Shown piece by piece: positions 1 to 37,226 of a stretch of DNA of 37,226 bases. The stretch is from a virus. A program made the translations under genes and the position numbers. The notes under the pieces are model-generated. The model did not search any database. It worked only from the letters and a program-made list of their open reading frames with translations, and had not been told where the DNA came from. Numbering within the stretch: position 1 is the stretch's first letter; each line of letters begins with the position of its first letter. The stretch lies in IMG/VR virus record IMGVR_UViG_3300035704_000386, positions 1 to 37,226 of that record, one strand, 5' to 3'.

Positions 1-126
1 ATGACGCTCTCGCGCGCGGTCGCCCTGGCCTTCGTCGCGCTGGTCGCGGTCTCGACCGCGAGCGCCGGCTACCTGCTCTGGCACGCCCCACGCTGCTCGC
101 TCGCGCAGGGGACGCGCTGCCGATGA
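1..126 (+). CDS. small membrane or exported protein, unknown (possibly partial)
   Basis: A 41-residue frame begins with ATG at the first base of the window, so a longer upstream start cannot be excluded. Residues 5-25 are almost entirely hydrophobic (Ala, Val, Leu, Phe) and end in an Ala-Ser-Ala-like stretch, which fits a membrane anchor or signal peptide; two Cys follow. The stop overlaps the next start (ATGA at 123-126), typical of a translationally coupled phage gene. Function not recognised. Confidence 0.45.
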   Translation: MTLSRAVALAFVALVAVSTASAGYLLWHAPRCSLAQGTRCR

Positions 127-287
127 CGTTCCGCGATCGCGCACGCTCTCTCCTCGCCACAGCCGGCTTCGTCGGCATCGTGGCGGTCCTCGTCGCGGTT
201 GCGCTGGCGACCGGGACGCAATGCGGGCCCGGCGCGGCCGGTGTCTACATCGCGCACGTCATCCTCATTTCGGGATGCCCGCGATGA
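123..287 (+). CDS. small membrane protein, unknown
   Basis: A 54-residue protein whose residues about 9-29 form a strongly hydrophobic helix (Leu-Leu-Ala-Thr-Ala, then Val/Ala/Leu-rich), with an Arg-rich N-terminus that predicts the start is cytoplasmic. Two Cys lie after the helix. It starts in the stop of the previous gene and its own stop overlaps the next start (ATGA at 284-287). The coupling on both sides is the main evidence that it is a real gene. No family recognised; a spanin-like or moron membrane protein is possible. Confidence 0.5.
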   Translation: MTFRDRARSLLATAGFVGIVAVLVAVALATGTQCGPGAAGVYIAHVILISGCPR

Positions 288-856
288 GCGCGCCTTCGAT
301 GAAAGCACTCGATGCGGTGGTGCGGGCGCTGCAGCATGAGTTCGGTCCAGGCAAATACGAACTCACGGCACCTGCCGTGATCGCGGCGCTCGATGCCGCA
401 GGTTTCGAGATCGCCATCGAGCCGAAGGGCCTCGCCGCAGAGCAGTCGGCCGCTTTGATCGAGCGGGCGCGAGTGGCTGCTCACCCGAACTTTGCTTGTG
501 TTGCCACCGATCGCGGCCGAAGCACCTTTCAGGCCTTGATCACCAAGCTCGCCGATACGCTGGCCCGCCATCGCCGATGGATCGCCGACCTTCAGGCCGG
601 CACTTACGTCACCTGCGTGTACTGCGGTCATCAGTACGGGCCCGGCGAGACCACGCCGGTCGCGATGGCCGATGCGCTCAAGGCGCACGTCGCGCAATGC
701 CCCGAACATCCGATGTCGGCGCTCGGCGACGCGGCCACTGCGGCCTTTCACGCGCTCAAGAGCTACGAGTTCGGCAACACGGCGCCCGATCTCGCAGCAG
801 GCGTCGCTGCCAAGCTCGCTGACGCGCTCGCCAACGCCGGCCTGAAGGTGCCGTGA
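284..856 (+). CDS. zinc-finger-containing hypothetical protein
   Basis: 190 residues if translation starts at the ATG in the ATGA overlap at 284, preferred over an upstream in-frame start because of the coupling. The central part has a treble-clef or C2HC-like motif: Cys-x2-Cys in the CVYCGH segment (about residues 112-115), then a His-x4-Cys further on, followed by CPEHPMS. Proteins with this Cys-x2-Cys...His-Cys-x-x-His-Pro-Met arrangement occur in rhizobial phages as unknowns (from memory). The N-terminal half is alpha-helical in appearance. Nucleic-acid or protein binding is plausible but not shown. Confidence 0.75.
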   Translation: MSAPSMKALDAVVRALQHEFGPGKYELTAPAVIAALDAAGFEIAIEPKGLAAEQSAALIERARVAAHPNFACVATDRGRSTFQALITKLADTLARHRRWIADLQAGTYVTCVYCGHQYGPGETTPVAMADALKAHVAQCPEHPMSALGDAATAAFHALKSYEFGNTAPDLAAGVAAKLADALANAGLKVP

Positions 857-1041
857 TGGGCGCCCGCCGCGAGCGTCGCGTGCGCGCGCTGATCAAGGCG
901 CTGCGACCGTTCGCCGAGATCATCTTTCACCCGGCCACCAGCGACGACTGCCCGCTCGTGTTGCAGCCGCTCGGCAAGGCGACGATCCGTGTCCGCCACG
1001 TGCGCGCTGCGCGCCGCGCCATCCGCAAAGCGAGGGAGTGA
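856..1041 (+). CDS. small basic hypothetical protein
   Basis: 61 residues from the ATG at 856; a GTG at 853 in the same frame, overlapping the previous stop as GTGA, would add one residue. The protein is very rich in Arg (N-terminal RRERRVR and a C-terminal Arg/Ala helix), so it may bind nucleic acid. It ends in a GAGGGAGTGA stretch that serves as ribosome binding site for the gene starting immediately after. No family recognised. Confidence 0.55.
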   Translation: MGARRERRVRALIKALRPFAEIIFHPATSDDCPLVLQPLGKATIRVRHVRAARRAIRKARE

Positions 1042-1332
1042 ATGTCAGACGCAACCGCCGACGCGCCGACGCCGTTCGTCTTTCCGCGCGAGCTCACCAA
1101 GCCGCTGCGCGAGGTCCTCGGCCTGATGATCTTCCAAACCGTGCCTTTGGCCGAGGTTTATCGCGATGCCGGCGCCTACGTTCCGTCTCATGTCGAGGGC
1201 GCGCAAGCCTTCATGTTGCACCGGTTGCTCTGCCTCGCGCTCGAGCACGGCGAGGACTGGCGTCGGTTCGCCGGCGAGGACCTCGAGCGCACGGTCGCGG
1301 CCGCGAAGGCGCTGACGGGAGCGCCGTCATGA
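1042..1332 (+). CDS. hypothetical protein
   Basis: 96 residues starting directly after the preceding stop, with GAGGGAG just upstream as Shine-Dalgarno. The sequence looks mostly helical and acidic and has no recognised motif. Its stop overlaps the start of the Gp37/Gp68-family gene (ATGA at 1329-1332), so the two are probably translated together. Function unknown. Confidence 0.65.
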   Translation: MSDATADAPTPFVFPRELTKPLREVLGLMIFQTVPLAEVYRDAGAYVPSHVEGAQAFMLHRLLCLALEHGEDWRRFAGEDLERTVAAAKALTGAPS

Positions 1333-2525
1333 CGAGCACGATCTCATGGCTGCGCGGCGCCGACGGCACCAGGGGCGAGAGCTGGAACCCGATCCGCGCG
1401 CGCGACACCAGGACCAAGCGGCTGGGTCATCACTGCGAGCACGTCCACGAGGGCTGCCGCTTCTGCTACGCCGAGGACCTCAACCTCAATCGCCGCGACC
1501 TGCCCTACGGCGGCACGCGCCTTCCGTTCAAGCCCGCACATCTCGACGCCGGCGACGTCGAGGTGTTTCTCGACGAGGAGCGGCTGCTGGCGCCGCTCTC
1601 GTGGAAAAAGCCGAAGCGCATCTTCGTCGAGTCGATGAGCGACCCCTATGGCCGCTGGGTCGACGAAAGCTGGCTGCATCGCATCCGCGCCGTCCAGGCC
1701 GCAACGCCGCAGCACACCTACATCGAGCTCACCAAGCGGCCGAGCCGGATGAAGGCGTTCAACAACCTGGCGCGCACGCCCGCGAGCGTCCTGCGTGCGG
1801 CGGCCGAGCTCGGCGCCGACGGCGCCTTCGGCTCGTCCACCTTGGCGATCATCAATGCGCGGCTCGACCGCTGGCCGCTGTCCAACGTGATCGGCGGCGC
1901 CAGCTGCTCGATCCAGGCCGACCTCAATGTCTTCGGCAAGACGCTGCTCGAGACCAGCCTCGCGGTGCGGGTCATCTCGCTCGAACCGATGCTCGCGCCG
2001 GTGAACATCCTGTCGCTCGCGTTGTCGCTCGACAGCGGCGATGTTGGCTTGTGCCGTTGCGGCCACCGCCATGGCCTCAAACACGACCCCGACACCGGCG
2101 GCGTCGCGTGGCGCTGCCATGCGCGCGGCTGTGCGTGTGAGGAGTTCAGGCGGCCGCCCGGCGTCGGGCTGCACGGCGCCATTGTCGGCTTCGAGAGCGG
2201 CGCCGACGCGCGGTCCGGCAACATCGCGTGGATCCGCGCCGTCATCGATCAGTGCCGCCGCGCCGGCGTCGCGTGCTTTGTCAAGCAGCTCGGACGCCGG
2301 CCGCTCGGGTTCGTGGTCGACGATCAGCGCCGCCGCGGAGCTCGCCGTCGTCCGATCGAAGCCAAGGAGGTGCGGCTCAAGCTGCGCGACCGCAAGGGCG
2401 AGGACTGGTCGGAGTGGCCGGAGGACCTGCGCGTCCGCGAGTTTCCCGCGATCGACATTCCCGTGATCGCGGCGCCGCCGATGGCGCAGCTCGACATGTT
2501 CCCGGCCGCCGGCGTCGCGGGGTGA
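1329..2525 (+). CDS. phage Gp37/Gp68 family protein (DUF5131-like, radical-SAM-like cysteines)
   Basis: 398 residues from the ATGA overlap. Family hallmarks are clear in order: W-N-P near residue 20, Cys36/Cys43/Cys46 ending in the FCYAED motif, a segment reading IFVESMSDPYGRW (98-110), ELTKRPSRM (133-141), VISLEP (215-220), a GFESG-x-x-AR motif (287-294) and FVKQLG (317-322). The three N-terminal Cys resemble a radical-SAM cluster site, but the spacing is C-x6-C-x2-C and the usual Gly-Cys after W-N-P is absent. A Cys-rich insert (Cys242, 244, 263, 268, 270) looks like a zinc ribbon. The family is common in phages and its reaction is unsettled; nucleic-acid modification is a guess. Family call is strong. 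Confidence 0.88.
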   Translation: MTSTISWLRGADGTRGESWNPIRARDTRTKRLGHHCEHVHEGCRFCYAEDLNLNRRDLPYGGTRLPFKPAHLDAGDVEVFLDEERLLAPLSWKKPKRIFVESMSDPYGRWVDESWLHRIRAVQAATPQHTYIELTKRPSRMKAFNNLARTPASVLRAAAELGADGAFGSSTLAIINARLDRWPLSNVIGGASCSIQADLNVFGKTLLETSLAVRVISLEPMLAPVNILSLALSLDSGDVGLCRCGHRHGLKHDPDTGGVAWRCHARGCACEEFRRPPGVGLHGAIVGFESGADARSGNIAWIRAVIDQCRRAGVACFVKQLGRRPLGFVVDDQRRRGARRRPIEAKEVRLKLRDRKGEDWSEWPEDLRVREFPAIDIPVIAAPPMAQLDMFPAAGVAG

Positions 2526-2531
2526 ACGACC

Positions 2532-2795
2532 ATGAGCCGCCACGAAATCCCCGCGCTCGACAAGACTCACCGCGTCATCGTCGGCTGGGATCAACCACTC
2601 CTGACCTTTTTCGCGCAGGTGATTGACCGCCGGCGCGAGGTCGAGGAACGCGACGACAAGATCGTCGTGTGGCGCGGCTGCAAGCTCCGCGAGCTCTACG
2701 AGGTCGACGACCTGGCCCGCGTCGTCGCGCGCTATGCCGAGCTCACGCCGGAGATGCGGGCCACGCTTTACGGCGACAAGGACGAGGGCCGATGA
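2532..2795 (+). CDS. hypothetical protein
   Basis: 87 residues, starting 6 bases after the previous stop. Charged, mixed helix/strand composition, with one Cys in a WRGCKLREL segment and an acidic C-terminus. Its stop overlaps the next start (ATG at 2792). No family recognised; position in a coupled run of small accessory genes is the main support. Confidence 0.65.
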   Translation: MSRHEIPALDKTHRVIVGWDQPLLTFFAQVIDRRREVEERDDKIVVWRGCKLRELYEVDDLARVVARYAELTPEMRATLYGDKDEGR

Positions 2796-3049
2796 AGATC
2801 ACGATCGAGAGCACAAGCAAGATCGTTCAGCTCGTGATCGGCGGCGCAAAGGTGCCAGCGCGCGTCTGGCAGGGCGAGACCGCCAGCGGCATCCCGGTGC
2901 AGGCCTTCATCACGCGGATCGCGCCCGAGATCCCGAAGTCCGATCCGCGGCACCACGCGTTGACCGCCGAGTTCGATCGCGATCTCCAGGTCCAGGCCGA
3001 CCCACGGCCGAGCGTCGACGCCATTCCGCTTCGTTTTTTCATCGACTGA
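2792..3049 (+). CDS. hypothetical protein
   Basis: 85 residues from the ATGA overlap at 2792-2795. The N-terminus (MKITIESTSKIVQLV) looks like a beta-hairpin followed by an aromatic/Gly segment (RVWQGETASG), and the C-terminal third is acidic and Pro-rich. Short beta-rich proteins of this type, reading like an 'EST..V....VPARVWEG.T..G' pattern, recur in alphaproteobacterial phages as unknowns (from memory). Function unknown. Confidence 0.65.
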   Translation: MKITIESTSKIVQLVIGGAKVPARVWQGETASGIPVQAFITRIAPEIPKSDPRHHALTAEFDRDLQVQADPRPSVDAIPLRFFID

Positions 3050-3052
3050 CGC

Positions 3053-3244
3053 ATGGCCATGGCACGCAACCTTATAGCGGTCGGCTGCTGCAAGCCCGAC
3101 GACGTTGCCCGCGAGCGGCCGCAGATCGTGCTGCGGTTCGATCGCGAGACGTTCGACCAGGTCGCGCGACGCGCGGCCAATAATGGCCACAGCTTCAACG
3201 AGGAATGCCTTCTGCTGATCGAATGGGGGCTCGAGGCCGAATGA
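3053..3244 (+). CDS. Arc-like ribbon-helix-helix DNA-binding protein
   Basis: 63 residues (a second in-frame ATG lies at 3059). The C-terminal 40 residues read as a ribbon-helix-helix: a strand QIVLRFDRE, helix A FDQVARRAANNG, then the turn and helix B SFNEECLLLIEWGL. This is the Arc/MetJ layout, with Arg in the strand facing DNA and a Ser-Phe-Asn-Glu-Glu start to helix B as in Arc-family phage proteins. It would act as a dimeric DNA binder, possibly regulating this accessory run. The N-terminal 20 residues contain a Cys-Cys pair. The stop overlaps the next ATG (3241). Confidence 0.65.
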   Translation: MAMARNLIAVGCCKPDDVARERPQIVLRFDRETFDQVARRAANNGHSFNEECLLLIEWGLEAE

Positions 3245-3459
3245 CCAAGCGCCCCCTCCCCGATCATGCTCGCGCGGCGGCTTCGGCTGAAATCACCGCC
3301 CACCCTCTCGTCGTCGAGTTGTTTCGCGCGCTGCCCCCGTCCGCCGCCGAATTTACTGCGGAACGGCGCGCCGCCTGGCTGCGCGCAGCCGCGGCGATCT
3401 TCATCCTGCTCTACGGCGCCGTCGGAAATCTCGACATCACCTGGTCGGAGGATTCATGA
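3241..3459 (+). CDS. hypothetical protein, hydrophobic C-terminal half
   Basis: 72 residues from the ATGA overlap with the ribbon-helix-helix gene. Residues about 45-62 (AAAAIFILLYGAVGNL) are hydrophobic enough for a short membrane segment, preceded by an amphipathic helix. No family recognised. The stop overlaps the start at 3456. Confidence 0.5.
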   Translation: MTKRPLPDHARAAASAEITAHPLVVELFRALPPSAAEFTAERRAAWLRAAAAIFILLYGAVGNLDITWSEDS

Positions 3460-3611
3460 CCGCCGTCGGTCGAGAACAAGCGAAGGTGGCCCGCTGGAAT
3501 TCCGCGCATCCCGCGGCAGCCGTGCCGGTCACCTACGTCCACGACGACTTCACAGTCACTCTAACGCACATGCCTATCCGGTTTTCACCCAATGACGCAG
3601 AAACCTACTAG
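3456..3611 (+). CDS. 51-residue hypothetical protein
   Basis: Starts in the previous stop (ATGA at 3456-3459) and ends with TAG directly before the ATG of the E2-like gene, so it fills the gap with no spacer. The middle (VPVTYVHDDFTVTLTHMP) alternates like two beta strands. Supported by exact packing rather than homology. GC content starts to fall within this gene, continuing into the next one. Function unknown; co-translation with the E2-like protein makes a partner role possible. Confidence 0.45.
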   Translation: MTAVGREQAKVARWNSAHPAAAVPVTYVHDDFTVTLTHMPIRFSPNDAETY

Positions 3612-4025
3612 ATGTTGAATCCTCACATTGAAAGCGGCCTCGCGCGGCTCAAAACCAGATGGCCGCAATCGCATGCGGTGCCAGGCCAGCACGGCTATTT
3701 CTTGATCGTTGTTCCCGGTGTGCTTTTACCCCGCGGCTATCGAGAGACGATTTGCACCGTCCTTTTCGTCGCGCCTCCCGGCTTTCCCGCAGCATGTCCT
3801 GATCATTTCTACACTGACATCGAAATTAGGTTGCAGAACGGCGAAATCCCGAAGGCTGCGTTGCCCGCCCACCCCGTTCACGGCGGAAATTTCCCGAAAC
3901 GTCTTTGGCCTCAATGGGAGGGGTGCATGTGGTGGTCATGGCACTTGCAGATGTGGAATCCGAACCAGAGCAGCCTCTACACCTTCATGAAGGTGATCCA
4001 GCAACGCCTCAACCCGGCACGCTGA
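3612..4025 (+). CDS. stand-alone prokaryotic E2 (E2/UBC superfamily, Prok-E2_E-like) protein
   Basis: 137 residues. The E2-fold signature of the Prok-E2_E group is visible in order: GYFLIVVPGVLLPRGY (28-43), a central strand TVLFVAPPGFPAACPDHFYTD (start 49), then a C-terminal block with Trp102, Cys105, the WWSWH motif (107-111) and a W-N-P followed by SLYTFM. E2 proteins carry a ubiquitin-like protein on a catalytic Cys between an E1 and a target. Candidate Cys here are Cys105 and Cys62 (Cys48 is in a strand); which, if any, is catalytic cannot be decided by eye. Normally such genes sit beside E1/ThiF and JAB peptidase genes; none is visible here. The gene is clearly lower in GC than its neighbours (28 of 60 bases are G+C in 3781-3840). 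Fold call fairly sure; activity unknown. Confidence 0.78.
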   Translation: MLNPHIESGLARLKTRWPQSHAVPGQHGYFLIVVPGVLLPRGYRETICTVLFVAPPGFPAACPDHFYTDIEIRLQNGEIPKAALPAHPVHGGNFPKRLWPQWEGCMWWSWHLQMWNPNQSSLYTFMKVIQQRLNPAR

Positions 4026-4026
4026 C

Positions 4027-4179
4027 ATGACCACAACATCTAGAGGCGTGGGTGCCAACCGGACAGGCATGATAACGCAGACCCGCACGAAGGCGCAGCT
4101 TCTCGGCGGCCACACGGCCGTCGTCTGGCTCGATGACGTGCGCGGGTGCGTAGCGCTCGACAGGGTCAAACCGCGATGA
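4027..4179 (+). CDS. 50-residue hypothetical protein
   Basis: ATG at 4027, one base after the E2-like stop; TGA at 4177-4179 overlaps the ATG of the following ATPase. The N-terminal 20 residues are Thr/Arg-rich and polar; the rest (GGHTAVVWLDDVRGCVAL) could form two strands and holds one Cys. Too short for homology judgement; coupling on both sides supports it. Its tie to the E2-like gene by spacing is the only functional hint. Confidence 0.45.
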   Translation: MTTTSRGVGANRTGMITQTRTKAQLLGGHTAVVWLDDVRGCVALDRVKPR

Positions 4180-5972
4180 CAAACGCGAAATTCCCGCTCC
4201 CCGACAAGGCGCTCGAGGCGCACATCGCGGTCCTCGGCAAGACCGGCGCCGGCAAGACGACCACGACCAAGGACATCGTCGAGCATGTCGTCCCGATGGG
4301 CTTCCGGGTCTGCGTCCTCGACACCATCAAATCCGACTGGTGGGGCATCACCTCGAGCGCGAGCGGCAAAAGCCCGGGCCTGCCGTTCAAGATCCTCGGC
4401 GGCCCGCGCGGTCACGTGCCGCTGCACTCGTCCGCCGGCGGCGTCATCGGCCAGCTCGTCGGCCGCGGCCAGCTTCCGCTCTCGATCGTCGACATGGCCA
4501 ACTTCGAGGCCGGCGGCATCCAGCGATTCTTCGTCGATTTCGCCGAGGCGCTGTGGAAGAACGCGCGCGGCGTCGTCTACCTGGTGATCGAGGAGGCGCA
4601 CGAGCTCGCGCCCAAGGAGCGCGCCGGCTTCAACGCCGAGAACATGTCGATCCATTGGGCGAAGAAGCTTGCGACCGGCAGCCGCAAAAAAGGCATCCGC
4701 CTGATCGTCGCGTCGCAAAGCGTCCAGCAGCTGCACAATCGCGTGCTCGGCAGCTGCGAGACGCTGATCGCGCATCGCCTGATCGCGCCGGCCGACCAGG
4801 ACCCGATCGTCAAATGGATGAAATCCAACGCCGGCAAGGCGCGCGCCGACGATGTCGAGGCCTCGCTTTCCTCGCTGCCGACCGGGACCGCGTGGGTGTG
4901 CTCGGGCGAGGCGAAGGTGTTCGAGCGCATCACCTTCCCGAAGAACAAGACCTTCGACAACACCGCGACGCCGACCGACGACGCGGCCGATATCGACGTG
5001 CGGACCGCCGCCGTCGACCAGGACGAGCTGCGCACGCTGATCGGCGAGGAGGTCGCGAAGGCGGAGGCGAGCAATCCCGAGAAGCTGAAGGAGCGGATCG
5101 CCGACCTCGCCGCGAAGCTTTCGCGCGCGGAATATGCCGTCGGCGTAGCGCAAGAAGCCCATGCGGCCCCGCCCGATCCTGCGGCGCTCGGCAACGCTCG
5201 GCGAGACGGCCGCCGCGGCGGCCTGGTCGACGGCCACACCGCGGGCTTCCGTGATGGCTGGGACGCACGCGGAAATGCCGTCGATCGCGTCATCGCCGCT
5301 ATCGGCGCCGGCGAGGAATTGTTTGCGCGCGACCTCGGTACTGCCCGCACGGAGTTTTCGCGCAAGAACCTCGCTGCTCTTGTCGACGTGACAGCTCCTG
5401 CGCAGGCGTCTCCCGCGCCGGCACGGCAAGCCCTGCAGGCGCAACAGAAGCCCGCCGCTGCGCCTGCCACGAACGGCGCCAGCGACCGCAATCAGCAGGT
5501 CGACCGGCGCGTGCTCGGCGCGCTCGCCGAGCTCGAGGCGCTCGGTACGTCGGCGCCGACCCGTGAACTCGTCGGCGCCATGGCCGGCTTCGGCAATATC
5601 ACCTCCAAGGGCTTCCGCCAGGCGGTTGCCTTCCTCATCGGCGAGGGTTCGATCGAGATGCCGCGCGACGGGCGCCTGGCCCTCACCGACGCCGGCCGCG
5701 CGATCGCGCCGCGCGCTGCGCGTCCCGGCACAGTCGCCGACATGCGCAACCGCATCGTCAGCGTGCTCGGCGCGCCGGCCGATCGCATCCTGGACGAGCT
5801 GATCCGGATCTACCCGCAGTCGATCGAGCGCCAGGCGCTCGGCGATCTCACCGGCTTCGGCAACATCACCAGCAAGGGCTTCCGCCAGTCGGTCGCGCGG
5901 CTGATCGACATGGGCTTTGCGGCCAACCACGAGGCCGGCAAGGTCAAGGCAACTGAGGCGCTGTTTCCGTGA
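4176..5972 (+). CDS. HerA/DUF87-like P-loop ATPase with duplicated C-terminal winged-helix-like domain
   Basis: 598 residues from ATG 4176 (ATGA overlap); this start puts the P-loop near the N-terminus as usual in the family. Walker A is GKTGAGKTT (21-29), Walker B is VVYLVIEEAHE (133-143), and a GSRKKGIRLIVASQS segment (about 172-186) matches the sensor strand of HerA/FtsK-class translocases. These form hexameric motors pumping or unwinding DNA. A helical, Glu/Lys-rich linker follows, then an Ala/Pro-rich hinge, then two copies of a helical domain, each with the core GFGNITSKGFRQ (about 508-519 and 572-583), which look like winged-helix DNA-binding units. Neighbours are an E2-like gene upstream and a second ATPase 0.7 kb downstream. 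It is not a terminase: no nuclease domain. Confidence 0.82.
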   Translation: MTNAKFPLPDKALEAHIAVLGKTGAGKTTTTKDIVEHVVPMGFRVCVLDTIKSDWWGITSSASGKSPGLPFKILGGPRGHVPLHSSAGGVIGQLVGRGQLPLSIVDMANFEAGGIQRFFVDFAEALWKNARGVVYLVIEEAHELAPKERAGFNAENMSIHWAKKLATGSRKKGIRLIVASQSVQQLHNRVLGSCETLIAHRLIAPADQDPIVKWMKSNAGKARADDVEASLSSLPTGTAWVCSGEAKVFERITFPKNKTFDNTATPTDDAADIDVRTAAVDQDELRTLIGEEVAKAEASNPEKLKERIADLAAKLSRAEYAVGVAQEAHAAPPDPAALGNARRDGRRGGLVDGHTAGFRDGWDARGNAVDRVIAAIGAGEELFARDLGTARTEFSRKNLAALVDVTAPAQASPAPARQALQAQQKPAAAPATNGASDRNQQVDRRVLGALAELEALGTSAPTRELVGAMAGFGNITSKGFRQAVAFLIGEGSIEMPRDGRLALTDAGRAIAPRAARPGTVADMRNRIVSVLGAPADRILDELIRIYPQSIERQALGDLTGFGNITSKGFRQSVARLIDMGFAANHEAGKVKATEALFP

Positions 5973-6493
5973 GAATAGATTGGTCGATCGAGCTTCGCCG
6001 CCATGCCCGCAGAATCCGCGACGATAATTGGCGCTTCATGGAGCGGCTTGCCCGCTACGGCGTCGTGCACGTCTGCCCTTGGGCCAAAAATCGGAGCAGC
6101 ACTGCACGCCCGAATGAGATAATCCAAGGGCCGATCGGTTGGTCTGACTTCGCCCACTGGATTGTCGGCGAACATCGCCCGTGGTTCGGGCGCGGAGAGT
6201 GGGACCACCGGCGCCAGACCTGGGCCTATTGGCTGACCGCGGCCGGCCGAGCCGCATTGCGCCGTCGATCGCCGCGTGAGGATCGACTCCCGGTTCACGG
6301 CGGACTTGTAGAGCCTGGTTGGCGCGCTGCGCCGCGTGCCTTTCACCGAAACCTCTATGAACAGCGGCTGCACGTGCTGACACGCGCGCGCGGCTATCGT
6401 CATACGCGCGTTTGCTTCGGCGAACTGCGGCCGCCGCCATACGCGCCTCCGGCACTGCGGCCACGTCGTCCCCGGCGCAAGCGAGCAGCATGA
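5969..6493 (+). CDS. hypothetical protein, Arg- and Trp-rich
   Basis: 174 residues starting with GTG in a GTGA overlap with the ATPase stop. The first 100 residues are rich in Trp, His and Arg, with a WSDFAHWIVGEHRPWFGRGEWDH-like region suggesting a compact domain; the last 40 residues are basic and Pro-rich and probably disordered. No family recognised. It lies between two ATPase genes and is coupled to both sides, so it may be an accessory factor for one of them. Confidence 0.55.
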   Translation: MRIDWSIELRRHARRIRDDNWRFMERLARYGVVHVCPWAKNRSSTARPNEIIQGPIGWSDFAHWIVGEHRPWFGRGEWDHRRQTWAYWLTAAGRAALRRRSPREDRLPVHGGLVEPGWRAAPRAFHRNLYEQRLHVLTRARGYRHTRVCFGELRPPPYAPPALRPRRPRRKRAA

Positions 6494-6747
6494 TGCCCGA
6501 GCTTTTCACCGTGCACGACGCCAAAGACGGCTGCTGCCAGGAGGCCGCGCTTGGCCTCCCGTTCTACGCGCCTTGCAATAAGCCTGCCGTGGCGATCGTC
6601 GGCTGGAAGGGGCGCACCGAGCCGCCACTCAGGATGTGCAAGGCCTGTACGGATCACAACGTCAAAAAACGCAGCGGCGTCGTCATCGAGACGCTCGAGG
6701 AGGAAGACAATGGCTCCGCCAATTGCAACGCGCCCCGCGGCCGCTGA
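6490..6747 (+). CDS. small putative zinc-binding protein
   Basis: 85 residues starting at the ATGATG overlap (6490 or 6493). It has a Cys-Cys pair near residue 16, a single Cys in APCNKPA, and a Cys-x2-Cys in MCKACTDHN followed by Val-Lys-Lys-Arg, consistent with one zinc site. Related small phage proteins ending in a 'MC..C..HNVKNRG' pattern exist as unknowns (from memory). Its last 38 bases overlap the start of the second ATPase gene, whose Shine-Dalgarno (GAGGAGGAA) lies inside this gene. Confidence 0.6.
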   Translation: MMPELFTVHDAKDGCCQEAALGLPFYAPCNKPAVAIVGWKGRTEPPLRMCKACTDHNVKKRSGVVIETLEEEDNGSANCNAPRGR

Positions 6748-8608
6748 CGCGGCATTTGCAGACGCACTCAATGGCCGCGGGTTCGGCCTCAAAGGCGCAG
6801 GCGCGCCGATCAAAGCCGCGCCGCCGGCAAAACCTGCGCCACGGTCGATCCGCGACGGCGAGGTCGACATCGGCCGCGCGCCGAATGGCGACGCGATCGG
6901 CCTCGACCTCGGCAAAGCGATCGCCGGCCGCGTGCTCATCCAGGGCAATAGCGGCGCCGGCAAGTCGTGGTTGTTGCGACGCGTCTTCGAGCAGGCGTTT
7001 GGCCGCGTACAGCAGCTCCTCATAGATCCGGAAGGCGAGTTCAAGACGCTCGCGGAGAAGTTCGACGTCGCCGTTTTCTCTGCCGCAGAGGCGCTTCGCG
7101 TCGGCGGTTCGGCCTTTGCGCGCCATCTGCGACAGCATCGCTATTCTGCCGTGCTCGATCTGTCCGACGCGACCGCCGAGCAGCAGATGCGGCTTCTCGC
7201 CGAAGTCGCGACCGGCCTCATCGAGGTCCCTGCGGAACATCAGCATGCGCTCCTCGTGCACGTGGACGAGGCTCAGTCGCTGGTCCCGCGTTACGACCCC
7301 GGCGACGTTGACAACGAGACGCGCGCCAGGGCGCGCGCGGCGCTCGCCGAGCTTATGGGCCGTGGCCGCAAGCGAGGTCTTGCAGGAATCGTCGCCACAT
7401 CGCGCATCGCCGAGACGGCGACGTCGGTTATAGCCCGGCCGACGAATATCATTGTCGGTCGCACCATCTTCGATCGCGACCTCGAGCGCTGCGGCCTGGC
7501 GCTCGGCTATACGGCAGGCGGCGCCAAAGCGCTGCGCACCCTCGCCGACGGCGAGTTCATCTGTCTCGGGCCGGCGATCGCCGGGCCGACGCGCGTCCGC
7601 TTCCGCTGCGGGCCCGTGCAATCGCCGCACAAGGGAGAGACGCCTGGCATCGCGGCGCCCCCTTCTTTGACAGCGGCGCAATCGCGCGAGCTGCTCGGCC
7701 AGGTGCCGAATGTGGATGCTGACGAAAGCTTTTCGGGTCATGCAGCGCCTCAGGACGCCGCACGCGGCCCGCGGAACGTGCCAAGTCGTGTCTGGACGGT
7801 CGACGAAGAGGAGATCGTGCGCGACGGCTATGCGCGCGAACGCTCGCTGACCGATATCGCAAACGACCTCGTCGCCGGCGGCTTCGCCCGCCGCCGCGGT
7901 CCGGCCATCTGCATGCGGGCCCGAGCGCTCGGCCTCGCGAGCTCCTCGCGAAGCGCGCACAACGACTGGAGCGAACCCGAGGACGAAATCGTGCGCCGCG
8001 GCTATGCGGACAAGGACTGCAAGATCGTCGATATCGTCACTTTGCTCGCCGGCGCCGGTTTCGACAGAAGCCGCCAATCCGTACAAATGCGCGCCATCGC
8101 GCTCGGCATCACACGCGACCGCGTCAACTACTACACCGACGAAGAGATCGCGATCGCCAAATCCGCGCTCGAGGCTGGCAAGGCCAACCGCGAGATCATC
8201 GCCGACCTGCGAGCCGCGGGCTATCATCGCGGCGTCACGTCGATCTCGAAATTCGCGCAAAAGCACGGATACGACCGCAGCTCGGAAGGATGGTCGACCG
8301 AGCAGCTCGCAATTCTGCGCGAACGTTACGAAGCCAAGGTCCCGGTGAAGCAAATCGCGGCTGAGCTTTCAAAGCCGATCGGCGGCGTGCGCGCGAAGGC
8401 AAGCAATCTCGGACTGAAGCAACGCCTTCCGTGGACGGAGGCAGAATATAAAATGCTTCGCGACGCCAATGCCGCGGGCGATCGCCTGGCCGACGTCGCC
8501 GAGCGAATAGGAAAGCCCTATCCGAACGTCGCGCGGGTCGCGGCGACCCTCCAGCTTGATTTTCGCACCGGCCGCACGCCGCGCTCCAGCGAGGCTACGA
8601 ATGGCTGA
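6710..8608 (+). CDS. HerA/FtsK-like P-loop ATPase with five C-terminal Myb/SANT-like repeats
   Basis: 632 residues; ATG 6710 is chosen because GAGGAGGAA sits 6-12 bases upstream, although the frame is open further. A 50-residue Ala/Pro-rich lead precedes Walker A GNSGAGKS (79-86) and Walker B LLVHVDEAQ (181-189); an RGRKRGLAGIVATSR stretch (218-232) fits the sensor region of HerA-type motors. From residue 361 five repeats of 47-58 residues follow, led by Trp362, Trp420, Tyr475, Trp528 and Trp575, each an acidic first helix (DEEEIV or EPEDEIV type), a middle helix ending in Ile-Ala or equivalent, and a basic third helix, as in SANT/Myb or GcrA-like DNA-binding units. Likely a DNA-tethered motor; substrate unknown. 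Its architecture differs from the ATPase at 4176. Confidence 0.8.
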   Translation: MAPPIATRPAAADAAFADALNGRGFGLKGAGAPIKAAPPAKPAPRSIRDGEVDIGRAPNGDAIGLDLGKAIAGRVLIQGNSGAGKSWLLRRVFEQAFGRVQQLLIDPEGEFKTLAEKFDVAVFSAAEALRVGGSAFARHLRQHRYSAVLDLSDATAEQQMRLLAEVATGLIEVPAEHQHALLVHVDEAQSLVPRYDPGDVDNETRARARAALAELMGRGRKRGLAGIVATSRIAETATSVIARPTNIIVGRTIFDRDLERCGLALGYTAGGAKALRTLADGEFICLGPAIAGPTRVRFRCGPVQSPHKGETPGIAAPPSLTAAQSRELLGQVPNVDADESFSGHAAPQDAARGPRNVPSRVWTVDEEEIVRDGYARERSLTDIANDLVAGGFARRRGPAICMRARALGLASSSRSAHNDWSEPEDEIVRRGYADKDCKIVDIVTLLAGAGFDRSRQSVQMRAIALGITRDRVNYYTDEEIAIAKSALEAGKANREIIADLRAAGYHRGVTSISKFAQKHGYDRSSEGWSTEQLAILRERYEAKVPVKQIAAELSKPIGGVRAKASNLGLKQRLPWTEAEYKMLRDANAAGDRLADVAERIGKPYPNVARVAATLQLDFRTGRTPRSSEATNG

Positions 8609-8801
8609 CCGCGACGTCGTCGAATTCGACTGCTGCGAATGCGGCGTTCACGTCTTCGCGCTCTGCCTCGATCGCGCGCCCGAGCCGCCGCTCTGCTGCA
8701 CGTGTCTTCACCTGCCCGGCTGGCATCGCGACCCTCAGCTGCGCGCCATCTACGACCCTTGGCGGCCGGCCGACGGTCCGAGCGCCGCCGCGGACCCGTG
8801 A
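8601..8801 (+). CDS. small Cys-rich, putative zinc-binding protein
   Basis: 66 residues overlapping the preceding ATPase by 8 bases. A FDCCECG motif (Cys-Cys-x-Cys), a single Cys in ALCLD and CCTCLHLPGWH provide seven Cys and a His, enough for one or two zinc sites like a short zinc ribbon. The 'C.ECG...LPGWH' layout resembles small phage unknowns. Stop overlaps the following GTG (8798). Confidence 0.6.
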   Translation: MADRDVVEFDCCECGVHVFALCLDRAPEPPLCCTCLHLPGWHRDPQLRAIYDPWRPADGPSAAADP

Positions 8802-8803
8802 CG

Positions 8804-9097
8804 ATGGTCGCCCGTGTCCTCGCGCGCATCCCGAGAAAGCTCGACCCGATCCGGACCTGGTCGGAGCCGATCGACGATCGCACCTTCGCGTTCAGTGCCC
8901 TGTTCACCAAGCAGCATGGCTTCCACGTCTACGGCTTCTCGGCCTTCATCATCGTCGACCGCGACGAGGTCTATCGGCTCGGCCGGTCGCACTGGCGCGA
9001 CGTCGCGCGGCGGCACTTCGACGAGCGCCTTAAGCAGCACGCCGACTATCACGGCCCCTTCCTCGCCTACTTCGGCGACGCCGGGCATTTTGCCTGA
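8804..9097 (+). CDS. hypothetical protein
   Basis: 97 residues from ATG 8804; a GTG at 8798 overlapping the previous stop would add two residues. Aromatic-rich mixed alpha/beta sequence (FHVYGFSAFIIVDRDEVYRLGR) with a helical stretch near the end (RRHFDERLKQHADYHG). No family recognised. It directly precedes the nuclease-like gene, whose possible TTG start overlaps its stop. Confidence 0.55.
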   Translation: MVARVLARIPRKLDPIRTWSEPIDDRTFAFSALFTKQHGFHVYGFSAFIIVDRDEVYRLGRSHWRDVARRHFDERLKQHADYHGPFLAYFGDAGHFA

Positions 9098-9107
9098 GAC
9101 GCAGGCG

Positions 9108-9701
9108 ATGCGCGCCGCGATTGCGACATGGGGCCGCGCGCGATGGCCCGGCGTGCGCGTCATCCACGAGCTCGTGCTCGGCGAGCGTCGCATCGACATA
9201 GCGTTCATCGGCGAGCGCGACCTGATCGGTTTCGAGCTCAAGTCCAGCCTCGACCGGCTGGATCGGCTGCGCGAGCAGATGAAGGAGTTTCGCCGCTACC
9301 TGCCGGAATGCTGGGTCGCGGCCGCGCCGAAATGGGAGAACGCGCCGCGGCTCAAGCGCCAGCCCAACGTGGTGCTGGTCGGCGCCGGCGAGGTCCGCGA
9401 GGTCGACAAGTGGCCGGGCTGGCGGCCGTACCGCGACGAGCTGGTGTGCTCGCGGCTCCTCGAGCTCCTGTGGCGCGACGAGGCGGCGCGGATCGCGCAC
9501 CGAACCGACGTGATTCCGTCGGCGCATCACAGCCAGCTCAAGATGGGCCACATCAAGAAGATGCTGGCGCGGCTCCTGACCGGCAATGAGATCATCGCCG
9601 AAGTCTGCCGCGAGCTGCGGTCCCGGCCGCTGGTCGGCATCGGGTCGGATCCTCCCGTCGGATCATCCGACGCGCCGCACGCTCGTCCAGTTGCCGATTA
9701 A
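9108..9701 (+). CDS. PD-(D/E)XK nuclease-like protein (sce7726-type)
   Basis: 197 residues from ATG 9108; an in-frame TTG at 9090 overlapping the previous stop would add six. The N-terminal half carries a PD-(D/E)XK core: helix with Glu21 (HELVLGE), Asp30 in RRIDIAF, and Glu43-x-Lys45 in IGFELKSS, then a helix (RLREQMKEFRRY) and a strand (CWVAA). This is the order expected for Mg-dependent endonuclease/repair folds and is close in style to sce7726-family proteins. The C-terminal half (HIKKMLARLLTGNEIIAEVCRELRSR) is helical. It is the last gene of the plus-strand run, and could pair with the HerA-like motors as nucleases do in HerA-NurA systems; that pairing is inference. Confidence 0.62.
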   Translation: MRAAIATWGRARWPGVRVIHELVLGERRIDIAFIGERDLIGFELKSSLDRLDRLREQMKEFRRYLPECWVAAAPKWENAPRLKRQPNVVLVGAGEVREVDKWPGWRPYRDELVCSRLLELLWRDEAARIAHRTDVIPSAHHSQLKMGHIKKMLARLLTGNEIIAEVCRELRSRPLVGIGSDPPVGSSDAPHARPVAD

Positions 9702-9726
9702 CCCCTTGAGTGCCCTAGCGGGTTAA
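9698..9726. terminator. inverted repeat between convergent genes, possible bidirectional terminator
   Basis: TTAACCC (9698-9704) is repeated inverted as GGGTTAA (9720-9726) with a 15-base loop. The repeat covers the stop codons of both convergent genes (TAA at 9699-9701 on plus, TAG at 9715-9717 on minus). The stem is only 7 bp and lacks a U-tract, so termination is a modest guess based mainly on position. Confidence 0.3.
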
Positions 9727-10326
9727 GTGGACGATTTTGGCGCCGGGAGCTCGGCCCATGCGAGAAAAGCTGCGCCACGCGCCGATCAGCGCAGACTTCG
9801 CGTCATCCTCGGTCGCCGCCCAGCCGCTCGACGCGAATGTCGGGCTGTCCGTCGCGGTCAGCGCGAAGAGCTGCCAATGCGGATCATGCCGCGGGCCGCC
9901 GCGCGGCCGGTGCACGCGGCCGACCCCGTCATAGCCGCCCGACGCGAGCAGCCAGTCGGCGTCCGGATCGCACGACCGCGCCATGTGCGGCGCGTGCTCG
10001 ATCGTCTTGAGCCACCGCGGCGCCTCGGTCCCCTCGCGCCGGATGCCCGCCCAGGCGGCCCAAGCTCGGAAGGCGGCGACGAGCTGCTCCTTCGCGGCCG
10101 CGACGTCGCCGCCGGCGTGGCCGGCCAGGACGATCGGCGCATCCAGCGCCGGCGCGCCGGTGAGCCCCCACGCAATATGCGGCTTGAAACCGCCGACGTT
10201 CGCGATGCTGCCGACCGACCAGGCGCCGCTGTACAGCACCCAATCCTCGTTCTTGGCGGCCTCGCTGACGCGCCGCGGATAGCTGTGCGGCGATTGGTCG
10301 AAGGCGCGGACCCAGCGCAACGTCAT
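9715..10326 (-). CDS. hypothetical protein with an internal duplication
   Basis: 203 residues, convergent with the nuclease-like gene. Two halves resemble each other: both have D-W-x-L-x-S-G followed by V-G, then a Pro-His pair before a beta strand, and end in an A-K-x-x-L-x-x-A-(F/W)-R helix (residues about 28-95 and 123-195). Unknown proteins with repeated 'GW..T..DAK..L..AW' segments are found in rhizobial genomes (from memory). No catalytic motif is visible. The start ATG lies 4 bases after the stop of the upstream small gene, so both form one unit lying beyond the late-operon terminator. Confidence 0.65.
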   Translation of the reverse strand: MTLRWVRAFDQSPHSYPRRVSEAAKNEDWVLYSGAWSVGSIANVGGFKPHIAWGLTGAPALDAPIVLAGHAGGDVAAAKEQLVAAFRAWAAWAGIRREGTEAPRWLKTIEHAPHMARSCDPDADWLLASGGYDGVGRVHRPRGGPRHDPHWQLFALTATDSPTFASSGWAATEDDAKSALIGAWRSFSRMGRAPGAKIVHLTR

Positions 10327-10330
10327 GGCG

Positions 10331-10528
10331 CTAGAACACCACCTCGGAATTGTCGCGCTGGTCGACGATCTTGACCGTCGCCCCGCGCTCGCGCGCCGCC
10401 AGCGCCAGCGCGGCCGCGATCGCGGCGCTGCGCACGTCGCGCATCGTGCGCGACACGCCGTTCACCTGGATCTCGAACATCTCGCCGCGGGGCCGCGGCG
10501 CGTCCTGCGCGTCGACCATCTTTGTCAT
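10331..10528 (-). CDS. small hypothetical protein
   Basis: 65 residues; the start at 10528 is chosen because GGGAGG lies 5 bases upstream, better than an in-frame ATG at 10552. The core (MFEIQVNGVSRTMRDVRSAAIAAA) looks like a beta strand, a helix and a final strand (GATVKIVDQRDN): a small beta-alpha-beta domain. It sits just downstream of the strong terminator at 10583-10624, so it needs its own promoter, which I could not locate. Confidence 0.6.
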   Translation of the reverse strand: MTKMVDAQDAPRPRGEMFEIQVNGVSRTMRDVRSAAIAAALALAARERGATVKIVDQRDNSEVVF

Positions 10529-10582
10529 CGGTCCTCCCGAGCTCCGCCGCACCCTCGCACGGCGAAGCGGCGCCGGCCAAAT

Positions 10583-10624
10583 GCAAAAAGCCCGCCCCCG
10601 GCGCAGCGGCCGAGGACGGGCTTC
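10583..10624 (-). terminator. strong intrinsic terminator of the late operon
   Basis: Read on the minus strand, AAGCCCGTCCTCGG pairs with CCGGGGGCGGGCTT (14 bp including three G-U pairs) around an 8-base loop and is followed at once by TTTGC, giving a run of five U from the stem end. It lies about 25 bases after the stop of the CHAP-like gene, so it closes the lysis cassette. The plus-strand reading lacks a comparable U-tract, so it acts one way. Confidence 0.85.
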
Positions 10625-10648
10625 GAAAAGGGCTGAAGGCCAGCGACG

Positions 10649-11377
10649 CTAATCGGGACTGACGTACACCGCGACGCTCTTTGCCGCGACCGGATATTCG
10701 CGCACGCGGCCGCCGCCGGCGTTGCCGGCGATCAGGATCGGATCACCCTGGGCGTCGAACCCGGACACCAGGCCGACATGGCCGCCGCGGCCGCGGTGCA
10801 ACACCGCGACGGCGCCGACCCGCGCGCTGACGTGCGGCAGGCGCTCCCAATCGCGCGCCCAGGCCGGGTTGTGCAGCCGGGCGGCCGCCCCCGGCAGGAC
10901 CATCGCCAGGAACCGGCCGCACCACGCCGTCCGCCATCCCGTGGGGTTGCGGCCGACGAAACGCCGCGCGTTGTCGACCGCCCCGCCGGAGCCAATAAGA
11001 CGGCCGCCGGTTGGGGTATCGGAACCGGGCCCGTAGACGCGGTCGCCCGCCGCGGCGCGCGCCGGCGCCGCGCGGCCCGGGCGGACGCGGCCGTCCCGAT
11101 CGGATGCGCCGGCGTCCATTTCGGCGGCCTTGCGCGGAGCAGGCCCCCTCACCGTCCTCGCCCGATGGTGATGACCTATATGGGCGCGTGATAGCCGATG
11201 GCGGCGCGCCCGGTGGTGCTGGCGCGGGCGCAGCGGCGCCGGGGCGGCCGCCGGCACGATCGCGCAATAGGTCCCCGCGCACATCACCCGCGCAAAAGCG
11301 TGCGGGCGCGCCAAGGCGCCCGCGGCGAGGCACAGGACGGCGATCGCGGCCGCGGCCGCGCAGGCGGTTCTGATCAT
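10649..11377 (-). CDS. secreted CHAP/NlpC-like (TIGR02594-type) peptidoglycan hydrolase
   Basis: 242 residues. ATG 11377 is chosen because GAGGTGA sits 5 bases upstream; a GTG at 11386 overlaps that site. A signal peptide is clear (residues 1-23, Ala/Leu core ending ALA). A His/Arg/Pro-rich linker follows, then the catalytic domain: NPTGW (144-148), Cys153 in AWCGRF, a GAVAVL strand (188-193) and His200 in RGRGGHVG, then a strand and GNAGG. The Cys-His pair and order match the TIGR02594/CHAP group of cell-wall peptidases. As last gene of the lysis cassette it may act with the GH108 endolysin or be exported by itself. The fold call is good; the bond cut is unknown. Confidence 0.75.
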   Translation of the reverse strand: MIRTACAAAAAIAVLCLAAGALARPHAFARVMCAGTYCAIVPAAAPAPLRPRQHHRARRHRLSRAHIGHHHRARTVRGPAPRKAAEMDAGASDRDGRVRPGRAAPARAAAGDRVYGPGSDTPTGGRLIGSGGAVDNARRFVGRNPTGWRTAWCGRFLAMVLPGAAARLHNPAWARDWERLPHVSARVGAVAVLHRGRGGHVGLVSGFDAQGDPILIAGNAGGGRVREYPVAAKSVAVYVSPD

Positions 11378-11441
11378 GGATGTCACCTCAGGGTGAAGGC
11401 GGCGCGTAGCTTTTCGCGATCGCGTTCGTGAGCTCGCGCGC

Positions 11442-11690
11442 TCACCGCCGCTGCTCGAGCGCGCGGAGCCTGTCCGACAGGTCGGCGATGCGGCTTGAGT
11501 CGGCCTTCTGGCGCGCGTCGACGCCGGCGAGGCCGACCTCGTAGCGCTGCATCGCCGTCTTGATGTCGTGCACCTCGCCCGCGGTGTTGTTCGCCGTCGC
11601 GTAGAGCACGCCCCAGGCGACGGCCGCCGCGAGCACGCTCACCACCACGGGCCAATAGGAGCGCGTCAGATCGCCCAGCTTCTCGACCAT
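11442..11690 (-). CDS. small membrane protein with C-terminal coiled coil (lysis-associated)
   Basis: 82 residues. Residues about 12-33 (YWPVVVSVLAAAVAWGVLYATA) form one membrane helix, followed by a heptad-like stretch (VHDIKTAMQRYEVGLAGVD, ending SDRLRALEQRR). One N-terminal helix plus periplasmic coiled coil fits an inner-membrane spanin subunit or a holin partner; neither is proven. It is placed between the holin and the CHAP-like gene, which supports a role in lysis. Confidence 0.65.
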   Translation of the reverse strand: MVEKLGDLTRSYWPVVVSVLAAAVAWGVLYATANNTAGEVHDIKTAMQRYEVGLAGVDARQKADSSRIADLSDRLRALEQRR

Positions 11691-11699
11691 CGTGGTCCC

Positions 11700-12089
11700 C
11701 TACCGCTTGAAGATGCGCGCGACCTTCTCGATCGTGCGGCCGCCGAAATACGCATAGATCACGGCTTCGAACACGCCCCACATGCGCGGGTCGAGCGCGT
11801 CCGTCGTCCCGAGGTGGAAGCACTTGTCCCAGACCACCACCTTGAACGTGAAGATGATGAACGGCGCCGCGAACAGCGGGCGGATCAGCGCCGTCGGCCA
11901 CCAGCCCTGCTCCTGGCGGATCAGCGCCGCTTCGGTCTGGCGCTGCGCGACCTCGCCGAGGATTTCTTTCTCGGCGAGATCGACCGCCAGGTTGTCCTGC
12001 TGCGTCGCGTTGGCGAGCTTGGTCCGGTAGGCGTCGATCAGCCCCTTGATGACCGGGCCGCCGAGGAACGCGAAGAGCGTGCCCCACAT
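11700..12089 (-). CDS. holin (GTA-type 3TM holin family)
   Basis: 129 residues. The middle motif QGWWPTALIRPLFA and the following hydrophobic helix (APFIIFTFKVVVW) match the GTA_holin_3TM family, as does a second helix near FEAVIYAYFGGRTIEK at the C-terminus; an N-terminal amphipathic/hydrophobic start (LFAFLGGPVIKGLI) gives the third. An Ala/Gln/Glu-rich helix (residues 25-60) connects them. Holins make the inner-membrane lesion that lets the endolysin reach the wall; the neighbours are an endolysin and two one-helix membrane proteins. Confidence 0.82.
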   Translation of the reverse strand: MWGTLFAFLGGPVIKGLIDAYRTKLANATQQDNLAVDLAEKEILGEVAQRQTEAALIRQEQGWWPTALIRPLFAAPFIIFTFKVVVWDKCFHLGTTDALDPRMWGVFEAVIYAYFGGRTIEKVARIFKR

Positions 12090-12131
12090 GGTTGGTATGT
12101 TCCCTGCTCGAGCGCGCGGACGACCGGCCGA

Positions 12132-12965
12132 TCAGCCGGTCGCCGCCTTCACCTTGGCGTCGTGCGCCAGGCCGTAGATCGTGAGCACGATGCTCATCAT
12201 CGCGATCGCGACGAGCACGTACTTCACGATCGTGATCGCGTCCTGGAACGGCGCGAGCTGCGTGCTCGCGCTGGTGAGCTGCTCGGCGATGCCGGCCGCC
12301 ATCACGCTGCCCGTGGTCGTCGCCGCGCCGGTCGCCGGCGCGAGCGGCGCCGGCGTCGTCTCCTCGGCCTTGGCGCGCGCCGTCGCCGATGCTCGCAGCT
12401 CGTCGTGCAGGCCGTTGCGCTTCGGCTCCGCCTCGCCCGCCGCCATCGCCTTCGCGGCCTTCTCGACGTGGTCGACGCGCGCGAGCCAGCCGCGGCCGTA
12501 GCGCGGGAACTGGCGCAGCGCGCGGTAGAAGCCGCGCCGGCGCTCGCAGAAGGCGTGGATCGTCGCCGCGGTCTTACGCGCGTCCTGGCATAGCGCTGAC
12601 ACCTTGGCGAGCGTCACATCGCCCATGAAGCCGTCGACGCGCACGCCGATCGCCGCTTGCAGGTTCTTCGCCGCTTGCGCCGGGCCCGTATTCACGCAGG
12701 CGTCGAAGAACGCGTAGTCGAGGCCGGCCGGCAGGCGGTCGCACCACGGCGACCAGTAGCGGTCGCGATAGATCTCGCCATATTCGGCCGGCGTGATCTT
12801 CCACACGTCCTGCGGCGGCAGGCTGTGCCGCGCGCGAAAGCCGTCATATTCGCGCTGGATGATGCCGTAGGCGGTGCGGCCGCCATGGTCGTGCGGATCG
12901 TCGTCGAGGCCGCCTTCGTCGACCAGGACGAGCTTGAGCGCGCGGGCGAAGTTCTCGGCCACCAT
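12132..12965 (-). CDS. GH108 family endolysin (N-acetylmuramidase-type) with C-terminal membrane segment
   Basis: 277 residues. The N-terminal half is a GH108 lysozyme-like domain: LVDEGGLDDDPHDHGGRTAYG starts at 14, with Glu17 as the expected catalytic acid, followed by YWSPWCDRLP and the DACVNTGP substrate-site segment, and the PG_binding_3-like part (AIGVRVDGFMGDVTL). GH108 enzymes cut the glycan of peptidoglycan. Unusually, after an Ala/Thr/Pro linker (about 200-225) the protein ends in a membrane helix (TIVKYVLVAIAMMSIVLTIYG), so it would be C-terminally anchored or carry a holin-like tail. Upstream: a one-helix membrane protein; downstream: the holin. Confidence 0.85.
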   Translation of the reverse strand: MVAENFARALKLVLVDEGGLDDDPHDHGGRTAYGIIQREYDGFRARHSLPPQDVWKITPAEYGEIYRDRYWSPWCDRLPAGLDYAFFDACVNTGPAQAAKNLQAAIGVRVDGFMGDVTLAKVSALCQDARKTAATIHAFCERRRGFYRALRQFPRYGRGWLARVDHVEKAAKAMAAGEAEPKRNGLHDELRASATARAKAEETTPAPLAPATGAATTTGSVMAAGIAEQLTSASTQLAPFQDAITIVKYVLVAIAMMSIVLTIYGLAHDAKVKAATG

Positions 12966-12968
12966 GGC

Positions 12969-13223
12969 TCAGGCCCCGATCTTGGTCTTGATCGTGGCGA
13001 CGTCGGCCTTCAGCGCGTCGAGGCCTGCCTCCTCGATCGTCTTCAGGCGCGTCTCGATGTCGACGAGTCGGCCCTCGGCGCGCGCCGCGAGCGCGGCCTT
13101 CTGGCTGGTAAACCAGACCTTGAGCTTGGCCTTCCAAGCCGGCCAGCGCGCCGCGATCCAGTAGACCAGCAGGATGCCGGCAACGCCGAGTGCGGCGCCG
13201 AGCGCGAGCGTGAGCGTGTCCAT
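12969..13223 (-). CDS. small membrane protein with coiled coil (first gene of lysis cassette)
   Basis: 84 residues; ATG 13223 is preferred to an upstream in-frame start because it puts the membrane helix at the N-terminus and has a purine-rich GGAGA upstream. Residues 3-26 (TLTLALGAALGVAGILLVYWIAA) are a membrane helix; the rest is charged with heptad-like Leu/Ile spacing (ETRLKTIEEAGLDALKADVATIKTKI). It resembles the protein at 11442-11690 in layout, though not in sequence. Holin/antiholin or spanin-type roles are possible. Confidence 0.62.
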   Translation of the reverse strand: MDTLTLALGAALGVAGILLVYWIAARWPAWKAKLKVWFTSQKAALAARAEGRLVDIETRLKTIEEAGLDALKADVATIKTKIGA

Positions 13224-13285
13224 TGATGGTCTCCGATGGTTGGTGATGGTGTGGTTGTGTGGAAAAGGGGCCGAAATGCCGCGCG

Positions 13286-13314
13286 TATAAATCGTGGCTT
13301 CGGCCCGTGGACAA
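13286..13314 (-). promoter_or_regulatory. weak candidate promoter for the lysis cassette
   Basis: In the 291-base gap between the fibre gene and the lysis genes, minus-strand TTGTCC (13314-13309) is separated by exactly 17 bases from TTTATA (13291-13286), about 60 bases before the start at 13223. The -35 matches 4 of 6 and the -10 only 3 of 6 of the sigma-70 consensus. The AT-rich TATAAA is rare in this GC-rich sequence, which is why it stands out. Apart from this and the plus-strand microORF I see nothing else in the gap. Confidence 0.25.
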
Positions 13315-13364
13315 TGGCCGGTTGAGTCCGCTAGGGTTGTGTTTCCCAGAAGCGGAACACGCAT

Positions 13365-13505
13365 ATGTGGTGGCTCTTCCTCGGCGCGGCAGTTCTATTG
13401 ATCGCGGGTCGGATATTGATCAGGCCGCGCGGTGGAATTCTCGCCCCGCCGATCAGCGGCCGAACTGAGCGCTCTGCGGCCGCGCCACGCGACCTGCTCG
13501 GCTAG
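13365..13505 (+). CDS. possible plus-strand membrane microprotein (46 aa)
   Basis: A 46-codon frame opposite to all surrounding genes, in the gap between fibre and lysis genes, ending 9 bases before the fibre stop on the other strand. Residues 2-20 (WWLFLGAAVLLIAGRILI) are a convincing membrane helix followed by a basic, Pro-rich tail. AGAAGCGG lies upstream as a poor Shine-Dalgarno. Could be a moron or superinfection-exclusion peptide; could be chance. Confidence 0.35.
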   Translation: MWWLFLGAAVLLIAGRILIRPRGGILAPPISGRTERSAAAPRDLLG

Positions 13506-13514
13506 CGCAAAACG

Positions 13515-15689
13515 CTACGAGACCCACTCGATCAGAAGCGCAACGCTCGCGGTCGCCGTCGCGCCCTCGGCAGTGCCGACGTGGAAGAAAAGCTGCGGCA
13601 GGTTGAAACCTTCGATATTCACGTTGGTGATCTGGATGACCTGAAGGTTATTCGCTGTGTTCGGCGTGGTCGCGCTCACAGTGATAGCGGTGCTGCCGGT
13701 CGGGATCAGCGCCGTTCCGCCACCAGAGGCCGCCGTGAAGAGCCCGAAGGTAGCTGTCGTCAAGCTGTGCGTCGCGAGCGAGATGATCAGCCCGACCACG
13801 CGATAAAGCGAGAAGCCGGCCGGGCCGGGCGGCACAGTGATGGCCGTGTCGCTGTTGGCGCTGTTGAAATCGACGCCCGCGACCCGGACGACCGTTCGCG
13901 GGAGGCCGAGCAAGGCAAGGATCTGCGGGACCGTTCCGGCGGCCGCACCTGCAATCTTGAAGGTGTTGGATGCCGTATCGATCGTCTTGTTGGTCAGAGT
14001 GTCGGTCGTAGCCTTGGCGACCAATGTGTCCGTCGTCGCCGGCAGAGTAATGACGCCAGATGCCACGGCCGTGGCCTGAACAGTCGTCGAGCCCGACGTT
14101 GATCCCATGAAGCCGGCGGTCGCGATTGCGACATTGCCGGCGTTCTCGACGAACTTATGTGTTCCCGTGCCGCCGTCCGAGACTGTTGCGTTCACGTTAC
14201 CGGCGATCACGTAGTGGTCGCTCGCGCCAGCCTGCACCGTGATCGTGCTGCCGGCCATGAGGTTGTCGGAGATGTTGAAGTTGCCGACCCCTCCGGTGAT
14301 CACGATGTTGCCCGGCGGCGAATTGATGAAGTTGTTGCAGCAATGCACTGCGCCTGCGTAGCCGCCCTGCACGTTCAGCGCGAAGCCGCTGCCGATGCCG
14401 TTACCGCCGCCCAACTCGCAATGCGAGATGTTGATCCAGGCTTGTGCGTTGGACGATGGATTGACCAGCACCCCGTAGCTGATATCGGAGTTCAGCACGT
14501 CCATGACGGCCGGTCCGCCGCTCGGCGCGGTGAACACAATGCTGGCGGCGAAGCCTACGCCGGTGAAGTCGCATAGATCGAGATGGTTCTCGTTGACGCC
14601 AGAGCCGGTGACCGACAGGCCGCAATAGGACTGCGGCGCCTGCAGGAGCCAATCGGCCGTTCCGTCGGCGATCGGCTGGCCGTAATTCTTGAGTGTCGGC
14701 GCTGAAGCTCCGGTTATGCCGGCCGTGGTGCAGACGATCGCGTAGCCGCCAGAGATCCGCGTAACGCCCTGCGCGACGCTCGTGCTCGCGGCCCAGGCCG
14801 GGTACGGCATCGTCGTCGGCGAAATGATGCCGGATCCTTGGTGGTCGAAGTCACAGCGAAGGAACCAGTTGCCGCCGCCGTTGACGCAGGTCGCAGTGCT
14901 GTAGCCGTTGCTGAAGCCGACGTGATCGAAATAGTTGTTGCTTCCAGTGATGAACAGCGGAATCGACCCGCCGAGAATCGACAGGTTGCGGAACATGCCG
15001 TTGTTGCCGGTCACGGCGACCGCAACCTGCGTCGCGCCGAACGAAGCTGTGTCGAAGCCCTTGCCCTCAATCGTCAGGTTCTCGATCTGACAGACGTTGC
15101 CGGTGACATCGAAAATAGTCACGTCGTTGCTGCCGGCCGTAATGAGGATGGCCTCGCGGCAGGCTCCGATGATGACGACGCGGTCGAGAACCTGAAGCGT
15201 TTGTGAGATCACATAGACGCCGGCCGGCACCCACACGCGACCGCCGGCGCCCCCACCCGATGCCGCGCTCAGCGCTGCCGCGAATCCGACTGTTGCATCG
15301 CTTCCATCGCCCTTGGCACCGAATGCGGTGACATCGAACCAGGGCACGCCGCCCTTGAAGCGCTGCTGGGCATCGACGACGTTCCCATGCGACCCGCCCC
15401 CCGGCAGCGTCACATAGACGTCCTTGGCGCCCGAGCCCCAATTCACAGCGGCATCGGAATTGCTGCTTTCGTAGACCGTGACTCGCGAGATCGAGTTTGC
15501 TCCCGCGTTGTAACGACCCAGCCCGATCTCGCGGTTCGTGCCCTGCTTGATGCCGTAATAGAAGGTGTCGCCGTTGGCGAAGCGATGCGCGAAGGGAAAG
15601 TACGACGTGACCGCGCCTGCCAGCACGAGATCGCCCGTCCCGGTCGAAGCCGACGTCTCGCGGACGTCACTGAAGAGCGCGAAGGTCAC
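13515..15689 (-). CDS. tailspike/tail fibre with pectate-lyase-like beta-helix
   Basis: 724 residues starting with GTG at 15689. Residues 1-105 are an adaptor domain shared with the protein encoded just upstream (VYESSNSD and GAKDVYV motifs). Then comes the Pectate_lyase_3 signature: DVTAFGAKGDGSDAT, followed by GGRVWVPAGVYVIS and a long series of short Asn/Gly-rich beta coils (for example NVCQIENLTIEG), as in right-handed beta-helix tailspikes. The C-terminal part has the TDTLTNKTI motif of fibre proteins and a beta-rich tip domain. Likely recognises or cuts host surface polysaccharide; catalytic residues cannot be assigned by eye. Confidence 0.85.
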   Translation of the reverse strand: MTFALFSDVRETSASTGTGDLVLAGAVTSYFPFAHRFANGDTFYYGIKQGTNREIGLGRYNAGANSISRVTVYESSNSDAAVNWGSGAKDVYVTLPGGGSHGNVVDAQQRFKGGVPWFDVTAFGAKGDGSDATVGFAAALSAASGGGAGGRVWVPAGVYVISQTLQVLDRVVIIGACREAILITAGSNDVTIFDVTGNVCQIENLTIEGKGFDTASFGATQVAVAVTGNNGMFRNLSILGGSIPLFITGSNNYFDHVGFSNGYSTATCVNGGGNWFLRCDFDHQGSGIISPTTMPYPAWAASTSVAQGVTRISGGYAIVCTTAGITGASAPTLKNYGQPIADGTADWLLQAPQSYCGLSVTGSGVNENHLDLCDFTGVGFAASIVFTAPSGGPAVMDVLNSDISYGVLVNPSSNAQAWINISHCELGGGNGIGSGFALNVQGGYAGAVHCCNNFINSPPGNIVITGGVGNFNISDNLMAGSTITVQAGASDHYVIAGNVNATVSDGGTGTHKFVENAGNVAIATAGFMGSTSGSTTVQATAVASGVITLPATTDTLVAKATTDTLTNKTIDTASNTFKIAGAAAGTVPQILALLGLPRTVVRVAGVDFNSANSDTAITVPPGPAGFSLYRVVGLIISLATHSLTTATFGLFTAASGGGTALIPTGSTAITVSATTPNTANNLQVIQITNVNIEGFNLPQLFFHVGTAEGATATASVALLIEWVS

Positions 15690-15695
15690 GTGCGA

Positions 15696-16730
15696 TCACC
15701 CGCCGTAGTAGATTTCGATCAGCCAGAACGTAGACGGCTGCATGTTGTTGTGTGGGTTGCCGCCAGCATGGTCCGTCAAGGTGATGTTGCTTGATGCACT
15801 GCCGGTCGACGTGGTGCTGAGGCCGGTATTGACCCCATCGGCCGTGCCGCCGCCCACGAGCGTGTTGTTGTTGCCGGACACGGAATAAGAATGCGCGTGC
15901 GTGCCGTCCGCCATCGTGAACTGGCCAGTAGGCGCCTCTGCCAGCGTGAGGGTGTGGGTCTCCTCGCCGAACGTCGAGCCTGTATTTCGCCCTGTCAGTC
16001 CCGCGCCATTCCCCGCGATACACAGAGCACGCCCGAGTTGCTTAGGCAGCGTGATGCGGCAGTGGGCGGCCCACGCCGCGGCGGCCGTGCCCTGGCCCGC
16101 GCGCGTTGTCGCGCCGCCCGTGCTCGTCAATAGCGGCGCATCACCGTCGCCTACGCAGACGTAAATGACATTGAAAAGCGCCTGGAACACCGCGTTCGCA
16201 TGCACGGCACCCGAGGAACCATCCCCTATGGTCGCGTCGTCCATGAACAGCCAGCCTGGCGAAGCCGTCGTCGAATCGAGGGTCAGCCTGGCGTTGCCGA
16301 CCCGCCACACGGTGCTGTCGACCTTGTCTTGCGACACGGCGTGCGCCGCGAGCTTTCCATTGGTGACGTTGAGATCGGCAATCTTCGGCGTCGTGACGGC
16401 GTTCGCCTGCAGACTTTCGGTCGAGCCCAGCTTGGCTGCAGACTGGTCGATGAAGACGTCCTTGGCGCCCGCGCTGAAATTGACCGCGAGATCCGAGTTC
16501 GAGCTTTCGTAGACGGTCGTGCGCGTGAGTGTGTTGGTGGCGCTATAGGTGCCGAGACCTATCTCCCATTCCCCGGCTCCAGGGTTGACGGCCGTGTACC
16601 AGCACGTATCGCCGAGGCTCATCACACTCGCGAAGGCGCGATGGTCCGTGACCGCGCCTGCGAGCGCCAACGCGGCCGTGCCGGTCGTCGTCGACGACTC
16701 GCGAACGCGGCTTTTGAAGATCAATGCCAT
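15696..16730 (-). CDS. tail fibre with phage tail-collar-like C-terminus
   Basis: 344 residues. The N-terminal 105 residues match the adaptor of the downstream tailspike: T-G-(T)-L-A-G-A-V-T, E-(W)-E-I-G-L-G, VYESSNSD, SAGAKDVF. The middle has segments typical of short fibres (AAKLGSTE, GWLFMDDATIGDG). The C-terminus (LPKQLGRALCIAGN, TLTLAEAPTG, HAHS, PHNNMQPSTFWLIEIYY) follows the tail-collar/microcystin-dependent-protein pattern, whose ending is normally HNNMQP plus hydrophobic residues. Likely a receptor-binding or collar fibre. Confidence 0.82.
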   Translation of the reverse strand: MALIFKSRVRESSTTTGTAALALAGAVTDHRAFASVMSLGDTCWYTAVNPGAGEWEIGLGTYSATNTLTRTTVYESSNSDLAVNFSAGAKDVFIDQSAAKLGSTESLQANAVTTPKIADLNVTNGKLAAHAVSQDKVDSTVWRVGNARLTLDSTTASPGWLFMDDATIGDGSSGAVHANAVFQALFNVIYVCVGDGDAPLLTSTGGATTRAGQGTAAAAWAAHCRITLPKQLGRALCIAGNGAGLTGRNTGSTFGEETHTLTLAEAPTGQFTMADGTHAHSYSVSGNNNTLVGGGTADGVNTGLSTTSTGSASSNITLTDHAGGNPHNNMQPSTFWLIEIYYGG

Positions 16731-16743
16731 GTGGGGGGTGCGG

Positions 16744-17511
16744 CTAGAGCCGCTCCTCGAGCTTGTATTCGCGCGAATAGATGTCGAAGAACGTCGGCTG
16801 GCTCGCCGGCGTCAGGTCGCTGATGAGACCCCAGATCGAATCGCGCGCGAGGTTGCTGCTCGCGGGATCGCGGATCATGAGGACGTCCTTGCGCTGGCCG
16901 TTGGCGACGTCGATCGCCTCGACCAGGTCGTTCATCTGCGCCTCGGTCACGAAGTCGAAGGTGAGGTCGAGGGTGCGATACTGATTGTCGTTCCAGATCT
17001 GCGTCTGGCCGCCGCGCGTCTTGGTCCGCACCGAGCGGTCGACCCACCCGCGCTGCCAGCCGTAGATGTGGTTGTAGGTGAAGGCCGTGCGCGTGCCGAC
17101 GAACACCCGGCCGGCCTCGACGAAGGCAGCGCCGGTGTCGGCGAGGTCGAAGCGCACATAACGGCCGCTGGCCGGCGCGCCGAGCAAGCCGATATAGGTG
17201 CCGTAGTTCGCGTCGACTGGGACGGTGCCGCTGTCGAACACGTCGCCGGCGGCGCCGGTCGCGTCCGAGCTCGAGATGCGCGCGCGCACGGTTCCGGCGG
17301 CGCCGAGTGTCATGCCGAACAGCGCGACGGTGTCGATCGGCGTCGCGGCCCCGAGGTCGACCAGCGCGAAGGCGGGCGCGAAGCGGCTGCGCCAGCGCCG
17401 CGCGACATGCGGGTTCTGCAGATTCGACGCCGGCAGTGTCAGCTCCTGGTCGGAGGCCACAATCACGCCGGCATCGGCAAGGTTGTTATAGGCGATCGCC
17501 GCGTTAGCCAT
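16744..17511 (-). CDS. tail tip/baseplate protein with galactose-binding-like N-terminus
   Basis: 255 residues. N-terminal half reads like a discoidin/galactose-binding beta sandwich: LPASNLQNPHVARRWRS, then LVDLGAATPIDTVALFG and a GTVRARISS strand. The C-terminal half (TLDLTFDFVTEAQMNDLVEAID and RKDVLMIRD) has the look of distal-tail/baseplate components. Start overlaps the stop of the large tip protein at 17504. Tip-protein role inferred from position between hub-like and fibre genes. Confidence 0.6.
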   Translation of the reverse strand: MANAAIAYNNLADAGVIVASDQELTLPASNLQNPHVARRWRSRFAPAFALVDLGAATPIDTVALFGMTLGAAGTVRARISSSDATGAAGDVFDSGTVPVDANYGTYIGLLGAPASGRYVRFDLADTGAAFVEAGRVFVGTRTAFTYNHIYGWQRGWVDRSVRTKTRGGQTQIWNDNQYRTLDLTFDFVTEAQMNDLVEAIDVANGQRKDVLMIRDPASSNLARDSIWGLISDLTPASQPTFFDIYSREYKLEERL

Positions 17512-19075
17512 AGGCGACCACCTCGACGGTGTTGCTCTTGCCGTCGTCGGTCATCTCGACGATCGTCAGCAGCCGCCCGGTGCTCAGGTCCCAGCGCGGA
17601 TAGGTGATCACGATGGTTTCGCCGAGGTTGTGCTGCAGCGCGCGCGGCGGCAGTGTCGCGCGATAGAGCGCCCGTGCACTGCCGTAGAGCACCAGGCGCC
17701 GCGCCGCCTCGGCCTGCGCATCGGCCTCGTTGGCGAAATAAGCCTCGATCGGGTCGGGATCCTGCGCGAACGGATGGTCGCCCCGGATCGCGTCGCTGGA
17801 GGCCTCCGAGAGTCGGAACGACTCCGACACGAAGGCCTTGCGATCGGCGCTCACGGCGCCGGCGAGGTCGGTCTGCACCGTCCACGAACGCTGATAGGCG
17901 ACACGCTGACGCCACGGAGGCGGCGTCAGGTCGCTCGGCAGCGGCTCGCGCTTGATGTCGATATCGTCGATCCGGTCGAAGCGATCGACGGGTACGCCGG
18001 CGGGCGCAACGAAGACGTTCGCCTCAAGGCGCCCGTCGCGGCGGAACCCGGCCCATCCGCCGACGCCGCCCATGATGTTGGCGACCACATCGGCGACCGA
18101 TGAGGTGTCGTCCGACCCGAGCCAGTAGCCGATTGGCGCAGGCTGCGTGACCTCGAGCGCCGCGAACGACGGCAGGTAGAGATCGTCGGGATCCACGATC
18201 ACCGTCGACGTCCCGACGAGGCGGCGCACGATCGTGCCAGACGTCGCGACGAAGACGCCGCCCGTTGCGTCCCCGTCGACGTCGGCTGTTACCGTGCCGA
18301 CCGGCGATGATCCGAGCTTGACGTAACCCTGCGCGAGGCAGGTGTCGTAGAAGCCCGCCGCGACCGTGGCGGCCGCCAGCGCGGCGTAGTCGGCATGGTC
18401 CGCCCCCGCCCCCAGCGCCGAGCCGCGGTCATAGACCGCGGCAACACCGCTCACCGGCCCGTCGTTGACCTGGTAGATGAGGCTCGCCGGCACCACGAGC
18501 GGGGGCGAAACGTTGAGCACATGGCCGAAGGCGCGCGGCTTGCGCTTTCCGGCGAGATCGGCGCCGCCGTCCTGGGCGCCCGTCCCGCCGTAGACGTTGG
18601 GCTGCGCCGGCACGGTGAGCTTGTAGCCGTTGTCGCGCAGCACGACCTTGATGATGGATTCGTCGATCGCCCAGTCGGCCGCGGTGCCGACGAACACGGG
18701 AAAGAAGTCCGCGTAGTCGTCGCCGAGACGGCCGCACTTGACCACGATGTCGCGGCCGTCGATCGCATATCCCTCGATCAGGAAGTCATAGGTGCCGTCG
18801 GCGTTGTCGACGTCCATTTCGCCGTCGCCGGTCGTGAACACCCCGATATCGCTGCCGCCGAGCAGCGAGCGCTTGAAGTTGAGCGGCTGTTGGAGCGTCC
18901 CGGCGAAGGGCTGCGAGCGCAGCGCATCGGTCGGCTTGGTCGCAAACTCCGTCGTCGCCGAATAAAGCACGAAGGCGAAATCGGCGTTCACGGTGCCGGT
19001 CGCGAGCAGCAGAACGAGCATGTCGCGCGCCGAGCCACAAAACGGCCGCGTGCCGAAGGCCGACATGCCGAACAT
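17504..19075 (-). CDS. tail tip/hub-like protein, unknown family
   Basis: 523 residues starting in a TGATG overlap with the previous gene. The N-terminal 150 residues, with FKRSLLGGSDIGVF, GEMDVDNADGTYDF and FPVFVGTAADW, are of the type seen at the start of hub proteins in rhizobial phages. The centre has a GYWLGSDDTSSVADVVANIMGG stretch like the lid of a hub domain, and the C-terminus (LGETIVITYPRWDLS, GRLLTIVEM) looks like the oligomerising beta domain of gp27-like hubs. Function from position and overall resemblance, not a firm family hit. Confidence 0.55.
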   Translation of the reverse strand: MFGMSAFGTRPFCGSARDMLVLLLATGTVNADFAFVLYSATTEFATKPTDALRSQPFAGTLQQPLNFKRSLLGGSDIGVFTTGDGEMDVDNADGTYDFLIEGYAIDGRDIVVKCGRLGDDYADFFPVFVGTAADWAIDESIIKVVLRDNGYKLTVPAQPNVYGGTGAQDGGADLAGKRKPRAFGHVLNVSPPLVVPASLIYQVNDGPVSGVAAVYDRGSALGAGADHADYAALAAATVAAGFYDTCLAQGYVKLGSSPVGTVTADVDGDATGGVFVATSGTIVRRLVGTSTVIVDPDDLYLPSFAALEVTQPAPIGYWLGSDDTSSVADVVANIMGGVGGWAGFRRDGRLEANVFVAPAGVPVDRFDRIDDIDIKREPLPSDLTPPPWRQRVAYQRSWTVQTDLAGAVSADRKAFVSESFRLSEASSDAIRGDHPFAQDPDPIEAYFANEADAQAEAARRLVLYGSARALYRATLPPRALQHNLGETIVITYPRWDLSTGRLLTIVEMTDDGKSNTVEVVAYG

Positions 19076-19275
19076 CAGACGCGCCCCGACGTCACGACGC
19101 TCGGATGCAGCTCGGCCGTATAGATCAGCCGTGCGCTCGTATCGGTCAGCACGGCCTCACGGCCCGTGATCGCGATGGCGGAAAGAGTTCCCGTACACAG
19201 GATCAATACCGCGACATCCGACCGATCGGTCAGGTCGCCGACCGGCAGATCGCCGAGCGCTGATTCGCCGAGCAT
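19075..19275 (-). CDS. small tail-region protein, unknown
   Basis: 66 residues of beta-rich sequence (DVAVLILCTGTLSAIAITG, TSARLIYTAELHPS). Its stop overlaps the start of the hub-like gene (TGATG), so the two are coupled. No family recognised; it is likely to be a minor virion or assembly protein from position. Confidence 0.55.
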   Translation of the reverse strand: MLGESALGDLPVGDLTDRSDVAVLILCTGTLSAIAITGREAVLTDTSARLIYTAELHPSVVTSGRV

Positions 19276-19292
19276 GCGTGTTTCTCAGGCGG

Positions 19293-19700
19293 TCAATCGA
19301 ACTGGATCGCGAGCTGCGACGGCACGAGCTGGAAGACGTCGCCAGTCGGCACCGCCTTGGCGGTCGTGGGCGCGCCCCAGATGCACATGTTGCCGGCCGT
19401 AGCAGCGTCCTCGATCGCGACGAAGCTTACGGTCCCCCAATCGGCGGTCGCCGGGCCGGCCGTGATGGTCGCGGTGTTCTGGCTGAAGCCATTTGTCGCG
19501 TCGGTCGCATTCATCTTAGTCGCGAGCGTCTGGCGCGCGTAGCCGGTGCCGCTGGTCGACACTTCGTTCGCATGCGAACCGGCGTCGGTCGGCGAGGCGG
19601 TGTGAAGCGAGAGAAAGACCGCCGTCGGCATCGAATAGGGCGCGATGTTGAGGAAGGCATCGAGCAACGCCTTCTGCAGGAACGACGTCATGCCGGACAT
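19293..19700 (-). CDS. tail-associated structural protein, unknown
   Basis: 135 residues (a second ATG lies at 19691). Contains MPTAVFLSLHTASPTDAGSH, GYARQTLA and a late GNMCIWGA segment, a pattern I associate with short 'phage tail fibre' unknowns: a small beta-sandwich with a T-A-S-P-T-D loop. Position between tape-measure and tip genes supports a tail role. A loosely similar architecture is in the protein at 31080-31562. Confidence 0.6.
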   Translation of the reverse strand: MSGMTSFLQKALLDAFLNIAPYSMPTAVFLSLHTASPTDAGSHANEVSTSGTGYARQTLATKMNATDATNGFSQNTATITAGPATADWGTVSFVAIEDAATAGNMCIWGAPTTAKAVPTGDVFQLVPSQLAIQFD

Positions 19701-19726
19701 CTCAAACCCTCGACATATTCCAGGCC

Positions 19727-20134
19727 CTAAACACGCGGGTCGCGATAGCCGTTGAGCCGCGCGCCGCCGTAAAGAGGAGTGTCAGCCGGCCACTGCATCT
19801 GGATCGGCCCCTCGATCGCGCCGTGGCGGCGGCAGATCGTCTCGAGCTGGGCGCGCAGAGCCGCCGTAAAGTCGGCCTGCGTGACGATGCTCCAAGAGTT
19901 GCGCAGCCGCGCGACCTCGCGCATGGCTGCCGCGGCCGCGACCAGCGTGCGGAACGAGGCCCAACAGAACGGCAGGCTCAGGCCGATCGGCAGCAGCGTC
20001 AGACCGAAGAGCTGCGGCGTGTCGAGCTGGCGATGCGCGGCCCAATCTCCCAGGCGCCAGGCGTAGACGTCGGTCATGCCGGTGAGGCCGCGCACGGCGA
20101 TCCGGCACGGAACGCAGACGTCGGCAACGCGCAT
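19727..20134 (-). CDS. tail protein encoded after the tape measure, unknown
   Basis: 135 residues; ATG 20134 overlaps the tape-measure stop (TGATG). Cys-x2-Cys near the start (VCVPCR), a hydrophobic centre (LFGLTLLPIGLSLPFCW) and a helical C-terminal half (FTAALRAQLETICRRHG). Genes in this slot normally encode minor tail/tip components. No family recognised. Confidence 0.55.
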   Translation of the reverse strand: MRVADVCVPCRIAVRGLTGMTDVYAWRLGDWAAHRQLDTPQLFGLTLLPIGLSLPFCWASFRTLVAAAAAMREVARLRNSWSIVTQADFTAALRAQLETICRRHGAIEGPIQMQWPADTPLYGGARLNGYRDPRV

Positions 20135-23100
20135 CACGCCGCCTTCTGGCTCGCCGGCTTGCCGCCCGGCCGGCCCGGCCGCCCGGCGGTGATCCGCGTC
20201 GTGTCGTTGAGCGCCCGCACCTCGGCGCGCAGGCCGGCGATCTCCTGGTGGAGCGCGGCGACGATCGCTTGATGGCCGGCGGCGACCGAACGCGCCAGGT
20301 CGGCGAAGTTCTGCCGGTAATTGTCGTTGCTCGAGCTCGAGCTGCCGATCGCCATGCCGGCGAAGGGCGACACCACGATGGTCGGCGAGAACGTCGGCAC
20401 GCTGCCGACCACGCCGCCGTCGGCGAAGTGCGGGATGTAGCTCGGCAGCTTGCCCGAGTTCATCGCCTCGAGCATCGGGCGGTACATCTGCGAGACGCGC
20501 GCGTTCATCACGAACTCGCCCGGCATCAGCATGCCCAGGACGCTGTCCTTGCCGGGCGTGCCGCCGGTGACCGGGCCGCCCTCGGCGAACCAGGTGAACG
20601 GGTTCCACCACTCGAAGCTGTCCTGCGGGGGCGCCGCCGGCGTGCCGGTGAGCTGCGTGTTCTGGGCGATCTGCGCCAGATAATCGACCATCGGCTGGAA
20701 GTACTGGCTCGATTGCGTGGTCGAGATCGCTTGCGACTGCGCGCCGAGCTGGGTGATCGAGGCCGAGATGTCGATCGACGCCGTCTTGGTGGTGGCCTGC
20801 AGGCCCTGGAGGACGACAAGGGTCTGCGCCGCGCTGTCGGTTGCCGATGCCGTCGCGTCGGTGTTCTGGCCGACGTCGCTGAGGTTGTCGTTGGCGGCCG
20901 CGAGCTGATCGCGCGAGGCGCCCGACGTCACGGCGACGCTGCCGAGCAGCTGGTTGGTCGTCCCGATCGCCGACACCAGGCCGGGCAGCCGCCCGAGGTC
21001 GCCGGTCACCTGGGCGTAGATCGCGCCGTAATCAGGCGAGCTTGCGAAGTAGGCCTGCGCGGCCGTGAGGAAGCTCTGCGCCGCGTTGGTGATCGACCCG
21101 AGTGCCGTGGAATCGCCGCCCTGCGCGGCCGTGAGCGTCGACTGATAGGTGGATTGGGCAGCCTGAAGCTTCTGCTGCGGCGAGAGCGTCGAGAGGTCGC
21201 CCTGCGCCAGGCTGGCCAGGAAATCGCCGACCGAGCTCGTGAGCTGGTCGAGCGCGGTCGTCGATTGGTGGACGACGCCGGCGAGCGACGGGAACTGTTT
21301 GATCAGGTCGCCGAAACTGTCGCCGACGAGGCCGGCGCCGTCGACGATCGCCTGCGCCTGCGCCTGGAAGTACTGCGCCACGATCGTGGGATCGGTGCCG
21401 AGCGACTGCGCGTCCGAGAGATCGCCGAGCGACTCGGTGATCAGGCTGCTGATGTCGTTGAGATAGCCCTTGCCGCCGGCGGCGTTGATCTTGGCTGTCA
21501 GGCCGCTGCGGAAATCCGACGTGATCTGGTTCAGCGCCTGATCGATGCCCGTGGAGATCGCCGCGGCGGCCGCGGTGGAGGACATGCCGAGATCCTGAAG
21601 CGTGCTCTGGAGCTGCTGCGCGGTGCCGCGCAGGGTGAGCAGCTTGGTCTGCACGTCGGTGAGCGGCGGGACGGTCTGCAGCAACGACACCGCGTAATTC
21701 TGCGCGGCCTGCTCGGCGACGGTGATCGGCGTGGTGTCGATGGGGCCGGCCGCCGCCGCCGGCTGCTTGAGCCCCACTTGATCGAGGATCGCCCCGAAAA
21801 AACCGCCGATCGACTGCGCGCTCTGCGTCGCGCCACCTTGCGTGAGCTGGATCACGTTGTGCGTGTCGGTGATGAACGCCTGGAGGCTGTCGCCGACCGC
21901 CTTGACGTTCGCGGCCGCCTTGACTGCGGGGCTGTCCGATCCGAGCCCCTGGTCGAGCGCCTCGACCATAACGTCGAAGGAGCCGATGAAGTCGCGCGCC
22001 GCCTTGTCGGCAAAATCCGTCAGCGCCTTCTGAATATCGTCGGCCGACTGGCCGGCCGCGTGCGCCGCGTCCGCGAACTTCTGCGCCTGCGCGGTCGCAT
22101 CGGACAGCGATTGCGTGAACGTGCCGCCTTGGTTTCCTTCCATCTGGTCGGTGAACTTCTTGACGTCGCCGGCCATGTCCGACCACGTCTTCTGCGCCGC
22201 GGCGAAATCGGCCTGCGCCTGCTTGAGCTGCGCGGCCTGGTTCTGCAGGGCCGAGATGCCGAGCGCCGCCGCGAAATTGCCGATGATGCCGAAGCTGCCG
22301 CCGCCGCCCGAGGCCGCGGACGACGATGCGTCGCCCATGCCCTTGGCCGAGTCGGAGACCGCGCTGCTGATCGATTGGGTAACGCCCGACATGGCGCTGC
22401 TGATCGACGAGGTCAGCGCCGACGCCATGGCCTTGAACTGGCTGACCATGTTCGTGACGTCGAAGCCGCCGCTGCTGCCGGTTCCGGTGGCGCTGCCGAA
22501 GAGGCCGTTGACCGCCGACGACATCGCCTTGCTGGCGATCTGAGACCCGAGATTGTTGATCGAGGCCGAGAGCGAGTCCGACAGCGATTTGCCCTGCGCC
22601 AGGTTCTGGATCAGCGTCTGCCCGAAATCGTTGACGTAGCCCTTGAGGTCCTTCATCGCCGACGAAAGCCGCATCGTCGCGGCGAGCCCGTCGTTCATGA
22701 ACGCCTGCCAGTCGTCGCCGTGGAGCTGCTGCTGCACCTGCGCGATCGACTTCTCGGTGTCGTCCATGAACACCGTCTGCAGGTCGAACGACGCCTTGCG
22801 CTGCGCGTCGAGCTCGGCCTGCGCCTGTTTCACCTGGCCGAGCGTCGCGGCGTATTTCGTGTATTCGTCGATCTGCGCCTGCGTGAGGACCTGGCCGTCG
22901 CGCGCGGCCTGGGCGATCCGCTCCTGCACGGCGGTGTATTGCGTCGCCGCGGCGATCGACATGCCCTGTGTCGCGATCGCGATATTTGTCGTGTCGATCT
23001 GCTGCTGCAGCGCATTGGTGCCGAGAAGGCGCTGGCGGGTCTGCTCGGCCGAGGCCGCGATGATCGCGTTCGTGATCTGCGGGTCTTTGAGCTGCTCGAC

Positions 23101-24735
23101 GTGGAGCCGCTGCGTCGCCGCGAGGACCTGCAGGGCAATCGGTGCGGCGCTGCCCATTGCGCTGGCGAGCGCCTGCGTCTGCTGCGCCGCGGTCTGCGCA
23201 TCGAGACCGGCGATCGCCCGCGTGACCTCGTCTTGCGACACGCCCGCGTCGTGCGCCTTGATCTTCAGGTCGGCGAGCTTGGCATTGTATTGCTCGGTAA
23301 AGGTCGCGGCCGGACCGAGGACGCTGACCAGCTTGGTGAGCTGGGCGGCCTGGAATTCGGGCGTCAATGCGGGCGGCGCAGGCGGCCCGATAAGACCGCC
23401 GGCGTTCGCCGCGCCGGCCGGCGTCGCGCCATTGTTTGCGCTCCCGGGCTGGAGGCCGCCGGAGTACTGCGGTTGGCGGTTGCTGGCCGCAATAAGCCCC
23501 GCCGAAATCATCGGACCGACGAGCGGAATCGTCATCGCCGAGCCGGCCGCCACACGTTCTGCCCATTTCGCAAAAGAAGAGCTGGCGATGTCGTTCATGA
23601 ACGTCGCCCAATCGCCCGACAGCTTGAAGTCGAGCGCGATCTTGGACACCCGCTCGAAGGCCTGGGCGAACTTCAATTCACCGGTGAGCACGTCGGCGGC
23701 AAAAATGCTGGCAAAGTTGTCGTGAGCCCGCTTGCTGGTGTCGTCGATCTGCGTGTCGAGATCGTGCAGCTGCTTGATCAGGCCGTCCGTCAGCGCAGGA
23801 TTCGACTGCTGGAACGACTGCGTGAGCTGGTTGACGTCGATCCCCTGGAAAAGCTGACCAACGGCCGCGCCACCGCGGCCCGTGGCTGCCTTCAAGAGCG
23901 CATTGCGCTGGAAGATATTGTCGACGTTGGTGAGCGCCTGGCCAAAGATCGTCATCGCCTGCGCGGCGCTCGTCGCGCCCGCCATCTGGGCGGCGAGCGC
24001 CGGATTGATCTTCTGGATCTGCGTCAGCAAATCGCCCTGCCCGAGGCGCAGCTCGTTGAACCGCGAGGTGAAGTTCTGGACGGCGGACTGGACCTCCTGC
24101 GCGGTGAGACCGAACTTCGAGCTCTCGTTGGTCAGCGCCTGCACCTGATCGGTCGTCAGGCCCGTCGCCTCGGAGAAATGCTCGAGCTCGGTCGCCTTGA
24201 GCGCCAGGTCGTGCGCGGCGCCACTCACCAGGTTGAACGCATTCTCGGCCGCGCCGAGCCCGACGGATGCGGCCACACCCCACGGGCCGAGGGCGCTGAG
24301 AAACGTTCCCACGGGCCCGGCGCCGGCCGACAAGGCGATCAGCTGGCCCGAGACCCCGCTCGTCGCCTTGCTCAGCAGCGTCTGCGCCGTGGTCGCCTTG
24401 GTCGCCGCGTCGACGTGCTCCTGGTACTTCTGCTTCACCTTGTCGAGCTGCGACGCCGCCGCATCCTGGCTGACGATGCCGAGTTTGACCGCCTGGGTGT
24501 TGATCGCCTCCTGCTTGGCCATCGCCTGCTGCTGGGCGATCTGCGCCTTGATCACCGGGTCGGTCGCCGCGAGGCTCGCTGTCCAGCGCTTCTGCGCGGC
24601 CTCGAACGACGTCGCGGTCACGCCGCCGCCGTCGATCGCGGCCTGCTTGGCGCGCGCCATCGCGGCCTCGAAATCGGCGACACCCGATTTCGCGCCCGAG
24701 GCGTCGACGATCAGCTGGGTAACGACCTGCGTCAT
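20134..24735 (-). CDS. tail tape measure protein
   Basis: 1533 residues, the largest gene; its ATG overlaps the stop of the chaperone extension (ATGA). Nearly all helical and rich in Ala, Gln and Leu, with long coiled-coil stretches, a hydrophobic central region near GSAMTIPLVGPMISAGLI, and a C-terminal motif GGPVTGGTPGKDSVLGMLMP followed by GEFVMNARVS, which is typical of tape measures of siphophages. By the usual 1.5 angstrom per residue the tail would be about 230 nm. It sets tail length and may pass DNA through the membrane. Position after gpG/GT agrees. Confidence 0.92.
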   Translation of the reverse strand: MTQVVTQLIVDASGAKSGVADFEAAMARAKQAAIDGGGVTATSFEAAQKRWTASLAATDPVIKAQIAQQQAMAKQEAINTQAVKLGIVSQDAAASQLDKVKQKYQEHVDAATKATTAQTLLSKATSGVSGQLIALSAGAGPVGTFLSALGPWGVAASVGLGAAENAFNLVSGAAHDLALKATELEHFSEATGLTTDQVQALTNESSKFGLTAQEVQSAVQNFTSRFNELRLGQGDLLTQIQKINPALAAQMAGATSAAQAMTIFGQALTNVDNIFQRNALLKAATGRGGAAVGQLFQGIDVNQLTQSFQQSNPALTDGLIKQLHDLDTQIDDTSKRAHDNFASIFAADVLTGELKFAQAFERVSKIALDFKLSGDWATFMNDIASSSFAKWAERVAAGSAMTIPLVGPMISAGLIAASNRQPQYSGGLQPGSANNGATPAGAANAGGLIGPPAPPALTPEFQAAQLTKLVSVLGPAATFTEQYNAKLADLKIKAHDAGVSQDEVTRAIAGLDAQTAAQQTQALASAMGSAAPIALQVLAATQRLHVEQLKDPQITNAIIAASAEQTRQRLLGTNALQQQIDTTNIAIATQGMSIAAATQYTAVQERIAQAARDGQVLTQAQIDEYTKYAATLGQVKQAQAELDAQRKASFDLQTVFMDDTEKSIAQVQQQLHGDDWQAFMNDGLAATMRLSSAMKDLKGYVNDFGQTLIQNLAQGKSLSDSLSASINNLGSQIASKAMSSAVNGLFGSATGTGSSGGFDVTNMVSQFKAMASALTSSISSAMSGVTQSISSAVSDSAKGMGDASSSAASGGGGSFGIIGNFAAALGISALQNQAAQLKQAQADFAAAQKTWSDMAGDVKKFTDQMEGNQGGTFTQSLSDATAQAQKFADAAHAAGQSADDIQKALTDFADKAARDFIGSFDVMVEALDQGLGSDSPAVKAAANVKAVGDSLQAFITDTHNVIQLTQGGATQSAQSIGGFFGAILDQVGLKQPAAAAGPIDTTPITVAEQAAQNYAVSLLQTVPPLTDVQTKLLTLRGTAQQLQSTLQDLGMSSTAAAAAISTGIDQALNQITSDFRSGLTAKINAAGGKGYLNDISSLITESLGDLSDAQSLGTDPTIVAQYFQAQAQAIVDGAGLVGDSFGDLIKQFPSLAGVVHQSTTALDQLTSSVGDFLASLAQGDLSTLSPQQKLQAAQSTYQSTLTAAQGGDSTALGSITNAAQSFLTAAQAYFASSPDYGAIYAQVTGDLGRLPGLVSAIGTTNQLLGSVAVTSGASRDQLAAANDNLSDVGQNTDATASATDSAAQTLVVLQGLQATTKTASIDISASITQLGAQSQAISTTQSSQYFQPMVDYLAQIAQNTQLTGTPAAPPQDSFEWWNPFTWFAEGGPVTGGTPGKDSVLGMLMPGEFVMNARVSQMYRPMLEAMNSGKLPSYIPHFADGGVVGSVPTFSPTIVVSPFAGMAIGSSSSSNDNYRQNFADLARSVAAGHQAIVAALHQEIAGLRAEVRALNDTTRITAGRPGRPGGKPASQKAA

Positions 24736-25154
24736 TTAGGCTTGGTTTCCGCGGGGCCTTTTGCGTCCTTACGAGCCTGCTTCGCGTGCTCGCCGAGATA
24801 GAGGTCGTCGAGCTCCTCGATGAGCTCGAGCTCCCAGGGCGTGAACGTGAAGCGGGAATGGCGGGTGAAGGCGTCGATATCGGCCCAGGAGATCGGGCTG
24901 GGCCCGAAGCCGCCGGCGGCGCGGCGCCGCAGCCGGTTGTAGATGCGCCAGATGTAGACCAGCGCCGCCGGCAGCGGCTCGCCGGCGAGCTCGGCTTCCC
25001 ACTCGGCGCGATGGGCGGCCGGCTTGCCGGCCGCGATCGAGCGCTCGATGACGCCCTCGAGCCGCTCGCGCGGGCTGAAGCCGTCCTTATCGGCGATCGC
25101 CAGCCGGAATTGGGCCGCTGCGAACGCGATCAGGGCTTCGCGGAGCCCTTCGTA
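24732..25154 (-). CDS. gpT-like C-terminal extension of tail assembly chaperone (-1 frameshift product)
   Basis: A 140-codon frame that has a protein-like sequence (YIWRIYNRL, GPSPISWADIDAF, ELELIEELDDLYL) but no ATG, GTG or TTG anywhere in it, nor in the overlapping 30 codons upstream. It is in the -1 frame relative to the gpG-like gene and ends in an ATGA overlap with the tape measure, exactly where lambda gpGT would end. Expected product: a fusion of about 285 residues made by a fraction of ribosomes. The extension's last 20 residues are Lys-rich. The slippage point is assumed at the U-run 25157-25154. Confidence 0.75.
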   Translation of the reverse strand, partial: YEGLREALIAFAAAQFRLAIADKDGFSPRERLEGVIERSIAAGKPAAHRAEWEAELAGEPLPAALVYIWRIYNRLRRRAAGGFGPSPISWADIDAFTRHSRFTFTPWELELIEELDDLYLGEHAKQARKDAKGPAETKPK

Positions 25155-25588
25155 AAAGACCGTTCGTCGAGCAGGAACTCGGTGATCTGCGAGACCGCGA
25201 ACCCCATTTTGGGATTGAGCAGCAGTACGACAGCGGCCTCCTGAGAGAACTCGATCGGACCATCGCCGACATCGACGGGTGTCCAGGTCACGATGCGCGC
25301 GGTGAGGTCCTCGATGAACGTGCGGCGGACTTCATCGGGCTGCCGATCGTCCGGCTTCCATCGACGCCCGTTGGTTCGGGCCGCCTCAATTCGTGCCTCG
25401 AGCGCCAACCGTTGACGCTCCTTGGCGTTGCTGAACGCCACGGTTTGGGCGTGGCCCGGGCCCGCGAAGGTGATTGCCCAGCCGGTGCGGACATTGCTGC
25501 CGGGTGCCAGCACGTGGAGTTCTGAGGTGTCGAGCACGGCGCCGAGATTGATCGCCGCGACAGAAGTGGAATTGTTCGATTTGATCAT
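25130..25588 (-). CDS. gpG-like tail assembly chaperone
   Basis: 152 residues; ATG 25588 is chosen over an in-frame start at 25651, because the latter lies in a GC-rich hairpin and gives an implausible Arg/Pro leader. Core elements: a beta strand LHVLAPGSNVRTGWAITFAG, a helix NAKERQRLALEARIEAARTNG, and a C-terminal LNPKMGFAVSQITEFLLDE segment common in chaperones preceding the tape measure. It likely coats the tape measure during tail assembly. The stop at 25132-25130 is bypassed by the frameshift product. Confidence 0.72.
   Translation of the reverse strand: MIKSNNSTSVAAINLGAVLDTSELHVLAPGSNVRTGWAITFAGPGHAQTVAFSNAKERQRLALEARIEAARTNGRRWKPDDRQPDEVRRTFIEDLTARIVTWTPVDVGDGPIEFSQEAAVVLLLNPKMGFAVSQITEFLLDERSFTKGSAKP
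25151..25160 (-). promoter_or_regulatory. candidate -1 ribosomal frameshift site
   Basis: Within the gpG-like gene the codons TCT-TTT-ACG contain four consecutive T (25157-25154). After slipping one base back, TTT re-pairs with TTT, and translation continues with TAC-GAA in the extension frame. The preceding codon re-pairs poorly, so it is not a perfect X-XXY-YYZ heptamer; other positions in the 30-codon overlap remain possible. Confidence 0.4.
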
Positions 25589-25616
25589 GTGCTTGCATCC
25601 TCGTTCGGTAGGAGTT

Positions 25617-25644
25617 GGCGGGCGCGGCCGAACCCGCGCCCGCC
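25617..25644 (-). other. perfect GC-rich stem-loop after the tail tube gene
   Basis: GGCGGGCGCGG (25617-25627) and CCGCGCCCGCC (25634-25644) form an 11-bp perfect stem with a 6-base loop, between the tail tube stop and the gpG-like start. No U-tract follows on the minus strand, so it is a partial terminator, an RNase-protecting 3' end or a translation insulator rather than a full stop. Confidence 0.6.
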
Positions 25645-25700
25645 TGGTCACGCGCGCAACACTCGCTTTCCGGCGGGTCGGCGCCGGTAGTCGTTCGCGA

Positions 25701-26930
25701 TCAGCTATTGTTGGAGATCTGGATCGACATCATGGTGGCGTCGTTCGCGGCGCCGGTCGTGTCGATGCCCACCAGCGCGGCGGGCACCTGGATGGTCACG
25801 TCGCGGGCGCCGCCCGCCGTGGTCAGCGCCGAGACGTCGGCCGAGCTCAGCGTGAAGAACGGCACCGTGAGCGCGAGGAAGTCCTTCGGCTCCGCCATGT
25901 TGGGGACCGCCAGCACCTGCAGGGATAGGCTGGTCTCGTTGAGGAAATCGGCGTCCCAGCTCGTGTCCTTGCGCAGGAACTTGAGGTTCATCGACACCTG
26001 GTTCTGCCCGGGCAGCACGGTCGGCGAGATCTTGCTGCCCGCGACCGCCGGCGCGACCGGCGCCGTGTCGATGGTCAGGTCGAACGAGGTCAGGTCGCCG
26101 ACGTCGACGCCGCCGATCCGCAGCGTCGCGTCGAGCACCGCCAGCGGCGTGCTCGAGGGCAGCGTCGGGGTCGTCAGCAGCGGCGCGCCGCTTCCGGTGA
26201 GGATGTCGAACTTGCCGGTGCCGACGAAGTCGACGTCGAAGGTCAGGAGCCCGTTCGGCGTCATGGTCCACTTGCCGCTCTTGCCGAAGCAGTCGGTGAA
26301 CACGCGGCTCGAATCGAGGTCGAACTCGTACTCGTCGATCGTGAAGAAGGTATTCACCAGCGATCCTGCAGCCGGCATGATGACCTTGCGGCCGCGGCGC
26401 TTGATCACCGTCGAGGTATCGCCGCCGCCCGCCGTGGTGAGCGTCTCGACGGTCGTGATCGTGGTCGCGCTCAGCCCCGCGATGCGGATGTTCCTGCTGT
26501 TGTTCGCCGGCGTCGCGCTCGCCGTGATCTCGATCACGTCGTTGACGCGGAAGCCCTTGGTGATCGGGTTGCCCGACGCCCAGACGATGGTGTTGGCGCC
26601 GAAGGTCGTCGAGGTGAAATCGCCGGCATTCGCGGTGATCTCGCTATCCCAGGTGCCGCGCAACAGCGCCTGGTAGAGCGGGTCGAAGGATCCCTGCGAG
26701 ACCTCGCACGTATAGGGACCGGCGGTCGTCGCCTGCATGCCATGGCGGCCGATCGTCTTCTGGGCGTCGCGGCGGACCTCCTTGGATTCGATCGGGGTCT
26801 TGGTGAGCTTGCCGGGCGTGCCGCCGGTCTGGCGCAGGATGATCCCGCCCGCCCCGGTCGCTTGCGTCCCGAGCGCGGATTGCGCCTTGAACGCGGCATA
26901 AGCATTGAAATTCGATTGATACTGCGTCAT
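25701..26930 (-). CDS. major tail tube protein (Phage_tube_2-like)
   Basis: 409 residues. The N-terminus matches the tube family: FNAYAAFKAQSALGTQATGAGG, a GILR-type strand, then K-E-V-R-x-D-x-Q and GRHG followed by a C-E-V strand and LLRGTWDS. Beta-rich throughout, with several D-x-(T/S) loops and a C-terminal domain (TLRIGGVDVGDLTSFDLTID) that may decorate the tube surface. Tube protein polymerises around the tape measure; the gene order tail terminator - tube - gpG/GT - tape measure agrees. No sheath gene adjoins it, so the tail is non-contractile. Confidence 0.85.
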   Translation of the reverse strand: MTQYQSNFNAYAAFKAQSALGTQATGAGGIILRQTGGTPGKLTKTPIESKEVRRDAQKTIGRHGMQATTAGPYTCEVSQGSFDPLYQALLRGTWDSEITANAGDFTSTTFGANTIVWASGNPITKGFRVNDVIEITASATPANNSRNIRIAGLSATTITTVETLTTAGGGDTSTVIKRRGRKVIMPAAGSLVNTFFTIDEYEFDLDSSRVFTDCFGKSGKWTMTPNGLLTFDVDFVGTGKFDILTGSGAPLLTTPTLPSSTPLAVLDATLRIGGVDVGDLTSFDLTIDTAPVAPAVAGSKISPTVLPGQNQVSMNLKFLRKDTSWDADFLNETSLSLQVLAVPNMAEPKDFLALTVPFFTLSSADVSALTTAGGARDVTIQVPAALVGIDTTGAANDATMMSIQISNNS

Positions 26931-26960
26931 GGCGCGTGCTCCTTTGGGTTGGTGCCCGCG

Positions 26961-27416
26961 TCAGCCGCGGTGCCAGTACTCGAACGGAATGGTGGCCGTT
27001 ACCTCGAACCAGAGGCCGTCGTCGGACCCGTCGCCGCCGCCTCCGACCATCGGCGCCCAGGTGCGCACGAAGCAGCCCGGGGTGACGTCGTCGAAAAACT
27101 GCTTGCCGCGGAAGAGCTCGCCGATCGCGACGGCGTGCTGGCCGGCGAGCTCGTCGCCGGAGTTCACCGGGACGAACACGTGGGCGTGGATCAGGCCGAG
27201 ATAGAGCCAGGTCTGGTTTCCCGGCGTTCCGGTCGCGGCCGGCCGGCTCGCCGTGTTGATGACCTCGCACAGCACGTAGGGCTGCAGCTGCCCATCGTCG
27301 TCCTTCGGCGGCCACGGATCGGCCGGCGTCTTGTTGACGAAGGCGATGCGTGTCGTCGTCCAGTTGGCGGCGAGGCGGTCCTCGATCGCCTTCTTGGCGC
27401 CGGCGTAGTCGGCCAT
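26961..27416 (-). CDS. tail terminator protein (gpU-like)
   Basis: 151 residues: an N-terminal helix (YAGAKKAIEDRLAANW), a strand PYVLCEVIN, a central WLYLGLIHAHVFVPVNSG strand pair, a helix (HAVAIGELFRG) and a C-terminal strand pair ending in FEVTATIPFEYWHRG. This alpha/beta ring-protein order is that of DUF4128/gpU-type terminators that cap the tube. Position directly before the tube gene supports it. Confidence 0.72.
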   Translation of the reverse strand: MADYAGAKKAIEDRLAANWTTTRIAFVNKTPADPWPPKDDDGQLQPYVLCEVINTASRPAATGTPGNQTWLYLGLIHAHVFVPVNSGDELAGQHAVAIGELFRGKQFFDDVTPGCFVRTWAPMVGGGGDGSDDGLWFEVTATIPFEYWHRG

Positions 27417-27426
27417 CGGGTGCCCG

Positions 27427-28023
27427 TCAGCGCTCGGTGATGATCAGCGCGGGCCAGCGGTTCACGCCGTTGCGCGCCCGCTTGGCGCTCACGCGGCCGC
27501 CATCCATATTGCGGAACGTGAATGTGAACTTGGCCTCGTCGCCGCTGCGCGCTTCCATGATCTGCTGCGCCTGCTGGTAGACGTGGTCGGTGCCGGGCAC
27601 GCGCATCTTCATCGCGCCGACCTCGATGATCCGCGCGTACGGCACAAGGTTGATGATCGTCACCTCGTCGCCCGGTTTCCAACCCGCGAGCTTGTCGACC
27701 GGGTTGCCGTTGAGAAGCAGGCTGTGATTGTCGCGGTATTCACCGCTCCTGACCGGCGAGAGCGCCCGCAGCACGTCGAGCGCGGCCGCGGCGATCGTGT
27801 CGAGCCGCGAATAATCGTAGACGATCACGCCGTCCGGCCTGACCGCCGTCTCGGGCGCGCCCTCGGCACCGTCCACATGGCGCACCATGAGCGAGGGCCG
27901 CGGATCGGTCCCCATGATCTTGGCGTTGGCGGCCACGGCGGCCGCCGCGATCGCGGCCTGCGTCGCGGCCTGGGTCGCCTTGATGGCGACGTCGATCTGG
28001 ACGGAGAGCGAGGGCAGGCCCAT
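27427..28023 (-). CDS. HK97 gp10-like tail completion/connector protein
   Basis: 198 residues from ATG 28023; a TTG at 28044 overlapping the previous gene would add seven. An Ala-rich helix (residues 10-40) is followed by the family core: DVLRALSPVRSGEYRDNHSL, LAGWKPGDEVTIINLVPYAR and IIEVG, the signature of gp10-like neck proteins (P-V-x-S/T-G followed by P-Y-A-R-x-I-E-x-G). It would bind the tail terminator to the head. An extra segment (HVYQQAQQIMEARSG) ends the protein. Confidence 0.78.
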   Translation of the reverse strand: MGLPSLSVQIDVAIKATQAATQAAIAAAAVAANAKIMGTDPRPSLMVRHVDGAEGAPETAVRPDGVIVYDYSRLDTIAAAALDVLRALSPVRSGEYRDNHSLLLNGNPVDKLAGWKPGDEVTIINLVPYARIIEVGAMKMRVPGTDHVYQQAQQIMEARSGDEAKFTFTFRNMDGGRVSAKRARNGVNRWPALIITER

Positions 28024-28028
28024 CTGGT

Positions 28029-28343
28029 TCAGGCCGCCTTGCAAAGCCAGATAACGCCCGTCGCATCCGCAGGAACGGGATTGCCGACGATGACGTGCGA
28101 GTGATGGCCGACCATGAACCTGCCGCCCTGCTCCGGCCGCTCGACATCGCTCCTGCGCACGAGAACTTCGTGCCCGGCCTTCACGACGCGGCCTGTCATC
28201 GCGGGCTGTTGATCCTCGACCAAGCTGAGAAGGATGCTGCAGGTCTTAGGCGGCCCGCCGGCGAGCGGAAAATATGTAGCTTGCACCGCCATCTCGGCAT
28301 CGTTGAAGAAGGCGGCCAGGTCGTTCGAGCCCTCGATCGTCAT
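28029..28343 (-). CDS. head-tail connector/stopper-like protein
   Basis: 104 residues; ATG 28343 follows GGGAAATG-type spacing and gives a sensible start (MTIEGSNDLAAFFND). The sequence DAEMAVQATYFPLAG, then ILLSLVEDQ, and VLVRRSDVERPEQGG, resembles the small beta-barrel head-tail joining proteins (gpFII/Gifsy-2-like), which start with 'F...FG..A.Y......' and have a central 'R..DV..P..GD' strand. Position before the completion protein supports it. Confidence 0.65.
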   Translation of the reverse strand: MTIEGSNDLAAFFNDAEMAVQATYFPLAGGPPKTCSILLSLVEDQQPAMTGRVVKAGHEVLVRRSDVERPEQGGRFMVGHHSHVIVGNPVPADATGVIWLCKAA

Positions 28344-28356
28344 TTCCCGACCGCCG

Positions 28357-28692
28357 TCATTTCGGAGCGCGACAAAAGAGGTGCGTCGACACGCCGAGGA
28401 TCTGCCCGTCGCTCGCATTGGCAACACACTCGAGCAGATACAGCACGCCATCGAGCATGGTGCCGACCAGCACATAAGCTGCCGTGTTCGCGGCAAGCGT
28501 CCGGGGGCTCGCCGCGAGTGTCGGGTCACTCAAGATCCGCGCGGCGGCCTGCTCATCGTCGACCTCGGATGCCTCCGCGACCTCGCAGGTCACCGTGGCC
28601 GACGAGATCGTCACGCCGGCGCCAAGCACCGACGCGAAGTCGAAGGTGACGAATTCCTTCTCGACCGGCTTGATCGGCGGCGTCAGCGACAT
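28357..28692 (-). CDS. phage fibre-tail adaptor-like / Ig-like small protein
   Basis: 111 residues, beta-rich: EFVTFDFASVLGAGVTISSATVTCEV, then LAANTAAYVLVGTMLDGVLYLLEC and GVSTHLFC. This 'FDF...L..GDTI.S..V.....' plus 'G..Y.L.......G' layout is that of the small proteins annotated as phage fibre-tail adaptors. It begins the run of accessory virion genes between connector and capsid. Family assignment from pattern memory. Confidence 0.55.
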   Translation of the reverse strand: MSLTPPIKPVEKEFVTFDFASVLGAGVTISSATVTCEVAEASEVDDEQAAARILSDPTLAASPRTLAANTAAYVLVGTMLDGVLYLLECVANASDGQILGVSTHLFCRAPK

Positions 28693-28725
28693 TCAGGCCA
28701 CCTCACGATGACGAAAAACCGCGTT

Positions 28726-29520
28726 TCACGGACGCGCCGTGCGGACGCGTGCACCACCCGCCGCGGTGCGAACGCGTCTCTCCGCTGCCGCCGTGCGGAC
28801 GCGCGCCGCGGCAACCGCTAGGAAACGCGAAAGCGGCGCAGCCGGGCCGCTGCCGATCCGCGTCGTCACAAAACCTGCGATCGCGGCGACAGCTGCACCC
28901 GCGATCGACGCGCCGCCGTCTAAATCGGTGCCGATCGACCCGGCGACCGCCGCGACCGATGTTCCCTGCGGCGATGCCGAGATCTGCGAGAAGAGCGCAC
29001 CCGCCTGCCCCGTGGCGGCCGCGCCCGCGAGGCTTGCGGCAACGAGCGGGGCCGCCGAGCCTGCGATCGCCGACGCCGCTGCGCCCGCGAGCTGGATGGA
29101 CTCCGACACCGCGACCGAACCCGCGGCCGCGACCGCGGCCGCGCCGGTGACGGAGACGAACTGACCGGAGACCGCCGTGACCGCGCCTGCCGCGGCCGTT
29201 GCGGCCGCACCGGTGAGCGTGACCGCAACCGACGGCGTTACCGAGCCGGCGGCGGCGGTCGCCGACGCGCCGGAGATCGCGTGGTCGATTTCGCTCCCGA
29301 CGCTTCCGGATGCCGCCGTGCAGCTCGCACCGGACGGTGCGGCGAACTCCTCGCCAATGAGCGTACCGGCCGCGGCGGTCGCGGCCGCACCCGAGCTCGC
29401 AACGCTGACCTTCGGAGTGACGCCGCCGGCGGACGCGGTTGCGGCTGCGCCCGCGGCCGAGACCGACGCAGATCCGCTCGCACTCGGCAGCTCTTCGAGA
29501 AGGCCGTAGAAGTGAAACAC
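28726..29520 (-). CDS. Gly/Ala-rich tandem beta-repeat protein, virion-associated
   Basis: 264 residues starting with GTG at 29520, with AGGAG upstream. Residues 24-227 are ten repeats of a 20-residue unit (two of 22), each starting Gly-Ala-(Ala/Ser)-x-(Thr/Ala)-Ala-x-x-Gly and ending in a variable polar strand. The C-terminus has three Arg-Val-Arg-Thr-Ala repeats. Short repeat units of this kind can stack as a beta-solenoid or fibre. Its place among structural genes suggests a head or tail fibre or decoration. No enzyme motif. Confidence 0.7.
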   Translation of the reverse strand: MFHFYGLLEELPSASGSASVSAAGAAATASAGGVTPKVSVASSGAAATAAAGTLIGEEFAAPSGASCTAASGSVGSEIDHAISGASATAAAGSVTPSVAVTLTGAAATAAAGAVTAVSGQFVSVTGAAAVAAAGSVAVSESIQLAGAAASAIAGSAAPLVAASLAGAAATGQAGALFSQISASPQGTSVAAVAGSIGTDLDGGASIAGAAVAAIAGFVTTRIGSGPAAPLSRFLAVAAARVRTAAAERRVRTAAGGARVRTARP

Positions 29521-29540
29521 CGGCCTGCTCTCCTAGCGCA

Positions 29541-29864
29541 TCAGATGCGCCGCACTGACCACGGGAAGGCGCGGCCCGTGCCGGCGACTTGCTTGAGCGT
29601 AAATTGCGCTTCCGTCGTCACGGCGAGCGGTGGAGACACCTTGGCGTTGTTGATCTGTCCGTGCTGGTAGGTGGCCTTCCACATCTGGCGAAGGTTCGTC
29701 CCGTCCACCATGTCGTAACAGCGCAGCTCGAGCAGATCGCCGAGGGTGAGGTTGACGGTGTCGACGCTGAAGACATAGGTCGCGGCCGTCGTGGGCGAAT
29801 CAAGCGTATGCTCGGTGCCGATCGTGGCGGTCTGCGATCCGCTGCTGTCGACGGTCCAGCTCAT
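29541..29864 (-). CDS. hypothetical virion-region protein
   Basis: 107 residues, beta-rich: TEHTLDSPTTAATYVFSVD, LTLGDLLELRCYD, a WKATYQHGQ strand and a final FTLKQVAGTGRAFPWSV. Phage unknowns with 'D.......TYVFKVDT..L..GD.LELR......' are common beside capsid/tail genes in rhizobial phages. Its ATG overlaps the stop of the upstream gene (ATGA). Confidence 0.6.
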   Translation of the reverse strand: MSWTVDSSGSQTATIGTEHTLDSPTTAATYVFSVDTVNLTLGDLLELRCYDMVDGTNLRQMWKATYQHGQINNAKVSPPLAVTTEAQFTLKQVAGTGRAFPWSVRRI

Positions 29865-30652
29865 TTATAGGCACCCGCAGCCAAGATGATGATCGCAGCA
29901 CCGGACGTCGCAGTTGACTGACAGCGCGCCGAGATGCGCGTGCCGGCCGGTATCTCCATCGGGATGAACAGCGGCGCGAACTGAACAAGCGCCGACTGCG
30001 CCATGAGATTGTTCACCACCACGGTTTCATTTCCGGACGATCCGATCGCGATGTCGACCGCGTAGATGGCAAGCGATGTCCCGCCTCTTGCGTTTAAGAT
30101 CACAAGGAGGCCCGAATAGTCTTTGGCGGTCGACGCCACTAGCTGTGCGAAGGAGCCCTTGGTGTTGGCCGTGGCGCTCGGACTGATCGATGTGCCCGTG
30201 GTGCTGCTGAAGCCGTCATATCCAGCAACCCCCTCGGCGCCGAATGCCCCCTCGAGAAGATTGAACTTTGTCTTCGCGGTGTCGCCGGCATTGCCTTTCG
30301 CCGCGACCGACACTCGTGTGCCGGCCGGAATATTGAGAGGTATCAGGCAGAAACCGTAATGGTCCCCGCTCGACCCCTGCCAAACCGACAGCGGCACATC
30401 CGTCGCAACCGCAACCTCGCTTCCAGATGCCCCGAAGCCGATCTTCCAGATACATCCGACCGACGGCCCCGACAAAAACGACGCGTTGACGAGCAAATGC
30501 GTTGCGTCGATCGGCGCGCTCGCCGTTAGCTGGGTCCACGCACCATAAGCGCCCGTGCCGATCGGGACGGTCGTGCCTGCCGTCGAGGCGATGACGATGC
30601 CGATCTCGCTGTCGTGGCAGAGCGAGACTTCTGCAGGGAAACCTCCGCTCAT
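29861..30652 (-). CDS. hypothetical virion protein with two tandem domains
   Basis: 263 residues. Two halves show the same plan: a G-T-x-(V/I)-x-(P) start, a Q-L-(T/V)-A-S strand, an (A/I)-(I/F)-G-x-S-G-(S/N)-E-x-(A/V)-V strand, and an I-P-x-(N/E)-I-P-A-G-T-R-(V/I)-S strand, at about residues 27-120 and 150-255. Duplicated beta-sandwich (jelly-roll-like) domains are frequent in fibre and decoration proteins. Gly- and Thr-rich, no catalytic motif. Coupled to the following gene by ATGA. Confidence 0.6.
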   Translation of the reverse strand: MSGGFPAEVSLCHDSEIGIVIASTAGTTVPIGTGAYGAWTQLTASAPIDATHLLVNASFLSGPSVGCIWKIGFGASGSEVAVATDVPLSVWQGSSGDHYGFCLIPLNIPAGTRVSVAAKGNAGDTAKTKFNLLEGAFGAEGVAGYDGFSSTTGTSISPSATANTKGSFAQLVASTAKDYSGLLVILNARGGTSLAIYAVDIAIGSSGNETVVVNNLMAQSALVQFAPLFIPMEIPAGTRISARCQSTATSGAAIIILAAGAYK

Positions 30653-30653
30653 G

Positions 30654-31073
30654 TCACGGCGCGGCCACGATGGCTGCTACGCGCGCGGCGGCCAGCAGGT
30701 TGATGGAGACGAGGTAGCTCACGCCGCCGACCACGGCCGCGTCGGAGAGGTCGATCTGCGTGGTGTGATTGAGCGCATACAGGAACTGCTGCACCTGCGG
30801 ATCGGTGCTCGCATTGATCGCCTGGAACTCGGCAGGCGTGAAACGCAATATCCACGTGCCGGTCGCGATGGGGCTCTGAACCGCTTGCGCAGGCACGGCA
30901 ACGACCGTCTTTTGCGCCGCGCTCCAGGCGTGCGTCGCATCGAGCGCCGGCAGCCCTGGAACGCTCGCCAATCCCTTCGCCGCGAGGACATCGGCGCTCG
31001 CCACTGGATCAGCGTCGCCAGGACACCAGGAGACGAGCTCGCCTGTTGTCTCGTCGAAGACGTAGATCGCCAT
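30654..31073 (-). CDS. hypothetical virion-region protein
   Basis: 139 residues from ATG 31073 with GGTAGGTGG upstream; a GTG at 31079 is an alternative. N-terminal beta part (MAIYVFDETTGELVSWCPG), then a Thr/Trp segment, then a helical C-terminus, FTPAEFQAINASTDPQVQQF followed by LSDAAVVGGVSYLVS and RVAAIV. The 'FT..E..AI..S.DP.V..F...L......IDL' C-terminus is a recurrent unknown in rhizobial phages near fibre genes. Function unknown. Confidence 0.62.
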   Translation of the reverse strand: MAIYVFDETTGELVSWCPGDADPVASADVLAAKGLASVPGLPALDATHAWSAAQKTVVAVPAQAVQSPIATGTWILRFTPAEFQAINASTDPQVQQFLYALNHTTQIDLSDAAVVGGVSYLVSINLLAAARVAAIVAAP

Positions 31074-31079
31074 GGCCAC

Positions 31080-31562
31080 CTACCGAATCTGGATAATCGC
31101 CTGGCTCGCCGAATTCGTCGGCAGCACGACCGTTAAGGTGCCGGCCGAGACCGTCTGCGTGCCGCCGAAGTCGTAGACGCCGACGGTGCGGCCCGCGCTG
31201 TCGAGCGTCGCGTCGTTAGTGTAGATCACGCCCGCGATCGCCGAGAACGACGCCGAGGTCCAGCTCGGGTTGGCCGAGAACGACGTGGTCGCGACATGGC
31301 TTGAGACCGCCGGCGCCACGTTGGTGAGCGCAAAGCCGCCGCTGGTGTAGCCCGTTCCTGAGGCCTCGTCGGTTCCGACGTTGGTCGTTGTCGGCGTGCC
31401 GCTGCCCGGCGTGCCGACATTGAGCAAGGTCTGATCGTATGTGCCGCCAGGCGACGGCTTTATCAGCAGCATCTTGTAGGCGAGGCCGCCCGACGACTTG
31501 AAGCTGTGGCCGCCATTGAGCAGCGACAGCCTGAAGGCATCGGTGAGCGTGGTGGTGGTCAT
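31080..31562 (-). CDS. hypothetical structural protein, beta-rich
   Basis: 160 residues, Ser/Thr/Gly-rich, with TYDQTLLNVGTPGSGTPTTT, GTGYTSGGFALTN and a central WTSASFSAIAGVIYTND, and a final TLTVVLPTNSASQAIIQI strand. The order (an edge strand with G-Y-T-x-G-G, then a W-x-x-x-x-F-x-A segment) resembles short tail-fibre-type proteins, loosely like the protein at 19293-19700. A minor capsid/tail decoration is the best guess. Confidence 0.6.
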   Translation of the reverse strand: MTTTTLTDAFRLSLLNGGHSFKSSGGLAYKMLLIKPSPGGTYDQTLLNVGTPGSGTPTTTNVGTDEASGTGYTSGGFALTNVAPAVSSHVATTSFSANPSWTSASFSAIAGVIYTNDATLDSAGRTVGVYDFGGTQTVSAGTLTVVLPTNSASQAIIQIR

Positions 31563-31596
31563 GGTGCGGCGCTCCTATCCGTCGATCCCGTTGCGA

Positions 31597-32025
31597 TCAG
31601 GTCGCGGCCTTGGCCTCTCGAAAAACATGCCTGTGCACGAGCATCTGAGTGCGTGTCTCGTGATGCAGTATCTCGACGATCACGGCACGGACGTCGGGCT
31701 TCGCGAAGTGCGCCTCGAGGATCGTGCCCTTCGCGGCCGCAACGATCTCGTCGACGATCGCGTCGCCGACGTGCGGCGAAGCATCGAGCGGGTGATTGAG
31801 CCGATCGAGACCATGCTGGGCGAGTTGCGCCTGCTCGGCGGCGCCCACACCATCATGGTGACGCGTTAGGATCGCTTCGATGGACTTGCGCAGCGCTCGC
31901 GCCGCCGTCGCCTTGTCTGGCGCGGCATCCTCCGCGACCTGCACGATCTTCTCCGCCGTGATCTCGGCGTGATAGTCGGCAGGGTGAACGTTATTGCCGT
32001 CAGTGCTCATCACTCGCATCGGCAT
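31597..32025 (-). CDS. hypothetical protein, helical
   Basis: 142 residues; ATG 32025 is set by a GAGGAG Shine-Dalgarno 7 bases upstream, which also shows that the frame's long upstream extension into the ParA-like gene is not translated. Content is helical, His-rich (HHDGVGAAEQAQLAQHGLD, ILHHETRTQMLVHRHVF). Lies directly after the ParA-like gene in the same operon; no family recognised. Confidence 0.65.
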   Translation of the reverse strand: MPMRVMSTDGNNVHPADYHAEITAEKIVQVAEDAAPDKATAARALRKSIEAILTRHHDGVGAAEQAQLAQHGLDRLNHPLDASPHVGDAIVDEIVAAAKGTILEAHFAKPDVRAVIVEILHHETRTQMLVHRHVFREAKAAT

Positions 32026-32069
32026 GAAAGGCTCCTCTTTTTTGAGCTGCTGACGTCTAAGCGCAGCGG

Positions 32070-32807
32070 CTAGCTTGCGGCCGCCTGCGCGGCCGCGCCG
32101 ACGAGCTCGTCCAGGCCGGTCTTGTCCATGTCGGCCCAGATGGCGCGCATCCAGGCGTGGACTAGGCCGCGCTTGGTGCGGCCATTGGCTGGATCGCCGG
32201 CGAAGGCCGCGAACGAGGCGGCCTGGCGGTGCACCTCCCGGGTGATCTCCTCGGGAAGCCGCGGCACCGTGATGGTGGCCTGCTCCATGCTGCGGAAGAT
32301 GCCGGCATATTCGGGCCGGGTCGCCCAATCAGCGAAGACGTCGTCGCCGTCGGCCTGGGCAAGAATGTTGTTCTTCACCACGAAATGGCGCGCGCCGCCG
32401 TCGCCGATCAGCTTGGTCGCGGCGACGACCTCGGCGAGCGACTCCGGAGTTGGCCCGAGCACGTGCAGCAGCGCGAGGTTGATCTCGCGGGCGCGAACGG
32501 CGCCGAGCAGGCCGGCCTCCTCGAGCGCGCGCAGGGTCGCCGACATCAGGCCGGCGCGCATGTCGATCAGCGTGACCGGATTGGTGTCGACGGCGTCGAA
32601 CACCTTCACCTTTCCGGAGATGCGCGAGAGGTCGACGACCTCGGCGCCCGCGAAGGGGAAGCGGGCGAGACCGCCTGTCGGATGCTCGGTGTCATAGACG
32701 CGCGGCCGCGCGCCGCGCGCCGCGATGTAGTCGATCGCCGCGCGCGAAACCGTCGTCTTGCCGACGCCGCCCTTGTCGGCGCCGACCATGACCATGAGCG
32801 GGGTCAT
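32070..32807 (-). CDS. ParA/MinD-like P-loop ATPase
   Basis: 245 residues, ATG 32807 in a TGATG overlap with the preceding small gene. The deviant Walker A is KGGVGKTT (12-19) with the signature Lys12, followed by a helix (SRAAIDYIAARG) and a strand ending in Asp (PRVYDTE), and a LIDMRAGL segment (Walker B-like Asp). ParA proteins use ATP-dependent dimerisation on DNA to move a cargo, usually with a ParB partner. No ParB/parS is visible. The gene sits between capsid and accessory virion genes, an unusual place, and shares its upstream partner (32807-33100) by coupling. Could also be a virion-bound or host-interfering ATPase. Confidence 0.78.
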   Translation of the reverse strand: MTPLMVMVGADKGGVGKTTVSRAAIDYIAARGARPRVYDTEHPTGGLARFPFAGAEVVDLSRISGKVKVFDAVDTNPVTLIDMRAGLMSATLRALEEAGLLGAVRAREINLALLHVLGPTPESLAEVVAATKLIGDGGARHFVVKNNILAQADGDDVFADWATRPEYAGIFRSMEQATITVPRLPEEITREVHRQAASFAAFAGDPANGRTKRGLVHAWMRAIWADMDKTGLDELVGAAAQAAAS

Positions 32808-33100
32808 CAGGCTTTTCCGGGCGGTTTCGGTGGCGGCGGCGGCGGCGCGGCGCTCTTCGCATCCGCGCCGACCAATTCGACGAGCGTCGAGATGCGGCGC
32901 GGCAATTCCTCCGGGAGGCCGATCTCCTCGCCGGTCTTGAACTCGATTTCCTGGTTTACGTGGGCGAGTACTGCCCCGTCCTTCAGCTTTTTGGTCACCT
33001 CGACCTTGGCGGCGCGGGTCGCCAGCTGTTTGGCCGACAGATCCACCATGGTGCCCAGATTGAGCCGGAGCGGTCCGGACATGACGCGATATCGCTGCAT
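32807..33100 (-). CDS. hypothetical protein coupled to the ParA-like gene
   Basis: 97 residues. A charged N-terminal half (MVDLSAKQLATRAAKVEVTKKLKDG) with a strand pair (AVLAHVNQEIEFKTGEEIGLP), a short helix (RRISTLVELVGAD), then a Pro-rich tail (PPPPPPKPPG). The stop overlaps the ParA-like start. In ParA systems a small coupled partner often stimulates or recruits the ATPase; that role here is inference. No ParB-like helix-turn-helix is visible. Confidence 0.62.
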   Translation of the reverse strand: MQRYRVMSGPLRLNLGTMVDLSAKQLATRAAKVEVTKKLKDGAVLAHVNQEIEFKTGEEIGLPEELPRRISTLVELVGADAKSAAPPPPPPKPPGKA

Positions 33101-33135
33101 GAGGATGTTCCTGCCCCCGTCGCGAAAGGAGAGCC

Positions 33136-33188
33136 GGGCCGCCCTGCCCGCGCGCGAAGGGAGCAGCTCGCGCGCGGGACGACGGCCC
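33136..33188 (-). other. long GC-rich stem-loop after the major capsid gene
   Basis: CCCGCGCGCGA (33147-33157) and TCGCGCGCGGG (33168-33178) make an 11-bp perfect stem with a 10-base loop; an outer GGGCCG/CGGCCC pair (33136-33141 with 33183-33188) extends it. It starts 16 bases after the capsid stop. No U-tract follows on the minus strand. Likely attenuates transcription or protects the capsid mRNA end. Confidence 0.6.
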
Positions 33189-33204
33189 GATCGGCCGGTC
33201 AGAA

Positions 33205-34161
33205 TCAGACCATCGTCACCAGACAGGCGCGCTGCCAGTAGCCGTAGCCGACGTTGCGCCAGCTATCGATCCCGAACTGCCAGGCGTCGTTGTCGAACTC
33301 GTACTCCGAGCCCTCCGCCTTCGCCTTGAGCTCGACGTCGGTCTCCTGCTGGCGGATGAGCGCCTTGATCGGCGAGTCGGTGCGGGTGACGGTGAACTTG
33401 TCGGTCCAGGTCAGGCGCGGGTTCATCTGCGCGGAGACCGTAAGCCCGTCGATGAGGTTGGGATTGAAGTTCTCTTGCAGCGCGACCGTCGAGATCGTGC
33501 TGATCGCCTTGGCGGCGACCGGATAGAGGCCGGTCGGCACGATGACCATGAACGCGCTCGCGCTTTCGTTCATCGGCTCGTTGCGGTCGTCCTTGAGCGA
33601 CAGGATCTGGGTGATGCCCTGCAGAATGGCCTGCTGCATCTCCTCGATGCTCGGCGCCGTCGCGCTCGCACCGTGCACCAGCGCCGGCAAGGTCGAGATG
33701 TCCACCGAGATCGAGTTGGACTGGGTCGGCGAATCGCCTTCCTGGTGGTCGGTGTCGAAGAAGAACTGGCCATCGTAGCAGACGGTCGACGGGCCATCGA
33801 GCAGCAGCTGCGACAGAAGGCTCGCCCAATGCGTCTGGGCGCCGTCGGCGAACTCGTTCACGCGCGCCTGGATCTGGCCGGTCTTGTCGCGGCGGGCGTC
33901 CTTCACCGAGACTTCCATCGTGCCTTCGAAGTGCTTGTTGATGATGGTGAAGTTGTTTGCGCGCAGGCCCCGCGACTGGCGGCCGCCGATCCACTCGCGC
34001 ATCTTCGGCGACATGCCGAGGAACGCATAGACCTCGGAGCCCTGGTCGGAATTGAACAGGTTCGAGGCGGCATTGACCCACTTGAGCCCGGGGTTGGCCT
34101 CGAGGCGCGCGTAATACATGCCGATCACGGCGCGGCTGGAGAGGATTGCAAGGTCGGTCAT
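33205..34161 (-). CDS. major capsid protein (Mu gpT-like)
   Basis: 318 residues. Family features in order: EWIGGRQSRGLRANNFTI (55-72), NKHFEGTMEVSVKDARRDKTG, HWASLLSQLLLDG, CYDGQFFFDTDH (129-140), then ILSLKDDRN, VIVPTGLYPVA and ENFNPNLIDG. The W-x-G-x-R / N-K-x-(F)-E-x-T-x-E-V / Y-D-G-x-x-F-F-x-(T/D)-x-H arrangement is characteristic of Mu gpT-type HK97-fold capsid proteins. Placement after protease/scaffold and decoration genes agrees. Expected about 400 copies per head in a T=7 shell. Confidence 0.9.
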   Translation of the reverse strand: MTDLAILSSRAVIGMYYARLEANPGLKWVNAASNLFNSDQGSEVYAFLGMSPKMREWIGGRQSRGLRANNFTIINKHFEGTMEVSVKDARRDKTGQIQARVNEFADGAQTHWASLLSQLLLDGPSTVCYDGQFFFDTDHQEGDSPTQSNSISVDISTLPALVHGASATAPSIEEMQQAILQGITQILSLKDDRNEPMNESASAFMVIVPTGLYPVAAKAISTISTVALQENFNPNLIDGLTVSAQMNPRLTWTDKFTVTRTDSPIKALIRQQETDVELKAKAEGSEYEFDNDAWQFGIDSWRNVGYGYWQRACLVTMV

Positions 34162-34241
34162 CAGCGTGTCCTTTCGATGCCGATGGCGCGACCGCGCCAG
34201 CAGGCGGATGAGGTGGGGATTTTGGAGACGAGCTCGAGGAG

Positions 34242-34266
34242 CGCGCCGCGGGCGAGCCGCGGCGCG
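34242..34266 (-). other. perfect stem-loop between decoration and capsid genes
   Basis: CGCGCCGCGG (34242-34251) and CCGCGGCGCG (34257-34266) form a 10-bp perfect stem with a 5-base loop, in the 139-base gap between these genes. The gap also has a C-rich stretch but no U-tract. A processing or attenuation element is likely. Confidence 0.55.
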
Positions 34267-34300
34267 TCAGGTGGTCGGATCAGCGACCTGCGTGTGTGGG

Positions 34301-35074
34301 TTAGGCCGCGCGGGCCCAGACGCCCTTGAACCGGGACGACCAGCCGTTGACGTCGCCGTTGGCGATCTCGAGCCAGTCGCCGCGCTGCGCGGTCGCCTTG
34401 GTGTTGATGATCGCCTTGTTGTCGGCGGCCGCGATGCCCGGGCCCTCGATCATATCGACCGCATTGGGGGCGACCGACGTCTGCACGGTGCCGAAGGCGC
34501 CGAGATTACCGAAGCGAACGAAGTTGATGCCCTCGACGGCGGGCAGCGTGTAGACGACGCCGTCGGTGTCGTTCCACAGCCACTTGCCCGTGTAGGTCGC
34601 GTCGATCGTGGTGTTGGTGTCCACCAGCTGGTGGGTCCAGCCCTCGTACGGGTCGCGCAGCTTGTTCGGGTTGAACTCGACGACGACGTTGCCGGCCGAG
34701 ACGAACCGCTTGACCAAGCCGATGAAGCTGCCTGCGACAGGCGAGTAGCTGAAAGTGTCGTCGTCGGTCGCATAGACCGGAAGCCCGACGTCGGTGATGA
34801 CGGCGCCGGTGATGGGCAGCTGCACCTCGTCGTCGTCGCGCACGTGCACCGTGGTGCCGTAGTAATAAACGCTCTGATCCACGGAATCGTCGACACGGGC
34901 GTCCGCGAAACCGACGAACTTGTCGCCGCCCACCAGCGGCCGCGCCAAGCCGGTGCCGACGACGAGGCCGACGGCGCCGCCGGCGAAGATGTGCGTCGAC
35001 GTCGCGAGCGTGAAATCGTTGAAGTGACCGCCGCCCTCGAATGCGCGCGGCTTATTCGCAGCCAACGTGGTCAT
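34301..35074 (-). CDS. capsid decoration/DUF2190-like protein
   Basis: 257 residues. N-terminal half (LATSTHIFAGGAVGLVVGTGLA, YYYGTTVHVRDDDEVQLP, VYATDDDTFSYSP, GLVKRFVSAGNVVVEFNP) follows the DUF2190/decoration pattern: a G-x-x-V-(G) start, a 'VYATDDDTFS...G..IG.V......G.V.V.FNP' core. The C-terminal half is an added beta domain (WTHQLVDTNTTIDAT, YTLPAVEGINFVRFGN). Position immediately before the capsid gene is the normal place for a decoration or capsid-stabilising protein. Confidence 0.68.
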   Translation of the reverse strand: MTTLAANKPRAFEGGGHFNDFTLATSTHIFAGGAVGLVVGTGLARPLVGGDKFVGFADARVDDSVDQSVYYYGTTVHVRDDDEVQLPITGAVITDVGLPVYATDDDTFSYSPVAGSFIGLVKRFVSAGNVVVEFNPNKLRDPYEGWTHQLVDTNTTIDATYTGKWLWNDTDGVVYTLPAVEGINFVRFGNLGAFGTVQTSVAPNAVDMIEGPGIAAADNKAIINTKATAQRGDWLEIANGDVNGWSSRFKGVWARAA

Positions 35075-35136
35075 GGCCTTCGTTCCTTTCAGTTTGGACT
35101 TGGGAAAGCCGCTGCGCGCGGCGGAAACCTCGACCT

Positions 35137-35152
35137 GGCGGCGTCAGCCGCC
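35137..35152 (-). other. short stem-loop after the protease/scaffold gene
   Basis: GGCGGC (35137-35142) and GCCGCC (35147-35152) form a 6-bp stem with a 4-base loop, 5 bases after the scaffold stop. A second small hairpin (GCCGC 35108-35112 with GCGGC 35118-35122) follows in the same gap. Weak compared with the later ones but in the same slot. Confidence 0.35.
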
Positions 35153-35157
35153 GCGGC

Positions 35158-35718
35158 TCACTTCTTGAGGATGCGGACCTTGCCGGCCGCGTCGGCCTTC
35201 TGGAACGCCGCGTAGCTCTTGGCGTCGGGGAACTCGGCCTGCAGCTTGGCGTCGGCCGCGTATTCCGCCTCCCACTCCGCCGGCGTGCTCGCCTTCGGCT
35301 TGGCGGTCTGCGCGGCGCCCGGATCCGCCACGGCGACGGCCGGGACCTTCGAGCCTTCGGTCTCGACGGCCTTGATCGTGTCCAGGCGCTTGCCGCGGGT
35401 CGCCTTTTCGGCCTCGAGGATGCGCATCGCCGCCGCCTCGGGCGTGGTCTTGCCGTCGGCCTTCATCTCGGCGACGACGGTTTCGTGACCCGCGACGGCG
35501 ATCTTCTCGATGCCGAGGATGCGCTCGCGCTCCGCGGTCGCGCCTTCGACGCGCGCCGCGGCGGTCGCGGTGCCGAGCGCGGCCTTGTGCTCGGTATCCG
35601 CGGCGGCACGGCCGGCTTTCTCGCCGTCGGCGCGCGCGGTGGACACCGCGGCGTCGTGGTCGGCCTTGGTGACGTTGCCCGTGGTATCGGCGGCGGGCGC
35701 GCCCGTCTTGTTCTCCAT
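35158..35718 (-). CDS. nested scaffold protein from internal start (lambda Nu3-like)
   Basis: The ATG at 35718 is in frame with the protease and would produce the last 186 residues alone. It has its own strong Shine-Dalgarno, AGAGGAG, about 6 bases upstream, which is unexpected inside a coding sequence and falls exactly at the protease/scaffold boundary. In lambda, Nu3 is made in this manner from within gene C. The product is helical with an acidic middle and basic C-terminus (AGKVRILKK), fitting a scaffold that binds capsid protein. Confidence 0.68.
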   Translation of the reverse strand: MENKTGAPAADTTGNVTKADHDAAVSTARADGEKAGRAAADTEHKAALGTATAAARVEGATAERERILGIEKIAVAGHETVVAEMKADGKTTPEAAAMRILEAEKATRGKRLDTIKAVETEGSKVPAVAVADPGAAQTAKPKASTPAEWEAEYAADAKLQAEFPDAKSYAAFQKADAAGKVRILKK

Positions 35719-36696
35719 GGTCACTCCTCTGGAGGTTTGGGCGCGGCCCGATTTGCCGCGCTGGGTGAGCTCCGCGAGCGCCTCTTCGAAGGTGCCGACG
35801 GAATCGGCGAGGCCCGCCGTGACGGCGTCGGCCCCGATGAAAGTGCGCGCCTCGGTTGCGCGGATGGCTGCGGGCGAAAGCTGGCGCCGGCCGGAGGCGA
35901 CGGTCTGCACGAAGAGGTCGTAGTAGGCGTTGACCTCGGACTGCAGATGCTCGCGCACGCTGTCGGGAAGCGGCGCCATCGGGTTGCCGTCGACCTTGTG
36001 CGCGCCGGCGAAGATGTAGGTCGGCGTGATGCCGGCCTTGTCGAGGTAGCGCGAATAATCCGCGTGGAGCATGACCACGCCGATCGAGCCCGCGACTCCG
36101 CTCGGCGTGATGACGATCTTGTTGGCGGCCGACGCAATGGCATAACCGGCCGAGGCCGCCATGCCGTTGACGACTGCCATCACGGGCTTTTCAGCCGCAA
36201 GCCGGCGGACGGCCGTGGCCAGCTCGAAGGCGCCGACGGCTTCGCCGCCCGGCGTCTGCATGTCGAGCAGCACGCCGCTCGTGCGATCGTCGGCGCGCGC
36301 GTGCTCGATCTGGTAGCCGATCGCTTCATACGAGGCGCGGCTCATCGAGCTGGCCTCGGCCGACATGCCGCGATTGGCCAGGCCGCCGAGGATCGGGAGC
36401 AGCGCGGTGCCGGACGCATTGCGCCGGTAGGGCAACATGGTCTTGCGGCCGTCGCCGTCCTCGGCGACGAAGCTGCCGCCGAAACGCGAGGCATCGGGTA
36501 CCGGACCGCGCATGATGTCGCGCGCGGCCGGCGGAAGCTCTTCGATCCGGGCCTGCGCCTCGCGGAGCTCGTCGGCATGCTGGGCGGCGATCGGGATGCG
36601 CCCCTCGAGCACGGCGAGGATGAGCGGCAGCTTGTCGGGATGCACCAGCAACGGGACGTTGAGCACGCACTCGGCGATGCGCAGCAGGATGGTCAT
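35158..36696 (-). CDS. S49 (SppA/ClpP-fold) head maturation protease fused to scaffold
   Basis: 512 residues, ATG overlapping the portal stop (ATGA at 36696-36693). Residues 95-260 are the S49 protease: the conserved LLDMQTPGGEA, NGMAASAGYAIA with nucleophile Ser182, GSIGVVMLHADYS (203-215), and Lys234 in GAHKVDGNPM as the general base of the lambda gpC-type Ser-Lys dyad. The C-terminal 186 residues are helical, Ala/Glu/Lys-rich (scaffold-like: AVSTARADGEKAGRAAAD, TAERERILGIEKIAVAGHE) and can also be made alone from an internal start. The protease would trim scaffold and capsid N-terminal or portal parts in the prohead. Confidence 0.9.
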   Translation of the reverse strand: MTILLRIAECVLNVPLLVHPDKLPLILAVLEGRIPIAAQHADELREAQARIEELPPAARDIMRGPVPDASRFGGSFVAEDGDGRKTMLPYRRNASGTALLPILGGLANRGMSAEASSMSRASYEAIGYQIEHARADDRTSGVLLDMQTPGGEAVGAFELATAVRRLAAEKPVMAVVNGMAASAGYAIASAANKIVITPSGVAGSIGVVMLHADYSRYLDKAGITPTYIFAGAHKVDGNPMAPLPDSVREHLQSEVNAYYDLFVQTVASGRRQLSPAAIRATEARTFIGADAVTAGLADSVGTFEEALAELTQRGKSGRAQTSRGVTMENKTGAPAADTTGNVTKADHDAAVSTARADGEKAGRAAADTEHKAALGTATAAARVEGATAERERILGIEKIAVAGHETVVAEMKADGKTTPEAAAMRILEAEKATRGKRLDTIKAVETEGSKVPAVAVADPGAAQTAKPKASTPAEWEAEYAADAKLQAEFPDAKSYAAFQKADAAGKVRILKK

Positions 36697-37226
36697 CGGC
36701 GTTGCCTTGGTTGCGAGCTCGCGTAGCCGTCGCCGCTGTCAGCGCGATCTGCGTTGGCCTCTTCCTCTTCGGGAGGCACGTATTTTTTCTCGGGCCCGAC
36801 CACCGCGGGATCGAGCCCATCGGCCACGATGGCCTTTTGCTCCTTGGCGAGCTGGCGATGCTTGCGCTCCCACTGGCCGCCGGTGCGCTCGATGCAAATC
36901 TGCTCGCGCGTCTTCGTGCCTGTCGCGACGTCGAGCGCGTCGGCCTCCGCTTCCTGCAGCGGGTTGAGGCTCGGCCGCGGCGGCCCGATCCAGTTCGATC
37001 CGCAATAGGCCTGGGCGACGAGCGGGTCCTCGAAAAAGCCGGGCGCCCCCAGCCGGCCGAGCGCCACGGCTTCTTCGATGATCCAGCAGTAGACGACCTG
37101 GCACATGCGGCGCGCCAGCCATGACCGGCGCCTGCGGAAAAACTGCCCGGCGAGCTCGATCGCGGCCTTGCTGGCGGAATACGACGCCGTGAAATGCTTG
37201 ATCAGCATCTCCAGCGGCAGCTCGAG
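36693..37226 (-). CDS. lambda-family portal protein, C-terminal part (cut by the window end)
   Basis: The C-terminal 177 residues are visible; the frame stays open to the last base (preceding codons encode LELPLE), so the start and the N-terminal wing lie outside. Family features: FTASYSASKAAIE, then RRRRSWLARRMCQ, VYCWIIEEAVALGRL, NWIGPPRPSLNPLQEAEAD and GTKTREQICIERTGGQWE. They correspond to the gpB order of lambda portals (Y-S-x-x-(R/K)-A, W-x-G-P-x-x-x-x-(D/N)-P, G-x-x-T). The tail is acidic and disordered (VPPEEEEANADRADSGDG). The portal forms the dodecameric DNA gate of the head. Confidence 0.88.
   Translation of the reverse strand, partial: LELPLEMLIKHFTASYSASKAAIELAGQFFRRRRSWLARRMCQVVYCWIIEEAVALGRLGAPGFFEDPLVAQAYCGSNWIGPPRPSLNPLQEAEADALDVATGTKTREQICIERTGGQWERKHRQLAKEQKAIVADGLDPAVVGPEKKYVPPEEEEANADRADSGDGYASSQPRQRR

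Follow-up and report, generated by a model that had tools for sequence, protein, structure and literature searches.

The gene and its cassette

The window, i.e. the complete stretch of 37,226 nt of IMGVR_UViG_3300035704_000386, is a contig of a tailed soil phage with genes for a head protease, a major head protein, a portal fragment, a tape measure protein and an endolysin. At positions 3612–4025 of its plus strand an open reading frame encodes a protein of 137 aa, which was assigned to the Prok-E2_E family by Pfam PF14462, by BubB chains of the PDB and by hhalign. The original prediction had described a stand-alone, phage-borne protein of the E2 superfamily at this place, and this description was confirmed. 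The reading frame and the motifs quoted for it are real, the HMM search with PF14462 gave a match above the curated cut-off (E=6.1e-11, 42.6 bits versus 25), and no match to ThiF/E1 or Prok-JAB domains was obtained in the contig, which is possibly a fragment. Multi_ubiq gave no match in this possibly fragmentary contig either, nor was any control genome positive for it. With a GC content of 56.8% compared to 67.3% for the genome, the BubB-like gene lies within the lowest 0.3% of windows of equal size. The same operon encodes an Arc-like ribbon-helix-helix small DNA-binding protein upstream (3053–3244) and two HerA/mad8-like ATPases (4176–5972 and 6731–8608), the second of which has a C-terminal fusion matching a D5-like transcriptional regulator (phrog_323). 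This ATPase pair was also observed in at least one other phage contig (L055).

The BubB-like reading frame is the only gene of a 503-bp transposase-less mobile cassette (3569–4071, plus strand), delimited by terminal inverted repeats (TIRs) and a target duplication. The left repeat, CATGCCTATCCGGTTTTCACCC (3569–3590, plus strand), and the right repeat, CATGCCTGTCCGGTTGGCACCC on the minus strand (4050–4071), pair at 19 of 22 nt. Outside of them the generic search located the 8-bp target-site duplication, CTAACGCA on the left (3561–3568) and ATAACGCA on the right (4072–4079), with agreement at seven of eight positions. About one in 400 random placements did equally well, possibly at the very same place.

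The insertion is directly demonstrated by the flanking sequences. After removal of the cassette and one duplication the adjacent reading frames, a 5' part at 3456–3568 and a 3' part at 4080–4179 (both plus strand), fuse in frame to an unbroken 70-aa protein that matches phrog_9165 over positions 8–69 of 70 with 62.2 bits. The right half alone reaches 47.5 bits and covers profile positions 36–69 only; the left half alone gives no match. The rejoined protein matches 35 Pseudomonas phages without a break and with up to 54% identity, and an intact 70-aa homologue is annotated in Pseudomonas phage PA8. The two tiny neighbours, formerly regarded as genes without known relatives, are thus halves of one phrog_9165-type gene, an insertion scar rather than partners, and were dismissed as independent genes. 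The empty site was reconstructed by rejoining the window flanks, and a syntenic one was not found among relatives of the downstream HerA-like ATPase. To judge from these sequences, there is hardly any doubt that the BubB-like gene is the passenger of a mobile cassette which split the phrog_9165-type gene; it landed there in the direction of the early-type operon. The frame beginning at 3456 now extends to a TAG at 3609–3611 that abuts the ATG of the BubB-like gene, which makes translational coupling likely.

Relation to BubB and conserved residues

A profile built from phage and cellular sequences (profile A2) matched Citrobacter BubB (PDB 9eae_C/9eav_D) at E=1e-7, and hhalign against cellular BubBs gave 99.8%. 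In PHROGs and PADLOC no model matched the 137-aa protein. For the polyUbl operons, row 6e, Iyer 2006 (PMC1779556) reported an E2-like protein without conserved Cys, which was considered likely catalytically inactive and an RWD-like representative of the fold. This family is now BubB. The title of entry 9eae, BubCD(D104A)-BubB, a crystal with the E1-JAB protein BubCD, indicates that Citrobacter BubB binds BubCD, and Citrobacter BubCD from this series of structures is matched by the E1/JAB neighbours of the cellular relatives (1e-32 to 1e-36). Structure prediction with AlphaFold2 on five sequences improved only to a low-confidence model (pLDDT 55, pTM 0.48, compared to pLDDT 44 in an earlier run on three sequences), so that the fold assignment rests mainly on sequence profiles. 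Foldseek with this low-confidence model listed 9eae_C BubB on top and below it the UEV domains, a kind of inactive E2, all at non-significant E values of 0.12 to 0.65. The protein is almost certainly BubB-like and non-catalytic, with a predicted catalytically inactive E2/RWD fold.

Five lone copies, i.e. those of the phages and one bacterial chromosome, and 19 cellular BubBs were compared residue by residue. Within Ser109-Trp110-His111 (3936–3944, plus strand) Ser109 is present in all 24 sequences and His111 in 21, and Trp115 is kept in 23. The lone copies share features of their own: the motif WPQW, residues 99–102 (3906–3917, plus strand), is invariant in this clade, whereas 18 of the 19 cellular BubBs have a gap there. 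Ser120 (3969–3971, plus strand) is found in 5/5 lone copies where 17/19 cellular BubBs have Asp; this near-invariant Asp sits after a W-x-P motif and is absent from all lone copies. Cys105 (3924–3926, plus strand), previously proposed as the catalytic residue, does not hold up in this role. The position reads C, C, S, C and S across the five lone copies, with Ser in L002 and L049, and is Cys in none of the 19 cellular members. The other cysteine, C62, is not invariant and is replaced by Arg in L049. An active E2 working via Cys105 was rejected on account of this non-conservation among lone and cellular members.

Lone relatives and sibling cassettes

Scans of IMG/VR revealed three further viral contigs with close relatives of 56–62% identity (G003/L001, G002/L002 and G399/L049). 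Among approximately 85,000 bacterial and archaeal species genomes one lone copy occurred, in an Acidobacteriaceae MAG (L006/L048). INPHARED phages contained no relative of the 137-aa protein. Patterns of the cellular BubB type yielded zero viral copies, so the lone clade alone is seen in viruses. In a tree that included four of the five lone copies, these form a single clade (support 96/99), sister to the rhizobial/Deinococcus-type BubBs. Low nonsynonymous divergence (pN 0.15–0.26) at near-saturated synonymous sites (pS 0.72–0.89) points to strong purifying selection on the lone protein. The gene is AT-richer than its own genome in 4/4 phage contigs, and the BubB-like protein is essentially all that these contigs have in common (tblastn, 1e-3), the sole exception being a stretch of 35% identity shared by G003 and G002.

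More distant PF14462 members were found in 13 further Acidobacteriota genomes, and relatives in 39 plasmid records (tblastn). Nearly all distant relatives that were inspected adjoin E1/JAB genes, with L021, where the reading frames are unclear, as a possible exception. The usual order at cellular loci is multiubiquitin, E2-like, ThiF/JAB, followed at the plasmid loci by a phosphotransferase-like gene and DUF6527. ThiF, Prok-JAB and Multi_ubiq, the adjacent BubA and BubCD, are missing from all four phage contigs, which are possibly fragments.

Some of the cellular loci show additional features. In the Bub operon of rhizobial plasmids (L023 7675–9279; relatives L024–L027) the "phosphotransferase" contains TCAD9, a ternary complex associated domain, and both it and a DUF6527 protein are encoded downstream of E1. 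A diverged subfamily of Prok-E2_E, seen at the Acidobacteriota loci L020 and L021, has WSKN for WSRH, lacks the conserved His and is preceded by a different small Ubl-like reading frame. Genes for an HTH protein and an ImmA/IrrE-type peptidase adjoin the Bub operons of L013, L014 and L025 and resemble the CapH/CapP regulators of immune operons.

The exact repeat of the window cassette is present in 46 IMG/VR stretches and, within the window, in two places only. Where the repeat forms an inverted pair (29 loci), perfect 8-bp duplications were observed 21 times; four of the 21 are apparently the same insertion, leaving about 18 independent ones. Longer elements with window-type ends encode a transposase with the zinc ribbon and DDE domains of IS1595 (PF12762 at 1.3e-33 and PF12760 at 5e-13 in L121). 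Duplications of 8 bp are the norm in the IS1595 family (PMC8101967), and both passenger-bearing ISs and transposase-less MICs are already known (PMC3129680).

Cassettes were also found around two other lone copies. On the Acidobacteriaceae chromosome (L048) the copy is flanked by GAF and PilZ genes and lies in a unit whose inverted repeats pair at 20/22 nt, with AAACTAAT as its perfect 8-bp duplication. In phage G003 it lies in a 465-bp unit with portal and scaffold genes on either side, whose inverted repeats agree at 17/22 nt and whose duplication, AAACTTTT, is perfect. The repeats of both belong to a second, GGGAAC type (diverged in G003), which also occurs on siblings with an IS1595 transposase (L071, L080). 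It is absent from the window, whose TIR is a separate motif. For G002 and G399 neither the GGGAAC motif nor the generic finder revealed cassette ends, which may reflect older insertions or another route. The same Acidobacteriaceae genome holds a second GGGAAC-type cassette (L068 627–1227, G001:C2) with a perfect 8-bp duplication and two small reading frames without known function (94 and 79 aa). In IMG/VR phage contigs, IS1595-type cassettes with perfect 8-bp duplications and single passengers fall into two families, L069–L090 and L091–L136.

The passengers of sibling cassettes are diverse. Mom, a classical anti-restriction DNA modification gene, occurs twice (L080 2206–4050, 1.6e-13; L111 4944–5870, 3.9e-30). 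A cytosine methylase is carried by L088 (3167–3863), weaker methylase-like genes by L090 and L077, and an RNA ligase by L104 (5565–6283, 8e-20). PAPS-reductase-like, MazG-like, DHHA1-like, SpoU-like and HTH proteins as well as many ORFans complete the set. This composition suggests counter-defence cargo without being proof of it.

Possible function and known systems

Among the kinds of function offered earlier, interference with a host system as decoy or inhibitor appears from sequence to be the most likely. The systems named at that time, Bil and CBASS Cap2, have to give way to Bub (polyUbl), which comes closest among host systems. As the sequences show, a lone BubB homologue entered the phage as sole passenger of a non-autonomous IS1595-type cassette. 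The phage protein would retain the core that seats BubB on BubCD and may bind host BubCD and/or BubA non-productively; the loss of the near-invariant Asp together with the gain of WPQW makes such binding the most likely outcome. As a competitive, dominant-negative decoy against host BubB it would switch off Bub conjugation during infection, and selection for this shutdown could keep the cassette moving between unrelated phages. A dead BubB homologue with its core kept, its acidic residue lost and no partner is best explained as a decoy against host Bub, the target suggested by homology.

We estimate the probability of this explanation as a whole (BubB homologue, cassette passenger and anti-Bub decoy) at about 45%; the non-catalytic decoy competing with host BubB is itself put forward tentatively. 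Mom and other known counter-restriction genes in sibling cassettes count in favor of the explanation. Counted against it are sibling cargo without obvious counter-defence role (MazG-like, SpoU-like, HTH, ORFans), the one lone copy in a bacterial chromosome and the lack of detectable ends in G002 and G399. Bub operons occur widely and are regulated in the manner of immune operons, yet an activity against phages is not known for them (PMC13373217; EMBO J 2026), a further point against a decoy. The broader notion that soil phages pool transposase-less IS1595-type cassettes carrying single counter-defence genes, with the BubB-like cargo as the first anti-Bub factor, has perhaps one chance to two against it and is correspondingly speculative.

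Two alternatives retain some weight. The phage protein might act as a functional substitute: together with host BubCD and BubA it would redirect conjugation to the benefit of the phage, e.g. to other targets, instead of blocking it. Purifying selection on Ser109, His111, Trp115 and the larger part of the BubB core would suit a partly functional protein, as would the conserved insertion specific to the lone clade. Since the near-invariant Asp is gone in 5/5 copies and the gene is accompanied by neither modifier, E1 nor isopeptidase, we regard a substitute as unlikely. Similarly improbable is bystander cargo, i.e. the capture of arbitrary small genes by IS1595-type cassettes with no particular benefit for the phage. 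The mixed cargo of the cassette families, which includes small ORFans, and the copy in a bacterial chromosome would be in line with it, whereas strong purifying selection across near-saturated synonymous divergence, a reading frame intact in five settings and clade-specific invariant features are not.

The place of the G003 gene between portal and scaffold genes could indicate a virion or assembly role in which the E2-like fold binds a phage protein independently of Bub. An inserted cassette, marked by its perfect 8-bp duplication, accounts for this position, and the four phages have essentially no structural proteins in common, leaving no common binding partner, so that such a role is very unlikely. 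Despite the E2-superfamily match and the Cys at position 105 of the window copy, active Cys-dependent conjugation, be it by hijacking host E1, by conjugating a modifier or by modifying virion proteins, is unsupported and can practically be discarded, because the family is described as catalytically inactive and Cys105 is dispensable.

If true, the anti-Bub decoy reading would provide the first genetic evidence for Bub as an antiviral system. The repeated exchange of a BubB homologue between phages as a single gene suggests circumstantially that Bub is of importance to phages; the phage protein would be a cheap reagent for testing the antiphage role of Bub. Beyond this gene, transposase-less IS1595-type cassettes represent a route for the exchange of single genes, Mom and DNA methylase genes included, among unrelated phages and bacteria.

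In comparison to known systems, the closest resemblance in sequence is to BubB of the Bub/polyUbl operons, with the same family assignment (Pfam, HMMER, HHalign), no catalytic Cys and the same Ser109/His111/Trp115 motif. Unlike BubB, the phage gene has no neighbouring Ubl, E1 or JAB and travels as a single gene on a mobile cassette, and its product carries Ser in place of the near-invariant Asp as well as the WPQW insertion. Bil and CBASS Cap2 likewise comprise bacterial E2-fold proteins, of proven immunity systems. Their E2s are catalytic, in contrast to the BubB-like family, and the PADLOC models remained unmatched. With phage moron or anti-defence cargo such as Mom the gene shares its small size, its foreign composition, its exchange as a single gene between unrelated phages and its cassette type; the target is in this case predicted from homology. 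The mobile unit itself corresponds to MICs and the transporter ISs of the IS1595 family with respect to TIRs, 8-bp duplications, a passenger in place of a transposase and relatives with the same ends and an IS1595 transposase; unlike those, it is found here inside phage genomes, with Mom, cytosine methylases and a BubB homologue as cargo.
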